Shown: piece after piece, positions 1 through 64,000 of the stretch
Numbering within the stretch: position 1 is the first letter of the stretch
How the letters are laid out: every line of letters begins with the position of its first letter
NCBI GenBank assembly: GCA_023382055.1
Contig: JAMCQN010000013.1
Span: forward strand, 62,001-126,000
DNA: 64,000 nucleotides
Direction: 5' to 3'
Source: Chloroflexota bacterium
Lineage (GTDB): Bacteria; Chloroflexota; Anaerolineae; J036; Brachytrichaceae
The notes under the pieces: model-generated
The model's input: the letters and a program-made list of their open reading frames with translations, nothing else
What the model was told of the DNA's origin: nothing
The model's database searches: none
Made by a program: the position numbers and the translations under genes

Positions 1-1071
1 GACAGCGCCGGCAACAGTTACATCGATTGCGCGTCCAATCAGGGCGTCAACACGCTGGGCTACAGCAATGATGTGGTCGTCAAGGCGATTGCAGATCAGG
101 CGGCTACGCTGATCAATTGCTCCGAAATCTACTACAACGATAAGCGCGCCCAGTTTATGGACCTGCTGTATACCATCCTGCCCCAACAGTTGCACCGCAT
201 CTTCCTGTGCAATTCGGGAACAGAGGCGAATGAGGCGGCGTTAAAATTCGCGCGCCTGAGCACCGGGCGCACGGACGTGGTGGCGACGGTGCGCGGCTTT
301 CACGGCCGCACGATGGGTTCGCTCTCGGCCACCTACGAACCGAAATATCGCGATCCGTTCAAGCCGCTGGTGCCGGGGTTCTCACACGTGCCCTATAACA
401 ACCTGGACGCCATGAAAGAAGCGGTCACCGAACACACGGCGGCCATCCTTGTCGAGCCAGTGCAGGGAGAGGGCGGCGTTTACCCCGGCTCGTTCGAATA
501 CCTGCGCGGCCTGCGCGAGCTGGCGGATGAGCGCGGCGCGCTGCTCATACTGGATGAGGTACAGACTGGTTTCGGGCGCACGGGCAAGTGGTTCGCCTGC
601 GAGCACAGCGGCGTGACGCCGGACTTGCTGGTGATGGGCAAAGCCATCGGAGGCGGCATACCGATGGGCGCCGTCGGCATCAGCGACACAATCAAGAATC
701 TGGCCCCCGGCGTTCACGGCACCACTTTTGGCGGCAATCCGCTGGCGTCGGCAGCAGCCATCGCCTCGCTGAACGAGATGAAGCGCCTGGACATTCCAAA
801 AATGGCGGCGGAAAAGGGCGCCTATTTCAAGGAGCGCCTGGAGGAGATCAACTCTCCATTGATTCGCGAGGTGCGCGGTCTCGGCTTGATCCTGGGCACC
901 GAATTGAAGATGAAAACGGCCCCCTATATCAAAGCGCTGCAGGGTGAAGGCGTGCTGGCTATCCCGGCCGGGATCAACGTCCTGCGCTTCCTGCCCCCGG
1001 CCGTCATTACCTACGAACAGATCGACACGGTGATTGATAAAGTTGCAAAAGTGCTTACGGCGTCGGCTTGA
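1..1071 (+). CDS. lysJ: LysW-aminoadipate semialdehyde / acetylornithine aminotransferase, 5' end missing
   Basis: Class III PLP-dependent aminotransferase, probably LysJ of the LysW-carrier lysine (or ornithine) pathway. The frame is open from base 1 and already matches the family there (YIDCASNQGVNTLGY), so the gene starts upstream of the window; the ATG at 73 is internal. Visible landmarks are the cofactor-site GTEANEAALKFAR, the LDEVQTGFGRTG block and the Schiff-base lysine in MGKAIGGGIPMGAVG (codon 640-642). The lysK-like gene starts 3 bases after the stop, which supports the lysine/arginine role. Sequence alone cannot separate LysJ from ArgD; the next two genes favour LysJ. Confidence 0.9.
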   Translation, partial: DSAGNSYIDCASNQGVNTLGYSNDVVVKAIADQAATLINCSEIYYNDKRAQFMDLLYTILPQQLHRIFLCNSGTEANEAALKFARLSTGRTDVVATVRGFHGRTMGSLSATYEPKYRDPFKPLVPGFSHVPYNNLDAMKEAVTEHTAAILVEPVQGEGGVYPGSFEYLRGLRELADERGALLILDEVQTGFGRTGKWFACEHSGVTPDLLVMGKAIGGGIPMGAVGISDTIKNLAPGVHGTTFGGNPLASAAAIASLNEMKRLDIPKMAAEKGAYFKERLEEINSPLIREVRGLGLILGTELKMKTAPYIKALQGEGVLAIPAGINVLRFLPPAVITYEQIDTVIDKVAKVLTASA

Positions 1072-1074
1072 GCC

Positions 1075-2148
1075 ATGATTGAGCTTCTCGAAGCGTGCGT
1101 GCGCATCCGCAGCCTGAGCGGTCAGGAACAGGTCGTGGCGGAGTTCCTGCGCGACCAGATGAACGCGCGCGGATTCCATGCTCACGTCGATCCCGCCGGC
1201 AATGCCGTCGGCGTAATCGGCGCCGGCCCGCGCCAGTTGGTCATGCTGGGCCACATGGATACGGTGGATGGTATCGTGCCGGTGCGCTACGAGAACGGCG
1301 CGCTCTACGGGCGCGGCGCCGTGGATGCCAAAGGGCCGCTATGCGCGTTCATACTGGCCGCCGCGCATGTGGGCGCCGCCTCACCGGAACTGCTCGAGCA
1401 GTGGCAAATCATCGTCATCGGCGCAACCGAAGAGGAAGCGGCATCGTCGAAAGGGGCTCGGTATGCGATGACGCAATATCGGCCGCAGTTTTGCATCATC
1501 GGCGAGCCAAGCGGTTCGGACGGCATTACGCTTGGATATAAAGGCCGGTTGCTGACCTATGCCCGCTTCGAACAACCCTCACAGCACACGGCGATGCCCG
1601 GGCCCAGTCCGGCCGTGCAGGCCATCCGGCTGTGGAACACACTGGATGAGTTCACGCAGCGGTACAACGCAGATAAGCCCAGGGCATTTGACCAGGTGTT
1701 GCCCACACTGCGCAAGATCAGCTCGGATGATGATGGGTTGCTCGCATGGTGCGACATGCTGATCAGCCTGCGCCTGCCGCTGGAAATGGGTCCGCAACAG
1801 ATGCAGGAGCAGTTTGAGGTCTGGTGTCGCACCGACCGGTGCGCCGCAGCACGTTTGACGTTCAACGGGCATGAGCACGCCTATCGCTCGTCGCGCGAGA
1901 CGCCTCTGGCTCGCGCATTCGTGGACGCCATCAGAGCAGAACATGGCCGGCCGGCATTTAAGATGAAGACGGGCACGGCGGATTTCAACGTTGTCGGGCC
2001 TGTCTGGCAGTGTCCCATCGTCGCCTACGGACCGGGCGATTCGTCACTGGACCATACGCCGGACGAACATGTGGATATTGCGGAATTCGAGCGCAGCGTG
2101 CATATTCTGGAGCGCGTTTTGAGGGATGTAATCAGAAGCCAATCATGA
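1075..2148 (+). CDS. lysK: LysW-lysine / LysW-ornithine hydrolase (M20 peptidase family)
   Basis: Zinc-dependent M20-family deacylase that would release lysine or ornithine from the LysW carrier protein, the last step of the pathway. The 357-residue protein has the metal-binding HMDTV (His60, Asp62), GAVDAKG (Asp84), the catalytic Glu pair in GATEEEA (about 119-120), [16 protein letters not shown] typical of LysK, and a late [10 protein letters not shown] block with the last metal ligand. It starts 3 bases after the lysJ stop and its TGA overlaps the ATG of the next gene, so the three are surely co-translated. ArgE/DapE-type deacetylases are alternatives, but the short length and the neighbours favour LysK. 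Confidence 0.88.
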
Positions 2149-3479
2149 GTGTATCTTTTTCGTTCAAGTATTACCAGCCCAGAAACCTGGAGATCATCGA
2201 TACGACGCTGCGCGAAGGATCGCAATCGTCGCTGCTGCACGACCACTACAAGTATTTCTTCAGCACCGCCGACAAGATAGAGATCGTGCGCGCGCTGATC
2301 CTGTATGGGGTGAAGTTCATCGAATTGTTCGCGCCCAATGTCAGCCCGCAGGAAGCAACCGACTGGTCAGCCATCAGAGAAGCGCGCGATGAACTGGTCG
2401 TCAAGTGCGGCTACACGTTTCTGCTGGCGCACGTGCGCTGCCATCCGGCCGATGTGGATGCAGCCATAAAGGCCGGCGCCGACGGTCTGAATATGTATAT
2501 GGGCACGTCGGACGAATCGCGCACCTACAGTCACGGGCAGGGGTTGAGCGAAATCACCCGGCGTTCGACGAAACTCATCGAGGATATTCGCAAGGATTAC
2601 CCCGATCTGGTGCTGCGTTTCAGCGGCGAGGACGCCTTCCGCACGCGCGAGGAAGACCTCTTCAGCGTGTATGACGCCATTGCCCCGCTCGTCTCGCGCC
2701 TTGGCACGCCGGACACTGTGGGCGTGGCGACGCCGTCGGCTGTTGCACGGCGCATCCAGGCGTTGCGCGAGCGTTATCCCAGCGTCAATCTGGAAGGCCA
2801 CTTCCATGACGACCGGGGGTTCGCCCTCTACAACACGCTCGAAGCGGTTCGCGCCGGCGCGCGCTATATTCAGACCACGCTGCTCGGCATCGGCGAGCGC
2901 TCCGGCATCACGTCCATGACCGCGCTGCTGTTCAATCTGTTTGTGGACAAGCAGTATGACTTCCTGGACGGCTATCAGTTGCGCGCGTCGTATCCCGTCA
3001 ACGTGCTGATGGCCGATAAGCTGCGCAAGCTGGTGCCTTCCAAAGAGCCGGTCAGCCTGACCAACCGCACCCATGCCGCCGGGGTGCATCAGAAGGCGAT
3101 GATCAACAGCGCCAGCACCTACGAGGCTAATCCGCTGGACCAGTTCGGCGTCACCGAGTCTGAAATCCTGCTGGGGCCGTTAAGCGGCTGGAATGTCATC
3201 CACTATTTCCTGAAAGAGATCTGCGGATTTGACATCGACGAGACGCAGGCCAAATCTATCGCAGCGGCGTTCAAGAAACAGGTCTACAACATCCCATTCG
3301 GCGCGTCGCCTTCTGCGCTGCTGATTGAGATTGCCGCAAGCGAGTATGGCCTGAAACCGATCAACGTGCCGGAACAGTTCCGCGGCGCTATCGCGCAGAA
3401 CCTGACCGACACGAGCAAGACGGCGGAAATCGGCGAAGTCACCCACGCCAGCGGGGTCATCCTGCGCTCAAAACGATAG
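2145..3479 (+). CDS. homocitrate synthase family protein (LeuA-like acyltransferase)
   Basis: Member of the HMGL-like family that condenses acetyl-CoA with a 2-oxoacid; next to lysJ-lysK it is most likely the homocitrate synthase opening the alpha-aminoadipate route to lysine. I start it at the ATG at 2145, which overlaps the lysK stop (ATGA); the longer open frame from 2010 lies inside lysK. The 444-residue product shows IIDTTLREGSQSS (catalytic Arg/Glu), FSGEDAFRT, the metal-binding EGHFHDDRGFALYNT and GIGERSGITSM. It has no long C-terminal regulatory domain like that of LeuA, so leucine-type feedback is not expected. Isopropylmalate or citramalate synthase is possible but less likely. Confidence 0.85.
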   Translation: MSVSFSFKYYQPRNLEIIDTTLREGSQSSLLHDHYKYFFSTADKIEIVRALILYGVKFIELFAPNVSPQEATDWSAIREARDELVVKCGYTFLLAHVRCHPADVDAAIKAGADGLNMYMGTSDESRTYSHGQGLSEITRRSTKLIEDIRKDYPDLVLRFSGEDAFRTREEDLFSVYDAIAPLVSRLGTPDTVGVATPSAVARRIQALRERYPSVNLEGHFHDDRGFALYNTLEAVRAGARYIQTTLLGIGERSGITSMTALLFNLFVDKQYDFLDGYQLRASYPVNVLMADKLRKLVPSKEPVSLTNRTHAAGVHQKAMINSASTYEANPLDQFGVTESEILLGPLSGWNVIHYFLKEICGFDIDETQAKSIAAAFKKQVYNIPFGASPSALLIEIAASEYGLKPINVPEQFRGAIAQNLTDTSKTAEIGEVTHASGVILRSKR

Positions 3480-3684
3480 ACTGCCGGCGCATTGCCAGCG
3501 TCATGCGGTTACAGGCTCGATGGCGCCGAACTGGTCAGGCAGGCGGATCAACGCCGTTTCCCGCGTGTGCAGGACGCTCGACGCGGCCGGGGGATGCCAT
3601 GCTGGCGGCAGGCGGCTATGCTATCAAGGTGGCACCTAACGCGTCTGTAAATCCGACGGGTATTACGGCAGCCCTACAGGGTGC

Positions 3685-3909
3685 ATGTTGCGCAAACGGC
3701 TGGCTGTCGGGTCGATGGCGCTCTATGCGCTGACGACTTCGCTGGCCGTTACGATCATGTTCGTCGTCCTCGGCGTCGATGCCTTCATCGCGCTGTTGCC
3801 ATCCATCCTGCTCAGCGAATTGATTATCATGGTCCCGGCGACACTGCTGGTATTCTGGATCAAGCGCCAGTTGGAGGCCAGAGGGGTTGAGTTGGAGCCG
3901 CGCATATAA
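3685..3909 (+). CDS. small two-TM membrane protein
   Basis: A 74-residue protein of unknown function with a basic start (MLRKR), two hydrophobic helices at about residues 8-30 and 34-58, and a charged C-terminus. The even hydrophobicity of both helices and the strong hairpin just after the stop support a real gene. It lies 205 bases after the homocitrate synthase stop and may be read from the same transcript. I see no clear ribosome-binding site and no motif I recognise. The 3480-3684 gap holds nothing else I can support. Confidence 0.5.
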   Translation: MLRKRLAVGSMALYALTTSLAVTIMFVVLGVDAFIALLPSILLSELIIMVPATLLVFWIKRQLEARGVELEPRI

Positions 3910-3910
3910 A

Positions 3911-3947
3911 CTGAGTCCCGTTATCGCCGGGCGATAACGGGACTCAG
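3911..3947. terminator. 17-bp perfect hairpin between convergent units
   Basis: Two perfect 17-base arms (3911-3927 and 3931-3947) with a 3-base loop sit between the stop of the small membrane protein (+) and the 3' end of tRNA-Ala (-). The minus-strand side is followed by TTTATAT. It can act as a bidirectional terminator, better for the tRNA side. Confidence 0.7.
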
Positions 3948-3952
3948 TGTCA

Positions 3953-4025
3953 TGGACCTGAGGGGATTCGAACCCCTGACCTCCTCAGTGCGATTGAGGC
4001 GCGCTCCCAACTGCGCTACAGGCCC
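3953..4025 (-). tRNA. tRNA-Ala (anticodon CGC)
   Basis: On the minus strand a complete cloverleaf can be folded: acceptor GGGCCTG with CAGGTCC, TAGCGCAG D-arm, loop ATCGCAC with anticodon CGC, and TTCGAAT T-loop. The G3-U70 pair, the alanine identity element, is present. CCA is not encoded. It is last of three tRNAs in the same direction. Confidence 0.95.
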
Positions 4026-4076
4026 GCGCGAAAACAAAAAGGATGAAGGACTTGTGCGGTTCCCTCATCCTTCTCA

Positions 4077-4148
4077 AGCGGGCGACGGGATTTGAACCCG
4101 CGACCTTCTCCTTGGCAAGGAGACGCTCTACCACTGAGCCACACCCGC
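4077..4148 (-). tRNA. tRNA-Gly (anticodon GCC)
   Basis: On the minus strand: acceptor GCGGGTG pairing with CGCCCGC, D-arm TGGCTCAGTGGTAGAGC, loop TTGCCAA with anticodon GCC, and TTCAAAT T-loop. The discriminator base is T and CCA is not encoded. Confidence 0.95.
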
Positions 4149-4169
4149 AGAACCTTCACGACTGAACAG

Positions 4170-4242
4170 TGCCGACGAACAGTCTCGAACTGTTGACCCC
4201 ACGATTTTCAGTCGTGTGCTCTACCAACTGAGCTACGTCGGC
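4170..4242 (-). tRNA. tRNA-Phe (anticodon GAA)
   Basis: On the minus strand: acceptor GCCGACG pairing with CGTCGGC, TAGCTCAGTTGGTAGAGC D-arm, loop CTGAAAA with anticodon GAA, and TTCGAGA T-loop. CCA is not encoded. First of the Phe-Gly-Ala cluster. Confidence 0.95.
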
Positions 4243-4322
4243 AATATGCCGCCTGCGTTTGAGCATCGAGATTTTACCGAATACTGGCGTAATGTCAAAC
4301 GTATCTCAACGTTTGAATCATA

Positions 4323-5195
4323 TCACAGGCGCGCCAGACCCGCGACGCGGGCAGCGTTTTCACCCACCAGCAACTCCTGTCCCACCAACGCCACAGCACT
4401 GCGCAGATAAGCCAGTGCGGCGCGCCCGTCGGAGGTAGCGCTGGTGATCAACCCGACTGCATTGCCATTCACCTTGACTTCTTCTCCCACCTGCATTGCG
4501 GCATCGGACTGGATCATAACCAGCCTCCTTGCCAGTTGCCCGCGCGACTCCATGCGTGCGATGATCTCCTGCCCGATATAGCAGCCCTTGCTGAAACTGA
4601 CCGCCCCCAGCAGCCCGGCCTCCAGCGGGATACGGTCCTCGCTGATCTCGTTCGGGAAACCCGGGTATCCCGCCCGGATGCGCAGATCCTCGTAGTCACT
4701 CACGGGCGCAAAGGCCCGCAGACCTTCCGCTGCCTGCGGCGGGTTGATGAGATAGTATCCGTCGCCCTGCAGCGGCGCTGCCTTGACGAGTGCGCCGCTG
4801 CCAACGCTGCGATGCGCATAGCGTGTCATCTGTGAGGCGCCCGCGTGCAATCCTTCAGCGAGGTCGCCGGCATTTGCGCCGAAGATTCCCAGCATCGCAG
4901 TCGCCGGCGACTCATCCGTCAATTGCACATCGTCATTGAAGAAGATGTACTTACGCAGCCAGCGCACCAGTCTTGACTGATCGTTCCCGCCCGAAAGCAG
5001 CAGCAGCGAGTCGTCGAACGCCAGCGCGACGGCGTAATCCAACATACGCCCGATAGGGGTGGTGAAAACCGTCGTCCGGCCTTCGCCGGGCTGGATTCCG
5101 AGCAGGTCGCCGGTAGACATGCGGTGCAGAAAATCTATGCGGTTCGCGCCGCGCACACGAACCCGGCTGAAGCTTCGTGACAGATCGACGATCAA
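4323..5195 (-). CDS. ygfZ: YgfZ/GcvT-fold folate-binding protein
   Basis: Folate-dependent protein of the YgfZ (IBA57) type, which helps assemble or repair iron-sulfur clusters in the cytoplasm. The diagnostic motif KGCYIGQE is at residues 203-210, just before the C-terminal barrel (ARRLVMIQSD). The 290-residue length and the N-terminal GANRIDFLHRMSTGDL fit the family. The similar GcvT aminomethyltransferases lack the KGCYxGQE motif. The start lies 6 bases after the stop of the upstream DinB-like gene, so the two are likely coupled. Confidence 0.88.
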   Translation of the reverse strand: MIVDLSRSFSRVRVRGANRIDFLHRMSTGDLLGIQPGEGRTTVFTTPIGRMLDYAVALAFDDSLLLLSGGNDQSRLVRWLRKYIFFNDDVQLTDESPATAMLGIFGANAGDLAEGLHAGASQMTRYAHRSVGSGALVKAAPLQGDGYYLINPPQAAEGLRAFAPVSDYEDLRIRAGYPGFPNEISEDRIPLEAGLLGAVSFSKGCYIGQEIIARMESRGQLARRLVMIQSDAAMQVGEEVKVNGNAVGLITSATSDGRAALAYLRSAVALVGQELLVGENAARVAGLARL

Positions 5196-5201
5196 CGCGG
5201 G

Positions 5202-5687
5202 TCAAACCCCCTTCCCGGCCAGCCACTGTGCAATGTCCTGCCGATGGTCGTTTTCGTGGTCGGCGACTTCACCCTGGATAAATTCACCCAGCGACTGGCC
5301 GCGCAACCATGCGAACCGTGTCTTATCAAACAGGGCGGCCTCGTCCCACCCGCCCAGGCGCTTCAGCAACTGGCGATGCACGCCGCGGAAATCGGCCAGA
5401 ACCCGCTCGAGCGGGCGATCTTTTTGCACCTCGTAGTCCTCCGCGTTTTGGGCGTCCACATTGTCGAACATGGGGTCGATGTCATCGCTGGCCTGACCCT
5501 GTTCGGCGTCATAGATCAGTGTGACGCAGCGCGCCGCGCACATCGCCAGATGCGCCAGCACATCCTTCACCGACCAGTCACCGACCGCGTTCGGTTCGGT
5601 CATCTGCTGCGCCGACATCCTGGCAACGGTGTCCTCCAGGCGTGCGCGGCTGGTCTCCAGATTGGTTATCAGTTCCTGTTTATTCAT
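5202..5687 (-). CDS. DinB-like four-helix bundle protein
   Basis: A 161-residue protein resembling the DinB / DfsB-like four-helix bundle superfamily, whose members often bind a metal through a His triad and act as thiol-dependent transferases or detoxifying enzymes. Candidate ligands are the His in SVKDVLAHLAM and the two in HENDHRQD near the C-terminus. I start at the ATG at 5687; the longer open frame begins inside the upstream terminator region. A TACAAT box lies about 13 bases before this ATG, implying a very short leader. Substrate unknown. Confidence 0.7.
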   Translation of the reverse strand: MNKQELITNLETSRARLEDTVARMSAQQMTEPNAVGDWSVKDVLAHLAMCAARCVTLIYDAEQGQASDDIDPMFDNVDAQNAEDYEVQKDRPLERVLADFRGVHRQLLKRLGGWDEAALFDKTRFAWLRGQSLGEFIQGEVADHENDHRQDIAQWLAGKGV

Positions 5688-5767
5688 GGCTATGACCCGT
5701 ATTGTAGCCGCACGACCGTATGCACCAGCCATTGGCACGAGTCCGCACCATGGGCCTGCGGCGGGCG

Positions 5768-5802
5768 AAATAAAAAAGGGGCAACCGGTTCCGGTCGCCC
5801 CT
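5768..5802 (-). terminator. intrinsic terminator of the cytochrome c gene
   Basis: On the minus strand GGGGC/GCCCC arms enclosing an ACCGG-type inner stem are followed by TTTTTTATTT, a classic Rho-independent terminator, 22 bases after the cytochrome stop codon. Confidence 0.85.
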
Positions 5803-5823
5803 TCATCAATACAGACGATGAAT

Positions 5824-6621
5824 TTACTTCTCGTTATGGTCGCGCTCAATCCACGCCAGAATATCAGCCATATCCTGCGGAGTGAGTTGCTTCGCGAAGG
5901 TCTGCGGCATTACGCCGGAGGGATAACTATCCACCACATAGGCATTGGGCAGAACGATGCTTTCATAAATGTATTCTGCGGCCGAATAGTTGGGTTTGCG
6001 CGTCGCAGCGCGGCCCCACAGCCCGTAAAATGACGGGCCGACAAGGCGTTTGTCCTTCTCCTGGCTGTGACAACCGATGCAACCCATAGATGAGAACAGT
6101 TTAGGGCCGTTATCCGGATTACCCTTGGGTAAACCGGCGACAATCTTGGCAAAATCGCCTGTAGTCGGCAACACATTCGCCGCCGCGGCGGGCGCCTGCG
6201 CAGCCGCCTCGCCTTTTGGCGCGCCGGGATGTACGACGACGCTGGTGATCGCAAAAACGACGATAAACCCGATGGCGGAAATAACAAACGGCTCGCTGCG
6301 CGGTGTAATTACGATCTTGCGCGGCGTCGCGCCGGCAGCTTTCAGTTCCGCCGCCTGTTCGGCACTAAAAGCGGCCATCTCCGCGTCTGAAGGCACGTTC
6401 CTGCTGAAGAATTTCGATACAAACCGTGCCAGCAGCGAGAATACAACGCCGAGGACGATGACGATGATCAGAAACGCGCCAAACGTGACGGCGAATAGCA
6501 TATTGGGGTTATCGAGCGGGCTTACAGATCCGGCCTGCGCGTGGCTGGATGCAAACGCGATGCGTGGTATGGCAATGAGCAGCGACAAGGTCAGCGCTGC
6601 TAAGCTAAATCGACGGGACAC
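5824..6621 (-). CDS. membrane-anchored monohaem cytochrome c
   Basis: A 265-residue electron carrier. Residues 1-25 look like a signal peptide, followed by a transmembrane helix (about 42-66) and a second one (about 112-130). The C-terminal cytochrome domain lies on the outside, with the haem motif CIGCH at 181-185 and a likely axial Met238 in SGVMPQTF. The second helix is followed by an Ala-rich linker. GTG at 6621 is preceded by GGAGG at a short spacing. A partner oxidase or complex III is not in the window, so its redox partner is unknown. It is a single-gene unit with its own terminator. Confidence 0.85.
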   Translation of the reverse strand: MSRRFSLAALTLSLLIAIPRIAFASSHAQAGSVSPLDNPNMLFAVTFGAFLIIVIVLGVVFSLLARFVSKFFSRNVPSDAEMAAFSAEQAAELKAAGATPRKIVITPRSEPFVISAIGFIVVFAITSVVVHPGAPKGEAAAQAPAAAANVLPTTGDFAKIVAGLPKGNPDNGPKLFSSMGCIGCHSQEKDKRLVGPSFYGLWGRAATRKPNYSAAEYIYESIVLPNAYVVDSYPSGVMPQTFAKQLTPQDMADILAWIERDHNEK

Positions 6622-6847
6622 ATTTCCTCCTGAAAACCATCAACAGATTAATAAACAATAAAGTAACTTACGATCAAGACGCCCAACAATACACGTCAAA
6701 CACTGTATCCTACCGCCAACCTGCTGCATTTTCAATAGGCCGCATAATGATCGAATCGCATCTGCCCAATCCAGACAGCAATCCATGCTCAATGTTCAGC
6801 AAAACCATTCTCGCTGGCGGCCAACCCGACTGATCCGCCCGCTGCCA

Positions 6848-7567
6848 TCATACCGTACATGCTGATACAAACTTCACGAACAGGTTCAACATGTCGGCGC
6901 GGATTCGGGACATCTCCTCGGGATGCCATTGCACACTGACGACGAACCGTTTACCGGGCATTTCCATACCCTCGATGACGCCGTCCGTCGCGCGTGAGGT
7001 GATCACAAAACCATCGGCTGGGCGTTCCACCGCCTGATGGTGGAAGCTGTTGACACCCACCGTACGGTTTTCCATGATTGCTTCAATGCGCGAGCCGGAT
7101 TCAATGCTCACTTCGTGCAGCACTTCGTCGCGCGCAGCGTTATCGTAATGCCCGTTGTGGCGCAGGGCGGTACTCCACTGCGAGGGGATATCCTGAACCA
7201 GCGTGCCGCCCAACGCCGCGTTGAGCGACTGTATACCGCGACAGATTCCGAATATGGGTTTGTCATCGGCAACCGCCCAGCGCGAAATCAGAAACTCTGC
7301 ATGGTCGCGATCGCGGTCGATATTTCCAGTCTTCTCATGCTTCTCCTCACCGTATTCGGCAGGATCGACGTCGCCGCCGCCGGCCAGCAGCACGCCCGAA
7401 GCGGACTCATATAAAGCGCGCAACTCCAGTTCATCCACCGTGACGGGAACCAGGAGGGGCACGCCGCCGGCGGCGATCAGTGATTCGATATAACCTTTGC
7501 CCATGCTGAAGGAGCGGTGCTGCTCGCCCTGCACGGGTGTTGGAATCAGAATTAAAGGCTTGGACAT
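6848..7567 (-). CDS. class I glutamine amidotransferase-like hydrolase (peptidase C26, PuuD-like)
   Basis: Member of the gamma-glutamyl-gamma-aminobutyrate hydrolase family. The start at 7567 (MSKPLILIP) fits the family N-terminus better than the ATG 21 bases upstream. The nucleophile Cys109 is in GICRGIQSLN, the His/Glu pair in WHPEE, and GGGDVDPAEYGEE binds substrate in relatives. It would cleave a gamma-glutamyl amide bond in the cytoplasm; the exact substrate cannot be told. A TACAAT box at 7579-7584 (minus strand) 11 bases before the ATG suggests a very short leader. The 6631-6847 gap upstream of the cytochrome holds no gene. Confidence 0.85.
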   Translation of the reverse strand: MSKPLILIPTPVQGEQHRSFSMGKGYIESLIAAGGVPLLVPVTVDELELRALYESASGVLLAGGGDVDPAEYGEEKHEKTGNIDRDRDHAEFLISRWAVADDKPIFGICRGIQSLNAALGGTLVQDIPSQWSTALRHNGHYDNAARDEVLHEVSIESGSRIEAIMENRTVGVNSFHHQAVERPADGFVITSRATDGVIEGMEMPGKRFVVSVQWHPEEMSRIRADMLNLFVKFVSACTV

Positions 7568-7588
7568 GCTGGGTGGATATTGTACCAA

Positions 7589-7770
7589 CAGCGATGTCAG
7601 CGGTTATACGGCGCAAACGGCGTGGAGTACCTGCCGAGGCGGGATTCCTTTATCCTTTATGCGGCGACATGCGAACCATGCCGGGCCTGTCATCGCACCC
7701 GGGATTTGAGCGCGTGGAGCTGGGCGACGGAAAAGTAATCGGCTTGTCGCGAGCAGGCTATAGCGCATGA
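7589..7770 (+). pseudogene. fhs: remnant of formate-tetrahydrofolate ligase C-terminus
   Basis: Two pieces of the C-terminus of formate-tetrahydrofolate ligase (10-formyl-THF synthetase) can be read in different frames. The first, RLYGANGVEYLP (about 7601-7636), matches the family's IYGADGV block. The second, AGFLYPLCGDMRTMPGL followed by GDGKVIGLS to the TGA at 7770, matches the very end of the enzyme. The stretch of roughly 60-80 residues expected between them, including the PVCMAKT block, is absent and the frame shifts at the joint (about 7634-7645). No start codon or upstream body remains, so this is a decayed fragment. The identification rests on recalled family motifs. Confidence 0.7.
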
Positions 7771-8226
7771 TGGGCCGCCAGGGGCGGAATCTTTGCATGG
7801 AACATGCATTTGGCGCTTACGTTTTTACTAAAACGTGATATTCTATATTCAGCGTCTGGACCGGACCTAAGAACCATGATGTAGGGTTATTGGATATTGA
7901 TAGGTTGTATGCAAACCGATTTACAACGATTTGAATCACTGCCTTTGAGAGTTGATAGCACAGCGAACACTATGAAGCTTCACCTAAAATTTTTGGCGCA
8001 ACAGTGGGTTCAGATCAACACGTAATACCCTTTACATCAGGCTGTACCACGGTATATTTTCATATTGTCGTCTGGCTGATTAGGCCCTCCTTAGCGGAAA
8101 AGATGCGAAAAATGATGCCTATATGGCTGTATACGAAGGAGGTGATTGCAGTAAGTCAACTGTAAAAGATGATATTTACTACTTCATTTCTATAACAGCT
8201 CATTTTTAGTATATGGAGGATTAGAA
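7771..8226 (+). promoter_or_regulatory. 456-bp upstream region of the peptide ABC operon
   Basis: No gene is supported here. The stretch is more AT-rich than its surroundings, as expected for a promoter region. A weak sigma70-like pair TTGAGA (7945-7950) and CACTAT (7968-7973) with 17-base spacing can be proposed. A good Shine-Dalgarno (TGGAGGA, 8214-8220) precedes the GTG start at 8227. An AAGGAGGTGA at about 8139-8148 is not followed by a usable open frame. Confidence 0.35.
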
Positions 8227-10356
8227 GTGTTCCAAAAAAAAGTTAGTCGCCGTCAATTTCTCTATGTTTCCGCTCTCGGTGTCGCCAGTACAGTAATCGC
8301 AGCCTGTGGCGCTACGCCTACACCTGGCGCTGCGCCTACATCCGCACCCGCAACCTCAGCCGCCACGGCTGAAGTAAAGGCGCAGAATACCCCCACACCG
8401 ATTCCAACCGAGGCGTCCACCGCTACCCCGGTACCTACTGCGGCAGCGGCGAAAGAATCCCCCGCCCTCGCGGAACTGGTCAAAGCCGGCAAGCTGCCCC
8501 CGCTGGATCAGCGCCTCCCTGTAACTCCGCTGACGCTCTCGCCCATCGACGGGCTCGGCAAGTACGGTGGCCGCATCCGCAGCTTCTGGAAGGGAACCTG
8601 GTCAGGATTCTTCCAGGAGTCGCAGTACGGGCACTCGCCATTGCGCTGGATCGACGATGGTATGGGCATTGCGCCCGGAACTCTCGACAAGTGGTCGGCC
8701 AATGCCGATAACAGCGAATGGACGTTGCACATGCGCGAAGGCCTTAAGTGGTCTGACGGCCAGCCCTGCAACGTTGATGACGTCTTGTTCTGGTGGAACG
8801 ATTTGACCCAGGCTGTGGATGCCGGCAACCCGGACCCGGTTCCGGACTTCGGTCAGGACGCCAACGGCAAACTGGTCAAATTCACCAAGGTGGATGACTT
8901 CACACTGAAGCTGACCTATGGCACGCCTTCTCCGCTGACTGCCAAACGCCTGGCCATGTGGGTCAACGCAAACATCGGCCCGCGCTGGATCGCCCCGATG
9001 CACTACCTGAAGCAGTTCCACCCCAAGTACAACACGGCTGAGAAGGATTTCAAGGACTTCAACACCAAGGCCGAAACCTGGACCAACCCGGACATGCCGA
9101 CGTTGAATTCCTGGATTCTCACCAAGTACGAGGCGGGCAAAGGACTGACAGCAGAGCGCAACCCCTACTACTACGCGGTGGACACCGCGGGCAACCAGTT
9201 GCCTTATATCGATGGTCTGGACTGGACGAACGTGCAGGACGCACAGGTTGAGATGCTGATGGTACGCCAGGGCAGCATCGATCACCAGCACTTCCATGAC
9301 TTCACACTGGCTGATATCTCCACCCTCAATGGCAACGCAGCCGCGGGCGGTTATGAAGTACTTCTGTGGGACTCCGGCTCCGGCACGGCCATGATGTACT
9401 TCTGGAACTATGACGCCAAAGATCCAAAGGTACGGGCGCTGTACCGCACTCCGGAATTCAAGCAGGCCATGTCCTATGCGCTGGACCGCCCGACTATCCA
9501 GAAGACCGTCTACTATGGCACAGGCATTCTCACCACCGGCACCATGAGCCCGAAGGCGTATGAGTTCAACTTCAATGCGGATGCGCAGGCGTTCTTCAAG
9601 AAAGCCCGCGACATCTACTCGGCTTTCGATCCTGATAAGGCAAAGACCTTGCTGGACAAGATCGGCTGCAAAGCCGGCGCCGACGGCAAGCGCACTTTCC
9701 CGGATGGCTCCAAGCTCGAAGTCCGCGTCGACCTGCAGGCAGATGCCGGCAAGGAAGCCACGAGTGTGCTGGAAATCGCGAAGAAGAACTGGGAGGCGGT
9801 TGGCCTCAACATCATCATCAACCAGGTAACCCCGACCGCTTTCGATGCACAGTGGGGAGGCGGCGAACTCACATTCCGCACGAACTGGGAAGTGGGCGAC
9901 GGGCCCGACCACCTGCTGTACCCAAGCTGGGTCGTCCCGAACGAGCCAGCCCGCTGGGCGCCGCTGTGCGGCCGGTTGCTGCAGTATGCCGGCACGCCGC
10001 AGGAGAACAGCGAGGCGAACGTCAGCCCATGGGAACGCAAGCCACCCCGGTTCAACAAAAACGACAAGGACTACAAAGGCACGCCAATCGAGAAAATCCA
10101 CGCGCTCTATGCGCAGGCGATCGTCGAGCCGGATGCCGTCAAGCGGGCGAATCTGGTCTGGCAGATGTGGCAGATCCACGAGGACCAGGGTCCCTTCTTC
10201 ATCGGCACTGTGGCAAACTACCCGCGCATCATCATCAAGAACAAGAAGCTGACCAACGTGCCCACGCGTGATCAACTCAAGTTGCACGGCTTTGTCAATC
10301 CCTGGATCATCCCATTTCCAGCAGTCACCAACCCTGAGACCTGGTCCTACCTGTAG
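8227..10356 (+). CDS. ABC transporter substrate-binding lipoprotein, family 5 (peptide type)
   Basis: Solute receptor of a peptide or oligosaccharide ABC importer. The GTG start gives a twin-arginine-like signal (VSRRQFLYVS) ending in a lipobox with Cys27 (AACG), so it is probably Tat-exported and lipid-anchored. Residues about 28-85 are a Thr/Pro/Ala-rich linker. The rest (about 100-709) is a family 5 binding domain with WTLHMREGLKWSDGQP and the EFKQAMSYALDRPTIQK block. At 709 residues it is longer than the roughly 540 of E. coli OppA. It is followed by a strong hairpin and then the permease genes. Confidence 0.92.
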   Translation: MFQKKVSRRQFLYVSALGVASTVIAACGATPTPGAAPTSAPATSAATAEVKAQNTPTPIPTEASTATPVPTAAAAKESPALAELVKAGKLPPLDQRLPVTPLTLSPIDGLGKYGGRIRSFWKGTWSGFFQESQYGHSPLRWIDDGMGIAPGTLDKWSANADNSEWTLHMREGLKWSDGQPCNVDDVLFWWNDLTQAVDAGNPDPVPDFGQDANGKLVKFTKVDDFTLKLTYGTPSPLTAKRLAMWVNANIGPRWIAPMHYLKQFHPKYNTAEKDFKDFNTKAETWTNPDMPTLNSWILTKYEAGKGLTAERNPYYYAVDTAGNQLPYIDGLDWTNVQDAQVEMLMVRQGSIDHQHFHDFTLADISTLNGNAAAGGYEVLLWDSGSGTAMMYFWNYDAKDPKVRALYRTPEFKQAMSYALDRPTIQKTVYYGTGILTTGTMSPKAYEFNFNADAQAFFKKARDIYSAFDPDKAKTLLDKIGCKAGADGKRTFPDGSKLEVRVDLQADAGKEATSVLEIAKKNWEAVGLNIIINQVTPTAFDAQWGGGELTFRTNWEVGDGPDHLLYPSWVVPNEPARWAPLCGRLLQYAGTPQENSEANVSPWERKPPRFNKNDKDYKGTPIEKIHALYAQAIVEPDAVKRANLVWQMWQIHEDQGPFFIGTVANYPRIIIKNKKLTNVPTRDQLKLHGFVNPWIIPFPAVTNPETWSYL

Positions 10357-10376
10357 GCAACAATTCAGGGCTCGTT

Positions 10377-10412
10377 ATTGTCTGTCGGGTGCTGGCGCAT
10401 CCGACAGACAAT
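10377..10412 (+). terminator. 16-bp hairpin between binding protein and permease genes
   Basis: Arms 10377-10392 and 10397-10412 pair over 16 bases (one G-U) with a TGGC loop, 21 bases after the binding-protein stop. No T-run follows, so it is more likely a 3' stabiliser or partial terminator that keeps the binding protein in excess over the permeases. Confidence 0.6.
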
Positions 10413-10526
10413 GGTGTTATGTTACTCAGAATACATAGAGCGGGACGGAGACATGCACGCTGTGATTGTCGCAGCATTGTGACTTCGCTCGTTTCGCAAG
10501 TGCAATAAGCGTTCAGGGAGTGGACA

Positions 10527-11510
10527 ATGGGAAGCTACATCTTGCGGCGTCTGGGATATATGGCGGTCACTCTGCTGATCGTGACCATCCTGGGATATAT
10601 CATCATCGAGCTGCCGCCCGGTTCATACGTTGAATCCGAGGTCGAGCGCCTGCGTGCACAGGGTGGAAACCTGACCCAGGGACAGATCGACGCGCTATAT
10701 CGCCGGTACGGGTTGGATAAACCCGAGTATGTGCGGTTCTGGTTGTGGATCTCCGCGTTTGTGCGCGGCGATTTTGGTCAGGCATTCGCATACAACCTGC
10801 CCGTCAGCCAAATCATCTTCGACCGGCTCGGCCTGACTCTGGCGTTCTCGCTCTCATCCCTGGTTTTCAGTTGGGTTGTGGCTATTGCTGCCGGGGTTTA
10901 TTCGGCCACACATCGATATACCCTTCCTGATTATGTCATTGCGGTGCTGCAATTTATTGGGTTAGCAGTGCCAAACTTCCTTTTGGCGCTGGTGCTGATG
11001 GTGTTTGCCCAGAACGTATTCCATATGCAGGTTGCCGGTTTGTTCTCATCCCAATATGTGGACGCCCCCTGGAGCATTGCAAAAGTCCTCGACCTGCTCA
11101 ACCATTTGTGGATTCCGATCATCGTAATCGGCGCCAGCAACACCGCCTGGCTGAGCCGTGTGATGCGCGCGAACCTGCTGGATGTGCTGAATATGCAGTA
11201 CGTACAGACGGCGCGCGCCAAAGGGTTGACAGAAAATGTCGTCGTATGGAAGCACGCCTTCCGAAACGCCATCCATCCGCTGATCATGGTGCTGGGAAGC
11301 AGCCTGCCAGGCATCATCTCCGGCGAGACGATTGTGGCTATCGTGCTCAACCTGCCGACCACCGGCCCAATCTATTTCAATGCGCTGATCCAGAAAGATA
11401 TGTACCTGGCCGGAGCCTTCCTGGTATTCCTGGCCATCGCATTACTGATCGGCAATTTGGGCGCTGATATTCTCCTGGCCTGGGTCGACCCGCGCATCCG
11501 TTACGAGTAA
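10527..11510 (+). CDS. peptide ABC transporter permease, DppB/OppB type
   Basis: Inner-membrane subunit of 327 residues. The N-terminal helix (about 9-30) is followed by the family's extracytoplasmic loop with GGNLTQGQIDALYRRYGLD and then five more helices. The cytoplasmic EAA loop reads YVQTARAKGLTENVVVWKH and the C-terminus DPRIRYE is typical. It lies 170 bases after the binding protein and 25 bases before the second permease. Confidence 0.92.
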   Translation: MGSYILRRLGYMAVTLLIVTILGYIIIELPPGSYVESEVERLRAQGGNLTQGQIDALYRRYGLDKPEYVRFWLWISAFVRGDFGQAFAYNLPVSQIIFDRLGLTLAFSLSSLVFSWVVAIAAGVYSATHRYTLPDYVIAVLQFIGLAVPNFLLALVLMVFAQNVFHMQVAGLFSSQYVDAPWSIAKVLDLLNHLWIPIIVIGASNTAWLSRVMRANLLDVLNMQYVQTARAKGLTENVVVWKHAFRNAIHPLIMVLGSSLPGIISGETIVAIVLNLPTTGPIYFNALIQKDMYLAGAFLVFLAIALLIGNLGADILLAWVDPRIRYE

Positions 11511-11535
11511 GCAGTTTTCAAGAGAGGGATAAATC

Positions 11536-12687
11536 GTGGAAAACGCCGTAACAAGTGCACCACAATTGCCGTCAGCCGTCGATGAGCCTGTCAGTGAAGT
11601 CGGGCAGCTTTCCCAGTGGACGCTGATCCGCATGCGCTTTGCGCGCAACCGACTGGCTATGATCGGTATGGTCGGCTTGATCTTCATGTATGCCCTGGTC
11701 TTTCTCGGGCCGTTTGTCGCTCCCAATGAGTACACCTACCAGAACCAGGATTACATCTTTGGCGGGCCCAGCGAGTTTACGTTTACCGGGTCCGATGGAA
11801 GCTTCGGCTTGTTTATGTACGGCACGACGAGTGTATTGGACTCGAAGGCTTTCAAGTTTATCGTAACGAAAGACGAAAACATGAAACTGCCGGTTCAGTT
11901 ATTTGTGAAGGGTGATCCTTACACCTTGCTGGGCGTCATCAATACAGACGTCCACCTGTTTGGCGTGGATGCCGCATCCAAGCAGCGCGTCTACCTGATG
12001 GGCGCCGACTCACTCGGCCGGGATATGTTTGCGCGCACGCTGATCGGCGGGCAGATATCGATGACGATCGGCCTGGTGGGCGTCGCCATCAGCATCGTGC
12101 TCGGCTCCGTGCTGGGCACTACCTCGGGTTATTTTATGGGTCTGGCCGACGACGTCATTCAACGCATCATCGAGGTGATATCCTCGTTCCCGACCATACC
12201 GCTGTGGGCGGCGCTGGCGGCGGCGCTGCCGCCAATCTCTGAAAGTTTTACCGCTCTCGACCGATATTTCCTGATCACGGTCGTGCTATCCTTCGTCGGC
12301 TGGACCGGCCTGGCGCGTCAGTTGCGCGCAAAGGTGACCGCGTATCGCACGTCTGATTTCTGCCAGGCCGCCGTGGCCGCCGGGTCGACAGATCGGCGCA
12401 TCATTTTCACCCACATGCTGCCCAATGCCGCCAGCCATATCATCGTATCGGCAGCGTTGAGCATCCCCGGCATGATCCTGGGCGAAACAGCACTGAGCTT
12501 CCTCGGCCTGGGCATCCTTCCGCCCATGGTCAGTTGGGGCGCTCTGCTGCGCGACTCCCAACAGGTGTCGGTTATTATCCAATATCCTTGGCTTCTCATC
12601 CCAGGCGTGGCCGTTGTCATCGCGGTGATGCTCTTCAGCTTCCTGGGCGATGGCTTGCGCGACGCTGTCGATCCCTATTCGATATAA
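11536..12687 (+). CDS. peptide ABC transporter permease, DppC/OppC type, with long periplasmic insert
   Basis: Second permease subunit, 383 residues. After the first helix (about 46-66) comes an insert of roughly 95 residues before the usual GADSLGRDMFARTLIGG, where many DppC proteins have 30-40. The EAA loop is in YRTSDFCQAAVAAGSTD, followed by ETALSFLGLGILPP and the DAVDPYS end. The start GTG at 11536 has a GAGAGGG Shine-Dalgarno. The insert probably faces the binding protein. Confidence 0.9.
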   Translation: MENAVTSAPQLPSAVDEPVSEVGQLSQWTLIRMRFARNRLAMIGMVGLIFMYALVFLGPFVAPNEYTYQNQDYIFGGPSEFTFTGSDGSFGLFMYGTTSVLDSKAFKFIVTKDENMKLPVQLFVKGDPYTLLGVINTDVHLFGVDAASKQRVYLMGADSLGRDMFARTLIGGQISMTIGLVGVAISIVLGSVLGTTSGYFMGLADDVIQRIIEVISSFPTIPLWAALAAALPPISESFTALDRYFLITVVLSFVGWTGLARQLRAKVTAYRTSDFCQAAVAAGSTDRRIIFTHMLPNAASHIIVSAALSIPGMILGETALSFLGLGILPPMVSWGALLRDSQQVSVIIQYPWLLIPGVAVVIAVMLFSFLGDGLRDAVDPYSI

Positions 12688-12712
12688 ACACAAGCGCTAA
12701 CTGAGAGGAACT

Positions 12713-13843
12713 ATGAGCGACAAACCAGGCCCCAAAGCGCCGGAGCAGGATATTGTCCTGCGCGTCAATGATCTGCACACCTATTTTTATACTGATCTTG
12801 GCATTTCGAGAGCTTTGAACGGCGTCAGCTTTGATATCCCTGTAGGCAAAGTCATGGGTGTGGTGGGCGAAAGCGGATGCGGCAAGAGTGTCACCGCATT
12901 ATCGATCATGCGCCTGCTCCCAAAATCTTCCAAGATTATCAAAGGCGACATCACCTATTTCCGGCGACCCCAGCACAACGGTTCTGCCGGAGCCAGTGAC
13001 CAGATCAAACAGAAATCGGAGAACGGGCAGCAAGGGTTCTGGATAGATGAGAATGCAGGAAAGGTTCAGGAAATCAGACTGAATGATCTTGATCCGATGG
13101 GACCCGAAATGCGCCATATCCGCGGCGCTGAACTGGCGATGATCTTTCAAGAGCCGATGACTTCCTTAAATCCAGTCTACACCATCGGCGACCAGATTTC
13201 AGAAACCATCATGCTGCACCAGAGGGTTAACAAGGCAGAAGGGTTGAGACGAGCGATCGATATTCTGGAAAAAGTCGGCATGTCCAACCCAAAGCTGATT
13301 GTGGGCAATTATCCGCATCAGTTGAGCGGCGGCATGCGCCAGCGCGCCATGATCGCCATGGGACTCTCATGCCATCCTGCCGTCTTGTTCGCAGATGAGC
13401 CGACTACCGCCCTGGACGTGACAACAGAGGCCCAGATTCTCGATCTGATGCGTGATTTGCAGGCGCAGTTCGGGACGACCATCGTTTTCATCACCCACAA
13501 CCTGGGGGTTGTCGCACAGATGTGCGATTCCGTATCTGTGATGTATCTTGGCCGCATCATCGAGCAAACGTCGGTGGACGAGATATTTTATAATCCCAAA
13601 CATCCCTATACGTCTGCTCTGCTGAACTCCATTCCTCATATAGGCAGTCGCAGTAAAGAACGCTTGCAGCCCATCCGGGGCGTGGTGCCAGACCCGTATT
13701 CCAAGATTGTGGGTTGCCCCTTCCACCCGCGTTGCAATGCTTTCATGCCCGGAAAATGCGACAAAGCCATGCCAGCACAGACCGTGATCAGCCCTGGCCA
13801 TAATGTGCGCTGTTTCCTGTACTCTGACGAGGTGGAAGAATGA
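12713..13843 (+). CDS. peptide ABC transporter ATP-binding protein, DppD type
   Basis: Cytoplasmic ATPase of 376 residues. Walker A is GESGCGKS (52-59), the signature LSGGMRQR, and Walker B AVLFADEP. The C-terminal oligopeptide-type extension contains CPFHPRC and further cysteines, as in members that carry an iron-sulfur or metal site. About 45 extra residues sit between the first strand region (KGDITY) and [16 protein letters not shown], a polar insert rich in Gln, Ser and Gly that most relatives lack. The stop overlaps the start of the partner ATPase by 4 bases. Confidence 0.92.
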
Positions 13844-14883
13844 CCACAACTGCAGCACCCAAAGTCTCCGATAACGAACTTTTGTTGGAAGTCAAAGGTC
13901 TCAAGAAGTATTACCCCGCCAGAGGCGGGTTCATCAGGCGCGGCACTGGTACCGTGAAGGCCGTTGATGGCGTCGATTTGTTTGTCAGGAAGGGCGAAAC
14001 GCTGGGGCTGGTGGGTGAAAGCGGCTGTGGTAAGACCACCGCCGGACGGACGATCATCCGACTGTTGGAACCCACGGCGGGCGAAATTCGTTTCAATCTG
14101 GCCGGCAAGGGCTGGGTCGACCTGGCAAAAATGGACCGCAGACACCTGCAGCAGGTGCGCCCGCACATGCAGATCATTTTCCAGGATCCCTTCTCCTCGC
14201 TGGATGCGCGCATGACCGTCGAACGCATCGTCGGCGAGCCGCTGGTTATTAACCACGTGGCGAGCGGGCAGGCGTTGAAGGACAGAGTCGCCGAACTGCT
14301 GCGGGTGGTGGGGATGCGCCCGGAGTACATGAGCCGTTACCCGCATGCGTTCAGCGGCGGCCAGCGACAGCGACTCGGCATTGCCAGGGCGCTGGCGTTG
14401 AATCCCAGTATGATCATCTGTGATGAACCGGTGTCTGCTCTGGATGTGTCCATCCAGGCCCAGGTGCTGAGCCTTCTGGAAGACCTGCAGCAGAAATTCG
14501 GCCTGACCTACCTGTTTGTGGCGCATGACCTGAGTGTCGTGGAGCACATATCGAACCGGGTGGCAGTCATGTATGTGGGACGGGTTGTGGAACTGGCGAA
14601 GACCGAGGAACTGTACTATGCCCCTAAACACCCGTATACCGAGGCCCTGATGGCCGCTGTGCCCAAGCCCGATCCGCGCCGGCGCGATCGGCCAATCAAG
14701 CTGCCCGGCGAAGTTGCCAGCCCGTTGAACCCGCCATCAGGCTGTTACTTCCACCCTCGCTGCCGGTATGCCAAGAGCATCTGCTCTGTTGAGACACCCC
14801 CGCTTGTCGAGGTGTCGCCGGAACACTACTCAGCCTGTCACTTTTCCAAGGAATTGACGCTGAGAGGTGTTTCGACCAAATAA
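13840..14883 (+). CDS. peptide ABC transporter ATP-binding protein, DppF type
   Basis: Partner ATPase of 347 residues, with Walker A GESGCGKT, signature FSGGQRQR, Walker B MIICDEP and a C-terminal CYFHPRC cysteine motif. Its ATG overlaps the preceding stop (ATGA), so the two ATPases are made together and probably form a heterodimer under the DppB/DppC pair. Confidence 0.92.
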
Positions 14884-14897
14884 ATCCGAGGCGTTTC

Positions 14898-15284
14898 ATG
14901 GAGACATCGCAATCATCTTTGTGGAAGACCTTTGTTCGCATTGTGGCGTTTCTGCTGGCGGTAATACTCATGCTGCTGGATGTGCTGGGCATTCGCAACG
15001 CCTTACTGAGCTTTTTAACCTGGGACCAGACCCGCATCATCGCCGCACAGCGCGCTCAGGGGACGACAGGGTCGATTTTCCGGATGGGCGCTGCCATCCA
15101 GACCATTGACCTGACGTCTATCATCGTCCTGGGCATCGCGGCGATCGCTGCCGTGATATGGATTGAGTATTACTACCGGTTCGGCGCTAAACAGGGGAAG
15201 CTTTACAAAAGAATCGGGATCGTCACCGCCGTTGAGGTGGCGATCATCCTGATCGCATTTATTCTGTCGTTTGTTTTCGCATAA
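14898..15284 (+). CDS. three-TM membrane protein at the end of the peptide transporter operon
   Basis: A 128-residue protein not assigned to a family. Helices are at about 11-30, 71-91 and 102-126, with a basic loop (YRFGAKQGKLYKR) between the last two. It starts 14 bases after the DppF stop, so it belongs to the transporter operon. Its stop codon touches the inverted-repeat element that follows. A role as accessory subunit of the transporter is possible but only inferred from position. Confidence 0.65.
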   Translation: METSQSSLWKTFVRIVAFLLAVILMLLDVLGIRNALLSFLTWDQTRIIAAQRAQGTTGSIFRMGAAIQTIDLTSIIVLGIAAIAAVIWIEYYYRFGAKQGKLYKRIGIVTAVEVAIILIAFILSFVFA

Positions 15285-15415
15285 AGCATTTTCCGCATTG
15301 TCATACAGGCTTCGCAGCCCTGCCTGCTGGGAGGGTTCCCGTCGCAGTTGAACTGCGGCGGGGGCGGCAGCGCAAGCGACTGCCGCCAGAACCGTACAAG
15401 TAAACGGAAAATGCT
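15285..15415. repeat. 131-bp element with 11-bp terminal inverted repeats and internal hairpins
   Basis: AGCATTTTCCG at 15285-15295 is repeated inverted at 15405-15415. Between them lie a CCGTCGCAG/CTGCGGCGG stem-loop (about 15340-15360) and an 8-bp GGCGGCAG/CTGCCGCC stem with a nested CGC/GCG (15363-15387). It fills exactly the space between two convergent stop codons. It could be a non-autonomous MITE-like element, a structured RNA, or an elaborate bidirectional terminator. Confidence 0.6.
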
Positions 15416-16051
15416 CTAGTCAAGCAACTTCCAGTCGGTTCTGCGCGCATGGGGGGGATTGACGAAAGCGATATTGTCGGCAACCTGTTTGATGCTGCTA
15501 TCCAATTTCGGAAAAGTACGCCTTAACTGACGTTTGCGCTGGCGCCAACGCAGGCGTTTCAGCGCGCCGAAAATACTGCTGGAATGCGCCAGTTTCTCGC
15601 GAATGGCATCATATTCCTCCTGGGCTGTATGCTCGACCATCAACAGGTTCCAGTAGTTGACCTCCAGCCTGGAGATCATGCTCCTCTTTGCAAAGAGCAG
15701 CGCCATATTCACCATCATTTCGACCCCCAGGGCGCGCTGCGAGTTGGTCAGGTCGCCGCCGAGCGCCGCCTGCACAGAGCAATAGGCTTCGGTGAAAACA
15801 TCGACGATGGCATTTTCCCTGGCGATGAAAGCCGACGTTCGTCTGCTGCGGCTTTGTTTCAAAGCTATGTTGGCATCCTGCGCCTCATCAAACGCCGCTA
15901 TCCCGCGCAGAAAGGCGAATTGAGCCGGCAAGTCCAGTTGTTTGCCGCAGTGATTGCACGCATGAAAGCGCCGGTCATCGTCTGGAAGGCTGATCGCGGT
16001 ATCACAGTACGGGCAGATGAATGGCGGAACGTCGGCGGTTTCGGTGGACAT
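15416..16051 (-). CDS. zinc-ribbon protein of unknown function
   Basis: A 211-residue cytoplasmic-looking protein. The N-terminus holds a two-knuckle zinc ribbon (CPYC at about 16-19, CNHC at about 33-36); the rest is largely helical with a basic segment (RWRQRKRQLRR) near the C-terminus. I prefer the ATG at 16051 over one 6 bases upstream. No catalytic motif is recognised and no signal peptide or membrane helix is present. It ends right at the inverted-repeat element. Confidence 0.65.
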   Translation of the reverse strand: MSTETADVPPFICPYCDTAISLPDDDRRFHACNHCGKQLDLPAQFAFLRGIAAFDEAQDANIALKQSRSRRTSAFIARENAIVDVFTEAYCSVQAALGGDLTNSQRALGVEMMVNMALLFAKRSMISRLEVNYWNLLMVEHTAQEEYDAIREKLAHSSSIFGALKRLRWRQRKRQLRRTFPKLDSSIKQVADNIAFVNPPHARRTDWKLLD

Positions 16052-16130
16052 GGGCAAGGAAGTCTATAAACTCGCGCGACTTCCAGACGCACAATACAGA
16101 CTCAGAACTTCCACACGGTCCACATGAAGC

Positions 16131-16616
16131 CTACTTGATGTCCGTTGTGTACATGGTATTGAAGAACATCGGTTCATAATAGTCAAAATCTGCGGTATCT
16201 TTGCCTTGCGCAATCATGACCAATTGTCCATTGCCCCAGTAAACATTACGGATCCAGCGCTTTCGGCGAACCTCGTTATCCAGGTAGGTAAATCGCGCTT
16301 CAAAGAAATTGATGGTAGTAGAGAGGCTTTCGTCAAACTTTTCGACCTCGACCCCCGGCAGTGCGTTCACGCCATCATGAAATCCCTTTCTCAAGATAGG
16401 GATATCTGCATCTTTAATGGAAATCTTGAGGGTGAACTTCTCAACCGAAAGACAGGTGTCCGTGTCATCCTTATGCGGGGAAAAGATTACGCCTTTATGC
16501 CCCTTATCCATCTGAAACTCGTACCAGTCGCTGGGTAGCCAGATGGCAAATCCCCATTTTTCGGTCACGTAGTATCGCATCCCCGTGTAGAACGGGACGC
16601 CTTGCCTTTCTGTCAT
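16131..16616 (-). CDS. hypothetical protein with PsbP/DUF1795-like fold signature
   Basis: A 161-residue protein whose N-terminal part (EKWGFAIWLPSDWYEFQ) and later pattern of strands recall the PsbP-like fold, often found as small lipid- or protein-binding domains. No signal peptide or cysteine anchor is seen. A GAGG-type Shine-Dalgarno precedes the ATG and a TATAAT box lies about 30 bases further up. The fold guess is weak; the function is unknown. The 287 bases from 16617 to 16903 hold no other gene I can support. Confidence 0.55.
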   Translation of the reverse strand: MTERQGVPFYTGMRYYVTEKWGFAIWLPSDWYEFQMDKGHKGVIFSPHKDDTDTCLSVEKFTLKISIKDADIPILRKGFHDGVNALPGVEVEKFDESLSTTINFFEARFTYLDNEVRRKRWIRNVYWGNGQLVMIAQGKDTADFDYYEPMFFNTMYTTDIK

Positions 16617-16903
16617 GTTATCCTCGTATTTCAGAAGCTGAGCCTGCGCGATTATAGCAGATCGGTATCATGGGAATGGCTGGAGCGGGCGGCACGACGG
16701 TTACGCGCTCACTAGAACGAAGTCCTATGCCCGATATGACCATCTGGTCAATCATGGATGCATTTGCAGCCAAAGTCATCATCACATTGGCAGTACGTAT
16801 CTATCCGCCAAAAGTTGCACCGGAGTGTACAAGGTGTCGTCATACAATTGGTATAGCGTCATGCTGGCTGGCATACAATCCATAACATTACGAGAGGGTC
16901 TAA

Positions 16904-18484
16904 ATGAAATCATTCGCCAGGTTACACCTTATGGTCTGTTGTTCCCTGCTGCTGACAGCATGCCGCATCGGCGTGCCTGCGGCGGAGGCCATCACAGTCA
17001 CGATCACGTCGCCGGCGAATTATGCGACCGTTGCGCTGGGCCAGCCTGCGCAGATCGTCGTCTCGGCGACAGCGGGCGCCGGCGTCAGCCGCATCGAAAT
17101 GACAATAGATGGCGCGCTGGTCGCCGTCGCCAACAACACGGATTTAACAACTTCGTATCAGACCACGATTTATTACACACCGCTGATCCAGGGACCCCTG
17201 AACCTGGTCGTGCGCGCATACGATAAGAATAACACGGTAAGCGCCCCGGTTGGCCTGACGCTGCAATCCGTCATGGCAACCAGGCCCGCACTGAATACTG
17301 GAACCGAAGCACCCGGCGCGAAAACCGCCACGCCCACCTCGGCTATCTCAGCGACGCCGATTCCCGGAATCGCTGGACCAAACGGGTGCGACCTGAACAT
17401 GCAATTTATCGCCGATGTGTCGGTCTCCGACGGCACAGTCATCCCGTTCAACGGCGCATTTACAAAAACCTGGCGGGTGCGCAACACCGGCACTTGCGCA
17501 TGGGACAGCGCCTATAAACTGGTCTTTGCTTCAGGCGCACAAATGGGCGCGCCTGGTTCTGTGTCGATGAATCCAGTAAAACCTAATGAGGTGACGGACA
17601 TCAGCGTACCGATGAAAGCGCCGGGATCGGGCAGCGGGCCGCTCAGCGGCGAATGGCGTCTGGCCGCCCCGGATAACACCATATTCGGCAATAAGCTCAC
17701 GGTTGTCATCGCGCTTCCCGCGGCTACGACGACCCCACAGCCCACGACCATGCCTGCTACGGCGACGGTGAATCCGACTATCGAGTTCAAGGCCGGCAGC
17801 ACGAGTGTTACCAAAGGCAGTTGCACTACCCTGTCCTGGTCGACGAATAATGTGGCCGGGGTTTTCTTCAACGATACCGGGGTGACGTCGCCATCCAGCA
17901 CAGACGTGTGCCCGACCGACACGACGACCTATACCCTCAAGGTGAACTTCAACGATGGCTCCAGCACAGTCAGGCAGATCGTCATCGCCGTTACCAGCGG
18001 CGCCATCGTCTACAGTTTCGCGGACAATGCACCCTCTGCGCACTGGTATAACGATTTATCTGAGGTGCTGCCATACGGCGGGCCGGACACCGACAACCGG
18101 GGTTTCGCGATGAGTCGCGACGGCGTCGCGCTGGAGGACGGCAGTCTTCAACTCAAGGTGATCGAGACACATCCCCGCTGGGTAACGGGCGGCAATATCA
18201 GTGGAGATTTCGCCGTGTCCAACACGCTGCAGAGCGGCGACCGCTTCCGTACCCGGATCGGCTTTATCCAGGGAGCTACCGGCAGAAGCGTGACCGTGCG
18301 CGTTCTGTTCAAAGGCGTAATCATCGGGGAAGTAAGCAAGGTCTACGACGGGTCACTCAGCAACTGGGACATCGACCTGTCGTCCTTCACAGGTCAAACA
18401 GGAACTTTCACATTGCAGGCGGTCGCCATACCGAGCGCCACACAGGCATGGATATGCTGGATCAACCCGCACATCGAGCGATAG
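16904..18484 (+). CDS. surface lipoprotein with Ig-like and NBR1-like domains
   Basis: A 526-residue exported protein. The signal peptide ends at a lipobox with Cys20 (LTAC). Domains in order: an Ig-like domain (about 28-125), a Thr/Ala-rich linker, an NBR1-type Ig domain (about 160-270; FTKTWRVRNTGTCAWD is its hallmark), another Thr/Pro linker, a third Ig-like domain (about 290-370), and a C-terminal beta-rich domain (about 370-526). Such bacterial NBR1-like domains occur in surface proteins of Chloroflexota. It stands convergent to the PASTA kinase with only 7 bases between stops. Ligand unknown; an adhesive or carbohydrate-binding role is an inference. Confidence 0.75.
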   Translation: MKSFARLHLMVCCSLLLTACRIGVPAAEAITVTITSPANYATVALGQPAQIVVSATAGAGVSRIEMTIDGALVAVANNTDLTTSYQTTIYYTPLIQGPLNLVVRAYDKNNTVSAPVGLTLQSVMATRPALNTGTEAPGAKTATPTSAISATPIPGIAGPNGCDLNMQFIADVSVSDGTVIPFNGAFTKTWRVRNTGTCAWDSAYKLVFASGAQMGAPGSVSMNPVKPNEVTDISVPMKAPGSGSGPLSGEWRLAAPDNTIFGNKLTVVIALPAATTTPQPTTMPATATVNPTIEFKAGSTSVTKGSCTTLSWSTNNVAGVFFNDTGVTSPSSTDVCPTDTTTYTLKVNFNDGSSTVRQIVIAVTSGAIVYSFADNAPSAHWYNDLSEVLPYGGPDTDNRGFAMSRDGVALEDGSLQLKVIETHPRWVTGGNISGDFAVSNTLQSGDRFRTRIGFIQGATGRSVTVRVLFKGVIIGEVSKVYDGSLSNWDIDLSSFTGQTGTFTLQAVAIPSATQAWICWINPHIER

Positions 18485-18491
18485 TCTGCTC

Positions 18492-20624
18492 TTACTGGAC
18501 GCGGATCACACGAACCAGCACGCTGTTGACTCCCGGCGGCTGAGAGGGCGTGTTGCCATAATCGATGACACGCAATCGTGAACGGTCGTCATACAGGCCG
18601 ATTTCGATGCGGTAGTCGCCAGCCGGCAGATTGCCCGGCAGCGCAACTTCATAGGTGTCGGTCACCTGTGTGCCTGCCACCCAACTCGATGTGGGCGCCG
18701 GCGCGCCGTTATTCATAGGGATGCGGTCGCCATTCGTGCGCACGCCATCCGCCGGAGAACCGTCCTGCTTGAGTACATGCACGAACACACGGTAGTCGTG
18801 TCCCACACTGGCCACTGCGCGCCACAGCACGCTGAACTGAAATGTCTGGCCCGGCGCATAAGTATCCTGGTTGAAACGCGCCGAATCGATGAATACAGGC
18901 GTCATGTTCACATTCAGATCGATTTTGCCGCCGGAGCTGAGCGTCAAGTGCAACGTCTCACTGACCCCCAGTCTTGTGCCTGCCGGCGGGTCGAGTTTGA
19001 TGATGGTGCCTTCCGGCTGCAGGCCAAACGCGTTTGAAACATCCACCTGCCAGCCGACCGTGTGCAGCGTTTGGCTCAAATCCTCCGTGAACAGTTGGCC
19101 CATCAATTCATTTGGCACAATCTGGGTTTGCTCGGGCTTGCTGACGACCAGTTCAACGGAACTGCCGGTAAAAACCTGTGTGCCGGGACCGGGATTTTGC
19201 TCTAGCACTTTTGACTCAGTTGCTTTTGGATCGGGCCGCTCCTCGGTGATGTGAGACTTCAGACCCAATGCTGTCAATTGCTGGTTAGCCTGTACCAGCG
19301 TCAAACCCTGGAGTTGCGGGACCGCCACCGGCTGGAGCGCAGAATTGACCGTCGAAGTCATGGCGCCTGCTGGCGAAGCCACCATTGTGACCGGTATGGT
19401 CGTTCCCGGGTCGGGGGAGTTATATGCGCGCACGACTAAGGCCCACACCGGAATCAGACCCAGGACGCACAGGATCGTCAGCGCAGCCAGCAGCCACAGC
19501 AGGATGTCCGTGCCGCTCTGCGGCTGGGCTTGCGTGGCTCCAGCCACCGCGCCGGTGGCGCCCGTCGCGCCAGTCATGCGCGTCTGCCCGGTCGCCGCGT
19601 TCACATTCACGCTGCGGCCTGAGCCAGTCGGCGTCGCGCCGGTCGGGCGCTGCGCCATCTGCGACGTTCGGTTGACGCCGGGCGTAGCAGTCACAGGCCC
19701 GCGGCCGGTAGACAGCGCCGGCTGGGGTGTGAAGGTCTGGAGCAGGGTTTGCTCCTCGCCCTGCTGCAGATAGGATGTGAGCACACGGGCGAGTTGATCG
19801 GCATCCCGATAGCGGTTTCCGGGATCTTTGGCCAGCACGCGCCGCACGATAGCCTCAAGCTGGAGCGGGACATTGGGGTTCAGCAGGTGCAATTCGGGCG
19901 GCTCAACGGTCAGGTGCATGCGCGCCAGTTCGCGCGGGTCGCGCGTTTCAAAAGGCAACCGCCCGCTCAGCATCTCGTACAGGATAACGCCAATGCTGTA
20001 GACATCGCTGGCCGGCGTGAGTTGTGCGCCGGTCGCCTGCTCGGGCGAGAAATACTGTGGCGTGCCCCAAACGACATCGACGCGCTCGGCAATCATGGCG
20101 GTATAGGCGCGGGCAATGCCGAAATCAGCAACCTTGGCGCGTCCGTCCGGTGTGATGATGACGTTCTGCGGTTTCAGATCGCAATGCACCAGGCCGCGCC
20201 GGTGGGCATAACCTACGCCTTCGCTGACCTGGCGCACAATGCCAACCGCCTCTTCGATGGTGAACGGATGTCCCGTGGCAGCGCGGTCACGGATCGCCTC
20301 TTTGAGGTCCTGACCCTCGACAAATTCCATGACGATGTAATTGCGCTGTGTGCCATTGACCACATCGCTGCCGACATCGTAGATCGTCACGATATTCGGA
20401 TGGTTCAGGTTGGCGGCTGCCTGCGCCTCTTCCCGGAAACGCTGCACAAATTGAGGATCTTGCGCAAATTTATCGCGCAGCGTCTTGATCGCCACCACCC
20501 GGTTCAGAAGGGTGTCCTGTGCTTTGTAAACGGTCGCCATCCCGCCGCCTGCGACGATCGCGAGAAGGCGATACCGCCCGTTTAAGAGGGCGGCATTCTG
20601 TGAGTTGGCGGGTTGGTCAGTCAT
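18492..20624 (-). CDS. membrane Ser/Thr protein kinase with PASTA and C-terminal beta-sandwich domains
   Basis: A 710-residue eukaryote-like kinase. The kinase domain (about 16-290) has GGGMATVYKA, Lys47 in VAIK, HCDLKPQN (147-154), DFG (167-169) and GTPQYFSPEQ. HCD instead of HRD makes it a non-RD kinase. A Thr/Gly/Ala-rich linker leads to one transmembrane helix (about 375-400). Outside are two PASTA-like domains (about 435-565), which in relatives bind muropeptides, and then a beta-sandwich (about 590-705: VLWRAVASVGHDYRVFVHVL ... PAGDYRIEIGLYDD). The same sandwich ends three of the nearby GT-C proteins. It probably senses envelope state and phosphorylates cytoplasmic targets. Single-gene unit. 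Confidence 0.9.
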   Translation of the reverse strand: MTDQPANSQNAALLNGRYRLLAIVAGGGMATVYKAQDTLLNRVVAIKTLRDKFAQDPQFVQRFREEAQAAANLNHPNIVTIYDVGSDVVNGTQRNYIVMEFVEGQDLKEAIRDRAATGHPFTIEEAVGIVRQVSEGVGYAHRRGLVHCDLKPQNVIITPDGRAKVADFGIARAYTAMIAERVDVVWGTPQYFSPEQATGAQLTPASDVYSIGVILYEMLSGRLPFETRDPRELARMHLTVEPPELHLLNPNVPLQLEAIVRRVLAKDPGNRYRDADQLARVLTSYLQQGEEQTLLQTFTPQPALSTGRGPVTATPGVNRTSQMAQRPTGATPTGSGRSVNVNAATGQTRMTGATGATGAVAGATQAQPQSGTDILLWLLAALTILCVLGLIPVWALVVRAYNSPDPGTTIPVTMVASPAGAMTSTVNSALQPVAVPQLQGLTLVQANQQLTALGLKSHITEERPDPKATESKVLEQNPGPGTQVFTGSSVELVVSKPEQTQIVPNELMGQLFTEDLSQTLHTVGWQVDVSNAFGLQPEGTIIKLDPPAGTRLGVSETLHLTLSSGGKIDLNVNMTPVFIDSARFNQDTYAPGQTFQFSVLWRAVASVGHDYRVFVHVLKQDGSPADGVRTNGDRIPMNNGAPAPTSSWVAGTQVTDTYEVALPGNLPAGDYRIEIGLYDDRSRLRVIDYGNTPSQPPGVNSVLVRVIRVQ

Positions 20625-20735
20625 GGCGTTTCACCGGCTTTTCAAACCAGGTTTATTTTAGCTGCTTTGTGAATCAAGTAACAGCGATGTTAACTCAACA
20701 AATAAGCCATCAATCATTCCACCGACCACGGTTAT

Positions 20736-21872
20736 TCACTTCGGCATATTCTTCAGCGCGTCGTACGCCGGCCGCGTAACAGTCTGCGGATAAACCGGGT
20801 CTATCAACGCCCACCAGTATTGCTCATTATCGGGTGTCCAGTCGAATTCAGGCAATGACAGCGCGATCATCGGGCCTATCCAGGGCTGCCAGTGAGTCTT
20901 TGCCCACTCATAGGCGCGCACCATGTAGTCCGCTTTTGTTTTCTCGTCAACCGCGAACCAGGCATAATCCTTGTGGACGGGATCGGTCGTCCAGCCGAAT
21001 TCCAGGATTGCCACCTGCTTATCGGCATCGCCATGCTTAACCATGATGGCGCGCATATCTTCCACACCTCGAAAGGCGAAGAACCGCTGCCCGCCCAGAG
21101 ATGGCGTTTGCGCCGCCTTCTCCGGCGACGTCTCCGGCGCGGCTTTGAAGCCGGGGGCATGCACTCCCAGCAGGTCGAAGTAAGGTTGTGCGCCGGCCTG
21201 GTACATCGCCTCCAGGAACTCGGTGTCCGGCATGGCTTCGGGCAGTTCATTGCCGGTCGGCGCCAGGCCTGCGCTGATTACCAGCGCCTGTGGATCGACG
21301 GACTTGATCGCGAGATAGCACCCGCGCAGCATCTGCACGTATTCCGCGGGGTTGGGCGGCTGCCCGCCCCATTCGCGCGCCAGGTTAGGCTCGTTCCACA
21401 CCTGGTATCCGGCTACTTTACCGCGATAGCGCGCCGCGATCACCCCGCAGAAATCGGTGAAGTTGCGCAGGTCCTTCGGCGGTCCCGTCGCGATGCCTGC
21501 GGCATCTTTATATGAGCGGTCCCAATAGGGATCGCGGTCCAGGCGTATCAACAGCTTCAAGCCGAAGTGATTGGTCAGCGACACGACCGTATCGGCATGG
21601 CTCCAGTCATATTTGCCCTTTTCCAATTCGATATCGCGCCAGGCAAAGGTCTGTTTGACCCACGAAAAACCCGCGCTGCGGATCAGGCCCAGATCGCGCG
21701 TGGCGATTTCCGGTTTCCACCACAGGTAAGCTTCCATCCCATAACCCGGCGACGCCACACGCTCGCGCGGATATGGCAAAGGCGGCACAGACAGGGGGCC
21801 TGGAATAACCGCCGCGCATCCCAACAGAAGCAGGGATAGTACAATGGTATACAGGAATGCGTGACGCGTCAT
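20736..21872 (-). CDS. GH39-like glycosidase lipoprotein
   Basis: A 378-residue exported TIM-barrel protein. I start at the ATG at 21872, giving a signal peptide with lipobox LLLGC; the longer frame is not signal-like. The YQVWNEPN block places the likely acid/base Glu and AILEFGWTT the likely nucleophile Glu, as in clan GH-A families such as GH39. It is a clear paralog of the gene just upstream on the same strand (shared LAPTG, VHxxG and EFGW blocks). The substrate cannot be told; a surface glycan is likely given the neighbours. Confidence 0.75.
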   Translation of the reverse strand: MTRHAFLYTIVLSLLLLGCAAVIPGPLSVPPLPYPRERVASPGYGMEAYLWWKPEIATRDLGLIRSAGFSWVKQTFAWRDIELEKGKYDWSHADTVVSLTNHFGLKLLIRLDRDPYWDRSYKDAAGIATGPPKDLRNFTDFCGVIAARYRGKVAGYQVWNEPNLAREWGGQPPNPAEYVQMLRGCYLAIKSVDPQALVISAGLAPTGNELPEAMPDTEFLEAMYQAGAQPYFDLLGVHAPGFKAAPETSPEKAAQTPSLGGQRFFAFRGVEDMRAIMVKHGDADKQVAILEFGWTTDPVHKDYAWFAVDEKTKADYMVRAYEWAKTHWQPWIGPMIALSLPEFDWTPDNEQYWWALIDPVYPQTVTRPAYDALKNMPK

Positions 21873-21933
21873 GGTATGGCGATTACCTGAAGCAATCCTC
21901 TGAACCTTTATCAGCAATGCTGTCGGTAACCGC

Positions 21934-23412
21934 TCAGGGTTTGGGCATGTTGGCAATGGCATCGAACGCCGGACGCGGCGCGCCGTCGGGCCTGATGATG
22001 CTGTATGTCGCCGGATCGCCGCGGGCTTCATTCGGTTTCTGGCCGATCTTCTGAATGTAATCCAGGTTGAACACGATTCCAAACTTCACAAAACCCGCAT
22101 CCCGCATCATCTTGAAACCCTGAACGATCCAATCCGCCTGCTGCTGTTCGGTGTTATCCAGGGCGAACTCAAATCCGGGCGGATTGCCCGGCACGCCGAG
22201 ATTCTGCATCGAAGCCCAGCCGAACTCCGTCACGCACTGCGGCTTACTGGTGCGCTGATAATACCCGTACAGCGTGCTCTTGAAGGACCACGAATGATTG
22301 GGATTATCAAACGGCCCGCGGAATTTCGCTGCGGGGTTGTTGTATCCCTCATTCCAATCCTTATCCGGCGGCATGTTGTACCCATTAAGATGCACGCCGA
22401 TGCAGTCTACCAGTGCGGGTCCTCCGGCTGCCACGAATTGATCCATGTAGGCAAAGTCATCTTCGGATTGCCCGGGCGCGCTGAAGCCCGTCGGCGCCAA
22501 TGCTCCCATGACCACCAGGATGCCGGGGTCTACCGCGCGGATGCTGGGCACAACGGCTTTCAGGAATTTGACATAGTCAGCGCCGGCGATTGCACCAGAC
22601 GGCGTGGTCCACTCTCGGTCGATGTTCATCTCATTCCAGACCTCGACGGCTTGCACGCAGCCCTTATAACGGGCGATGACCTTCTCGAAAAACTTCGCAG
22701 CCAGTGAGAAATCGTCCGGCGGTCCGGTCTTGTCCGGCTTGATGGTGCTGCGCGACCAGGGCGGCGCATCGATGATGCCGAAGAGAATATTCAAGCCTTT
22801 CTTGTTGGCGTCCGCCGTAAATGCATCGAGCAATTGCCAGTTGGTCTGAGCTTTGCTGTAATCGTTCGGGTCGGGCTGGAAATCCTTCCAGCGTACCTGA
22901 GCCTTGGTCCAGTTCAACTTGAGGCGTTCGGCCATGATCGTATTCCAGTAGCCGATATCGCCCACCGGCCAGTTGCTCTGGATGCCATAACCAAAACCGG
23001 TGGGAGCCGCATGCGGCGAAGGGCACCTGAAATCAGCCAGGCCCGGGAAGGCGCCAAGCGGGTTCGCATTGCTCGCTGCAGTGGCAGTGGCGCCATTCGT
23101 CGGCGCCACACTTGTTGAAGACGGGGCGGTTGACCCCTGGCTGGTTGCCTGCGGTTCGGAACCAGCAGGCGATGACGTGCCTGCCGCTTGCGGGGTCACA
23201 TTGGGGGCATAGATAGTGACTACCACAGCGAACCTGGTCGGAGTTGTCTGGCCGGAGCTGGCGAGGCTGTTGCCGCCCAGACCGCGTATGCCAATGATGA
23301 ACAGGGCTAACCCAACCAGAAACACTACTGCAAAAGCCAGCGCACCGATCGCCATGCGCCGCTTGCGGTCGCGACCCGGGTCGATCTTAGGATTGAATGT
23401 ATAGCGACTCAT
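21934..23412 (-). CDS. membrane-anchored GH39-like glycosidase
   Basis: A 492-residue paralog of the following gene, but anchored by an N-terminal helix (about 20-43) after a basic cytoplasmic start, and with a Ser/Thr/Ala-rich linker (about 60-125) before the TIM barrel. VEVWNEMN and CVTEFGWAS carry the likely catalytic Glu pair. The ATG at 23412 is chosen over the one 21 bases upstream because the protein then begins MSRYTF; a TAGAAT box lies 11 bases before it. It follows the YbbR gene by 26 bases and may share its transcript. Confidence 0.75.
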   Translation of the reverse strand: MSRYTFNPKIDPGRDRKRRMAIGALAFAVVFLVGLALFIIGIRGLGGNSLASSGQTTPTRFAVVVTIYAPNVTPQAAGTSSPAGSEPQATSQGSTAPSSTSVAPTNGATATAASNANPLGAFPGLADFRCPSPHAAPTGFGYGIQSNWPVGDIGYWNTIMAERLKLNWTKAQVRWKDFQPDPNDYSKAQTNWQLLDAFTADANKKGLNILFGIIDAPPWSRSTIKPDKTGPPDDFSLAAKFFEKVIARYKGCVQAVEVWNEMNIDREWTTPSGAIAGADYVKFLKAVVPSIRAVDPGILVVMGALAPTGFSAPGQSEDDFAYMDQFVAAGGPALVDCIGVHLNGYNMPPDKDWNEGYNNPAAKFRGPFDNPNHSWSFKSTLYGYYQRTSKPQCVTEFGWASMQNLGVPGNPPGFEFALDNTEQQQADWIVQGFKMMRDAGFVKFGIVFNLDYIQKIGQKPNEARGDPATYSIIRPDGAPRPAFDAIANMPKP

Positions 23413-23438
23413 GAAGCACAGGCATTCTAACACGCCGC

Positions 23439-24677
23439 TTACGGGGACGTCTTGGGCGTCTCCGTGCCCATTGGCGCAAGTTCCACCTGTATCGTGGCAG
23501 GCAGTATGCTCTGCGCCGTTATCCCTGAGGGCACTCTGACGGCAGGCGTCAGTTGATGCACACCACTCGCCAATCCAGAGACATCCAGTTCCACGACCAC
23601 ATCGCTCTCCGTGAGAGTATTCAATATCGGAAGCGGCCCATTCAACAGGATGTCAACCGTATCCGGCGAGACAGTGCTCGAAAAAACAGGACTCAGCCCG
23701 ATCAATACGGGTATGCGTTTCACCGTCCGCGAGCCGATCAGCGGCTGTATGCGGATATGCACATTGACGCTGGTCTGCTTTTCCGATACCAGCGATACGC
23801 CGGGCGGCACATCCAGACCAACCTGCTCATCAACGTCGCTCTTGGCGCCATCAATCGAGACTTCCAGGGTCTCGATATACCCTTTAGTCGCCTGGACCGC
23901 TTCGACAGGGCCATAGATCGTGACAATGACCGGGTCAACCGAGACATCGGTGACAGCGTAACCTTCAGCAGGTTGTCCCTTCTTCTTCACCAGCACAGCC
24001 AGATCGCGGTAATTGCTGAGCTGCTCCATGGGTACGCGCACTGAGATGGTATCCGGGACAACCTGCACCCCCTGGACGACATCGCCCTCGCTGTCGCGCG
24101 CATAGGCGCGCACCTGTTGCTCGACCGTAGAACGCGCCCCGTCAACAGAGACAATGGCGTTTGCGCTCGCCACGCTCGAGATAGCCTGTTGCGATCCGGT
24201 GATCGTTACCTGGTAAGGGATCGAGGTGGGTGTTCCGGCGCGAAAACCCAGCGCCGGCGTGCCGATGATGCTGATGCGCAGTAACTGGGTGGTCTGCACC
24301 AGACGTTCGATCTTAACCACAGCGGTTACAGGCCTGGAAGCTAATATCTGCGCCTCAGCCACCGGCAATGTCGGTGTGAGGTAGACGACATGCTCACCGA
24401 CGCCCAGACTACTCAGGTCCACGTCAACGTGCATTCCGGCGGCATTGAGCGTGTTCAAAGTGCTGCGCGGCGCGCGAATCGTTGCCGTGATGGACTCCGG
24501 GATTGTCCCCGACCATGCATAACCGCTCAACTGGTTCAGGCCGAGTTGATCGACGCGCACGCTGATGGTGTCATCAACGATAGGGTCATCCTGCAGCGTT
24601 GCCAGCGTCCATGCGCCAAAACCAAAAAGCAGCGCAAGGGCTATCAGACCGAGGTTATTGACAAGCCAGCGAACCAT
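23439..24677 (-). CDS. YbbR-domain (CdaR-like) membrane protein
   Basis: A 412-residue protein with an N-terminal helix (about 6-25, NNLGLIALALLFGFGAWTLA) and four YbbR-type beta domains outside. The repeats can be followed by VDVDLSSL, VSVDGARS, LEVSIDGAKS and VELDVSGL segments. In many bacteria the YbbR protein CdaR controls the c-di-AMP cyclase CdaA encoded just upstream; here no cyclase gene is adjacent. The ATG at 24677 is preferred over 24695 because a TATAAT box lies 7 bases before it, which would give a leaderless mRNA. Divergent from glnA. Confidence 0.8.
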   Translation of the reverse strand: MVRWLVNNLGLIALALLFGFGAWTLATLQDDPIVDDTISVRVDQLGLNQLSGYAWSGTIPESITATIRAPRSTLNTLNAAGMHVDVDLSSLGVGEHVVYLTPTLPVAEAQILASRPVTAVVKIERLVQTTQLLRISIIGTPALGFRAGTPTSIPYQVTITGSQQAISSVASANAIVSVDGARSTVEQQVRAYARDSEGDVVQGVQVVPDTISVRVPMEQLSNYRDLAVLVKKKGQPAEGYAVTDVSVDPVIVTIYGPVEAVQATKGYIETLEVSIDGAKSDVDEQVGLDVPPGVSLVSEKQTSVNVHIRIQPLIGSRTVKRIPVLIGLSPVFSSTVSPDTVDILLNGPLPILNTLTESDVVVELDVSGLASGVHQLTPAVRVPSGITAQSILPATIQVELAPMGTETPKTSP

Positions 24678-24684
24678 TAAGCCT

Positions 24685-24690
24685 ATTATA
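24685..24690 (-). promoter_or_regulatory. TATAAT box of the YbbR gene, leaderless type
   Basis: On the minus strand TATAAT ends 7 bases before the ATG at 24677, so transcription would begin at or next to the start codon. No good -35 box is seen. Confidence 0.5.
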
Positions 24691-24750
24691 AACATCGGGC
24701 CGAATCGTGACTGAATGACGGCGCGTCGAAAGCGGTGCGGGAGAACCAAC

Positions 24751-24778
24751 TTGACGAAACTGCTGAGCGCCTTATAAT
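24751..24778 (+). promoter_or_regulatory. glnA: sigma70-type promoter of glnA
   Basis: TTGACG (24751-24756) and TATAAT (24773-24778) are spaced by 16 bases, the best promoter match in the window. The expected start is near 24785, just before the first hairpin of the leader, about 230 bases before glnA. Confidence 0.75.
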
Positions 24779-24784
24779 TGCGCC

Positions 24785-24893
24785 TCGTAAAAGTGTTGAT
24801 GCCGACACTTTTACCGTGAAAAGATTGATAGCAACGCACCTGGACGTGGTGGTTATTTACCCGATGGGAAATAACCATCACGTTTTTGTTTTT
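24785..24893 (+). ncRNA. glnA leader with two hairpins and intrinsic terminator (attenuator or small RNA)
   Basis: From the predicted start, a perfect 10-bp hairpin (24787-24796 with 24805-24814) is followed by 30 unpaired bases and then a long hairpin (24845-24858 with 24869-24882, plus an inner CCC/GGG) directly followed by TTTTTGTTTTT. This is a textbook Rho-independent terminator upstream of glnA. Either transcription of glnA is attenuated here or the promoter makes a separate RNA of about 108 bases. No known riboswitch or T-box pattern is recognised, and no antiterminator pairing was found by eye. Confidence 0.65.
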
Positions 24894-25012
24894 CGAGGGC
24901 GTTGTGTAACACTGTGACTAGCGATTTAGGATCAGGAATTGGGAATGGTACGATCCAACAGTATCCAAGATCGTCAGCAAACATCAGAGAATTGAAGGTA
25001 ACAAGGAGAGAT

Positions 25013-26506
25013 ATGAGCGACAAACTTACGATACCGTCTGAAAGCCTGCCGGGCGGCGGGCTGGCGCCTGCCGCCACCCCAATGACCGGCGCCGATGCGC
25101 TGGAGTTCGCCAAAATGCGCAAGGCGGCCCAGGTGGACCTTAAATTCGTTGACCTGCCCGGGCAGTGGCAGCATTTCACCGTACCAATAAACCAGTTCGG
25201 TGAGGATGCTTTTACGGAGGGCGTTGGATTCGACGGTTCTTCGATCCGCGGTTTCCAGGCCATCCAGGAGAGCGACATGCTGCTCTTCCCGGACCCGACG
25301 ACGGCGGTGATCGACCCGTTTTCGACCGGTGTGCCGACACTGTCTTTGATCTGCAACGTCAAAGACCCGATCACCGGCAAATCATATTCCCGCGATCCAC
25401 GCTATGTGGCGCAGAAGGCCGAAGCGTATCTGAAGACAACCGGAATTGCGGACTCCGCCTTCTTCGGACCCGAGGCTGAGTTCTTTGTATTCGATTCCGT
25501 ACGCTTTGACCAGAACCAGTACAGCGGTTATTACTTCATTGACAGCGACGAAGGCGTCTGGAACAGCGGACGGCAGAATGACGGCAAGGCCAATCTGGGT
25601 CACCGCCCCCGCTATAAAGAAGGCTACTTCCCCGTCGCCCCGCTCGACGCGCTGCAGGATATCCGCACCCAGATGACGATGACCCTGATCGCGCTGGGCA
25701 TCGATGTGGAAACCCACCACCACGAGGTCGCCACGGGTGGTCAATGCGAAATCGACATGCGCTTCGGTACACTGACAAAGATGGCGGACCAGTTGCTTAC
25801 CTACAAATATGTCATCCACAATGTAGCCCAGCGTAACGGCAAGACAGCTACCTTCATGCCCAAGCCGCTCTTCGCAGATAACGGTTCGGGCATGCACGTG
25901 CATCAGAGTCTGTGGACCGGCGGAAAACCATCCTTTGCCGATCCCAAAGGCTATGCAGGTCTGTCCGATATGGCTAAGTACTATATTGGGGGTCTGTTGA
26001 AGCATGCGCCGGCGTTGCTGGCATTGACCTCGCCGACCACCAATTCGTATCGCCGGTTGGTGCCAGGATATGAGGCGCCCGTCAACCTGGTGTACTCGCA
26101 GCGTAATCGTTCGGCCGCGTGCCGCATCCCGATGTACAGCCAGAACCCGAAGGCCAAGCGCGTCGAGTTCCGCTGTCCCGATGCGATGTCCAATCCATAC
26201 CTGGCGTTCAGCGCCATGCTGATGGCTGGCCTGGATGGAATTACCAACAAGATCGATCCGGGTGAGCCTCTGGATGTCGATATCTTTGAGCTGTCCGATG
26301 AGGAGAAGGCCAAGGTGCGCACCGTTCCAGGCAGCCTCGGCGAGGCGCTGGAAGCGCTGGAAAATGATCACGCTTTCCTGCTGAAGGGCGGCGTATTCAC
26401 TCCCGATCTGCTGGAGGTGTACATCGCCTACAAGCGCAGTCGCGAAATCGACCCCGTTCGCTTGCGCCCACATCCATACGAGTTCTACCTGTACTACGAA
26501 CTGTAG
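25013..26506 (+). CDS. glnA: glutamine synthetase, type I
   Basis: Makes glutamine from glutamate, ammonia and ATP. The ATG at 25013 has the Shine-Dalgarno AAGGAGAG; the upstream in-frame codons belong to the leader. The 497-residue protein shows [53 protein letters not shown] and [11 protein letters not shown]. At the place of the adenylylated tyrosine (NLYDLPPEE in E. coli) it reads DIFELSDEE, with Phe425, so it cannot be adenylylated on that tyrosine. The N-terminus has about 25 extra residues. It stands alone between its leader and a perfect terminator hairpin. Confidence 0.95.
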
Positions 26507-26526
26507 TCGCGATCAGGCCGCATGTG

Positions 26527-26564
26527 ACAAACCGGCAATTGGTCAGCGCCAATTGCCGGTTTGT
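26527..26564. terminator. 16-bp perfect hairpin after glnA
   Basis: Perfect 16-base arms (26527-26542 and 26549-26564) with a TCAGCG loop lie 20 bases after the glnA stop and before the convergent GT2 stop at 26618. Likely a bidirectional terminator. Confidence 0.75.
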
Positions 26565-26617
26565 TCAACCCTACCCTCCTGTCGATCGTGTCAGGCTGCA
26601 CTTTCACCAGACCCGCT

Positions 26618-27286
26618 TCAGATCTTCCCGAAACGATACTTAATCAATGCCTTGATCGCCGGCCAGCCATCCAGGGGCGACAGCTTCTTCTGCTCGTGCC
26701 GCGCGTTATAACGGATCGGTATCTCGAGTATCTTGTAACCGCGCCGCGAGATTTTCGCCGTCAATTCAGCTTCGACGTCGAAGCGCCGGCACTCCAGCTT
26801 CATGCCTTCGACTACCTCGCGAGCCATGGTCTTGTAACAGGTTTCCATATCCTGTATCTTGACCCCGTACAGAAGATTGGTCATGAACGTCAGGAACTTG
26901 TTGCCCAATGCCATGTACCATTTTTGCGTGCCCAGGTTGCGCACGCCATACACAACCTTCGTCCTTTGGCCGACGATAGGCTCAATCAGCTTATGGTAAT
27001 CATTCGGATCATACTCCAGGTCGGCATCCTGGATGATGACGATGTCGCCGGTGATATGCTGCAACGCAGTCTGGACCGCCGCGCCCTTGCCCCCATTCGT
27101 CTCATGGGAGATGATGCGCAGATTAGGGATATGCCCCTGCAGCTTGAGAATGTCGCTTGTGCCGTCCTTCGAGCAATCGTCCACCAGGACGATCTCTTTC
27201 TCGATGGGGACATCAGAGACACGTTGCAGTATCTCCGCTATGGTCTCGGCTTCGTTATAGACGGGCATGACGACGGACAGCTTCAT
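26618..27286 (-). CDS. GT2 family glycosyltransferase, dolichyl-phosphate mannosyltransferase-like
   Basis: A 222-residue cytoplasmic GT-A enzyme resembling DPM1/polyprenyl-phosphate sugar synthases. It has SVVMPVYNEAETIAEIL, VLVDDCSKDGTSDIL, the metal-binding QDADLEYDP and a conserved CYKTMAREV block. It lacks C-terminal membrane helices. Such enzymes supply polyprenyl-phosphate sugars, the donors used by GT-C transferases, and two GT-C genes lie in the same operon. Start 9 bases after the dehydrogenase stop. Confidence 0.88.
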   Translation of the reverse strand: MKLSVVMPVYNEAETIAEILQRVSDVPIEKEIVLVDDCSKDGTSDILKLQGHIPNLRIISHETNGGKGAAVQTALQHITGDIVIIQDADLEYDPNDYHKLIEPIVGQRTKVVYGVRNLGTQKWYMALGNKFLTFMTNLLYGVKIQDMETCYKTMAREVVEGMKLECRRFDVEAELTAKISRRGYKILEIPIRYNARHEQKKLSPLDGWPAIKALIKYRFGKI

Positions 27287-27295
27287 AATGGGCCT

Positions 27296-28270
27296 TCAGT
27301 ATCCTCTCGCAAAATCGACATTGTTTACCAGCGGATCGCCCGCAATATACCGATGTAGATTATCCACAAATAACTCGGCGGCGCGGCGACCGTAGTTTGG
27401 CGTTATACCGGCAATATGCGGGGTCACGATCACATTATCCATATGCCATAGCGGGCTGTCCAACGGGAGCGGCTCGCGCGCGAAAACATCCAGCGCAGCG
27501 CTCGCCAGCCTGCCGGTCTGCAGCGCGGCAATCATCGCCACTTCATCGACGATATCCCCGCGCGATATGTTGATCAGGCACGCCGAGTGCTTCATCGCCG
27601 CAAGCGCTGCTGCATCGATGAGATGGCGCGACACGCTGGTTAATGGCAGAGTAAGTGCCACATAATCGCACTCGCCGAGGAACTCCTTCAGACGCTCTGG
27701 AGCGTAAAACGTGACTTGCCCCTGTGTTTCCGGTGCTGTGCGCCGCATGGCCAGTACGCGCATACCCAGATTTCGACACAACTGCGCAGTCTGACGACCA
27801 ATCGCGCCATATCCGACGATACCTGCCGTTGCGCCATGCAGTTCACGCGGCATGAAAAGCGACTTCTCGCCCCATTCAGCCCGGTTCATCAGTTGAAACG
27901 CTACGGGGAGTTTGTGCGCCAGGGCCAGCATCATCATCAGAATATATTCGGCGATATTGATGGCGTGCACGCCTGACGCCGTGGTTAACTGTATGCCATT
28001 CCCTTTCAACCCTGCCTGACTGTTGAACAAAGGGTGATTCACGAGATGATCCACACCGGCCGAATGCGCCTGCACCCATTTAAGATTCGGGACCTTGGCG
28101 CGATCCGGCAATGGACCCGTAGTATAGAGAATTTCCGCGGCAGACATGATATCGGCGGGAATCGTGTCCAATTGGTCCGAATGGTAAAAACAAAAGTTTG
28201 CCAGTGGGACTGAACGCGTTATATAGTCGGCGATTTCTTCGGGAAAGTCATTCAAAACAACGATTTTCAT
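27296..28270 (-). CDS. D-2-hydroxyacid dehydrogenase
   Basis: NAD(P)-dependent oxidoreductase of 324 residues. The Rossmann motif GIVGYGAIGRQTAQL is near residue 150, the catalytic Arg is in NISRGDIVDE, and the acid/base His in VTPHIAG. The usual lipoyl or ACT domains are absent, so it is not a SerA type. The substrate is unknown. Its place between a CAP protein and a GT2 gene in an operon is not explained by its family. Confidence 0.85.
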   Translation of the reverse strand: MKIVVLNDFPEEIADYITRSVPLANFCFYHSDQLDTIPADIMSAAEILYTTGPLPDRAKVPNLKWVQAHSAGVDHLVNHPLFNSQAGLKGNGIQLTTASGVHAINIAEYILMMMLALAHKLPVAFQLMNRAEWGEKSLFMPRELHGATAGIVGYGAIGRQTAQLCRNLGMRVLAMRRTAPETQGQVTFYAPERLKEFLGECDYVALTLPLTSVSRHLIDAAALAAMKHSACLINISRGDIVDEVAMIAALQTGRLASAALDVFAREPLPLDSPLWHMDNVIVTPHIAGITPNYGRRAAELFVDNLHRYIAGDPLVNNVDFARGY

Positions 28271-28286
28271 TTGACATCACTATAAA

Positions 28287-29594
28287 TCACCCGCGCCCCT
28301 CACCCGATATGGATGTATTTGGACCCGGGTCGCTATGCTGCCTGGTCGAATCGAAGGCGTTCACGGATGGATTTTTCATACGGAAAAACCCGTAGATGCC
28401 AGCGAGAATGACAAACGTCTGGACGATCAGGTAGATTGTCAGGAGTGTATTCGGCAGCGCTGCACCAGACTCATTTCTGATGCCATGCGTCAGCGCGGTA
28501 GGCTGGGGGCTTGGTGTGCCGCTCACTTCAGTCGAGATCTGAGGTATAACGACAACCTCATTTGATGTCGGCGCTGCCGTTGCTTCTTGCAGCGTGCTGA
28601 CGGTCGATCCAGGTTGTACCGTCTGGACTGGGACAATCGTCTGGAACGGTGTGGGTGTGTTGTCCGCCGGCGTCTCGATGGATATTTCAGGACTGATCTG
28701 GAAACCCGGTCCCAATGATTCGACCTGCGGCGTACTGCTGGGGTCGTATTGGACGCTGGCAGTTGACGCGGTAACGCGGCCGCCGCCGTCGCGCATCTGC
28801 ACATAAACACTCTTCAGACCGGGTCTGGCATCAAAGGCAAACGGAATCAGCGGTTCCCATTTCTGCCAGGCGACATCTTTGAACGAAGGGTCGCTGCTTA
28901 TCCGCGCCTCGATGATGCTGCCGACAGCGGCGCCCTCACCGCCCGGCACCGCCTCTTCCTGCGACAGATGGATGGCAACCTGCGGCACGTTGATGAGTGT
29001 GACGCCGTCATTGATGAATATGGGCAATACATTGGGTTGTGAACCGAAGTCGAGTGTCCAATAGATCATCTGCTCGCCGTTGGCGTTGGCGTAGCCGCCA
29101 ACGCCGATGCCGACTTCGCGATATCGCGGGGCCAGGAAATTACGGCGCTGGATCTCATCCCTGAGAAAGTAATCCAAAGCCTCGGTGAAACCGTGGCTGC
29201 CCGCGTAAACATTCTCGGCCCATACGCGGGTGTCTTGCCACGCCGGGTAGCCGGCCGCACTGATGCGATCGACTGGATTCGACCCATTCGTGCCGGTGTG
29301 GTCGACAAATCCATGGCTCGCCATATCATCGCTGTGCAGTTGCGCCGCTTTTTCGAGGGCGGGATTGACCGCCAGCGGTGTCAGGCCGCTGGCCAGTCGA
29401 ACCCGGTTGATCGCCAATAGGATAGAAGACTTGTCGGTCGTCTGCGCCCGGGCAGTAGGTATCTGCAGGCCGGCAATAACACTGAGCACACAAGCAATCC
29501 GAACAAGCCAAAAGGCAAAACGTTTCAGTGATCCACCCGATAGGATTGGCGTGGTCGCTACAATGATGGCAGAGCCGGTTGAAACACAGGACAT
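28287..29594 (-). CDS. exported CAP/SCP-domain protein with C-terminal membrane anchor
   Basis: A 435-residue surface protein. After an unusually long N-terminal segment with one hydrophobic helix (about 28-50) comes a CAP domain (about 55-180; INRVRLASGLTPL, LHSDDMASHGFVDH, VWAENVYAG). A beta-rich domain follows (about 195-300), then a Thr/Pro linker and a C-terminal helix (about 392-414) with a short charged tail. Bacterial CAP proteins of the YkwD type are secreted, and their activity is mostly unknown. It starts 7 bases after the stop of the GT-C gene, inside the operon. Confidence 0.8.
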   Translation of the reverse strand: MSCVSTGSAIIVATTPILSGGSLKRFAFWLVRIACVLSVIAGLQIPTARAQTTDKSSILLAINRVRLASGLTPLAVNPALEKAAQLHSDDMASHGFVDHTGTNGSNPVDRISAAGYPAWQDTRVWAENVYAGSHGFTEALDYFLRDEIQRRNFLAPRYREVGIGVGGYANANGEQMIYWTLDFGSQPNVLPIFINDGVTLINVPQVAIHLSQEEAVPGGEGAAVGSIIEARISSDPSFKDVAWQKWEPLIPFAFDARPGLKSVYVQMRDGGGRVTASTASVQYDPSSTPQVESLGPGFQISPEISIETPADNTPTPFQTIVPVQTVQPGSTVSTLQEATAAPTSNEVVVIPQISTEVSGTPSPQPTALTHGIRNESGAALPNTLLTIYLIVQTFVILAGIYGFFRMKNPSVNAFDSTRQHSDPGPNTSISGEGRG

Positions 29595-29601
29595 GGTGTG
29601 A

Positions 29602-32526
29602 TCAGTTCCCGTTCAACACCAGCGGAATGAAAACATGTTGTCGAAGATCACTGTAATCCGTTAAGGCGGGCAGGTTAAGGGTCCCAAGGTATAACAGGTT
29701 ATCCTGTGCCGGCGTGCCCGCCTGTTGCGCAGGCCAGCGTTCCTGACTTCCACGATCATAGATCCCTGCATAGAGCCGATAGTTCCCCCCAGGAGCGTCG
29801 CCGGGGATAACCAAGCGGTGCAGTTGATCTATCCCTTCACCGGGTCTGTAAGTAACCGTTGAGCGCTTCCCCTGATCGGGCGGGTTGTCATCCTGCGCCG
29901 CCATTTTACCGTCAGGGCCGATTACGTGCAGGAACAGTACGCCGTCGCGGGCAGGCTGCTCCAGTACGCGCCAGTATAGATGGAAACTCAGCGTCACATT
30001 GCGCTCAATCGCGCGGTCAAGTGAATATCCCAGCAATTGCAACTCCCCAACCTTGCCTTCTACCGGGTTGGGAATATCAGTCGCCACCGGCGTGAAAGGG
30101 AAACCCGTGACCTGCACGATACCCAACAGCGTGCCATCGTTGGATAAGCCGGTGGTAAAGATGCGTTGCACGGTCAGCCGATAGAACCCGGGTTTTACCG
30201 TAAACGGCAACTGCATCGACTGCATGGTTCGCTCAGGCTCGCCCACAGGCCACGTTGTCACCGGAGCTTCATCGGTGCCTGCCGGCGCAGCGGATTCGGC
30301 CACGCTGCCGCCCAGCAGACCCTCCAGGCGCACCACCGTCTGCCAACTCGACACGGCAGGCTGGCTCAGTTGCCAGGTTAAAACGACCGGCAGAATCTCG
30401 CCGGGCATGACCGCACTGGGAAACTCGACTGTTTTCAGCATTGCGCCGCTGGTCCGCCACAGCGCCGAATTATCCTGAGCCGCAGTTGACGCCGGCCAGC
30501 GCAGAATACGGATACAGCACTGCACCGTCGCGCTGGCAACAGGCCGGACGATGGTGCTATACACCTCAGCCTTATCGCCTTTGCCGAGCGCCAGAACAAG
30601 CTGATAGGACTGGCTGGGCAGGCCAATCGGTAATGGCACAACATAATCGGCGTGATAGAGATTGTCGCTGCTCCAGTCCGGCGGCGCTTCCTCCAGCCTG
30701 GCCGTCAGGAACCAGTCTGCCCACACGCGCCGATCGGCCGTCACAATGCGTACGGAAACGCTATAGTCATTCAGCGCCTGGTTGTTTTCCGGTCTGCGCC
30801 AGTAAAGCGATAACCGCATGTTGGCGTATCGGTTATACGGATCGCCGGGCTGAATATCGTACGCGGCGATGCTCGGGTTGCCTGAGACAACGCCAGTTCC
30901 GGTTACGCGTTGCGCGGTTGCGGGCGGGCTGTCACTCACTGTTGACGCCACATCGAATAACATCAACTCCAGCACATTCGTCTGGCTGGGGAACGATAGT
31001 TTCCGGCGCAGGTGCAAATCCAGTAAAACCCGCCCATTGGAGGACTCCCGGTTGAGCGCGCCGCCGCCGGTATTGGAAAACCAGATGCGCTTGTACTTGC
31101 TGATGTACTGCAAACGCGCCGCATCGGCGTCCGGCAGGGCATGTATCGGCTGGATGTCGATCGGCACACCCTTAAGCAGGATGCGCATCTCGTCTTCCGG
31201 GGTATATAACGTGATGAGAAAGAGATCGCCGGGCTGCCAATTGTCTTTCATATATTGCGCCATGCCCCGCCAGTCGTCCTGCCAGGATGGCGTTCGGATA
31301 AACGTGAAGGCCAAGCCGAAGGTTTGTGCGGCGAACACACTGACCAGCGCTGTAATGCCTACAGCCGTTGTGGCAGCCCGGAATATGTAAGGCTTGATTT
31401 TTCCATACTGAAAGTGGAATGGCGCAATTCGGACGCGCCTCAGGGATACCAGTGCGGCGCTGAAGACGCTTGCCAGTACAACGTGGATAGCCGGCACCGC
31501 CAGGATCGAATAGCGGAAGCTGGGCGAGTGCTCGATCAGCGCGTAAAGGAGAACGACCAGCATCGGCACAATCGAGACCAGCCCTAGAAACACCCGCGCA
31601 GGAATCGACTTGCGCGGTTTCGCACCGTCGCCGTCGAACATGAAGGGTACCGTCAGTCCGGCTGCAGCGACGATCACGACAAACCAGGTAAACACTGCGC
31701 CAGTCGGGTCAGTGGCATTCTGACCGAACAGCATGCTGTTGAATACATTCAACACGATGTCGCCGAAGGGGGTCACAGAAACATCCGGATTATCGAATCC
31801 GCGGAGCAACTGCCGCGCGCGAAAGAAGATATCCGTTCCGATGCCGACCAGAAAACTGGATGTGAGGATAATGATGACGACGACGCCAACCAGTGCGAGG
31901 TCCCGTCGTGATATGCGCGGGCGCTTGTAAAAAAAGGCAAGGCACAGGTAGACCAACTGTGCGCCGAACAGAGCAAACAACGAATAATGGGTCAGAAGCG
32001 CGCACGCGGTGACTAATATCCAGGTCACCCACCAGTAAACGCTGGTCTTTTTCTGCCCAAGCGCTGCATAAAGGCTGTAGTTGCTCAATGCGGCCAGCAG
32101 CGGAACAACCGTGTACATGCGCAGCTCATGCCCGTACCATTGGTACGCCGGCGACAACAGCGCCAACAGGGCCGCAATGAGGGCAACGCGGCCCGAGAAC
32201 AGGCGACGCCCCAGCACATAGGTGGCCGGGATTAACAGAATCGAGGCAAAAGCAGGCACCAGCTTCAGCGCGAACTCGCTGTTGCCCGCGAAGTAACCCC
32301 ACGCCTTTTCAATAACGAAGTAGAGTGGTGGATGCAGGTCGGTCGTCGCGATTCCCTGCATAATCACGGTATTTCGGAGGATCTCCTGCCATGTACCAGC
32401 CAGCCGTGCCAGAGTCAGGCTCTCATCGATCCACAGGCTTCTGCCCGTAAGATCGGCGATACGCAGCGCCATACCAGCCATCGTCAGTATGACTACCGTC
32501 CATAGCTCGCGTCGGTTGGTCTTCAT
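29602..32526 (-). CDS. GT-C membrane glycosyltransferase (PMT/ArnT-like) with three C-terminal beta-sandwiches
   Basis: A 974-residue protein. The N-terminal part (about 1-430) has many membrane helices and the GT-C landmarks LWIDESLTLARLAG (acidic pair in the first outer loop) and DLHPPLYFVIE. Such enzymes use polyprenyl-phosphate sugars to glycosylate outside targets. The C-terminal half is extracellular and appears to hold three copies of one beta-sandwich (about 560-680, 690-810, 815-960; NMRLSLYWRRPENN, VVLTWQLSQPAV, LSFHLYWRVL). ATGA overlap with the upstream GT-C gene. Confidence 0.85.
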   Translation of the reverse strand: MKTNRRELWTVVILTMAGMALRIADLTGRSLWIDESLTLARLAGTWQEILRNTVIMQGIATTDLHPPLYFVIEKAWGYFAGNSEFALKLVPAFASILLIPATYVLGRRLFSGRVALIAALLALLSPAYQWYGHELRMYTVVPLLAALSNYSLYAALGQKKTSVYWWVTWILVTACALLTHYSLFALFGAQLVYLCLAFFYKRPRISRRDLALVGVVVIIILTSSFLVGIGTDIFFRARQLLRGFDNPDVSVTPFGDIVLNVFNSMLFGQNATDPTGAVFTWFVVIVAAAGLTVPFMFDGDGAKPRKSIPARVFLGLVSIVPMLVVLLYALIEHSPSFRYSILAVPAIHVVLASVFSAALVSLRRVRIAPFHFQYGKIKPYIFRAATTAVGITALVSVFAAQTFGLAFTFIRTPSWQDDWRGMAQYMKDNWQPGDLFLITLYTPEDEMRILLKGVPIDIQPIHALPDADAARLQYISKYKRIWFSNTGGGALNRESSNGRVLLDLHLRRKLSFPSQTNVLELMLFDVASTVSDSPPATAQRVTGTGVVSGNPSIAAYDIQPGDPYNRYANMRLSLYWRRPENNQALNDYSVSVRIVTADRRVWADWFLTARLEEAPPDWSSDNLYHADYVVPLPIGLPSQSYQLVLALGKGDKAEVYSTIVRPVASATVQCCIRILRWPASTAAQDNSALWRTSGAMLKTVEFPSAVMPGEILPVVLTWQLSQPAVSSWQTVVRLEGLLGGSVAESAAPAGTDEAPVTTWPVGEPERTMQSMQLPFTVKPGFYRLTVQRIFTTGLSNDGTLLGIVQVTGFPFTPVATDIPNPVEGKVGELQLLGYSLDRAIERNVTLSFHLYWRVLEQPARDGVLFLHVIGPDGKMAAQDDNPPDQGKRSTVTYRPGEGIDQLHRLVIPGDAPGGNYRLYAGIYDRGSQERWPAQQAGTPAQDNLLYLGTLNLPALTDYSDLRQHVFIPLVLNGN

Positions 32527-34604
32527 CGTTTGCGAACCTGCAATGTACCCAGGATTATGGCATCATCGTCAACACGATTGCTTGTGGACGTTACGGCAAG
32601 CCTCCGCCCTGATTCAGCGGGGTCGTAGACTCCGACGACGACCCGGTAGTCTCCGGTCGGCAATGCGGCGGGTATCACCATGGCATAAGCGTCCCGCACC
32701 GTCTCGCCCACAGCCCACGAGGACATGGGTGCCAGATCGCTCAATGGGAGTTTGTCGCGCTGGAATACCGTTTGCCCGCCGGAATCAAGCACATGCACGA
32801 ATGCCTTGTAATTCGTCGTGAGTTTCTGCAGGGGCTTCCATTCCAGAACCGCATAAAACCAGTTGCCGGGCTGACCCTGCCGGCGCATCCAGTAGGCGGT
32901 TAACGCCAGATCACGTCCGAAGGTAGCGCTGGTTGCTGTGAAGGCCGGGCTGCTCAGCGGCATCTGTTGGATCTGGTATAGCGGCAGCCGGATCTGGCCG
33001 AAGTCGACCTCTCCCATCTCATAACCATTGGCCCACAACGTCGACTCGACGAGCCGCTGCGGGTCAACTACTGCATCCTGCCACAGGAACAACCTGACGC
33101 GCCGCGGAGACATGGCATTCAGCACAGCGATCAGGTCGCGATCCGTATTCAACACGCCGTGCAGTCCTTCCGGCATGGCGAGAAACCTGGCCGCCTGCTC
33201 AGGATATGACCTGTGCAGGTAATAACGCACGGCATAGTTATCGCGCGTCATGACCACAACGTCGCCGGGCGCCAGCGCTTCAACGACATGCCGGGTGGCC
33301 AGCCGTACATTATCGCGAGAGACTGCAGGATCGAAGTAATTGGCGTAAAGCGCCGGCAGCCACAGCGTCGCCAGCACCAGCGCCGCAGATGCCGGCAGCA
33401 TAACGTCAGGTATGCTGGCTATGCGCTGCAATCGCAAGCCGGCCGGCGCTCCACCCAATCGGCGCGGGGCGCATCCAATGAACACGATCGCCAGCGGAAC
33501 GACATAGATCAGGTAGCGCGGATGGAAAACCGAACGATACGGATATACCACTCGAACCGCTACAGCCGCCGCGAATAGCGACCCTGCAATGAGCGCGCCG
33601 ATGAAAACCAGCGCCCGCCAACGGCGCGCAAATGCGTAAACCAGCACTGTTACCAGAACCACACCCAACAGGCCAATAGGCCACCAGGGGGCCGGTGCGA
33701 GCGCCAACCCCCCATCGGCAAACGAAGTGGTCCACTCACCCAATCGTCCCATTACGGTATTCAGTGGGAAGACAAATCCATCATCATACGCAAAACCAGC
33801 CGACGCATAAATCAGCCACGGAACCAGCGAAACCGCGCTGCACACTGCCGCAATGAACCACTTTGTGAACTGGCGACTGACGATGGCTAACCGAATCCGG
33901 AGCTGTCGCACGCCAATCGGGGTCGCCAGCAGCGCCGCCAGTACCGCCAGTCCTTGCGCAGGCAGAAGGAAGATCGCGTAATAGTGCAGATAGGTTGCGC
34001 CGGCCAGCAAAACGGCCGACGCCGCCAGAGAGCGAACCCTGGCAGGACGGCGCAGCCAGCGCCACAACCAGTAACAGGACGCCATACAGAATGCCGCAAC
34101 CAGCGCATACATGCGGGTTTCCTGCCCGTACCACACTGCGAATGGGCAAATGGCATAGATAAGCCCGGCCAGCCAGGGCAGGCGAGACGCGCCGCCAGCC
34201 AACGCCCGGCTCAACGCGATTACCAGCGCCACGGTCACTCCATCCGCGCAGACCGACATAAAGCGCATGGCGAATTCCGAATCGCCGGCGAACACCAACC
34301 AGCCATGCAGAAGGGCATAGTACAGAAATGGGCTGCGATCGGCGGCTGTCACGCGCGCCATCTGATCGAACGGCAGTGTCGCCAGGCGCCACGACCACCC
34401 TTCATCAAACCAGACGCTCTGGGTATCCAGGTGGAAGACGCGCAGCACGAACGTGAGCAACACGACCAATATGGCGACGCCCACCAACAAACCGTAACTG
34501 TTGAACGTGTTGCGCGACAGGGGGAATGCCATGGAGTGCTTACGGTCTGCCATACGTGATCTTATGCCCTGCGGTTGGGGTGTGTGAGTAGCTTCAACTG
34601 TCAA
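32523..34604 (-). CDS. GT-C membrane glycosyltransferase with one C-terminal beta-sandwich
   Basis: A 693-residue paralog of the next gene. Many membrane helices fill about residues 35-450, with SVWFDEGWSWRLA and DRSPFLYYALLHGW marking the GT-C active-site loops. The C-terminus (about 560-690) is the recurring beta-sandwich (YKAFVHVLDSGGQTV ... PTGDYRVVVGVYDP). It overlaps the radC stop by 11 bases and the next gene by 4, so it is translated from the same mRNA. Acceptor unknown; surface glycan or glycoprotein is likely. Confidence 0.85.
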   Translation of the reverse strand: MTVEATHTPQPQGIRSRMADRKHSMAFPLSRNTFNSYGLLVGVAILVVLLTFVLRVFHLDTQSVWFDEGWSWRLATLPFDQMARVTAADRSPFLYYALLHGWLVFAGDSEFAMRFMSVCADGVTVALVIALSRALAGGASRLPWLAGLIYAICPFAVWYGQETRMYALVAAFCMASCYWLWRWLRRPARVRSLAASAVLLAGATYLHYYAIFLLPAQGLAVLAALLATPIGVRQLRIRLAIVSRQFTKWFIAAVCSAVSLVPWLIYASAGFAYDDGFVFPLNTVMGRLGEWTTSFADGGLALAPAPWWPIGLLGVVLVTVLVYAFARRWRALVFIGALIAGSLFAAAVAVRVVYPYRSVFHPRYLIYVVPLAIVFIGCAPRRLGGAPAGLRLQRIASIPDVMLPASAALVLATLWLPALYANYFDPAVSRDNVRLATRHVVEALAPGDVVVMTRDNYAVRYYLHRSYPEQAARFLAMPEGLHGVLNTDRDLIAVLNAMSPRRVRLFLWQDAVVDPQRLVESTLWANGYEMGEVDFGQIRLPLYQIQQMPLSSPAFTATSATFGRDLALTAYWMRRQGQPGNWFYAVLEWKPLQKLTTNYKAFVHVLDSGGQTVFQRDKLPLSDLAPMSSWAVGETVRDAYAMVIPAALPTGDYRVVVGVYDPAESGRRLAVTSTSNRVDDDAIILGTLQVRKR

Positions 34605-35340
34605 AGCCCAGCCCGCGCTCTTTAAGACTTACGTAGCGGTTTTGTGCGATCACGATATGGTCCAGCACATCGATATCCAGCAGTTTGCCCGCCTCAACCA
34701 GCGTGCGAGTCACTTTGACGTCATCCGCCGAAGGCGCCGGATCGCCCGAAGGATGATTGTGCGCCACAATGATGGACGCACAGTTAGCCCTGATTGCCGG
34801 TTTGAACACCTCGGCGATGCGCATATTGGCGGTATTCAGGCTGCCTTTGTATATTTGCGACATTGACAGGACACGGTTGCGGGTATCGAGCAGCAGTGCG
34901 CGGACCTCCTCCTGCTCCAGGATGCCCATTTCCAGCATGAGCATCTGCGCAGCATCCGCGGGGGCCTTTATCTGAGTACGCTGCTGATCCGGCGCGCTCA
35001 ATATCATGCGTTTGCCCAACTCCAGCGCCGCTTTGATCTCCACAGCCTTGACAGGCCCTATGCCGGCCACCCGCTGCAGATCGGCCAGGTCGGCGCGCGC
35101 CAGACCGCTCAGACCGTCGAACTGCTGCAGCAGCCGATCCGCCAGCGCAAGCGCGCCAATGCCGCGCGGGCCCATGCGGACGAGTATAGCCAGCAGTTCG
35201 CGCTGCGACATACCCGCCGGCCCGACTGCCATGAATCTCTCGCGGGGGCGCTCGCCCTCGGGTATATCGCTGATCAAAGCGCGATATTCTGTATGCCGTT
35301 CGCAGCTTTCCGTGTCCGGAGCGGGGCCACTCTCACTCAT
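34594..35340 (-). CDS. radC: RadC family JAB-domain protein
   Basis: A 248-residue protein of the RadC/UPF0758 family. The N-terminal helix-hairpin-helix part (ADLQRVAGIGPVKAVEIKAA) precedes a JAB/MPN domain with the metal-binding IVAHNHPSGDPAPSADD. Despite the name, a repair role is not established; relatives occur widely, often near mobile or housekeeping genes. Here it heads an operon of envelope genes and its 3' end overlaps the first GT-C gene. Confidence 0.92.
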   Translation of the reverse strand: MSESGPAPDTESCERHTEYRALISDIPEGERPRERFMAVGPAGMSQRELLAILVRMGPRGIGALALADRLLQQFDGLSGLARADLADLQRVAGIGPVKAVEIKAALELGKRMILSAPDQQRTQIKAPADAAQMLMLEMGILEQEEVRALLLDTRNRVLSMSQIYKGSLNTANMRIAEVFKPAIRANCASIIVAHNHPSGDPAPSADDVKVTRTLVEAGKLLDIDVLDHIVIAQNRYVSLKERGLGFDS

Positions 35341-35387
35341 AGGTTCTACCTTTGTCAGACGCTGAATTCACCTTGATGTTCGTCCAG

Positions 35388-35393
35388 TATAAT
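35388..35393 (+). promoter_or_regulatory. TATAAT box, leaderless type
   Basis: TATAAT lies 8 bases before the ATG at 35402 with no Shine-Dalgarno between, so the transcript should begin at or within a base or two of the start codon. No clear -35 box. Confidence 0.5.
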
Positions 35394-35401
35394 CGCGGCT
35401 G

Positions 35402-36196
35402 ATGGAGAACATTAGCAACCTGATTGTCACCGCCGTTGCTGTGATCGGCGCGATAACGGCCGCCTTGATCGGCGGCTTAACCATTTGGACATTTCGCGAT
35501 ATCCGCTCGCGCTCGCGCGACGTACTGGTGCAGATCCTCGCTACCGTCATTGTCGGTGTGATACCCATCGCAGGCATCCTGGTTTATTTCATGTTGCGCC
35601 CGCGCGAAACACTATCGGAAGGCTATGTGCGCGCGCTCGAAGAGGAATCACTCCTGGCAACCATCGAGCACCAGGAATTCTGCCCCTCGTGCGGCAGGCG
35701 CGTTGACGACGACATGGTGTACTGCCCATCATGCCATACCACCCTGCGCAACTCGTGCCCGAATTGCCATCGCGCCGTACACCTGTCCTGGGATCTGTGC
35801 CCCTACTGCGGCGAAACACTGCAGCCTGAGACGCCTGTGATCAACAAACCGACACATCGCCGGGTACAGGCTGTGCCGGTGCAATCGAGCCCGTCACTGC
35901 CGCCTTCATCTGCGCAGACCAATCCATCGCTTGTTTCCGGCGACGGCGAGAAAACCGTGGGCGCCGGATTCAGCGGAATGCTCGATAAAATCGGCGGCGC
36001 AATTGAGGGTTTGATGGATCGGATGAGTTCGCGCGGATCGAGTACGGTACAGCCGAATTACACGCAAAATACTGAACAGGCTGAGGAAAGCGCGCCGGTA
36101 CCTCCCTATTCGCGCCCCCGCCCGGCAGGCGATGAGAACAAGACAGCGACAGCGCCCATAAAGCCATTGATCAGCCGCGAGGAATCACTGGAGTAA
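35402..36196 (+). CDS. membrane protein with double zinc ribbon
   Basis: A 264-residue protein with two N-terminal helices (about 6-28 and 43-65), then a double zinc ribbon (CPSC/CPSC at about 98-118, CPNC/CPYC at about 121-142) and a long disordered Ser/Pro/Gln-rich tail. The cytoplasmic zinc ribbon and tail suggest a scaffold or adaptor. The function is unknown. Divergent from radC. Confidence 0.7.
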   Translation: MENISNLIVTAVAVIGAITAALIGGLTIWTFRDIRSRSRDVLVQILATVIVGVIPIAGILVYFMLRPRETLSEGYVRALEEESLLATIEHQEFCPSCGRRVDDDMVYCPSCHTTLRNSCPNCHRAVHLSWDLCPYCGETLQPETPVINKPTHRRVQAVPVQSSPSLPPSSAQTNPSLVSGDGEKTVGAGFSGMLDKIGGAIEGLMDRMSSRGSSTVQPNYTQNTEQAEESAPVPPYSRPRPAGDENKTATAPIKPLISREESLE

Positions 36197-36300
36197 ACTC
36201 AACCGGAATCACCCTGAGTAAGTCGCCGGAATTGCCTTCGACTTTTCGCTGCTCTCAACCCGGTCTCTGATTTAGTTGGCGAAATTTGTTACGAGAACCC

Positions 36301-36359
36301 AGACTCCCGGAATCTCGGAGATTCCGGGAGTCTATGCGGAGTCTATGCGGAGTCTATGC
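36301..36359. repeat. 15-bp hairpin continued by three 11-bp direct repeats
   Basis: Perfect arms 36301-36315 and 36319-36333 with a CGG loop; the end of the right arm is the first part of a GGAGTCTATGC unit present three times in a row (36327-36359). It lies in a 297-base gap between convergent genes where I see no coding sequence. It may act as terminator for either side. Confidence 0.7.
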
Positions 36360-36493
36360 GCGATCATCGACGACCGAATGGGATTCGCCAACAGAATCCG
36401 TCCTCGGGAACGCGCAGCGAATGTGCAAGCGATATATGGCAACTCACCCGGTGGTCGCGAACTGGTTCAGGCGCATGGACTGAACCTGTTTGT

Positions 36494-37939
36494 TTATAGC
36501 GTGTGGACCTTGATCAGGTTGGTTTTACCTGATCCACCGCCCAAAGGCGCGCCTGCGGTAATGACGATGCGGTCGCCTGGTTGAGCATGGTTTTCGGCCA
36601 GCACAAACTGTCTGGCTGCCTCAAACATGGCATCCACACTGTCGTAGTTCTGCATCACTACGGCGCGCACGTCCCACATGAATGCGGTGAACTGGTAGGT
36701 GCGCGCGCTGGACGTGATAACGATTACCGGCGTGGAAGGTCGATGGCGCGCCACCATCCGCGCGGTGAATCCTGAACGCGTCGTGCACACAATCACCTTT
36801 GCGCCGATGAGCCGGGCAACCTCCACAGCCGCAGTCGTTATGGCCTCGGTGGTCGCATCTGGCGACGGGATGTTCGCATCGGCGAGATTCGCTGAACTCG
36901 CTGACACAAATGCGTCGGCGGAGCAGTCCCGCTCTGCCCGCGAGGCAATTCGCTCCAGGGCGCGCACCGACTCAACCGGGTAATCGCCCGTGGCGGTTTC
37001 GGCGCTCAACATCACGGCATCCGTCCCATCCAGGACGGCATTCGCTACGTCGCTCGCCTCGGCGCGTGTCGGCTGGGGCGCATGGATCATGCTCTGCAGC
37101 ATCTGGGTGGCCGTAATCACCGGCACACCCGCGCGCAGACAACTGTGGATAATTTTCTTCTGGTAAAAGGGCACTTCTTCGGCGGGCGCTTCGACGCCGA
37201 GGTCGCCGCGCGCCACCATAATAATGTCCACTTCGCGCAGTATGTTGGCCAGATCGTCAACCGCCTCGGGCTTCTCGATCTTGGCAACCACAAGCTGATC
37301 GCCATTCAGGTCTTTCAGGATCGAGCGCAACGCGCGGATATCCGCCGCACTGCGGACGAACGAGAGCGCCACGGCATCCACCTTCTGCGAAACGGCGAAC
37401 TGCAGGTCGGCGCGGTCTTTATCGGTGATCGAAGCAACCGCAAGGCGCGCTCCCGGGATAGCCACACCCTTATGCGACAGGAGTGTTCCGCCGGTTACGA
37501 CCCGGCACAGGACAGAACCATTGTCGGGCGCGCTGATGACCACAAGCTCAATCGAGCCATCGTCAATCAAGACGCGCCGGCCGGCTGCTGCGGCAGCAAT
37601 CAGGTCTTCGTGGGGCAGTGGGACGATGGTGAACTCATACGAACTGATAAATGCGCTCCGTGATGACAACGTGACCGCGCGGTCACGCGCCAGTTTTACT
37701 CCCTCAGCAGGTACATCCCCGACGCGAAATTTCGGGCCCTGCAGATCGCCCAGAACCGACACCAGTCGGTTTTCCTCCCTGGAGATGCGCCGCACCATCT
37801 CGATGCGGCGGGCATGATCGTCATGCGTTCCGTGTGAGAAATTCACCCGCGCCACATCCATACCGGCGCGGATCATCTCACGTAGCACGGGCTCTGGATC
37901 AGTTGCCGGGCCGAGTGTGCAGACTATTTTTGTGCGCAT
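36494..37939 (-). CDS. pyk: pyruvate kinase
   Basis: Converts phosphoenolpyruvate and ADP to pyruvate and ATP. The 481-residue protein starts at 37939 (MRTKIVCTLGPATD), one base overlapping the degV stop (TAATG). Landmarks are ARVNFSHG, VVAKIEKPEAV with the catalytic Lys, MVARGDLGVE, ATQMLQSM and LSAETATGDYPV. The C-terminal allosteric domain is complete. No extra PEP-utilising domain is fused. Confidence 0.95.
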   Translation of the reverse strand: MRTKIVCTLGPATDPEPVLREMIRAGMDVARVNFSHGTHDDHARRIEMVRRISREENRLVSVLGDLQGPKFRVGDVPAEGVKLARDRAVTLSSRSAFISSYEFTIVPLPHEDLIAAAAAGRRVLIDDGSIELVVISAPDNGSVLCRVVTGGTLLSHKGVAIPGARLAVASITDKDRADLQFAVSQKVDAVALSFVRSAADIRALRSILKDLNGDQLVVAKIEKPEAVDDLANILREVDIIMVARGDLGVEAPAEEVPFYQKKIIHSCLRAGVPVITATQMLQSMIHAPQPTRAEASDVANAVLDGTDAVMLSAETATGDYPVESVRALERIASRAERDCSADAFVSASSANLADANIPSPDATTEAITTAAVEVARLIGAKVIVCTTRSGFTARMVARHRPSTPVIVITSSARTYQFTAFMWDVRAVVMQNYDSVDAMFEAARQFVLAENHAQPGDRIVITAGAPLGGGSGKTNLIKVHTL

Positions 37940-38769
37940 TAAACAATATATGCCAGACCGACCGCGCCCGGCCCCGAATGCGTGGCAACCACGGGTCCCG
38001 CCTCGATAATGACTGGCTCCTTTAGTTTTAACTGTTGGCTGCATGCTACCATCAGACCCTCGGCAGCGGATGGCGCGTTGGCATGCATAAAGGCGACCTG
38101 ACGCTCAGAAGCGCCCCCCAGGTCCTGCACAGCGATCTCTTTCAGGCGGGTGACCGCTTTAGCCATGGTGCGCACGCGTTCCACAGGCTCCAGATGACCG
38201 CCCTTAACCGCGATGATCGGCTTAAACTGGAGCATGCCGCCCAGGAAAGCCTGCGCGGCGCCAATGCGTCCGCCTCTGCGCAGGTTTTCCAGCGTTTCCA
38301 CGACGAAGATCAGGCGGGTGCGCGGGACCAGCGACTCGATCTCGGTCTTGATCTGGGGGGCAGTCGCGCCCTGTTGGGCCATGGCGGCAGCCGTGATGAC
38401 CAGCAGGGCTAAACCGGCATTCACATTGCGGCTGTCGATGATGGTAATATCGCCGCCGGCCATGTCGCGCGCCGCTTCCGCCGATGCGATCGTTCCGCTG
38501 AGGTCGCGCGACACATGGATCGAGACAATCGGCTCGCCCTTGAGCGTCTGATAAATATGGGCAAAATCACCAACAGAAGGTTGGGAGGTGGACGGGAAGT
38601 TCGGGTTCGTCTTCAGCATGGTGTAAAACTGCCCGTTGTCGATCGTGACGCCGTCCTGATAGGTTTTCTTGCCAAACCGGACGTATAGTCTTGCCACCGC
38701 TGCCAGGCCAAATTGCTCCACTTGCTGCTTTGACAGATCGCAGGTCGAATCCGTGACGATTTTCACCAT
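37939..38769 (-). CDS. DegV family fatty-acid-binding protein
   Basis: A 276-residue two-domain protein of the DegV/FakB type, which binds fatty acids for phosphorylation by FakA. KIVTDSTCDLSKQQ at the N-terminus, STSQPSVGDF and the HVSRDLSGT block are typical. FakA is not adjacent. It has a TACAAT box and an AAGGAAGG Shine-Dalgarno, and pyk follows with a one-base overlap. Confidence 0.9.
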   Translation of the reverse strand: MVKIVTDSTCDLSKQQVEQFGLAAVARLYVRFGKKTYQDGVTIDNGQFYTMLKTNPNFPSTSQPSVGDFAHIYQTLKGEPIVSIHVSRDLSGTIASAEAARDMAGGDITIIDSRNVNAGLALLVITAAAMAQQGATAPQIKTEIESLVPRTRLIFVVETLENLRRGGRIGAAQAFLGGMLQFKPIIAVKGGHLEPVERVRTMAKAVTRLKEIAVQDLGGASERQVAFMHANAPSAAEGLMVACSQQLKLKEPVIIEAGPVVATHSGPGAVGLAYIV

Positions 38770-38897
38770 GTTGGCGCCTTCCTTGGTCGTATTGTAGTGT
38801 GATTACATGAACTGACGATCCGGCGCCTGCCAACGGGCCATTTCGATCGACATGAGCCGCTTCGGTCACATCGTATATGATACGTGAGCGATTGCCA

Positions 38898-41240
38898 ATG
38901 AAAGCCAACTCCAAGCCAGCTAGCTCATCCGCGCACCCGGCACTCTATGCCATATTGATCCTGTTCATCGTCAGCGGATTGATCTATAGCGTGAGCACGC
39001 CCTTCCTCAATGTTTCCGACGAGGTGCGTCACTACGCCATGGTCGAACAACTGGCGCAGGGCAAAGGTCTGCCGGTGCAGAACCCGGCGCAGCACGGTTT
39101 CTATGAGCAGGAAGGCAGTCAACCGCCCCTCTACTACGCCATGATGGCACTGGTCGCGCTGCCTTTCGACCGCAGCGACTTCATGCAGTTGGCGCAGTTC
39201 AACCCGCATGCCCGCCTGGGCAGAGCGGACGCCACCAACAACTTCAACCAACTGATCCACACCGATGCCGAGAAATTTCCGTGGCATGGCACGGCGCTTG
39301 TCGTACAGCTAATCCGGTTCATCGGCATCGCAATGGGCGCTCTGACGGTGTGGTGCACTTACCTGCTTGCCAGAACGCTGCTGCCTGTCGCCGACGATCA
39401 GGCGGCACAACGTGTGATCACACTGGCGCCGCTCGCTGCGGCTGCACTGACGGCGTTCAACCCCATGTTTGTGTTCATCAGCGCCTCGGTCAACAACGAT
39501 ACGTTGGCCGCGTTATTGTCGTCGCTGGGTCTGTTGCTGGGAGCGCGTATCGTGAGAACCGGTCTGACCTGGCGCCGTGCAGCCGTGCTGGGCATTGTTC
39601 TGGGCTGCGCCGCAATCACCAAATCATCGGCGCTGGCGCTCGTGGTTATCGTGCCAGTCGCCATTCTCGCTGCTGAGTGGGTCAGGCGACGCGGTGAATC
39701 CGCGCGTGCTATTGTGCGAGACAGTATTCTGCGCATTCTACCGGCGCTGGCGCTGATAGCCATCATCGCCGGCTGGTGGTACGTTCGCAATGCGTCTTTG
39801 TACAACGGCGATTTCACCGGCACGACCATGATGGCGACTATTGCAGGGCCGCGCGACAGCCTGCCCACCCCGCTGGAGCTTCTCGGCGAATGGGATGGTT
39901 TCCGGAAAGCCTACCTCGGCCTGTTTGGCGCCGTTAATATTCCGATGGCGGATTGGATCTACAGCCTGTTCGACGGTCTGTTGATCCTGGCAGGCATCGG
40001 GTTGCTGCTGGTCGCGCGCGACTGGCTGATCGGTAAACGCGACAAAGTTCAAGCCATCGCCGTGTTGATGTGTTTCGGCACGTTTGTGGTCGAGTTTGCA
40101 GCCTTGATCCGTTGGACCTCGATCACGCTGGCCAGCCAGGGCCGCCTGCTTTTCCCGGTTATTGCGGTTATCTCCACCTTTGTAGCGTGGGGTCTGTGCC
40201 GTCTGGCCGGCATCACCATTGCACGAGGAGCTAACGCCAGATTGCGACAGATAGCAACCAGCGCAACCCATGCGGCAGTCGCTCTGGTGTGCGCCGGTTT
40301 TGGCGCACTCACCCTGGCGAGTCCATTCCTCTATATACGGCCAGCGTATGCTCTGCCTCCGGTTCTGCACAGCGAAGCCCTGGTACCGGCCGATATCACC
40401 CGCACTGAACTGCGCTTCGCGGACAGTATCCGTTGGATCGGCTACCGCGTCGAGACGCCGCGCATACAACCTGGGGGTGAATTCGACGTGACGCTGTACT
40501 GGCAAGGCCTGAAGCCGATGAACACGAACTACAGCGCCTTCATCCGCCTGTACGGTCGCAGCGATGCTCAGGTATTCCTGCTCGACACGTATCCCGGTGG
40601 CGGGATGTGGCAAACCACACGCTGGCAGCCGGGTGATATCGTCGTGGACCGCTACCGCCTGCGCGTGCCGGCAACACTCACGAACACGAGCCTGATGCCG
40701 ACGGCGCTATGGCTGGACGCAGGCTATTGGAACCTGGACACGAAACAATTCCTGCCAACCTACGATGGCGCCGGGAATCCTTCAGGCCGTCAGCGTTACG
40801 AGGCAGGCGCGATGGCACAGCGGCCCGGCGGCGCCGCGCCGACCGAGCCGCCTGGTCCGCACCTCAGCAACGCCATTCCAGCGGTCACGGACATGGCCCA
40901 GCAAGACGGAAAACTCATGGTCACGTTGACCTGGCGCGTCACCGCCGGCTTCAACGAAGACTACACGGTCTTCATGCACCTGTTCGATGCCAGAGGCGTG
41001 AAAGTGGCGCAGGCAGACGGGCGCGCGAAAAACGGGAACTTCTCAACGCGCTGGTGGCTGGCGGGTGACGTCGTGACGGATACCCACACCTTTGAGTTGC
41101 CAAAGGGTTTGCCGGCCGGCGCATACACCATCAAATTCGGCCTGTACCGCCCAGGCGATGGCGCGCGCATGCCCGCCTTTGACGCGCAGAGACAGCCGAT
41201 CAATGACGCCGCGATAACTCAGCCAGTTACAATCAAATAA
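38898..41240 (+). CDS. GT-C membrane glycosyltransferase with two C-terminal beta-sandwiches
   Basis: About 780 residues. I prefer the ATG at 38898 over 38877, since a TATGAT box (38876-38881) overlaps the earlier one. The membrane part (about 20-480) contains NVSDEVRHYAMVEQLA and SQPPLYYAMMAL, the GT-C active-site loops. The C-terminal part holds two copies of the beta-sandwich (about 535-640 and 675-780; DVTLYWQGLKPMNTNYSAFI, MVTLTWRVTAGFNEDYTVFM). It ends 2 bases before rlmB. Likely adds a polyprenyl-linked sugar to surface material. Confidence 0.85.
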   Translation: MKANSKPASSSAHPALYAILILFIVSGLIYSVSTPFLNVSDEVRHYAMVEQLAQGKGLPVQNPAQHGFYEQEGSQPPLYYAMMALVALPFDRSDFMQLAQFNPHARLGRADATNNFNQLIHTDAEKFPWHGTALVVQLIRFIGIAMGALTVWCTYLLARTLLPVADDQAAQRVITLAPLAAAALTAFNPMFVFISASVNNDTLAALLSSLGLLLGARIVRTGLTWRRAAVLGIVLGCAAITKSSALALVVIVPVAILAAEWVRRRGESARAIVRDSILRILPALALIAIIAGWWYVRNASLYNGDFTGTTMMATIAGPRDSLPTPLELLGEWDGFRKAYLGLFGAVNIPMADWIYSLFDGLLILAGIGLLLVARDWLIGKRDKVQAIAVLMCFGTFVVEFAALIRWTSITLASQGRLLFPVIAVISTFVAWGLCRLAGITIARGANARLRQIATSATHAAVALVCAGFGALTLASPFLYIRPAYALPPVLHSEALVPADITRTELRFADSIRWIGYRVETPRIQPGGEFDVTLYWQGLKPMNTNYSAFIRLYGRSDAQVFLLDTYPGGGMWQTTRWQPGDIVVDRYRLRVPATLTNTSLMPTALWLDAGYWNLDTKQFLPTYDGAGNPSGRQRYEAGAMAQRPGGAAPTEPPGPHLSNAIPAVTDMAQQDGKLMVTLTWRVTAGFNEDYTVFMHLFDARGVKVAQADGRAKNGNFSTRWWLAGDVVTDTHTFELPKGLPAGAYTIKFGLYRPGDGARMPAFDAQRQPINDAAITQPVTIK

Positions 41241-41242
41241 GC

Positions 41243-41980
41243 ATGGAACGACTATACGGGCGGCATGCCGTCCATGAATGCCTGCGCGCAGGGCGGCGGG
41301 CAGCGCATCGGCTGCTCATCGCCGAAGGCGCACGCCAGTCTCCCACCCTGCGCGATATCGTGACGCTGGCAGAGGGCCGGCGTGTGCGTATCGAAACCGT
41401 GCAGAGACAGATTCTGGACGCGATCTCCGATCATACGCATGGCGTCGCGCTGGAAGCGGCGGACTACCCATATGCCTCAATCGAGGCTATTCTGCAACTG
41501 GCTCGAGAGCGCAGCGAACCGCCGTTTATCCTGGTTCTGGATACCCTGCAGGATCCACAGAACTTCGGGAACCTGATTCGCACGGCGGATGCAGTCGGCG
41601 CGCATGGAATCATCATCGCCGAGCGCCGCAGCGTCGCGGTGACGCCGGCCGTCGCCAGCGCTTCGTCAGGCGCCGTCGAACATCTGCTGATCGCGCGCGT
41701 GGTCAACCTAGCGCGCGCGCTGGATGAGCTAAAACAAAAGGATGTCTGGATTTCCGCTTTGCAGGATGAACCGCGCGCACAGGATATCTATCAAGCAGAC
41801 CTGCATGGCGCGCTGGCGCTCGTCGTGGGCAATGAAGGCGACGGGGTCAGCCGCCTGCTGCGCGATAAGTCGGACTTCCTGCTCAAGCTGCCGATGCGCG
41901 GTCATATTGAGTCATTGAACGCATCAGTCGCCGGCGCCGTGGCGCTGTATGAGGCGCTGCGGCAACGCTCACGGATATAA
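41243..41980 (+). CDS. rlmB: 23S rRNA 2'-O-ribose methyltransferase, TrmH/RlmB family
   Basis: SPOUT methyltransferase of 245 residues with an N-terminal substrate-binding domain (RLYGRHAVHECLRAGRR). The three SPOUT motifs are DPQNFGNLIRTADAVGAHG, LVVGNEGDGVSRLL and ESLNASVAGAVALYEA, forming the knotted SAM site. The length and N-terminal domain favour RlmB (Gm2251 of 23S rRNA) over TrmH. TACAAT at 41228-41233 lies 9 bases before the ATG, implying a leaderless or near-leaderless mRNA. Confidence 0.88.
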   Translation: MERLYGRHAVHECLRAGRRAAHRLLIAEGARQSPTLRDIVTLAEGRRVRIETVQRQILDAISDHTHGVALEAADYPYASIEAILQLARERSEPPFILVLDTLQDPQNFGNLIRTADAVGAHGIIIAERRSVAVTPAVASASSGAVEHLLIARVVNLARALDELKQKDVWISALQDEPRAQDIYQADLHGALALVVGNEGDGVSRLLRDKSDFLLKLPMRGHIESLNASVAGAVALYEALRQRSRI

Positions 41981-41981
41981 T
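41976..41981 (+). promoter_or_regulatory. argS: TATAAT box of argS, leaderless type
   Basis: TATAAT overlaps the last codon of rlmB and ends 8 bases before the argS ATG at 41990, with no Shine-Dalgarno between. Transcription would begin at or next to the start codon. No good -35 box. Confidence 0.5.
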
Positions 41982-41989
41982 CCACAGCT

Positions 41990-43807
41990 ATGATCCGGGA
42001 ACAACTTAAACGCCGCATCACACAAGCGATCCGCGATGCCCAGGCTGCGGGGGAATTGCCGCAGTTCGACCTGCCGCCATTCACCGTAGAGCATCCGCGC
42101 CAGGCGCAACTGGGCGATTATTCCGCGTCGGTGGCGATGCAACTGGCGCGCGCCGCAAGAATGCCTCCCGCCCAGATAGCACAACGCATCGCCGGCCACC
42201 TCAGCCTTGACGGTATGGCGACTGTCGATGACGCCGGCGCCTATCTGAACTTCCGTCTGTCGCCCCAGTACCTGAGCGGGGAAGTCGATAAGATACTGGC
42301 GTCCGGGGATTCCTGGGGCAATATCGACATCGGCGCCGGCAAGACGGTGCAGGTTGAGCATGGCAGCGCCAACCCGACGGGGCCACTGACGGTGGCATCC
42401 GGCCGCAACGTCGTGATCGGCGATACCCTGGCGAATGCCTTGAGCGCAGCCGGATTTACCGTGCAACGCGAATGGTATGTCAACGACGCGGGCAACCAGA
42501 TCCGCCACTTCGGCGAAAGCGTTTATGCGCGCTACGCACAAAGCCTTGGCGTGGACGAACCCTTCCCGGAGGACGGGTATAAAGGCGACTACATCGTCGA
42601 GATCGCCAAAGCCATCATCGCGCAGGCCGGGGATAAGTACCTGAAAATGCCGCGCGATGAAGCGCGCCGCGCGCTGGGGAAACTCGGCATCGACAGCATC
42701 ATGGACGGCGTGCGCGCCTCGCTCGCGCGCGTAGGAATTCACCACGACAGCTTCTTCTCCGAGCGGAGCCTGTACGAAAGCGGACAGTTCGAGCGCGTGC
42801 TGCCGATCCTGCGCAACAAAGGTCTGCTCGTCGAGTATGACGACGCGTTGTGGTTCAGCGAAGACGGCAGCCCGATCCGGAAAGGAGAAACGCGGGGCGA
42901 GAAGCAGGAGGATGACAGCCAGAAGCCGGAAGTCAGAAGTCAGAAAATTGAGAACGGGGGCGCCGGGAAGGAAGCCGTTCAGGTTGTCGTGATCCGCTCA
43001 CCCAAAGTGGTCGCCGAACCCAGCGAGCGCCCCACCTACTTCGCCAGCGACATCGCCTACGTGTGGAACAAGCTGGTCGATCGCCGTTTTGATCGCGCCA
43101 TCTATGTCTGGGGCGAGGATCATCAGGGCGACGTGCCGCGCCTGATGGCCGTCACCCGCGCGCTCGGTCTGGATACAGACCGGATCGTGCTGCTGATTTA
43201 CCGCTTCATTACCCTGATGCGCAACGGCCAGGAAGTGCGCATGGGCAAGCGCTCCGGCAATATCATCACCCTGGATGACGTGGTGGACGAGGTCGGCGCA
43301 GACGCCACCCGCTTCGTGCTGCTGTCGCGCTCGATAGACACCAAGATCGTCTTCGACCTGGATCTGGTGAAGAAGCAATCGGATGAAAATCCGGTTTACT
43401 ATGTGCAGTACGCGCACGCGCGCATCTGCTCCATATTGCGCAAGGCAGCAGAGGAGATTGGAGATAAGAGATTAGAGATTAGCGCAGGCGCCACCAACAC
43501 AATCTCCAATCTCCAATCTCCAATCTCCTCTTATATCTTCTCTCATCCTAGCGAGCTTGCGTTGATCCGCAAGCTGCTCGAACTGGAAGAGGTGGTCGAG
43601 CAGGTAGCGACCCAACTGCAGCCGCACCATTTCGCCACTTATGCCCAGAGCCTGGCGACGACGTTCAGTGCGTTTTACCGCGACTGCCGCGTGCTGGGCG
43701 AAGCGCCGGAAGTCAGCGCTGCGCGCATGAAGCTGGTACAGGCCGCCAGGACCACCCTGGCGCGCACCCTGGCTTTGATGGGCATGAGCGCACCGGAGAG
43801 GATGTGA
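41990..43807 (+). CDS. argS: arginyl-tRNA synthetase with altered HIGH motif and in-frame repeat insertions
   Basis: Class I synthetase of 605 residues. The N-terminal Add1 domain, [20 protein letters not shown], the [14 protein letters not shown] block, a KMSKS-type loop (RMGKRSGN) and the DALR anticodon domain ending in [10 protein letters not shown] are all present. The place of the HIGH motif reads [12 protein letters not shown], with TVAS at 134-137 where most ArgRS have HVGH or a close variant. Two polar inserts are encoded by tandem arrays: about residues 305-335 (CAGAAGT units) and 488-514 (GAGATTG units). Either the enzyme tolerates these or it is a specialised or failing copy. Confidence 0.9.
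42920..42947 (+). repeat. CAGAAGT heptanucleotide array inside argS
   Basis: Four consecutive 7-base units (CAGAAGC, CGGAAGT, CAGAAGT, CAGAAAA) encode the polar stretch QKPEVRSQK within an insert that ArgRS relatives lack. Confidence 0.7.
43451..43530. repeat. palindromic GAGATTG heptanucleotide array inside argS
   Basis: Left arm 43451-43480 consists of GAGATTG/GAGATTA-type 7-base units. Right arm 43501-43530 holds four AATCTCC units. The arms pair at 27 of 30 positions around a 20-base loop. The array is translated in frame as a GDKRLEIS ... [10 protein letters not shown] insert in the C-terminal domain. A sister copy is at 59621-59737. Confidence 0.85.
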
Positions 43808-44367
43808 TGGGCATCAAACCAGACCACTGGATCCGGCGCATGGCGCTCGAGCGACAGATGATCGAACCTTTCGTGGAGTCGTCGATCCGCCACGGGGTAG
43901 TCAGCTTCGGGCTGTCGTCGTATGGGTACGACATTCGCGTCAGCAACGAATTCAAAATATTCACCAATGTCAATTCGGCGATCGTGGATCCCAAGCACTT
44001 CGATCCAAGCTCTTTCGTCGACTTCAAGGGCGATGTCTGCATCATCCCGCCCAACTCGTTTGTGCTCAGCCGCACGGTGGAGTACTTCCGCATCCCGCGC
44101 GACGTGCTGGTGATCTGTCTGGGCAAAAGCACGTATGCGCGCTGCGGCCTGATCGTCAACGTCACCCCGCTGGAACCGGAGTGGGAGGGCTACCTGACGC
44201 TGGAGATCAGCAACACCACTCCCCTGCCGGCAAAGGTATACGCGAACGAGGGCATATCGCAGTTGCTGTTCCTGGGGTCAGACGGCGAGTGTGAGCGCAG
44301 CTACAAGGACAAGAAGGGCAAGTATCAGGGTCAGGAGACGATCACGCTGCCGAAGATCGAGCAATGA
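43807..44367 (+). CDS. dcd: dCTP deaminase
   Basis: A 186-residue enzyme that makes dUTP from dCTP. I start at the ATG at 43807, which overlaps the argS TGA by one base; a GTG just before is also in frame. The family blocks [38 protein letters not shown] (with the catalytic Glu) and [14 protein letters not shown] are clear. Its stop overlaps the flippase start (ATGA), tying housekeeping genes to the polysaccharide locus. Confidence 0.93.
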
Positions 44368-45887
44368 CGCAAATTTCGACCGAACCCGAGTCGATCGAGC
44401 CACAACCAGAAGACGCCAAAACGGTAGCGCGGCTGGCCGTCCGCAACAGCCTGTGGGTGACGATTGGATCTTATGCGAACCAGGTCCTCGGATTCGTCGC
44501 CATACTGGTGCTCACACGCCTGCTCAACCCGGATATATTCGGATTTTTCTCGCTGGGCACGTTCTGGTTTTCATTGCTGAATATCCGCACAAAAGTCGGC
44601 GTGAACTATGCGGCGATACAGCAACGCGAACTCGACGGCAGGTTACTTGGCACATTCTTCACTCTAGATGCGCTGACCGCCGGCGCGGGTTTTCTGCTGA
44701 GCCTGATTGCGGCGCTGGTCTTTCCGCTGCTGGGATATGCACCCCAGGTCAGCCTGGCGCTGGTGGCGCTGATGACGGCCGACAGCATAACGTCGGCCAC
44801 CGGGCCGCTGGCGATGGCGCTCGAAAAAGAGATGCAGTTGAGCCGCGTCAGCTTCGCGTCGGTGCTGGGATCGCTGCTCGGTTACGGGGCAGCCCTTGGC
44901 CTGGCGCTGGGCGGCGCAGGTTTGTGGAGCCTGTTGGCCATCAACTTCCTGACGGCAATCGTCGGGATGGCGAGCAGCTACATCATCGTGCGGAGGCGCA
45001 TGCCGCTCACACTGACGATGCATTGGCAATTCGACAGAACGCTGGCGAAGCGATTGATATCCCAAGGACTTGCCACAGGGCTGTCGCTCACTGCATTGGG
45101 CACCATCGTTAATCAGTTCGACAACTTCCTGGTGGGCACTTTCGTCAGCCCGACGACACTGGGCTACTACGACCGAGCATACCGTATCGCACACTGGCCC
45201 AATCTGCTACTTACGGTGACAATGTCGCGTATCGCGTTTCTCACCTTTTCAAAAGTGCGCGATGACATGCGCCGCCTGACTCACGCGGTGCGCCTGGCGA
45301 TCTGGGCGGTGACGACTTTCGGCATCCCCATCGTGCTGATCCTGTTGTTCGGAGCAACGGATATCGTCAGCATTCTGTATGGCTCGCGCTGGGCCGAGAG
45401 CGCGCATTTCCTGCGTTATCTAACGATCTACTCGGTGACATGGCCCGTCGTGTCCATCGCAGTATGGCTTTCTATATCGGAGGGTAAGTCGCGCATCACG
45501 GTCGGGCTGACGCTTTCCCAGGCAGTCATCATTGTTCTAGCGGCAACGCCGCTGACATTAGCCTTCGGAGCGACGGGAACTGTCATCGGTGTCGTGATCA
45601 CGATGATTTCCTCGTTTATCGCGGCGAACATCGTCATATTTCGCGAGGTGCCGCTCTCGCTGCGCGAAGTCTATCTCGCACCGTTCATAGCGGGTATCGT
45701 GGCACTGGCGACCAATGGAGTGTTTAACGCTTTGACTGCAGCCCTATCGATAGAGCCACTGGTACGCCTGACAACCATTGCCATCATCTCGGCAGGGGTA
45801 TTCTGGCTGGTGCTTTTCATCATACGACCGACTGAGAGCATAGAGCGTGTAAAATTCCTGGCAAGCAGGTTCCGCAAGAACACTTAG
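44364..45887 (+). CDS. oligosaccharide flippase (Wzx/MATE-like)
   Basis: A 507-residue membrane protein with about 12-14 helices and the MOP-superfamily layout, most like polysaccharide exporters that flip lipid-linked repeat units. [20 protein letters not shown] opens the first helix and [18 protein letters not shown] follows. It is the first gene of the surface-polysaccharide locus and overlaps dcd by 4 bases. Confidence 0.85.
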
Positions 45888-45897
45888 GCAAACTATT

Positions 45898-46830
45898 ATG
45901 CGAATACTCATAACGGGTGGAGCCGGTTACATCGGTTCAATTCTCACACCAACGTTACTCTCACTGGGCCACACGGTAACCGTCGTGGACAAGTTCCTGT
46001 TCAACCAGAGCAGCCTGCTCGACTCATGCCACTATGAATCGTTCCAGATCGTGCGCGGGGATTGCCGCGATACCGCCGTGATGAAAAAGGCCGTCGGTGA
46101 CGCGGATGTCATCATCCCGCTGGCGGCGCTGGTCGGCGCGCCGATGTGCGACCGGGACAGGATCGCAGCGCAATCCACCAACTACGAGGCAGTCAAGCTG
46201 ATCTGTGAACTGGCCAGCCCGCGCCAACGCATCATCATCCCCACTACGAACAGCGGTTACGGCATCGGCGAGAAGGACAAGTTCTGCACCGAGGAGTCGC
46301 CGCTACATCCCATCTCGCTCTACGGCGTGACGAAAATGCAGGCCGAGCAGGCTGTGCTTGAGCGCGGCAACAGCCTGAGTTTCCGCCTGGCGACCGTGTT
46401 TGGCATGTCGCCGCGCATGCGCGTAGACTTGCTGGTCAACGATTTCGTGTATCGAGCCGTCAACGACCGCGCCGTACTCGTCTTCGAAGGCCACTTCAAG
46501 CGCAACTATATCCACGTACGCGATGTGGCGCGCGCGTTTATCCATGCGCTGGAAAACTTCGAGTCGATGCAGGGGCGGGCTTACAACTGTGGCCTGGAAG
46601 ACGCTAACCTGTCCAAGCTCGAATTGTGCGCGGAGATACAGCGCCAGTTGCCAAAGTTTGTGTACATCGAGGCGCCCATCGGTGAAGACCCCGATAAGCG
46701 CGACTACATCGTCTCCAATGCGCGCCTGTACGGCACCGGATACAGGCCGGAATGGTCGCTGCAGCGTGGAATCGCCGAGTTGATCAAAGGCTACACCATA
46801 CTCCGCAATAGCATTTATACCAACGTATGA
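45898..46830 (+). CDS. NAD-dependent sugar epimerase/dehydratase (extended SDR)
   Basis: A 310-residue nucleotide-sugar enzyme. The Rossmann motif is GGAGYIGS (8-15) and the catalytic pair lies in YGVTKMQAE. TTNSGYG places the catalytic Ser/Thr. The next gene, a heptose kinase, overlaps its stop by 4 bases. It may therefore act on a GDP- or NDP-heptose, but the substrate is not visible from sequence. Confidence 0.85.
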   Translation: MRILITGGAGYIGSILTPTLLSLGHTVTVVDKFLFNQSSLLDSCHYESFQIVRGDCRDTAVMKKAVGDADVIIPLAALVGAPMCDRDRIAAQSTNYEAVKLICELASPRQRIIIPTTNSGYGIGEKDKFCTEESPLHPISLYGVTKMQAEQAVLERGNSLSFRLATVFGMSPRMRVDLLVNDFVYRAVNDRAVLVFEGHFKRNYIHVRDVARAFIHALENFESMQGRAYNCGLEDANLSKLELCAEIQRQLPKFVYIEAPIGEDPDKRDYIVSNARLYGTGYRPEWSLQRGIAELIKGYTILRNSIYTNV

Positions 46831-47807
46831 TCATCTCACGCGCGCCGGTGCGCATCAGCTTCTTCGGCGGAGGCACCGATTACCCGGAATATTTCTTGAA
46901 ACATGGCGGAGCGGTTCTGGCGACGGCTATCGATAAATACTCCTACATCACAGCCAGCCAGTTTCACAGCCCGATGTTCGACTATTCGATCCGCATCCAG
47001 TACCGCAAGGTCGAATCGGTCAAGTCAGTAAACGACATTGAGCACAATGTGTTCAGGGAGTGTTTGAAGTTCTGTGGAATCGATAGCGGCATCGAACTCC
47101 ACACCATCGCAGATTTACCAGCATTCACAGGTCTTGGCTCATCGTCATCTTTCACTGTGTCGCTTTTACATGCACTACATGCGTATAAGGGTGAGTTCGT
47201 TAATTCCCATAAGCTGGCACAGGAGGCTATATACGTAGAAAGGCACCTATTAAACGATATAGTTGGTTGTCAGGATCAAGTTACAGCGGCATTCGGCGGT
47301 TTCAACCTGGTCGAATTCAGATCCGAGGAAGATATCCAGGTCCATCGGATTCCTTTATCGCCGACGAGAACCACAGAGTTTGAGCAGCACTTATTCGTTG
47401 TCTTTACCGGGTTAAAAAGAAAAGCTGCGGATATCGTTGTGAACCAACTACGACATGTATCTGACAATGCTAGTACACTCAGTCAGATGCGCTTGATGGT
47501 TGATGAGGGTTGGAATATTCTTACTGGTAATCGCACGTTATTCGACTTTGGTCAGCTGCTGGATCACGCGTGGAAACTAAAGCGCAACCTTGACACCAGC
47601 ATCACCAATGATGAGATTGACAGCCTATATCGTACAGGAATGGAGGCGGGCGCATGGGGCGGGAAGCTGCTTGGGGCAGGCGGCGGCGGTTTCCTGTTAT
47701 TTTTCGCACCACCTGAAAAGCATCATCATCTTGCACTATCCTTCCCACATCACCAGATAATCCGGTTGCGTATTAATGCCCCTGGATCACAGATCATATT
47801 TTCGTGA
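46827..47807 (+). CDS. hddA: GHMP kinase, D-glycero-alpha-D-manno-heptose 7-phosphate kinase-like
   Basis: A 326-residue sugar kinase. RAPVRISFFGGGTDYPEYF is the typical start of HddA-type kinases, LPAFTGLGSSSSFTVSLLHA is the ATP-binding GHMP motif, and LLGAGGGGFLLFF motif 3. With the HddC- and GmhB-like genes 8 kb downstream it completes three steps of GDP-D-glycero-alpha-D-manno-heptose synthesis. From about 47,100 on the gene is more AT-rich than its surroundings. An L-fucose-type kinase is an alternative. Confidence 0.8.
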   Translation: MIISRAPVRISFFGGGTDYPEYFLKHGGAVLATAIDKYSYITASQFHSPMFDYSIRIQYRKVESVKSVNDIEHNVFRECLKFCGIDSGIELHTIADLPAFTGLGSSSSFTVSLLHALHAYKGEFVNSHKLAQEAIYVERHLLNDIVGCQDQVTAAFGGFNLVEFRSEEDIQVHRIPLSPTRTTEFEQHLFVVFTGLKRKAADIVVNQLRHVSDNASTLSQMRLMVDEGWNILTGNRTLFDFGQLLDHAWKLKRNLDTSITNDEIDSLYRTGMEAGAWGGKLLGAGGGGFLLFFAPPEKHHHLALSFPHHQIIRLRINAPGSQIIFS

Positions 47808-47905
47808 TTATTGATCGAGATATTTACGATCATCCCGTGAAATATGAGTTGGCATGACGCGGCGAATCGAACAATTCGTGAGTGTGCGTCCTTAAAGAAC
47901 CTATC

Positions 47906-49024
47906 ATGAATCCATCGCTGTTTAGTAAAAGGATAGACCTGGTAGATTTCGATGACATCAACCTGTTCATGTTTATGGATGACAACCTTTATGATGTCGC
48001 CATACAACCCTACAGGAAGAATCGATCACTCGCAGAGTACCAAAAGCAGATACACACCAGTGGGTATCCGCCTTCAAAACTGAACCCATCCAACATTAGG
48101 CAAGATGCATTAGCCAGAGATGGTGTGTATGTCCTGCTTGACCACCTTTGGGATAATCAGGTTGACTTTACAATCCTTGATATAGGGAGCTTTATAGGCG
48201 ATTTCAGTTGTAAAGTTGGGAACTTCATCAGGACCTTCGGGAAGACAACGCAAGTGATCTCGTTCGACCCAACAATAGCAGGCGCCCTGGTAAACTACAA
48301 CATCGAGTTGAATGGTCTACAGGCGATAGTCAAACACGAGGATCTTGCCATAGCAGAGCATGATGGTCTCGTGATGTTCAGCTACATTGTTGGAAACACG
48401 GACTCCGCATCTATTATCAATAGCAGTGGGACAATAGTATCCTCTGGGAAACCCGGCATTTTTGGATACTTGAGCCACTTTGTCAAGACCCCTGCACGGG
48501 CTAAGCTACCCTTACTGAGAAACTTCATTACAAGACGTGTCAGATCGGTCATCTTGGGGCAGAATTACAGCCAGTCCCACCAATCAACCCTCATTGCTCA
48601 TAGTGCGAATATCCTGTCTTATCTGTCAAAACACGATATCAACACGAATCTCCTTGTAAAAATCGATATCGAGGGCCATGACCAAGAGGTTATAAAAGAC
48701 TTGACCAGTCTTTTACCAACAAGAATGGTTAATATTATTGCAGAATTTAACCCAGGTTTTTATCCCACGATTCAGGCCTCGAGTGAATTTTTGTTCGGCT
48801 TAAGTAACGAGTTCTACATTTTCGATATTTTCTACAGTCCAAATCCAGCATGGTTTCGACTGATTGATCCAACAGACATTACGGAGTTCGCTGAAAATGT
48901 ACGCCATCATCGTAAATATGGATATACTGATTTGCTACTCTTGGATAAGCGCATACCTCAATCCGATAAAATCATGACGCGGTTAAGTAGTTTATCAACT
49001 ACTGTTGAAGAGTACGTGCTGTAG
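47906..49024 (+). CDS. FkbM family methyltransferase
   Basis: A 372-residue SAM-dependent methyltransferase. The SAM motif is TILDIGSFIGDFS, followed by VISFDPTIAGALV, and the FkbM hallmark LVKIDIEGHDQEVIKDL is near residue 260. The ATG at 47906 is used; an upstream start has no support. It probably O-methylates a sugar of the polysaccharide. Base composition is visibly more AT-rich than in the neighbours, suggesting recent transfer. The gaps 47808-47905 and 49025-49102 contain nothing else. Confidence 0.8.
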   Translation: MNPSLFSKRIDLVDFDDINLFMFMDDNLYDVAIQPYRKNRSLAEYQKQIHTSGYPPSKLNPSNIRQDALARDGVYVLLDHLWDNQVDFTILDIGSFIGDFSCKVGNFIRTFGKTTQVISFDPTIAGALVNYNIELNGLQAIVKHEDLAIAEHDGLVMFSYIVGNTDSASIINSSGTIVSSGKPGIFGYLSHFVKTPARAKLPLLRNFITRRVRSVILGQNYSQSHQSTLIAHSANILSYLSKHDINTNLLVKIDIEGHDQEVIKDLTSLLPTRMVNIIAEFNPGFYPTIQASSEFLFGLSNEFYIFDIFYSPNPAWFRLIDPTDITEFAENVRHHRKYGYTDLLLLDKRIPQSDKIMTRLSSLSTTVEEYVL

Positions 49025-49102
49025 GGTAATCCTGCTTATCTCATGGAAATTAAACACACAACATGTATCGCATAGAAATCCCTTTGGACATGAGGTCAAT
49101 AA

Positions 49103-50026
49103 ATGAAAATTCTTGTTACGGGCGCAACCGGCTTTTTAGGCACAACACTATGTCGGTATCTGGAAGCCGCAGACCATGCACTGACCAGGCTGGGCTCAAA
49201 AGACTGCGACCTGACGATGCAGGGATCGTTAGATCAATATAATGGTCAGACCTTCGACCAGATATGGCACTTGGCAGCATGGACACAAGCTGGGGATTTC
49301 CCGGTCTATCATGCCGGCGAACAATGGATTAACAACCAGCAGATCAACACCAACGTGCTGACCTGGTGGCGCGACCGACAACAGCAGGCCAAGTTGATCT
49401 GCATGGGCACGAGTTGTGCTTATGCTACAGATATGGATCTGGCGGAGTCAAACTTCATGGTCGGCGAGCCGATAGAGAGTCTGTACGCCTATGGAATGAC
49501 AAAGCGCATGCTGTATGCAGGCTTACTTGCATTGCACAAGCAGTACAAGATGAATTACCTCTGTCTTATTCCGTCGACCCTGTATGGTCCTGGATATCAC
49601 ACAGATGGTCGCCAGATGCATTTCATATTCGACCTGATCCGCAAGATACTGCGCGGTAAGCTGTTTGGCGACCCCGTTGTGCTCTGGGGAGATGGTTATC
49701 AGAAACGCGAACTGGTCTACATCGATGATTTCGTGCGAATTGCGCTAAAGCTGAATGGCGAGATTCAGAACGAGCTGATCAACATCGGCGCAGGTATCGA
49801 ATATCCCATTCGGCGATTTGCCGAGGCGATATGTCAGATCGTCGAATACGATCCCGGTTTGATCAAGTATGACACGACCCGCTATGTGGGCGCAACATCC
49901 AAGTGCTTGAACATCCGGAAACTCCAGGGACTGATCCCCGACCTCGGTTTTACATCCCTGGAAGAAGGGTTGCGGAAAACCATCGACTGGTTCCAGGCCA
50001 ATCCGCAGACACTCGGCAGTCGCTGA
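49103..50026 (+). CDS. NAD-dependent epimerase/dehydratase (GDP-fucose synthase-like)
   Basis: A 307-residue extended SDR with GATGFLGT at 7-14, the catalytic MGTSCAYA and YAYGMTKRML (Tyr/Lys pair), STLYGPGYHTDGRQMHFI and a RELVYIDDFV block. It resembles GDP-4-keto-6-deoxysugar epimerase/reductases such as Fcl. In this locus it could act on a GDP-heptose derivative (inference). Followed after 9 bases by a glycosyltransferase. Confidence 0.82.
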   Translation: MKILVTGATGFLGTTLCRYLEAADHALTRLGSKDCDLTMQGSLDQYNGQTFDQIWHLAAWTQAGDFPVYHAGEQWINNQQINTNVLTWWRDRQQQAKLICMGTSCAYATDMDLAESNFMVGEPIESLYAYGMTKRMLYAGLLALHKQYKMNYLCLIPSTLYGPGYHTDGRQMHFIFDLIRKILRGKLFGDPVVLWGDGYQKRELVYIDDFVRIALKLNGEIQNELINIGAGIEYPIRRFAEAICQIVEYDPGLIKYDTTRYVGATSKCLNIRKLQGLIPDLGFTSLEEGLRKTIDWFQANPQTLGSR

Positions 50027-50035
50027 GATTCCGGT

Positions 50036-51220
50036 ATGGAGCGACAGTTGACCCCGCTCGTGATATCTCTGATGTTCTGCTTGAACACGGAGCAAGGGCA
50101 CATCTACACCTATAACCGCTCATTAGGCGATGCAGTCAGGCTTGTGGGTTGGGAGCACACGGCCGCGGTGCGCGCAGCGGCGCAGGTCCCGGCGCCCCCT
50201 GAGAGCTGGGAATTCTGCCTGGGCAAGCCCGCGACGCGATTTCGGCGCGGCCCCCTCGCAAAGATCGAGAAGATGCTCGAATTGGTCGCGACACTGAACG
50301 GCTACCTGCGGCAGAAAGCGCGCGACGAAGCGCGCCCGATGATCTTGTTTCTGGAATGGTTTGATCCCGTCCACATCGTCGCTTTCAGTCTCGCGTTGCT
50401 GGCTCTGAACCCCCGCCGTAGGTTTGCTGTATGGGTGTTGTACCGGCTGGGCATGCACAATCGGTGGTGGATCAGGTTTTTCCGGATCTTCCATGCCATC
50501 GTCCGCATGAAACTCGGCCCGGACCGCCTGACCCTATTGTCTGATAGTTCCGTCATTGCGAGGGACCTAACTGCTCAGATGCGCCAGACGGTGCATGTAG
50601 TGCCAATCCCGCATGCAGCGTTGAACGGCAATGAGCCGGTCGAGTTTCCTTCGCCCGACCTATCGCCGTGTGACCACAATCGGCTGACATGCTGGTGGCC
50701 AGGGCAACCGGCAGTCACTAAGGGGCTGGCGGAGATCGACCGCATTACCCGAATGGCAGAGACAGAAGACACACACCTCCGCATCATTGCAGCGGCAGGC
50801 TCGCACTTGCAGGCGCATGCGAATGGCTGTGATGTCATGCTGGTGCCCGATGTGCTCACCAGACCTCAATATATCGGTTGGCTGCGCAGCAGCGATATCA
50901 TATTGCTCCCTTACGATCCGGCTGTGTATTCCGAGAGGACATCCGGGATATTCTGCGAAGCCATCTCGGCAGGCAAAATGGTTGCCGTGACGGATGGCAC
51001 ATGGATGGCTAATGAACTCAAAGAACATGATCTGGCGAAATTGATTCTGAGCTGGCAGCAGGAAAACCTGCCACTGCAACTGCATCAACTACACGACGAT
51101 CCGATAGTGCGCCAGAAACTAGCCGGGATGCAGCAGGTCTATAGCGCATATCATACGGAGCAAGGGCTGGCACAACGGCTTAAGCAGATTTACGAACAGA
51201 CCGCAACGCGTAATCCGTGA
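50036..51220 (+). CDS. GT-B glycosyltransferase
   Basis: A 394-residue cytoplasmic enzyme. The C-terminal half has the GT-B donor site PYDPAVYSERTSGIFCEAISAGK, the general form of GT4-like families, though the N-terminal half is divergent. The N-terminus has VISLMFCLNTEQGHIYTYNR, which may place the acceptor loop. Family assignment below GT-B is uncertain. Confidence 0.7.
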   Translation: MERQLTPLVISLMFCLNTEQGHIYTYNRSLGDAVRLVGWEHTAAVRAAAQVPAPPESWEFCLGKPATRFRRGPLAKIEKMLELVATLNGYLRQKARDEARPMILFLEWFDPVHIVAFSLALLALNPRRRFAVWVLYRLGMHNRWWIRFFRIFHAIVRMKLGPDRLTLLSDSSVIARDLTAQMRQTVHVVPIPHAALNGNEPVEFPSPDLSPCDHNRLTCWWPGQPAVTKGLAEIDRITRMAETEDTHLRIIAAAGSHLQAHANGCDVMLVPDVLTRPQYIGWLRSSDIILLPYDPAVYSERTSGIFCEAISAGKMVAVTDGTWMANELKEHDLAKLILSWQQENLPLQLHQLHDDPIVRQKLAGMQQVYSAYHTEQGLAQRLKQIYEQTATRNP

Positions 51221-51250
51221 ACTGCCGACAGACAGGCGGAACAACACATC

Positions 51251-52321
51251 ATGCACATCGCACTCGGCTACCGTTGGTTCGCAACGTCATTAGGATTTCA
51301 CCTTGAGCGCGCCCTGGAGCAATTGGGGCATACGGTCAGCTATGTCGGCCTGCCCTCTGAAACGAGATCGGGCTACGAAAGCGGCATTCGCATTGACCGC
51401 GTCATTGCCGCGTTACCGCAACTTCCGGACCTCTACCTGTGGATAGACCCGGCTGGGCGTTACTTCCCTGCCGGCATCGAAAACCTGCCCATACCATCCG
51501 CATGCTGGCTCGTTGATGTGCATCTGGGTCACTGGCGACAGGAAGCAGCACGCTTCTTCGACGCCGTGTTCGTAGCGCAAAAGGATTATGTGCCACGGTT
51601 CAAGGAAGCTGTTGGTCACGATCAGGTGTACTGGCTGCCTTTAGGTGCGGCAGACGATGTCCATCGGAATCTACATCTGCCGCGCATCTATGATGTTGGT
51701 TTTGTAGGCAATATCGCGCGGGCGCATCGGGGCACCGCGCGCGCGCAGCGGCTTACTCTGATCGCATCGCGCTTCCACACCAATGACATTTACGGCGCCT
51801 ACCTTCCCGCGGAGGTGGGGCGCATCTACAGCCAGTCGCGCATTGTCTTTAACACCAGCATCGCAGGCGATGTCACCATGCGCATCTTTGAGGGAACCGC
51901 TTGCGGCGCCATGGTGCTCACCGATGCAGTCTCAAATGGTTTGCAAGAGCTATTCATGATCAATGAGGAACTGGTGACCTTCCAGGATGACCATGATCTG
52001 GTCGCAAAGATCGAATACTACCTGGAGCACGCTGATGAACGGTATGCCATCGCGCTGGCGGGTGAGCGACGCACCGTCACGCAACACCTGTATACCCATC
52101 GCACACAGACAATGCTCAGCGCTATGACAGCGTCTCAGTTCAAGCGCATCGCACCCATGCGCGCTGCATCAGTTGAAACTCGATTCCATGCCCGCATGCA
52201 AATATACACACACCTGCACATGCTGGATTCAATCATGGACGAGGCCAGATCAGCCGGGTATGGGCCGCTGCGCCGCATGTGGGTCGTTCTGCCTTGCCTG
52301 GCTCGTAGAATATGGATATGA
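51251..52321 (+). CDS. CgeB/YkvP-like glycosyltransferase
   Basis: A 356-residue GT-B enzyme of the CgeB/spore-protein YkvP type. The C-terminal block RIFEGTACGAMVLTD, then NGLQELF and the DLVAKIEYYLEHADER helix are typical. The N-terminus (HIALGYRWFATSLGFHLERA) starts the first Rossmann fold. It likely adds one sugar of the surface glycan. Its end overlaps the next gene by 10 bases. Confidence 0.78.
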   Translation: MHIALGYRWFATSLGFHLERALEQLGHTVSYVGLPSETRSGYESGIRIDRVIAALPQLPDLYLWIDPAGRYFPAGIENLPIPSACWLVDVHLGHWRQEAARFFDAVFVAQKDYVPRFKEAVGHDQVYWLPLGAADDVHRNLHLPRIYDVGFVGNIARAHRGTARAQRLTLIASRFHTNDIYGAYLPAEVGRIYSQSRIVFNTSIAGDVTMRIFEGTACGAMVLTDAVSNGLQELFMINEELVTFQDDHDLVAKIEYYLEHADERYAIALAGERRTVTQHLYTHRTQTMLSAMTASQFKRIAPMRAASVETRFHARMQIYTHLHMLDSIMDEARSAGYGPLRRMWVVLPCLARRIWI

Positions 52322-53253
52322 GTATCTCGCAGGATAACGTTGCAATAAAGCAGAAAAGCTGCCCAAACTGTCATGGCACAGAGAGCCGCCTCTACTGGCA
52401 AAAAAACGGGTTTGATATCGTCCGCTGCGCGACTTGCGGGCTCATCTTTGTGAGTCCGATGCCTTCGGACGAGGCAATTCGAGCGCATTACCAGGACCCC
52501 GCTTATTTCAGCGGCGATGATCAACAAGGCTATAACGACTACGCCAGCATGGAGAAGGCACTGCGACCGCACTTTCTGCGTCGCCTGCGACGGCTGCATG
52601 ATCACTTCCCGCAATACGGGACGTTACTCGACTATGGATGTGCTGCAGGATATTTTCTGAAGCTGGCCCGCAACGAAGGCTGGCAGGTTCGCGGCGTGGA
52701 GTTATCGCAGGAAATGGCCGAGCAAGCGGCGCAGTTACTGGATATGCCAGTAGCAACATCGCTGGAAGGCCTCGCTCATACAGACTTCAACGCGATCACC
52801 CTGTGGGAAGTGATTGAGCACCTGCCGAGACCGCTCGAGATTCTTCGTAAACTGCACAATATGTTGCGTCCGAGGGGCGCACTGATGTTGTCGACGCCCA
52901 ATAACGGTCACTGGCAAGCTGTGCGCGCCAAGGACCTGTGGGTCGCGTACCGCCCGCCTTCACATTTGACTTACCTTACCGAGCAGTCTTTAGCTGACCT
53001 GCTAACCAACGCCGGTTTTGTAAATATCGAAATATCGAAGGTTGCGCCATTGCCGCCGATGCCGCAATGGCTAAATAAGGTAACTGGCCGAATGCAGACA
53101 CAACTGGCCAACGGCGAAGCCTCTGCATGGCAGTTGGCGCTGTATACGTGGCGCATGATTCGCATCGGTGCATGGGGCTGGCAGAAAGTCGCTCATCCGG
53201 CAGATGATGTGTTCGCCACACTGGAAGCCACCGCCTTCAAATCGCAGGAATAA
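52312..53253 (+). CDS. class I SAM-dependent methyltransferase with N-terminal zinc knuckle
   Basis: A 313-residue protein. CPNCHG and CATCG near the N-terminus form a small zinc site, as in sugar C- or O-methyltransferases of polysaccharide loci. The SAM motif is LLDYGCAAGYFLKLA, followed by VEVIEHL-type WEVIEHLPRP. A start 6 bases downstream is equally possible. Probably methylates a sugar of the glycan. Confidence 0.82.
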   Translation: MDMSISQDNVAIKQKSCPNCHGTESRLYWQKNGFDIVRCATCGLIFVSPMPSDEAIRAHYQDPAYFSGDDQQGYNDYASMEKALRPHFLRRLRRLHDHFPQYGTLLDYGCAAGYFLKLARNEGWQVRGVELSQEMAEQAAQLLDMPVATSLEGLAHTDFNAITLWEVIEHLPRPLEILRKLHNMLRPRGALMLSTPNNGHWQAVRAKDLWVAYRPPSHLTYLTEQSLADLLTNAGFVNIEISKVAPLPPMPQWLNKVTGRMQTQLANGEASAWQLALYTWRMIRIGAWGWQKVAHPADDVFATLEATAFKSQE

Positions 53254-53265
53254 GTATCATCAAAC

Positions 53266-54456
53266 GTGCAACCAGCAAAGAAATGCCCACTTCGCATTTT
53301 GTTCATCGCAAGATATCGCGACGATGCGATGCACCGTAAAGTGGCGCTCCTGCACCAGCAGGAAAATGACATCGTCCGGTACATATATCCGCTTGCATGG
53401 CACGATGAACTGTCTGAATATCGCGACTCCGCAGCCGTGGTCGATGGCGTTGAATGCGCGCCTGTCCAACTCATCGGGCCGCAGACCGACCCGCATCGCG
53501 TCATGTATAGAACGCTGGGCTTCGGTATGCGAGCATTCCACCCGCACGTTGTGCATGTCGAAGAGGAACCGGATAGTCTCGCAGCGTTACAAGTCGCCTT
53601 GTCTCGGCGGTTATCCGCGCCGCGCTCCCGGCTCATTTTGAACACCTGGCAAAATATCGACCGACCGAAAAATGCGCTGGTTAAAGCGGTTATCCGGTTT
53701 TCCCTGGCGGAAAGCAGCGCGGTGATGTGCGCCAACAGCGAAGCGGTGCATCTTTTACAACTGTGGGGATACGTCAAGCCGACACCGCTTATTCCCGCCA
53801 TTGGAGTCGATACGCGGCTGTTCTATCCTGGACAGCAGCAAGACATGGATGCCGGAATTGTCAATGTAATCTATATCGGCCGGTTTGTGCCCGAGAAAGG
53901 CATTGATACGCTGATTGCGTCAATGGCATCGCTTATTCACGCCGGAAATGGCGGTCGCCTGAATGGCAACCTGCGGTTGAGACTGATCGGGAATGGGCCA
54001 TATCTCAATATGCTCAAACAGCAAGTCGAAGATGCTGGAATCACCTCATGCGTTGAGTTTCTTGCTTCCATGCCCCCAGCCGGCGTTGCCGAGGTGTTGA
54101 GGCAATCGCATATCCTGGTGCTGCCATCGCGTACTACAGATACGTGGAAAGAACAATTCGGGCGCGTCCTGACCGAAGCTATGGCCTGTAAAATTCCCGT
54201 CATTGGTTCGGATTCCGGCGCTATCCCGGAAGTCATCGGCGATGCAGGTCTGACATTCCAGGAGGGTAATGTGGGCGACCTGGCGCTAAAACTATCAACA
54301 CTGCTTCATTCACCGGACATGCGGACGAACCTTGCCGGGCAGGGGCACTCCCGCGTCAACCAGCATTACACTCAGGAGCGCATCGCCACGCAGACCGTGG
54401 AGTTTTACCGGCATCTTGTCACATCCACAGGTGGAGGAGAACAGGGTGAAAGATGA
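53266..54456 (+). CDS. GT4 family glycosyltransferase
   Basis: A 396-residue GT-B enzyme starting at GTG 53266. GRFVPEKGIDTLIAS, the donor-binding EQFGRVLTEAMACKIPVIGS and GAIPEVIGDAGLTF are the GT4 landmarks; the conserved Glu pair is present. The stop overlaps the next GT4 gene (ATGA). Confidence 0.88.
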   Translation: MQPAKKCPLRILFIARYRDDAMHRKVALLHQQENDIVRYIYPLAWHDELSEYRDSAAVVDGVECAPVQLIGPQTDPHRVMYRTLGFGMRAFHPHVVHVEEEPDSLAALQVALSRRLSAPRSRLILNTWQNIDRPKNALVKAVIRFSLAESSAVMCANSEAVHLLQLWGYVKPTPLIPAIGVDTRLFYPGQQQDMDAGIVNVIYIGRFVPEKGIDTLIASMASLIHAGNGGRLNGNLRLRLIGNGPYLNMLKQQVEDAGITSCVEFLASMPPAGVAEVLRQSHILVLPSRTTDTWKEQFGRVLTEAMACKIPVIGSDSGAIPEVIGDAGLTFQEGNVGDLALKLSTLLHSPDMRTNLAGQGHSRVNQHYTQERIATQTVEFYRHLVTSTGGGEQGER

Positions 54457-55613
54457 GTGATGCCATGCGTGTCTGTTTTGACATCACACCTGCCCTCGGG
54501 CAGGGCGCAGGGATCGCGCGCTATGCGCGCGAACTGGCTATAGCCCTGCGCAATCTGCAGGACGGACCCTCGCTGACGCTGTTTCACAACCGCCAGCGCA
54601 AAGCGCGTATACCGCAGCAACTTCACAGCCTTCCGCGCGTGGCGATTCCACTGGGCAACCGGGCCTGGCGGTTGTTCCTGATGGCGGGCCTCGCCCTGCC
54701 GCCAGCCTGGAACGCAACGATCAACGCGTGCGATGTGTTTCATGGCACCGATGCACTCATACCCTGGCGAACGATTCCCTCAGTCATGACTATCCATGAC
54801 CTTTCGACGCATCGTTACCCTCAACATCACACCCGCTTACACAGGCAGTATGCCCGCATGACGCTCCCCCGTATGGCGAAACAGGCCATGTTACTCATCG
54901 CGGATTCCACAGCGACCAAGAGGGACATCGTCGACCAACTTGGCGTGCCTGATCAGAAGGTGCGCGTCATCCCCCTGGGAGTCGACCACCAGCGTTTTCG
55001 TCCCATCGATGCTGTGCTCGCACGCCGTCAGGCCAGCCAGTTTCTCCCGTTTGATGCGCCGTATATTCTTTCGGTCGGCACGCTTGAACCGCGCAAGAAT
55101 CTGGCGGTACTGCTGCACGCGTTTGCGCTGCTTCAGTCGTCCGATTTGCACCTGGTCCTGGCGGGCGGAACCGGCTGGGGTGATAACCCATTCGCGGGTG
55201 CGCTGCAGCAGGCGGGCGTGCTGGATCGTGTACACATCACTGGGTATGTTCCGGATGATCTCCTGCCGAGTCTTTATGCAGCAGCCGAGTGTTTTGTTTA
55301 CCCCTCGCTATACGAGGGATTCGGTTTGCCGGTGCTGGAAGCCATGGCCTGCGGTGCGCCGGTAATCACCAGCAACACCTCCAGTCTGCCCGAAGTAGCC
55401 GGCGACGCAGCGATTCTCGTTGATCCGACTGACAGCGCACAACTGGCTATGAAGCTGCGTGAGTTGACCGGCGATGCAAACATGCGGTCCAGGCTGAGCA
55501 AGCTTGGGCCGGCACAGGCTGCGGGATTCACCTGGGAGCGCACGGCTCGTGAAACCTATGAGGTGTACCGATCGATTGCCCCACAATATGCTGCGTCTGT
55601 CAGTCTGTCCTGA
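54453..55613 (+). CDS. GT4 family glycosyltransferase (mannosyltransferase-like)
   Basis: A 386-residue GT-B enzyme. FDITPALGQGAGIARYARE at the start, VGTLEPRKNLAVLLHAF in the middle and SLYEGFGLPVLEAMACGAPV with SNTSSLPEVAGDAA at the end are typical of WbaZ/mannosyltransferase-type GT4 enzymes. It is a paralog of the GT4 gene at 58948. A GDP-mannose or GDP-heptose donor is plausible. Confidence 0.88.
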   Translation: MSDAMRVCFDITPALGQGAGIARYARELAIALRNLQDGPSLTLFHNRQRKARIPQQLHSLPRVAIPLGNRAWRLFLMAGLALPPAWNATINACDVFHGTDALIPWRTIPSVMTIHDLSTHRYPQHHTRLHRQYARMTLPRMAKQAMLLIADSTATKRDIVDQLGVPDQKVRVIPLGVDHQRFRPIDAVLARRQASQFLPFDAPYILSVGTLEPRKNLAVLLHAFALLQSSDLHLVLAGGTGWGDNPFAGALQQAGVLDRVHITGYVPDDLLPSLYAAAECFVYPSLYEGFGLPVLEAMACGAPVITSNTSSLPEVAGDAAILVDPTDSAQLAMKLRELTGDANMRSRLSKLGPAQAAGFTWERTARETYEVYRSIAPQYAASVSLS

Positions 55614-55660
55614 ACAAAGGATAATGCGTAGAAAGAGATAATAGCCGGCGAGAGCAATCT

Positions 55661-56380
55661 ATGACATTACAGACAACACAGGCTGTGATCCTTGCAGGAG
55701 GTTTGGGGACGCGCCTGCGCGCCACCATCGGCGACATCCCGAAACCACTCGCGGAAGTCAACGGCCGCCCCTTTCTCGCTTACCAACTCGACTGGCTCAA
55801 GCGCCAGGGAATTACCCACGTCGTGCTGTGCGTCGGGTACCGGCACGAGTTGATCGAAGCGCAATTCGGCGATGGCGCTTCAGTTGGCATGCAGATCAGC
55901 TATTCCGTCGAGCGTGAACCGCTGGGCACAGGCGGCGCGCTGTTGAATGCTGAAAACCTCCTGCGCGATCCATTCCTTGCCATGAACGGCGATACCTATT
56001 TCGAGTTGGAGCTTGGCCTGTTGCTGCAGCAGCATACGTCTCAACAAGCCGTCGCCACGATGGGTCTGGTGCACATGCCGGACACGAGCCGTTTCGGCGC
56101 AGTTGCACTCGACGCTGAGGGCCATGTTACCCAATTCCTGGAGAAAGGGCGCAGCGGTCCGGGGCTGATCAATGCCGGCATCTATGCATTATCGAAAACG
56201 GTGTTCGACTACTTCCCCGTGCAGATGCCCGTTTCCCTGGAGCGGGATGTTTTCCCGCTTCTGTCCGAAAGGCAACTGATGCAGACATGCACGCTGCAGG
56301 GATTTCATCTCGACATCGGCACACCCGAGAGCTACGCTGAGTTCATCCGCATCCAACAACGACATGGCGACCGGTCATGA
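55661..56380 (+). CDS. hddC: nucleotidyltransferase, D-glycero-alpha-D-manno-heptose 1-phosphate guanylyltransferase-like
   Basis: A 239-residue sugar-phosphate nucleotidyltransferase. VILAGGLGTRLRATIGDIPK is the nucleotide-binding signature, GTGGALLNAENLL and MNGDTYFE (metal site) follow. It overlaps a GmhB-type phosphatase by 4 bases, the arrangement expected for the GDP-heptose pathway. General NDP-sugar pyrophosphorylases are the alternative. Confidence 0.83.
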   Translation: MTLQTTQAVILAGGLGTRLRATIGDIPKPLAEVNGRPFLAYQLDWLKRQGITHVVLCVGYRHELIEAQFGDGASVGMQISYSVEREPLGTGGALLNAENLLRDPFLAMNGDTYFELELGLLLQQHTSQQAVATMGLVHMPDTSRFGAVALDAEGHVTQFLEKGRSGPGLINAGIYALSKTVFDYFPVQMPVSLERDVFPLLSERQLMQTCTLQGFHLDIGTPESYAEFIRIQQRHGDRS

Positions 56381-56922
56381 ACAGGGCGGTCTTTCTTGAT
56401 CGAGATGGCACGATCAACGCGGAAGTGAATTATCTGCGCAATGTCGCCGGGTTCAGCATGTTGCCGGGAGTACCCGCCGCGATTAAGCGCCTTAAGGATA
56501 AGGGCTGGATGACTGTCGTCATCACTAATCAATCGGGCATCGCGCGTGGCTACTACACCGTAGACGATGTGGCCGCGATTCATGCGCGCATGCAAGCCGA
56601 ACTGAGCGAAGCACAGGCTCAGGTCGATACCATCTATGTTTGTCCGCACCAGCCAGAGGACAATTGCCTGTGCCGCAAACCGCTGCCAGGGCTATTCCAA
56701 CAGGCCGCACGCGAGATGACTATCAACCTGAACGAGAGCGTCTTGGTTGGCGATAAACTGACAGACCTACTCCCAGCCCGCCAACTGGGTTGCCGTTCCG
56801 TACTGGTGTTGACCGGGCACGGGGCCGATCAGGTTCGCATGATCCATTCCGGTGATTTCATGCCTGACCACGTTGCTTCTGACCTGCAGCAGGCCGTCGA
56901 GTGGATACTGGCCTGTGCCTAA
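56377..56922 (+). CDS. gmhB: HAD phosphatase, heptose bisphosphate phosphatase-like
   Basis: A 181-residue HAD-superfamily enzyme with FLDRDGTIN (nucleophile Asp), TNQSGIARGYY, the zinc-binding CPHQPEDNCLCRKP and VGDKLTDLLPARQLG. The zinc loop and length match GmhB, which removes the 7-phosphate from heptose 1,7-bisphosphate. Together with hddA and hddC this leaves only the sedoheptulose-7-phosphate isomerase GmhA missing from the window. Confidence 0.9.
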   Translation: MNRAVFLDRDGTINAEVNYLRNVAGFSMLPGVPAAIKRLKDKGWMTVVITNQSGIARGYYTVDDVAAIHARMQAELSEAQAQVDTIYVCPHQPEDNCLCRKPLPGLFQQAAREMTINLNESVLVGDKLTDLLPARQLGCRSVLVLTGHGADQVRMIHSGDFMPDHVASDLQQAVEWILACA

Positions 56923-56950
56923 AATCCGTTATGGCGTGCTTTCATAATCC

Positions 56951-58765
56951 ATGACACTACACAACAGGACGCGCCGCATCATAACCATCATGGCGGTTCT
57001 CGTCATCGCGGTCGGGCTGGCACTCCTGTTATTGTCTTTCTTCCTGCCGCCGTACGAGGCGGTCAAAGCATACATCGACTCGATGTCGCTGCGCGGTTTC
57101 GTCGACTTTTTCACGCCGGGCTTCTATGCGCGTATACAGCAGAATGTCCGTTTATTCGCGCTGCTGGTACTGGGCGCAGGTATCGCGATGCTCGCCTTCA
57201 GACGCAGGCTCAGCCAGTACATCGCAATCCGGCTGGCCGCGCTGCCTGATGAAGTACGCGACCTGCTCGACTTCGTGCGACCTCATGAAACGACTCGCAG
57301 CCTTGCGCTGGCGGCGGGATTGCTATGCGGTCTTGGCGCACTCTTAAGGCTGGCCTTTCTTTCACAGCCCATCATGTCGTGGGACGAAGCGGCCACCTTT
57401 CTGACGTACGCATCGCGGCCGCTCTATGTCGTATTGTCGAATTACAGCGCGCCGAATAACCACGTGCTTCATACAGTTCTGGTGTACGTCAGCTATCACC
57501 TGTTCGGTGATGCGCTATGGGCCATCCGGCTGCCGGCCTGTATCGCCGGGGTGCTCATCATGCCGGTCGCCTATCTGGTCGCTTACCGGATCTACGAACG
57601 ATGGAGCGCCTTGCTCACCGTGGCGCTGGCGTCGGTTGCGCCAGTTCTGGTCGATTATTCGACGGATGCGCGCGGCTATACGCTGGCAGGGCTGTTATTC
57701 CTGCTGATGTTACTATGCGCCACTTATCTGATCAAGCGGCCGACCAACGGATTCGTCTGGATGCTGTTCGTCATCCTGTGCGCGCTTGGCCTGTACACCA
57801 TTCCGATCATGCTGTATGGCATCGGCATGGTGAGTGCGTGGATGCTTCTGTCGTATTGGCTAGGACCTGACGGGCGCGCCGAGAGGTGGCGCTTCACGCG
57901 CCAGTTGGCGGCGGCCGACGTGGGCGTCATGGCATTAGCCGCTCTGTTCTACGCTCCAGTGCTGATCGTCTCCGGTCTCGGCTCAATCATCGCCAATGGA
58001 TATGTCGCGCCATTAGCGCTCCCGGAACTGGTTATGCAGTTGCCGCGCAGTCTGCAGGAAGCATTTGCATTGTGGACGGATGGACAGCCCGTAATCCTGA
58101 CGCTGGCGCTGCTGGTCGGTGTCGCCATTGGCACAGGGTCGCCCGGTGTGCGCTCTTACCGCCCGCCTCTCCTGGTCGTTACAATCGTGGCAGGGCTTGC
58201 CATGGTCATCCTGCAGCGCGTGGCGCCGTTCGCACGGACGTGGCTGTTCCTTCTGCCCATCTACTACATGACGGCGGCGCAGGGACTGGTCCGCATCGCG
58301 CAGAAAATCAGCAACCTCGCGCCACAGTTGCCGAAACCACACTGGAGGCTTGCAGCGTTGTTGGCGTGTATCGGGCTGTCTCTCATCCTGGCGGTCAATG
58401 CATATCGGGTGAAATCAGAAACCATAGCACACGCATTCAACGCCGAGAAAGTGGCGGTTTACCTGCAGGGCGCGCTCAAACCCGGCGATAGCGTCTTCTT
58501 CAGCCCGAACCAGCCGCTGCGATACTGGTTTCGACGTTACGGCATCTCGGATGACTACGTCATGCTGGCGCAGACGCCTGTGTCACGGTACATCTCGCGC
58601 GCATGGATCGTCGTCGACGACACCCTCGGGCCAAGCCTGGCCTTTACGGATACGGTGGCGATCCCATACAGCAAGGACTACCTCTATTCACCGGTGTTGG
58701 TGCGGACTTTCGAGCCGGGCTTGCTCTACCAGGCGCAGATTCATTATGGCCCGTCTGCGCAGTAG
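56951..58765 (+). CDS. GT-C membrane glycosyltransferase without sandwich tail
   Basis: A 604-residue membrane protein with two helices before the GT-C core, MSWDEAATFLTYASRPL in the first outer loop and NNHVLHTVLVYVSYH after it. About 11 further helices follow, and the short C-terminal outer part has no beta-sandwich repeat. Likely transfers a polyprenyl-linked sugar. A TATAAT box for the next unit follows its stop. Confidence 0.82.
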   Translation: MTLHNRTRRIITIMAVLVIAVGLALLLLSFFLPPYEAVKAYIDSMSLRGFVDFFTPGFYARIQQNVRLFALLVLGAGIAMLAFRRRLSQYIAIRLAALPDEVRDLLDFVRPHETTRSLALAAGLLCGLGALLRLAFLSQPIMSWDEAATFLTYASRPLYVVLSNYSAPNNHVLHTVLVYVSYHLFGDALWAIRLPACIAGVLIMPVAYLVAYRIYERWSALLTVALASVAPVLVDYSTDARGYTLAGLLFLLMLLCATYLIKRPTNGFVWMLFVILCALGLYTIPIMLYGIGMVSAWMLLSYWLGPDGRAERWRFTRQLAAADVGVMALAALFYAPVLIVSGLGSIIANGYVAPLALPELVMQLPRSLQEAFALWTDGQPVILTLALLVGVAIGTGSPGVRSYRPPLLVVTIVAGLAMVILQRVAPFARTWLFLLPIYYMTAAQGLVRIAQKISNLAPQLPKPHWRLAALLACIGLSLILAVNAYRVKSETIAHAFNAEKVAVYLQGALKPGDSVFFSPNQPLRYWFRRYGISDDYVMLAQTPVSRYISRAWIVVDDTLGPSLAFTDTVAIPYSKDYLYSPVLVRTFEPGLLYQAQIHYGPSAQ

Positions 58766-58774
58766 GCAGACCGA

Positions 58775-58780
58775 TATAAT
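58775..58780 (+). promoter_or_regulatory. TATAAT box after the GT-C gene
   Basis: TATAAT 6 bases before an ATG that opens only a 7-codon frame. It may be the promoter of the broken GT2 gene and of the GT4 gene that follows. Confidence 0.35.
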
Positions 58781-58836
58781 TGTTCAATGCACGTGACTTG
58801 TCCGCACTGACTGACTCACCGATAGTGGAAGCTATA

Positions 58837-58941
58837 GTGTCAAACGCAATTCCTGAACACCCAGAGTTGTCTATCGTCATGCCTTGCCTGAATGAGGCGG
58901 AAACGCTGGCTGCAACCGTGAGGATGGCGCAGGCATACTGA
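58837..58941 (+). pseudogene. N-terminal stub of a GT2 glycosyltransferase
   Basis: Read from GTG 58837, the frame gives 34 residues and a stop at 58939-58941. It contains ELSIVMPCLNEAETLAATVR, a clear start of a GT2 (DPM-like) enzyme. The rest of the gene, including the DxD motif, is gone, and the next gene begins 6 bases later. A deletion joining this stub to the GT4 gene is the simplest explanation. Confidence 0.75.
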
Positions 58942-58947
58942 GACGGC

Positions 58948-60201
58948 ATGAACATTGTCTTTGATGCGCGCGTCATCCAGGATCATTTTCCGGGCATCGC
59001 CCGCTACGCCTTCAACTTGCTGGCAGCGTTGCCCGATAACTTACAAGAGAGTGATTCCATTCTTGCGCTGCGCCTGCCCTCTGCGCCCAACGCGCATTAC
59101 CAATGGGCCAAACTGGTTGAGCGAGGCGTGCGCGTTCAAGATTACCTCGCGCCCATTTTCAGCCCGACCAATTTGCTACGCCATCCAACCCTGACGGCAA
59201 TGGATGATGAAAAGGCTATCCTGCACTTTCCGTATTACCTGCGACCCTACCGCACTCGCCAGCCATCTGTCACAACCATCCACGATCTGATCACGTTCGT
59301 TTACCCACAGATGGCGCCATCAGCATTGACGCGCTTGTCGATTCGCCTGTTTAACGCGCTGGCTATACGCGCATCGCGCGCCGTCATCGCGGTGTCACGC
59401 AGCGCAGCACACGACCTTGAGCGTTATTTCCCGGGCATGCGCGCCAAGACCGTCGTTATCTACGAAGCGCCTGACGCCATCTGCACGCCGCAACCGCGCG
59501 AGCGGATCGACCTGATCCGCACAAAATATGGGCTGCCTCAGATGTTCGCTCTGGTCATCGCCAGCAACAAACCGCACAAGAACCTCGTAAGGCTGGTCGA
59601 AGCGTGGCAGAAGGTAATCAGAGATTGGAGATTGGAGATTGAAGATGAGAGATTAGAGATTAGAGATCAGAGATTGGAGACTGGAAAGAGATTAATCGCA
59701 GTGGAATCTCCAATCTCCAATCTCCAATCTCCTCTCCTGGTGATCGGTGGGCATCAAGATCCGCGTTATACCGAAGCGGAGCAACGAGTGGAGGAATTGG
59801 GCATCAGGAAGCATGTCAAGTTCATCGGCGCTGTGCCGAACGAGGATTTGCCTGCGCTGTATTCCGCCTGCACCCTGTTCGTCTTTCCGTCGCTTTACGA
59901 GGGCTTTGGCCTGCCGCCGCTGGAAGCCATGGCGTGCGGCGCGCCGGTCACATGTTCGAACACCTCATCAATCCCTGAAGTCGTAGGCGATGCGGCGCTG
60001 CTGTTCGACCCGCTCAATGTCGCTGAGATTGCGGCCGCATGTTTACGTATCTGGCAGGACGGGGCGTTACGAGCAAAGCTATCCGCTTTAAGCCAGAAGC
60101 AAGCCGCCCATTTTTCCTGGGGCCATTGCGCGCAGGAGACGCTACAGGTTTACCGATCATGCATTAGCGCTGATCATCAAGTTCGGACGGCAGAAGAGTA
60201 G
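58948..60201 (+). CDS. GT4 family glycosyltransferase with in-frame repeat insertion
   Basis: A 417-residue GT-B enzyme: FDARVIQDHFPGIARYAFNL at the start, SNKPHKNLVRLVEAWQKV in the middle, SLYEGFGLPPLEAMACGAPV and SNTSSIPEVVGDAA at the end. Between WQKV and LLVIGGHQDPRY about 37 extra residues (RDWRLEIEDERLEIRD ... ISNLQSP) are encoded by a palindromic heptanucleotide array. The insert lies at the hinge between the two Rossmann domains, where a surface loop could tolerate it. Paralog of the gene at 54453. Confidence 0.88.
   Translation: MNIVFDARVIQDHFPGIARYAFNLLAALPDNLQESDSILALRLPSAPNAHYQWAKLVERGVRVQDYLAPIFSPTNLLRHPTLTAMDDEKAILHFPYYLRPYRTRQPSVTTIHDLITFVYPQMAPSALTRLSIRLFNALAIRASRAVIAVSRSAAHDLERYFPGMRAKTVVIYEAPDAICTPQPRERIDLIRTKYGLPQMFALVIASNKPHKNLVRLVEAWQKVIRDWRLEIEDERLEIRDQRLETGKRLIAVESPISNLQSPLLVIGGHQDPRYTEAEQRVEELGIRKHVKFIGAVPNEDLPALYSACTLFVFPSLYEGFGLPPLEAMACGAPVTCSNTSSIPEVVGDAALLFDPLNVAEIAAACLRIWQDGALRAKLSALSQKQAAHFSWGHCAQETLQVYRSCISADHQVRTAEE
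59621..59737. repeat. palindromic GAGATTG heptanucleotide array inside a GT4 gene
   Basis: Ten 7-base units (GAGATTG and variants) from 59621 to about 59690 are followed by a short loop and by four inverted AATCTCC units (59705-59732) plus TCTCC. Three units are 21 bases, so the array encodes a 7-residue peptide repeat (RLEIRDQ-type; ISNLQSP on the inverted arm). Same element type as at 43451-43530. Confidence 0.88.
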
Positions 60202-60220
60202 AAAACATCCAGGCGAATTT

Positions 60221-61747
60221 ATGACGGTTAAGCCAGTACGGATAAGTCCAAGCATCATCGTAACCTTCTTAACGCTGATCAGCGCGATTCTGGTCGTCAT
60301 CGATATCCAACGTCCATCCTATTGGATCGATGAGAATGTCAGCGTTGTCATTGCTTCCCCTCCAAATCCTCTTCAGGTGGTCAATAACGTAATCGAAGGA
60401 GAACGCCGGCCGCCCGGATACCATCTATTTCTTTGGGTTTGGACCAGACTCACTGGCGTCAGTGAACGAATGGCGCGCTTACATTCCGCACTCTGGTCGA
60501 TCATTCTCGTGCCAATTACATATCAGTTGGCGCGTCGGTTTACAAAAAGGAAAAGCGCTCTTCTAGCGGCGGCATTTGCAGCAGTAGCGCCGATTATGAT
60601 TTCGTATGGACAAACCATACGTTATTACACAATGGTGGCGAGTATCAGCGCACTGTCATATACATTGTTCATCGATGTTATACACAAACCGAAAGCAAAG
60701 AAACCATGGGGCGCTTACTTCATAGTGACGCTCATCCTGCTCTATCTGGATTATCCAGCATATGGCGTATTGATCGCGCAGAATATCCTCGCACTTTGGG
60801 AGTGGTTCAATAAGCGTAGTGCGCCCTCAAATCATCCCAGGTGGGGATGGGTAGGTGTGCAGGCGATACTACTCTTGTCTGTGGGCCTCTGGATACCTGT
60901 TGTGATCAATCAGAGTGGGCGCGATTTTGGGGCAGCAGACTTATCTTATACCCTTGTAGGAGGGCTGCTCCGCATTGCATATCCCTTCTACGCATGGATT
61001 GTCGGTGAAACTGTTTTCCCCTGGTCCATACCTGGCCTGATCGGCGCCGTCATCGGTGGTTTTCTTCTGATGTACGGAGTGATCCAATTACAAACTCACA
61101 AAAGGTGGATGTGGATCGTCGCATTTGTTATACCCTTTGCCATGTCACAGGCTTTACTAAGCACGATAGCCGCAGACAGTCCATTCGTAAACGCCCCAGC
61201 ACGATCTATGGCTTGCGCCGCGCTAGTCTTTGTTGGATTAGGAATCGGCATCGGCAGCATTCGCAGAAACTCCTTACTGGGCGTTATATTAGTCGGTTTG
61301 CTGATCAGCCATTTCGTTGCTTTACAACATTATTATAGAGGCGTTGAGTTTATAAACACGATATACAACACCCCTGCGCGCGAAGTGGCAATGAGAATCA
61401 CCAGCGAAGCAAAGTCGGGCGATATAGTCATCACCGAATCTGATTCCATGGTTGATTTATACCTGCCCCAGGAGATAGCCAGCTTCCACCCGGACGAAAC
61501 CGGTAAAATCGCGCGATATCTTCAAGATCACCCACGAGTCGGTATCTGGCAAGTCGTCATGGGACGCGATCGCACACGAAATAACATCTCTGCAGACCTT
61601 CGTCAATGGCTCAGTTCATTTGAATCGCTGCGGTCTGTGCAGGGTTTCGCCGAACAGGATGCTGTATATCGGGCGCTTAAATCCCGTCTCATAGGGCGTG
61701 AAGCCTATCAGTACCGATTATCCCTATACTATTATCAGAGCAAGTGA
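60221..61747 (+). CDS. GT-C membrane glycosyltransferase
   Basis: A 508-residue membrane protein. SYWIDENVSVVIASPP and RRPPGYHLFLWVW mark the GT-C active-site loops; about 10-12 helices follow. The C-terminal outer part is short, without the sandwich module. The DNA is somewhat more AT-rich than its neighbours. Follows the GT4 gene by 19 bases. Confidence 0.82.
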   Translation: MTVKPVRISPSIIVTFLTLISAILVVIDIQRPSYWIDENVSVVIASPPNPLQVVNNVIEGERRPPGYHLFLWVWTRLTGVSERMARLHSALWSIILVPITYQLARRFTKRKSALLAAAFAAVAPIMISYGQTIRYYTMVASISALSYTLFIDVIHKPKAKKPWGAYFIVTLILLYLDYPAYGVLIAQNILALWEWFNKRSAPSNHPRWGWVGVQAILLLSVGLWIPVVINQSGRDFGAADLSYTLVGGLLRIAYPFYAWIVGETVFPWSIPGLIGAVIGGFLLMYGVIQLQTHKRWMWIVAFVIPFAMSQALLSTIAADSPFVNAPARSMACAALVFVGLGIGIGSIRRNSLLGVILVGLLISHFVALQHYYRGVEFINTIYNTPAREVAMRITSEAKSGDIVITESDSMVDLYLPQEIASFHPDETGKIARYLQDHPRVGIWQVVMGRDRTRNNISADLRQWLSSFESLRSVQGFAEQDAVYRALKSRLIGREAYQYRLSLYYYQSK

Positions 61748-61822
61748 TATCTGCTGACCGTTGCCAGGAAAGAAAATCAATACTATGCCTGCATTTGCAG
61801 GTTTGATGCATATAGAACAAAC

Positions 61823-62980
61823 GTGAATATACTGCACATCTACAAAGACTACTATCCTGTGATCGGCGGCATTGAAAACCACGTGCGCCAGCTTGCCGAG
61901 ACACAGGTCGCGCAGGGACACGCGGTCACAGTGCTGGTGACAAACACCTCATTACGAAGCGCGAGCGAGACCCTTAACGGCGTGAGAGTCATCAAGGCCG
62001 GGCGGTTGATCAATATCCAGTCTGCTCCATTAAGCGCGGCGCTTCTATCATTCGTGCGGCGTGAAACAACCAGGGCCGATATCGTTCATCTTCACGCGCC
62101 CTATCCACCCGGCGAAGCCCTCAACCTGTGGTTCGGGCGCGCCAGCCACACGGTGATTACATGGCACAGCGACATCGTGCGCCAGAAAACGTTATTGCGC
62201 TTCTACGCGCCCACGCTCCGGCGGGTGTTACAGCAGGCCGACCGCATACTGCCAACCAGCGCAGCTTACGCCCGCACGTCGCCCTGGCTGAAGGATCACC
62301 TGGACAAGTGCAGCACAGTCGCCCTCAGTGTCGACACGGCGCGCTTCAGCCCATCGGCCATCTTGAGCCCTCGCGCAGCCGAACTCAGGGCCGGGCTACT
62401 GGCCAGAGCGCCAGTCACTCCGTCAGCGACCATCCTGTTATCGGTTGGCCGCCTGCGCTATTACAAGGGATTGGACGACCTGATTCGCGCCATGCCTGAT
62501 CTTCCAGACGCGCTGGCGGTTATCGCAGGGGACGGTCCGATGGGCGCCAAGTGGAAGTCGCTGGCGCGCTTGTTGGGAGTAGCCGACCGGGTAATCTTCA
62601 CAGGCGACGTGAGCGATGCGGATTTACCGGACTATTACCATGCCGCCGATATCTACGTCCTGCCTGCCAGCGCGCGGGCTGAGGCTTTCGGCATCGCCAT
62701 CCTCGAGGCCATGGCCTGCGGGCTGCCAATCGTATGCACCGACGTGGGCACAGCTACCTCCTGGGTCAACCAGAACAACGTCACGGGTCTGGTTGTTCCA
62801 CCCCGCAAACCGGATCAACTCGCGACGGCGATTCTGAAAATCGAAGGTAACCGGCTGATGCGTTCACTGATGGGCACAGCGGCTCGTCAGCGCGTGTTGG
62901 ATGAGTTCACCCTGGACAAGATGGTGCAGCGCGTGATGGATGTCTACAACAGCGTATTGGCTCAACCTCACAGCGGGTAG
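61823..62980 (+). CDS. GT4 family glycosyltransferase
   Basis: A 385-residue GT-B enzyme starting at GTG 61823. ILHIYKDYYPVIGGIENHVR is the classical N-terminus of this GT4 group, VGRLRYYKGLDDLIRAM the middle motif, and EAFGIAILEAMACGLPIVC the donor site. A TATAGA box 6 bases before the GTG hints at a leaderless transcript. Last enzyme of the polysaccharide locus in the window. Confidence 0.88.
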   Translation: MNILHIYKDYYPVIGGIENHVRQLAETQVAQGHAVTVLVTNTSLRSASETLNGVRVIKAGRLINIQSAPLSAALLSFVRRETTRADIVHLHAPYPPGEALNLWFGRASHTVITWHSDIVRQKTLLRFYAPTLRRVLQQADRILPTSAAYARTSPWLKDHLDKCSTVALSVDTARFSPSAILSPRAAELRAGLLARAPVTPSATILLSVGRLRYYKGLDDLIRAMPDLPDALAVIAGDGPMGAKWKSLARLLGVADRVIFTGDVSDADLPDYYHAADIYVLPASARAEAFGIAILEAMACGLPIVCTDVGTATSWVNQNNVTGLVVPPRKPDQLATAILKIEGNRLMRSLMGTAARQRVLDEFTLDKMVQRVMDVYNSVLAQPHSG

Positions 62981-63001
62981 AATGGTAATCGGAGTTAAAC
63001 G

Positions 63002-63511
63002 ATGGCAAAACAATATAAGAATCCGCCTGAAATGAAGATCGACCCGAAGAAAAAATACAAAGCTCGCCTGAAGACCGGCCAAGGCGACATCGTGGTCGAG
63101 TTATTTGCTGATAAAGCGCCCAAGACGGTCAACAATTTCGTCTTCCTGGCGCGCGAGGGCTTCTATGACGGCACCACGTTTCACCGCGTGATCAAGCCGT
63201 TCATGATCCAGGGCGGCGATCCGACCGGCGCCGGCGCCGGCGGACCGGGATATCGCTTCGAGGATGAGTTTCACCCCAGCCTGCGCCACAACGGGCCTGG
63301 CATCCTTTCCATGGCTAATGCCGGCAGAAATACCAACGGCAGCCAGTTCTTCATCACGCATGTCCCCACCCCGCACCTGGATAATCACCACACCGTTTTC
63401 GGCAAGGTAGTGGAGGGGATGGATGTCGTGAATGCAATTCCAGAACGCGACCCGGGGCGAGCCAGGGAGCCGGGCGAGAAGCTCATTTCGGTCGAGATTA
63501 TCGAAGAGTAG
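63002..63511 (+). CDS. cyclophilin-type peptidyl-prolyl cis-trans isomerase
   Basis: A 169-residue cytoplasmic prolyl isomerase. [19 protein letters not shown] holds the catalytic Arg and the glutamine of the active site, and [20 protein letters not shown] the rest. No signal peptide. A GGAG Shine-Dalgarno precedes the ATG. A weak inverted repeat (GGCGGCC 63527-63533 with GGCCGCC 63554-63560) follows. Confidence 0.92.
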
Positions 63512-64000
63512 TAAAGGTTTGTTTACGGCGGCCGCTGGGTACAACATCTCTGTGGCCGCCAATACTCATTAATCCCAACAACAATTGTCCGACCTTTTTC
63601 GGCAACACTTTCCCCACCCCGCCAGAACAGAATGACCGCGGCGCCGGTGCAACCGCGCCATTGGTTAGTCATTGCGCGGATTACCAAGGTGGTACTGACC
63701 TGAAGCGCTGCCATGTCTAGAGCGGGCGCCCGATATCCACCCGGCACAAGCTTCGACCAGGATTTTGATCTCACTTGCCACTGGTCGGGCGATGCATCAG
63801 GTGCTGTGACACCGACGTCTATATCCTGTATCGGCGTAGGATATGTAAAGCCGTGAATCGTTCGCCTCGTCGGTAGAAAACATCCACTTGATGTGTAACA
63901 GGGTTGGGCGCAACTGTCGCAGCGCGTTGGAAAGCGCTCTGACTCAAAATCGGGAGTGCAATATCTTCACCATCATGATGGCGAAACTTGCCAGTCCAAC
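63512..64000 (-). other. 489-bp stretch with a possible decayed gene on the minus strand
   Basis: On the minus strand one frame is open from 63966 down to a stop at 63523 (147 codons), with protein-like content in its last part (GGYRAPALDMAALQ, GRTIVVGINEYW). But there is no ATG in its first 60 codons and only an unsupported GTG at 63774. I recognise no family. It could be the damaged 3' part of a gene or a chance open frame. Nothing else is seen here. Confidence 0.25.

Follow-up and report, generated by a model that had tools for sequence, protein, structure and literature searches.

A probable ANTAR-type transcription attenuator in the glnA leader of a Chloroflexota bacterium and its relatives

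Analysis of a 64,000-nucleotide stretch of a Chloroflexota genome (the window, from a 3.9-Mb metagenome bin of 207 contigs that was 83% complete) suggests that the glnA leader is probably an ANTAR-type attenuator that works through antitermination by an ANTAR protein. The features of the leader are listed in Table 1. It was about 228 bases long, running from approximately 24785 to the ATG at 25013, in agreement with the "about 230 bases" given in an earlier note on this DNA, and the gene downstream was indeed the glutamine synthetase (GS) gene glnA named there, of type I. The promoter, which the note had called the best sigma70 promoter in the window, scored 11/12, a score that it shared with a minus-strand site at 4298 just upstream of a tRNA cluster, so that its first rank was a tied one. 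The latter promoter (TTGACA-16-TAAAAT) preceded three consecutive tRNA genes (minus strand, 3953–4298). A gene for a YbbR-domain protein was divergent from the glnA leader, running the opposite way from 24677; a TATAAT-like box was located about 12 bases before its ATG (24677–24700, minus strand) and was recognisable in relatives, and the YbbR mRNA is possibly leaderless.

Table 1. Positions of the features of the glnA leader in the window
Feature	Position	Strand	Evidence
Sigma70-type promoter, TTGACG-16-TATAAT	24751–24778	+	11/12 match; CTTGACGAAA and TATAAT invariant in 7 genomes
Hairpin P1 (hairpin 1, H1), RNA 5′ end	24787–24814	+	z -7.5; compensatory changes, pairing kept in relatives
Putative antiterminator hairpin P2, CAC-CUGGAC-GUG	24837–24848	+	Stem invariant in genus; covaries across 30 leaders
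Intrinsic terminator, 14-17 bp stem, CCC/GGG apical pairs, U-tract TTTTTGTTTTT	24842–24893	+	Conserved in 7 genomes
Read-through part of the leader (119 bases), AAGGAG Shine-Dalgarno at 25003–25008	24894–25012	+	Sequence
glnA, type I glutamine synthetase, the putatively controlled gene	25013–26506	+	TIGR00653 669 bits; Pfam Gln-synt_C, Gln-synt_N

Hairpin P1 (GTAAAAGTGT/ACACTTTTAC) was the perfect 10-bp hairpin described in the note, with a folding energy of -14.5 kcal/mol; its stem length is given as 10-12 bp. It was followed, after a linker of approximately 22 nt, by P2, which had 3 bp only (-1.5 kcal/mol) and was weak alone. The full intrinsic terminator that had been reported was likewise present, with a 14-bp stem (CGTGGTGGTTATTT/AAATAACCATCACG) containing one G-U pair and then TTTTTGTTTTT at 24883–24893, and the region from 24785 to 24893 folded at -41.6 kcal/mol (z -6.7), with none of 200 shuffles as low. 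The 3′ strand of P2 was also used by the terminator, within its 5′ arm, which made the two structures mutually exclusive. Examination of the two loops revealed a G at hexaloop position 4 (G4) in both, GAUGCC in P1 and CUGGAC in P2; the hexaloop reading of P1, GUAAAAGUGUU-GAUGCC-GACACUUUUAC, required a U-G closing pair, and the minimum-energy fold of P1 was a tetraloop, favoured over this hexaloop. Two segments on either side of the terminator and U-tract, GCAACGC and GCGUUGU (24831–24837 with 24899–24905), were also able to pair, with similar flank pairings in three related genomes (G004, G003 and G002, with 10 bp in G002). Such a closing helix, in which the 5′ flank of P2 would pair with bases beyond the U-tract, is not claimed, the pairing being significant alone only in G002; a role of the flank pairing after read-through, e.g. 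in release of bound protein, is possible.

The same glnA leader, comprising promoter, P1 and terminator, was shared by the other four members of the genus and by two of the three sister-genus genomes. Across these seven leaders, CTTGACGAAA, TATAAT, CACC..GA.GTG and CCATCAC.T were invariant; in P1 and the upper terminator stem the sequence varied and the pairing was kept, with 10 pairs of P1 and terminator changed on both sides and a covariation of 0.302 as compared with 0.167 ± 0.026 after shuffling. The note had called for a covariance search of glnA upstream regions in relatives and had named a lack of conservation of the two hairpins there, together with uniform coverage through the region, as grounds against its reading; both hairpins were retained, with compensatory changes. 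Because of this conservation and compensatory change across relatives, the leader is more than a chance arrangement. P1 as a DNA operator was ruled out, since its sequence differs between species while its pairing stays. In the third genome of the sister genus (G016), glnA was located close behind another gene, which reads like a YgfZ/GcvT-type protein (L118, G016:C104), and the leader was absent; the second GS gene of this genome retains the switch, and its glnA has lost the leader or never had one.

Two covariance models were searched in the 28 genomes of the family. The first (R1), built from the seven glnA leaders, returned in the whole genomes its training set plus seven weak matches in other genera, five of which (E 0.009-0.15) immediately preceded a GS gene of a second, divergent kind (476 aa, below the TIGR00653 cut-off) that occurs in genera without the window's GlnA. 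The second (R2), covering the terminator part of the leader, gave 24 strong matches (E <= 2e-6) in 23 of the 28 genomes, one per genome except for two in G011, and every one was upstream of GS genes of two types; training members of either model match by construction, and the informative results are the location of the matches and the score gap, the next R2 matches appearing only from E 0.003 on. The match in the window (24832–24894) scored 48.2 bits, and the weaker matches included the leader of another second-type GS in G012, the same terminators read as reverse complements, and terminators with no relation to the element. Upstream of the second-type GS in every genus, the design was a promoter and then a GUCAC-CNNGAC-GUGAC hairpin, whose GUGAC strand opens the 5′ arm of a terminator with GUCAC at its end. 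The core shared by the leaders was a hexaloop hairpin (loop type CNNGAC) with its 3′ strand as the terminator 5′ arm; P1 was missing in most second-type GS leaders, and many of them had a single hexaloop only.

The terminated RNA of about 109 nt might instead be a stand-alone, trans-acting sRNA, with glnA transcribed on its own or by rare read-through. The anatomy (5′ hairpin, short linker, terminator) is that of an sRNA, but the element preceded GS genes of two types with covarying stems, no free copy away from its genes was found in the 28 family genomes, the promoter scan detected no second promoter between the terminator and the glnA ATG, and an overlap of P2 with the terminator would not be expected of an sRNA; we therefore consider this explanation highly unlikely. 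The note had left the choice between an attenuator and a stand-alone RNA; the attenuator is clearly favoured, since the terminator shares its 5′ arm with a hexaloop hairpin that is conserved, and since the element is tied to GS genes throughout a family in which ammonium-transporter genes (amt) have analogous leaders. The ANTAR-type layout, the small P2 and the amt leaders had gone unidentified in the note.

Beyond the family, R2 had no match among 95 loci of the class, and terminator-like hairpins upstream of glnA elsewhere in the class were only slightly above chance (approximately 13/94 as compared with 26/306 shuffles); a general, class-wide glnA attenuator is therefore unsupported. This near-chance rate would suit an element free of conditional control, such as a leaky constitutive terminator or insulator, or a 5′ hairpin that stabilises the RNA. 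In the leaders studied, however, promoter and terminator were jointly conserved, and there was an alternative pairing, superfluous for a plain terminator; we regard this as the least probable of the explanations considered. Strong terminators ending some 40-70 bases ahead of the start codon were also seen at a third GS gene (L287, L289 and L290 in G000, G001 and G002, respectively), without an evident hexaloop partner; these may terminate the preceding gene or represent an attenuator of a different kind. No such terminator was detected near the three GOGAT loci examined, which may stop short of the gene start.

In 30 leaders, 86.7% of the P2 cells were paired and the covariation was 0.722, as compared with 0.277 ± 0.042 after shuffling and <=0.18 for slid partners; this set was partly selected for the three inner pairs and G4, and the outer two pairs, which were outside the selection, covaried with many changes on both sides. 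A G4 hexaloop hairpin overlapping the terminator arm was found in 16 of 25 leader terminators as compared with 4 of 35 other terminators in the same loci (p 3e-5; amt leaders alone, p 6e-4), p-values that flatter the case, homologous leaders not being independent. No enrichment in leader terminators was seen for A, C or T at position 4. Loop position 1 was C (C1), not A (A1), in most family leaders; A1 loops were encountered only in G052, G174, P1 of G020 and of G011, the amt P1 of G018, and the amt leader of G012. Good dual hexaloops were seen in G021, G008, G159 and the amt leader of the window genome (G000).

Upstream regions of amt in the family, which were absent from the training of both models, often contained a terminator with its 5′ arm common to a hexaloop hairpin. 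In the window genome, the amt leader had a P1 (UCGCAUUC-CAGGGU-GAAUGCGA) and, about ten bases on, a P2 (GGC-CUGGAA-GCC) running into the terminator arm; in several family amt leaders a clear P2 was not seen. The pattern GGC-CNNGAN-GCC plus terminator was tried as a search and set aside, as it recovered several amt leaders and the remainder were seemingly chance sites. In G017, a long inverted repeat (TTCGCCGATTTCACTATCCC...GGGATAGTGAAATCGGCG) was located at two places, L252 (5′ of amt) and L358, and is probably a repeat element.

Exactly one ANTAR domain was found in 26 of the 28 family genomes. The ANTAR protein of the window genome (G000:C178) had a receiver and an ANTAR domain (REC-ANTAR) and was homologous to EutV and Rv1626, being closest to both among solved structures. 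With respect to EutV, Y164, which stacks on G4, was retained, R168 and N173 were replaced by Gln and Ser, respectively, and M172, which plugs the loop, was replaced by Arg. The change of M172 to Arg as the cause of C1 loops is unsupported, since family f39 has C1 loops with M172 kept. Two glnA leaders of f39, L157 (G159) and L155 (G233), had C1/G4 dual hexaloops (CAGGAC/CGGGAU and CGUGAC/CCAGAA, respectively) and, near the start codon, a GC-rich hairpin of 19-20 bp (AAGCCCUYGGAUYUGCGCGG type). Among class relatives, G052 had a glnA leader in which both loops were A1/G4 (AUGGCU, AUGGCA) and P2 overlapped the terminator, and in G054 an ANTAR gene was directly before a GS gene.

The same attenuator architecture might be operated by another RNA-binding protein or a small ligand holding P2. 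The C at loop position 1, the single-hexaloop leaders and the short P2 in the window genus would fit such a factor, as would G007, in which the leader was present and an ANTAR match absent (bin 92% complete). However, the enrichment of G4 and the overlap of P2 with the terminator are ANTAR hallmarks (PMC8934654), and the single ANTAR domain per genome, the textbook A1/G4 leader before glnA in G052 and the absence of a riboswitch match in Rfam also argue against it, leaving a non-ANTAR factor rather unlikely. The Rfam search, which included glutamine riboswitches and T-box, gave no plausible match to the leader at gathering scores or E<=10, consistent with the view in the note that it fits no glutamine riboswitch, glnA motif or T-box; MIR827 and snoRNA matches of the relaxed search were attributed to chance.

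Since P2 and the terminator share a strand and the terminator is far more stable, read-through needs something holding P2. In the mechanism we propose, RNA polymerase would start near 24785 and make P1 first, and the next sequence would fold either as P2 or, via the P2 3′ strand, as the terminator. Unaided, the much stronger terminator would prevail and the RNA of about 109 nt would be released. A nitrogen-shortage signal, presumably via a histidine kinase, would activate the cell's single REC-ANTAR response regulator, which would bind the hexaloops, hold P2 and block the terminator, such that glnA is transcribed. The ANTAR protein as the factor, this signal and this direction of control are what we infer as most likely. 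The same type of switch would stand before the second GS kind and the ammonium transporters in the family, and probably serves there as an on/off control of nitrogen assimilation. Whether this Chloroflexota lineage has an ANTAR regulon for GS and ammonium transport with a changed code, C1-N-N-G4-A-C as compared with A1-N-N-G4-N-N, often with a single hexaloop, and read by a REC-ANTAR protein in which the loop-plugging Met has become Arg, we judge to be evenly balanced.

We found no description in the literature of nitrogen-assimilation control in this family. If the proposal is true, one response regulator sets ammonium uptake and assimilation via RNA terminators. The altered loop code and the leaders with one loop would then put to the test the revised view of a single hexaloop as the minimal ANTAR target, and it would be explained how A1/G4-based searches could miss such regulons. 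The mechanism itself would be a known one, met in a new setting, and its altered loop code is open to testing.

The ANTAR RNA described to date consists of a pair of hexaloop hairpins, the second of which (P2) overlaps the terminator, with A at loop position 1 and a linker of 2-25 nt, and glutamine synthetase and ammonium transporters are among the targets predicted for it (PMC3369931, PMC8934654); in the eut leaders of Enterococcus faecalis the P1-P2 linker is 5-12 nt, and 14 already failed (PMC3369931). Judged by its sequence, the glnA leader is most likely an ANTAR-like attenuator variant, and it is not filed as a proven member of the group because of the mostly C1 loops, the 3-bp P2 in the window, the P1 tetraloop, the long linker and the single-hexaloop GS leaders. 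To the glnA RNA motif and glutamine riboswitches (Rfam), its likeness is that of a cis element upstream of glnA. The ANTAR leaders that have been predicted in other bacteria for ammonium-transporter and glutamine synthetase genes (PMC3369931) have the same target genes and the same layout; those predictions rest on the A1/G4 model, by which the C1 variant would probably be missed, and "Chloroflexi" is absent from the main text. As compared with eutP/EutV (E. faecalis), nasF/NasR (Klebsiella) and amiE/AmiR (Pseudomonas), position 1 here is mostly C instead of A, the loop is often CNNGAC, and P1 lies about 22 nt away or, in many leaders, is absent, whereas the G4 hexaloops, the P2 3′ strand in the terminator 5′ arm, the REC-ANTAR protein in the genome and the nitrogen genes downstream are alike.
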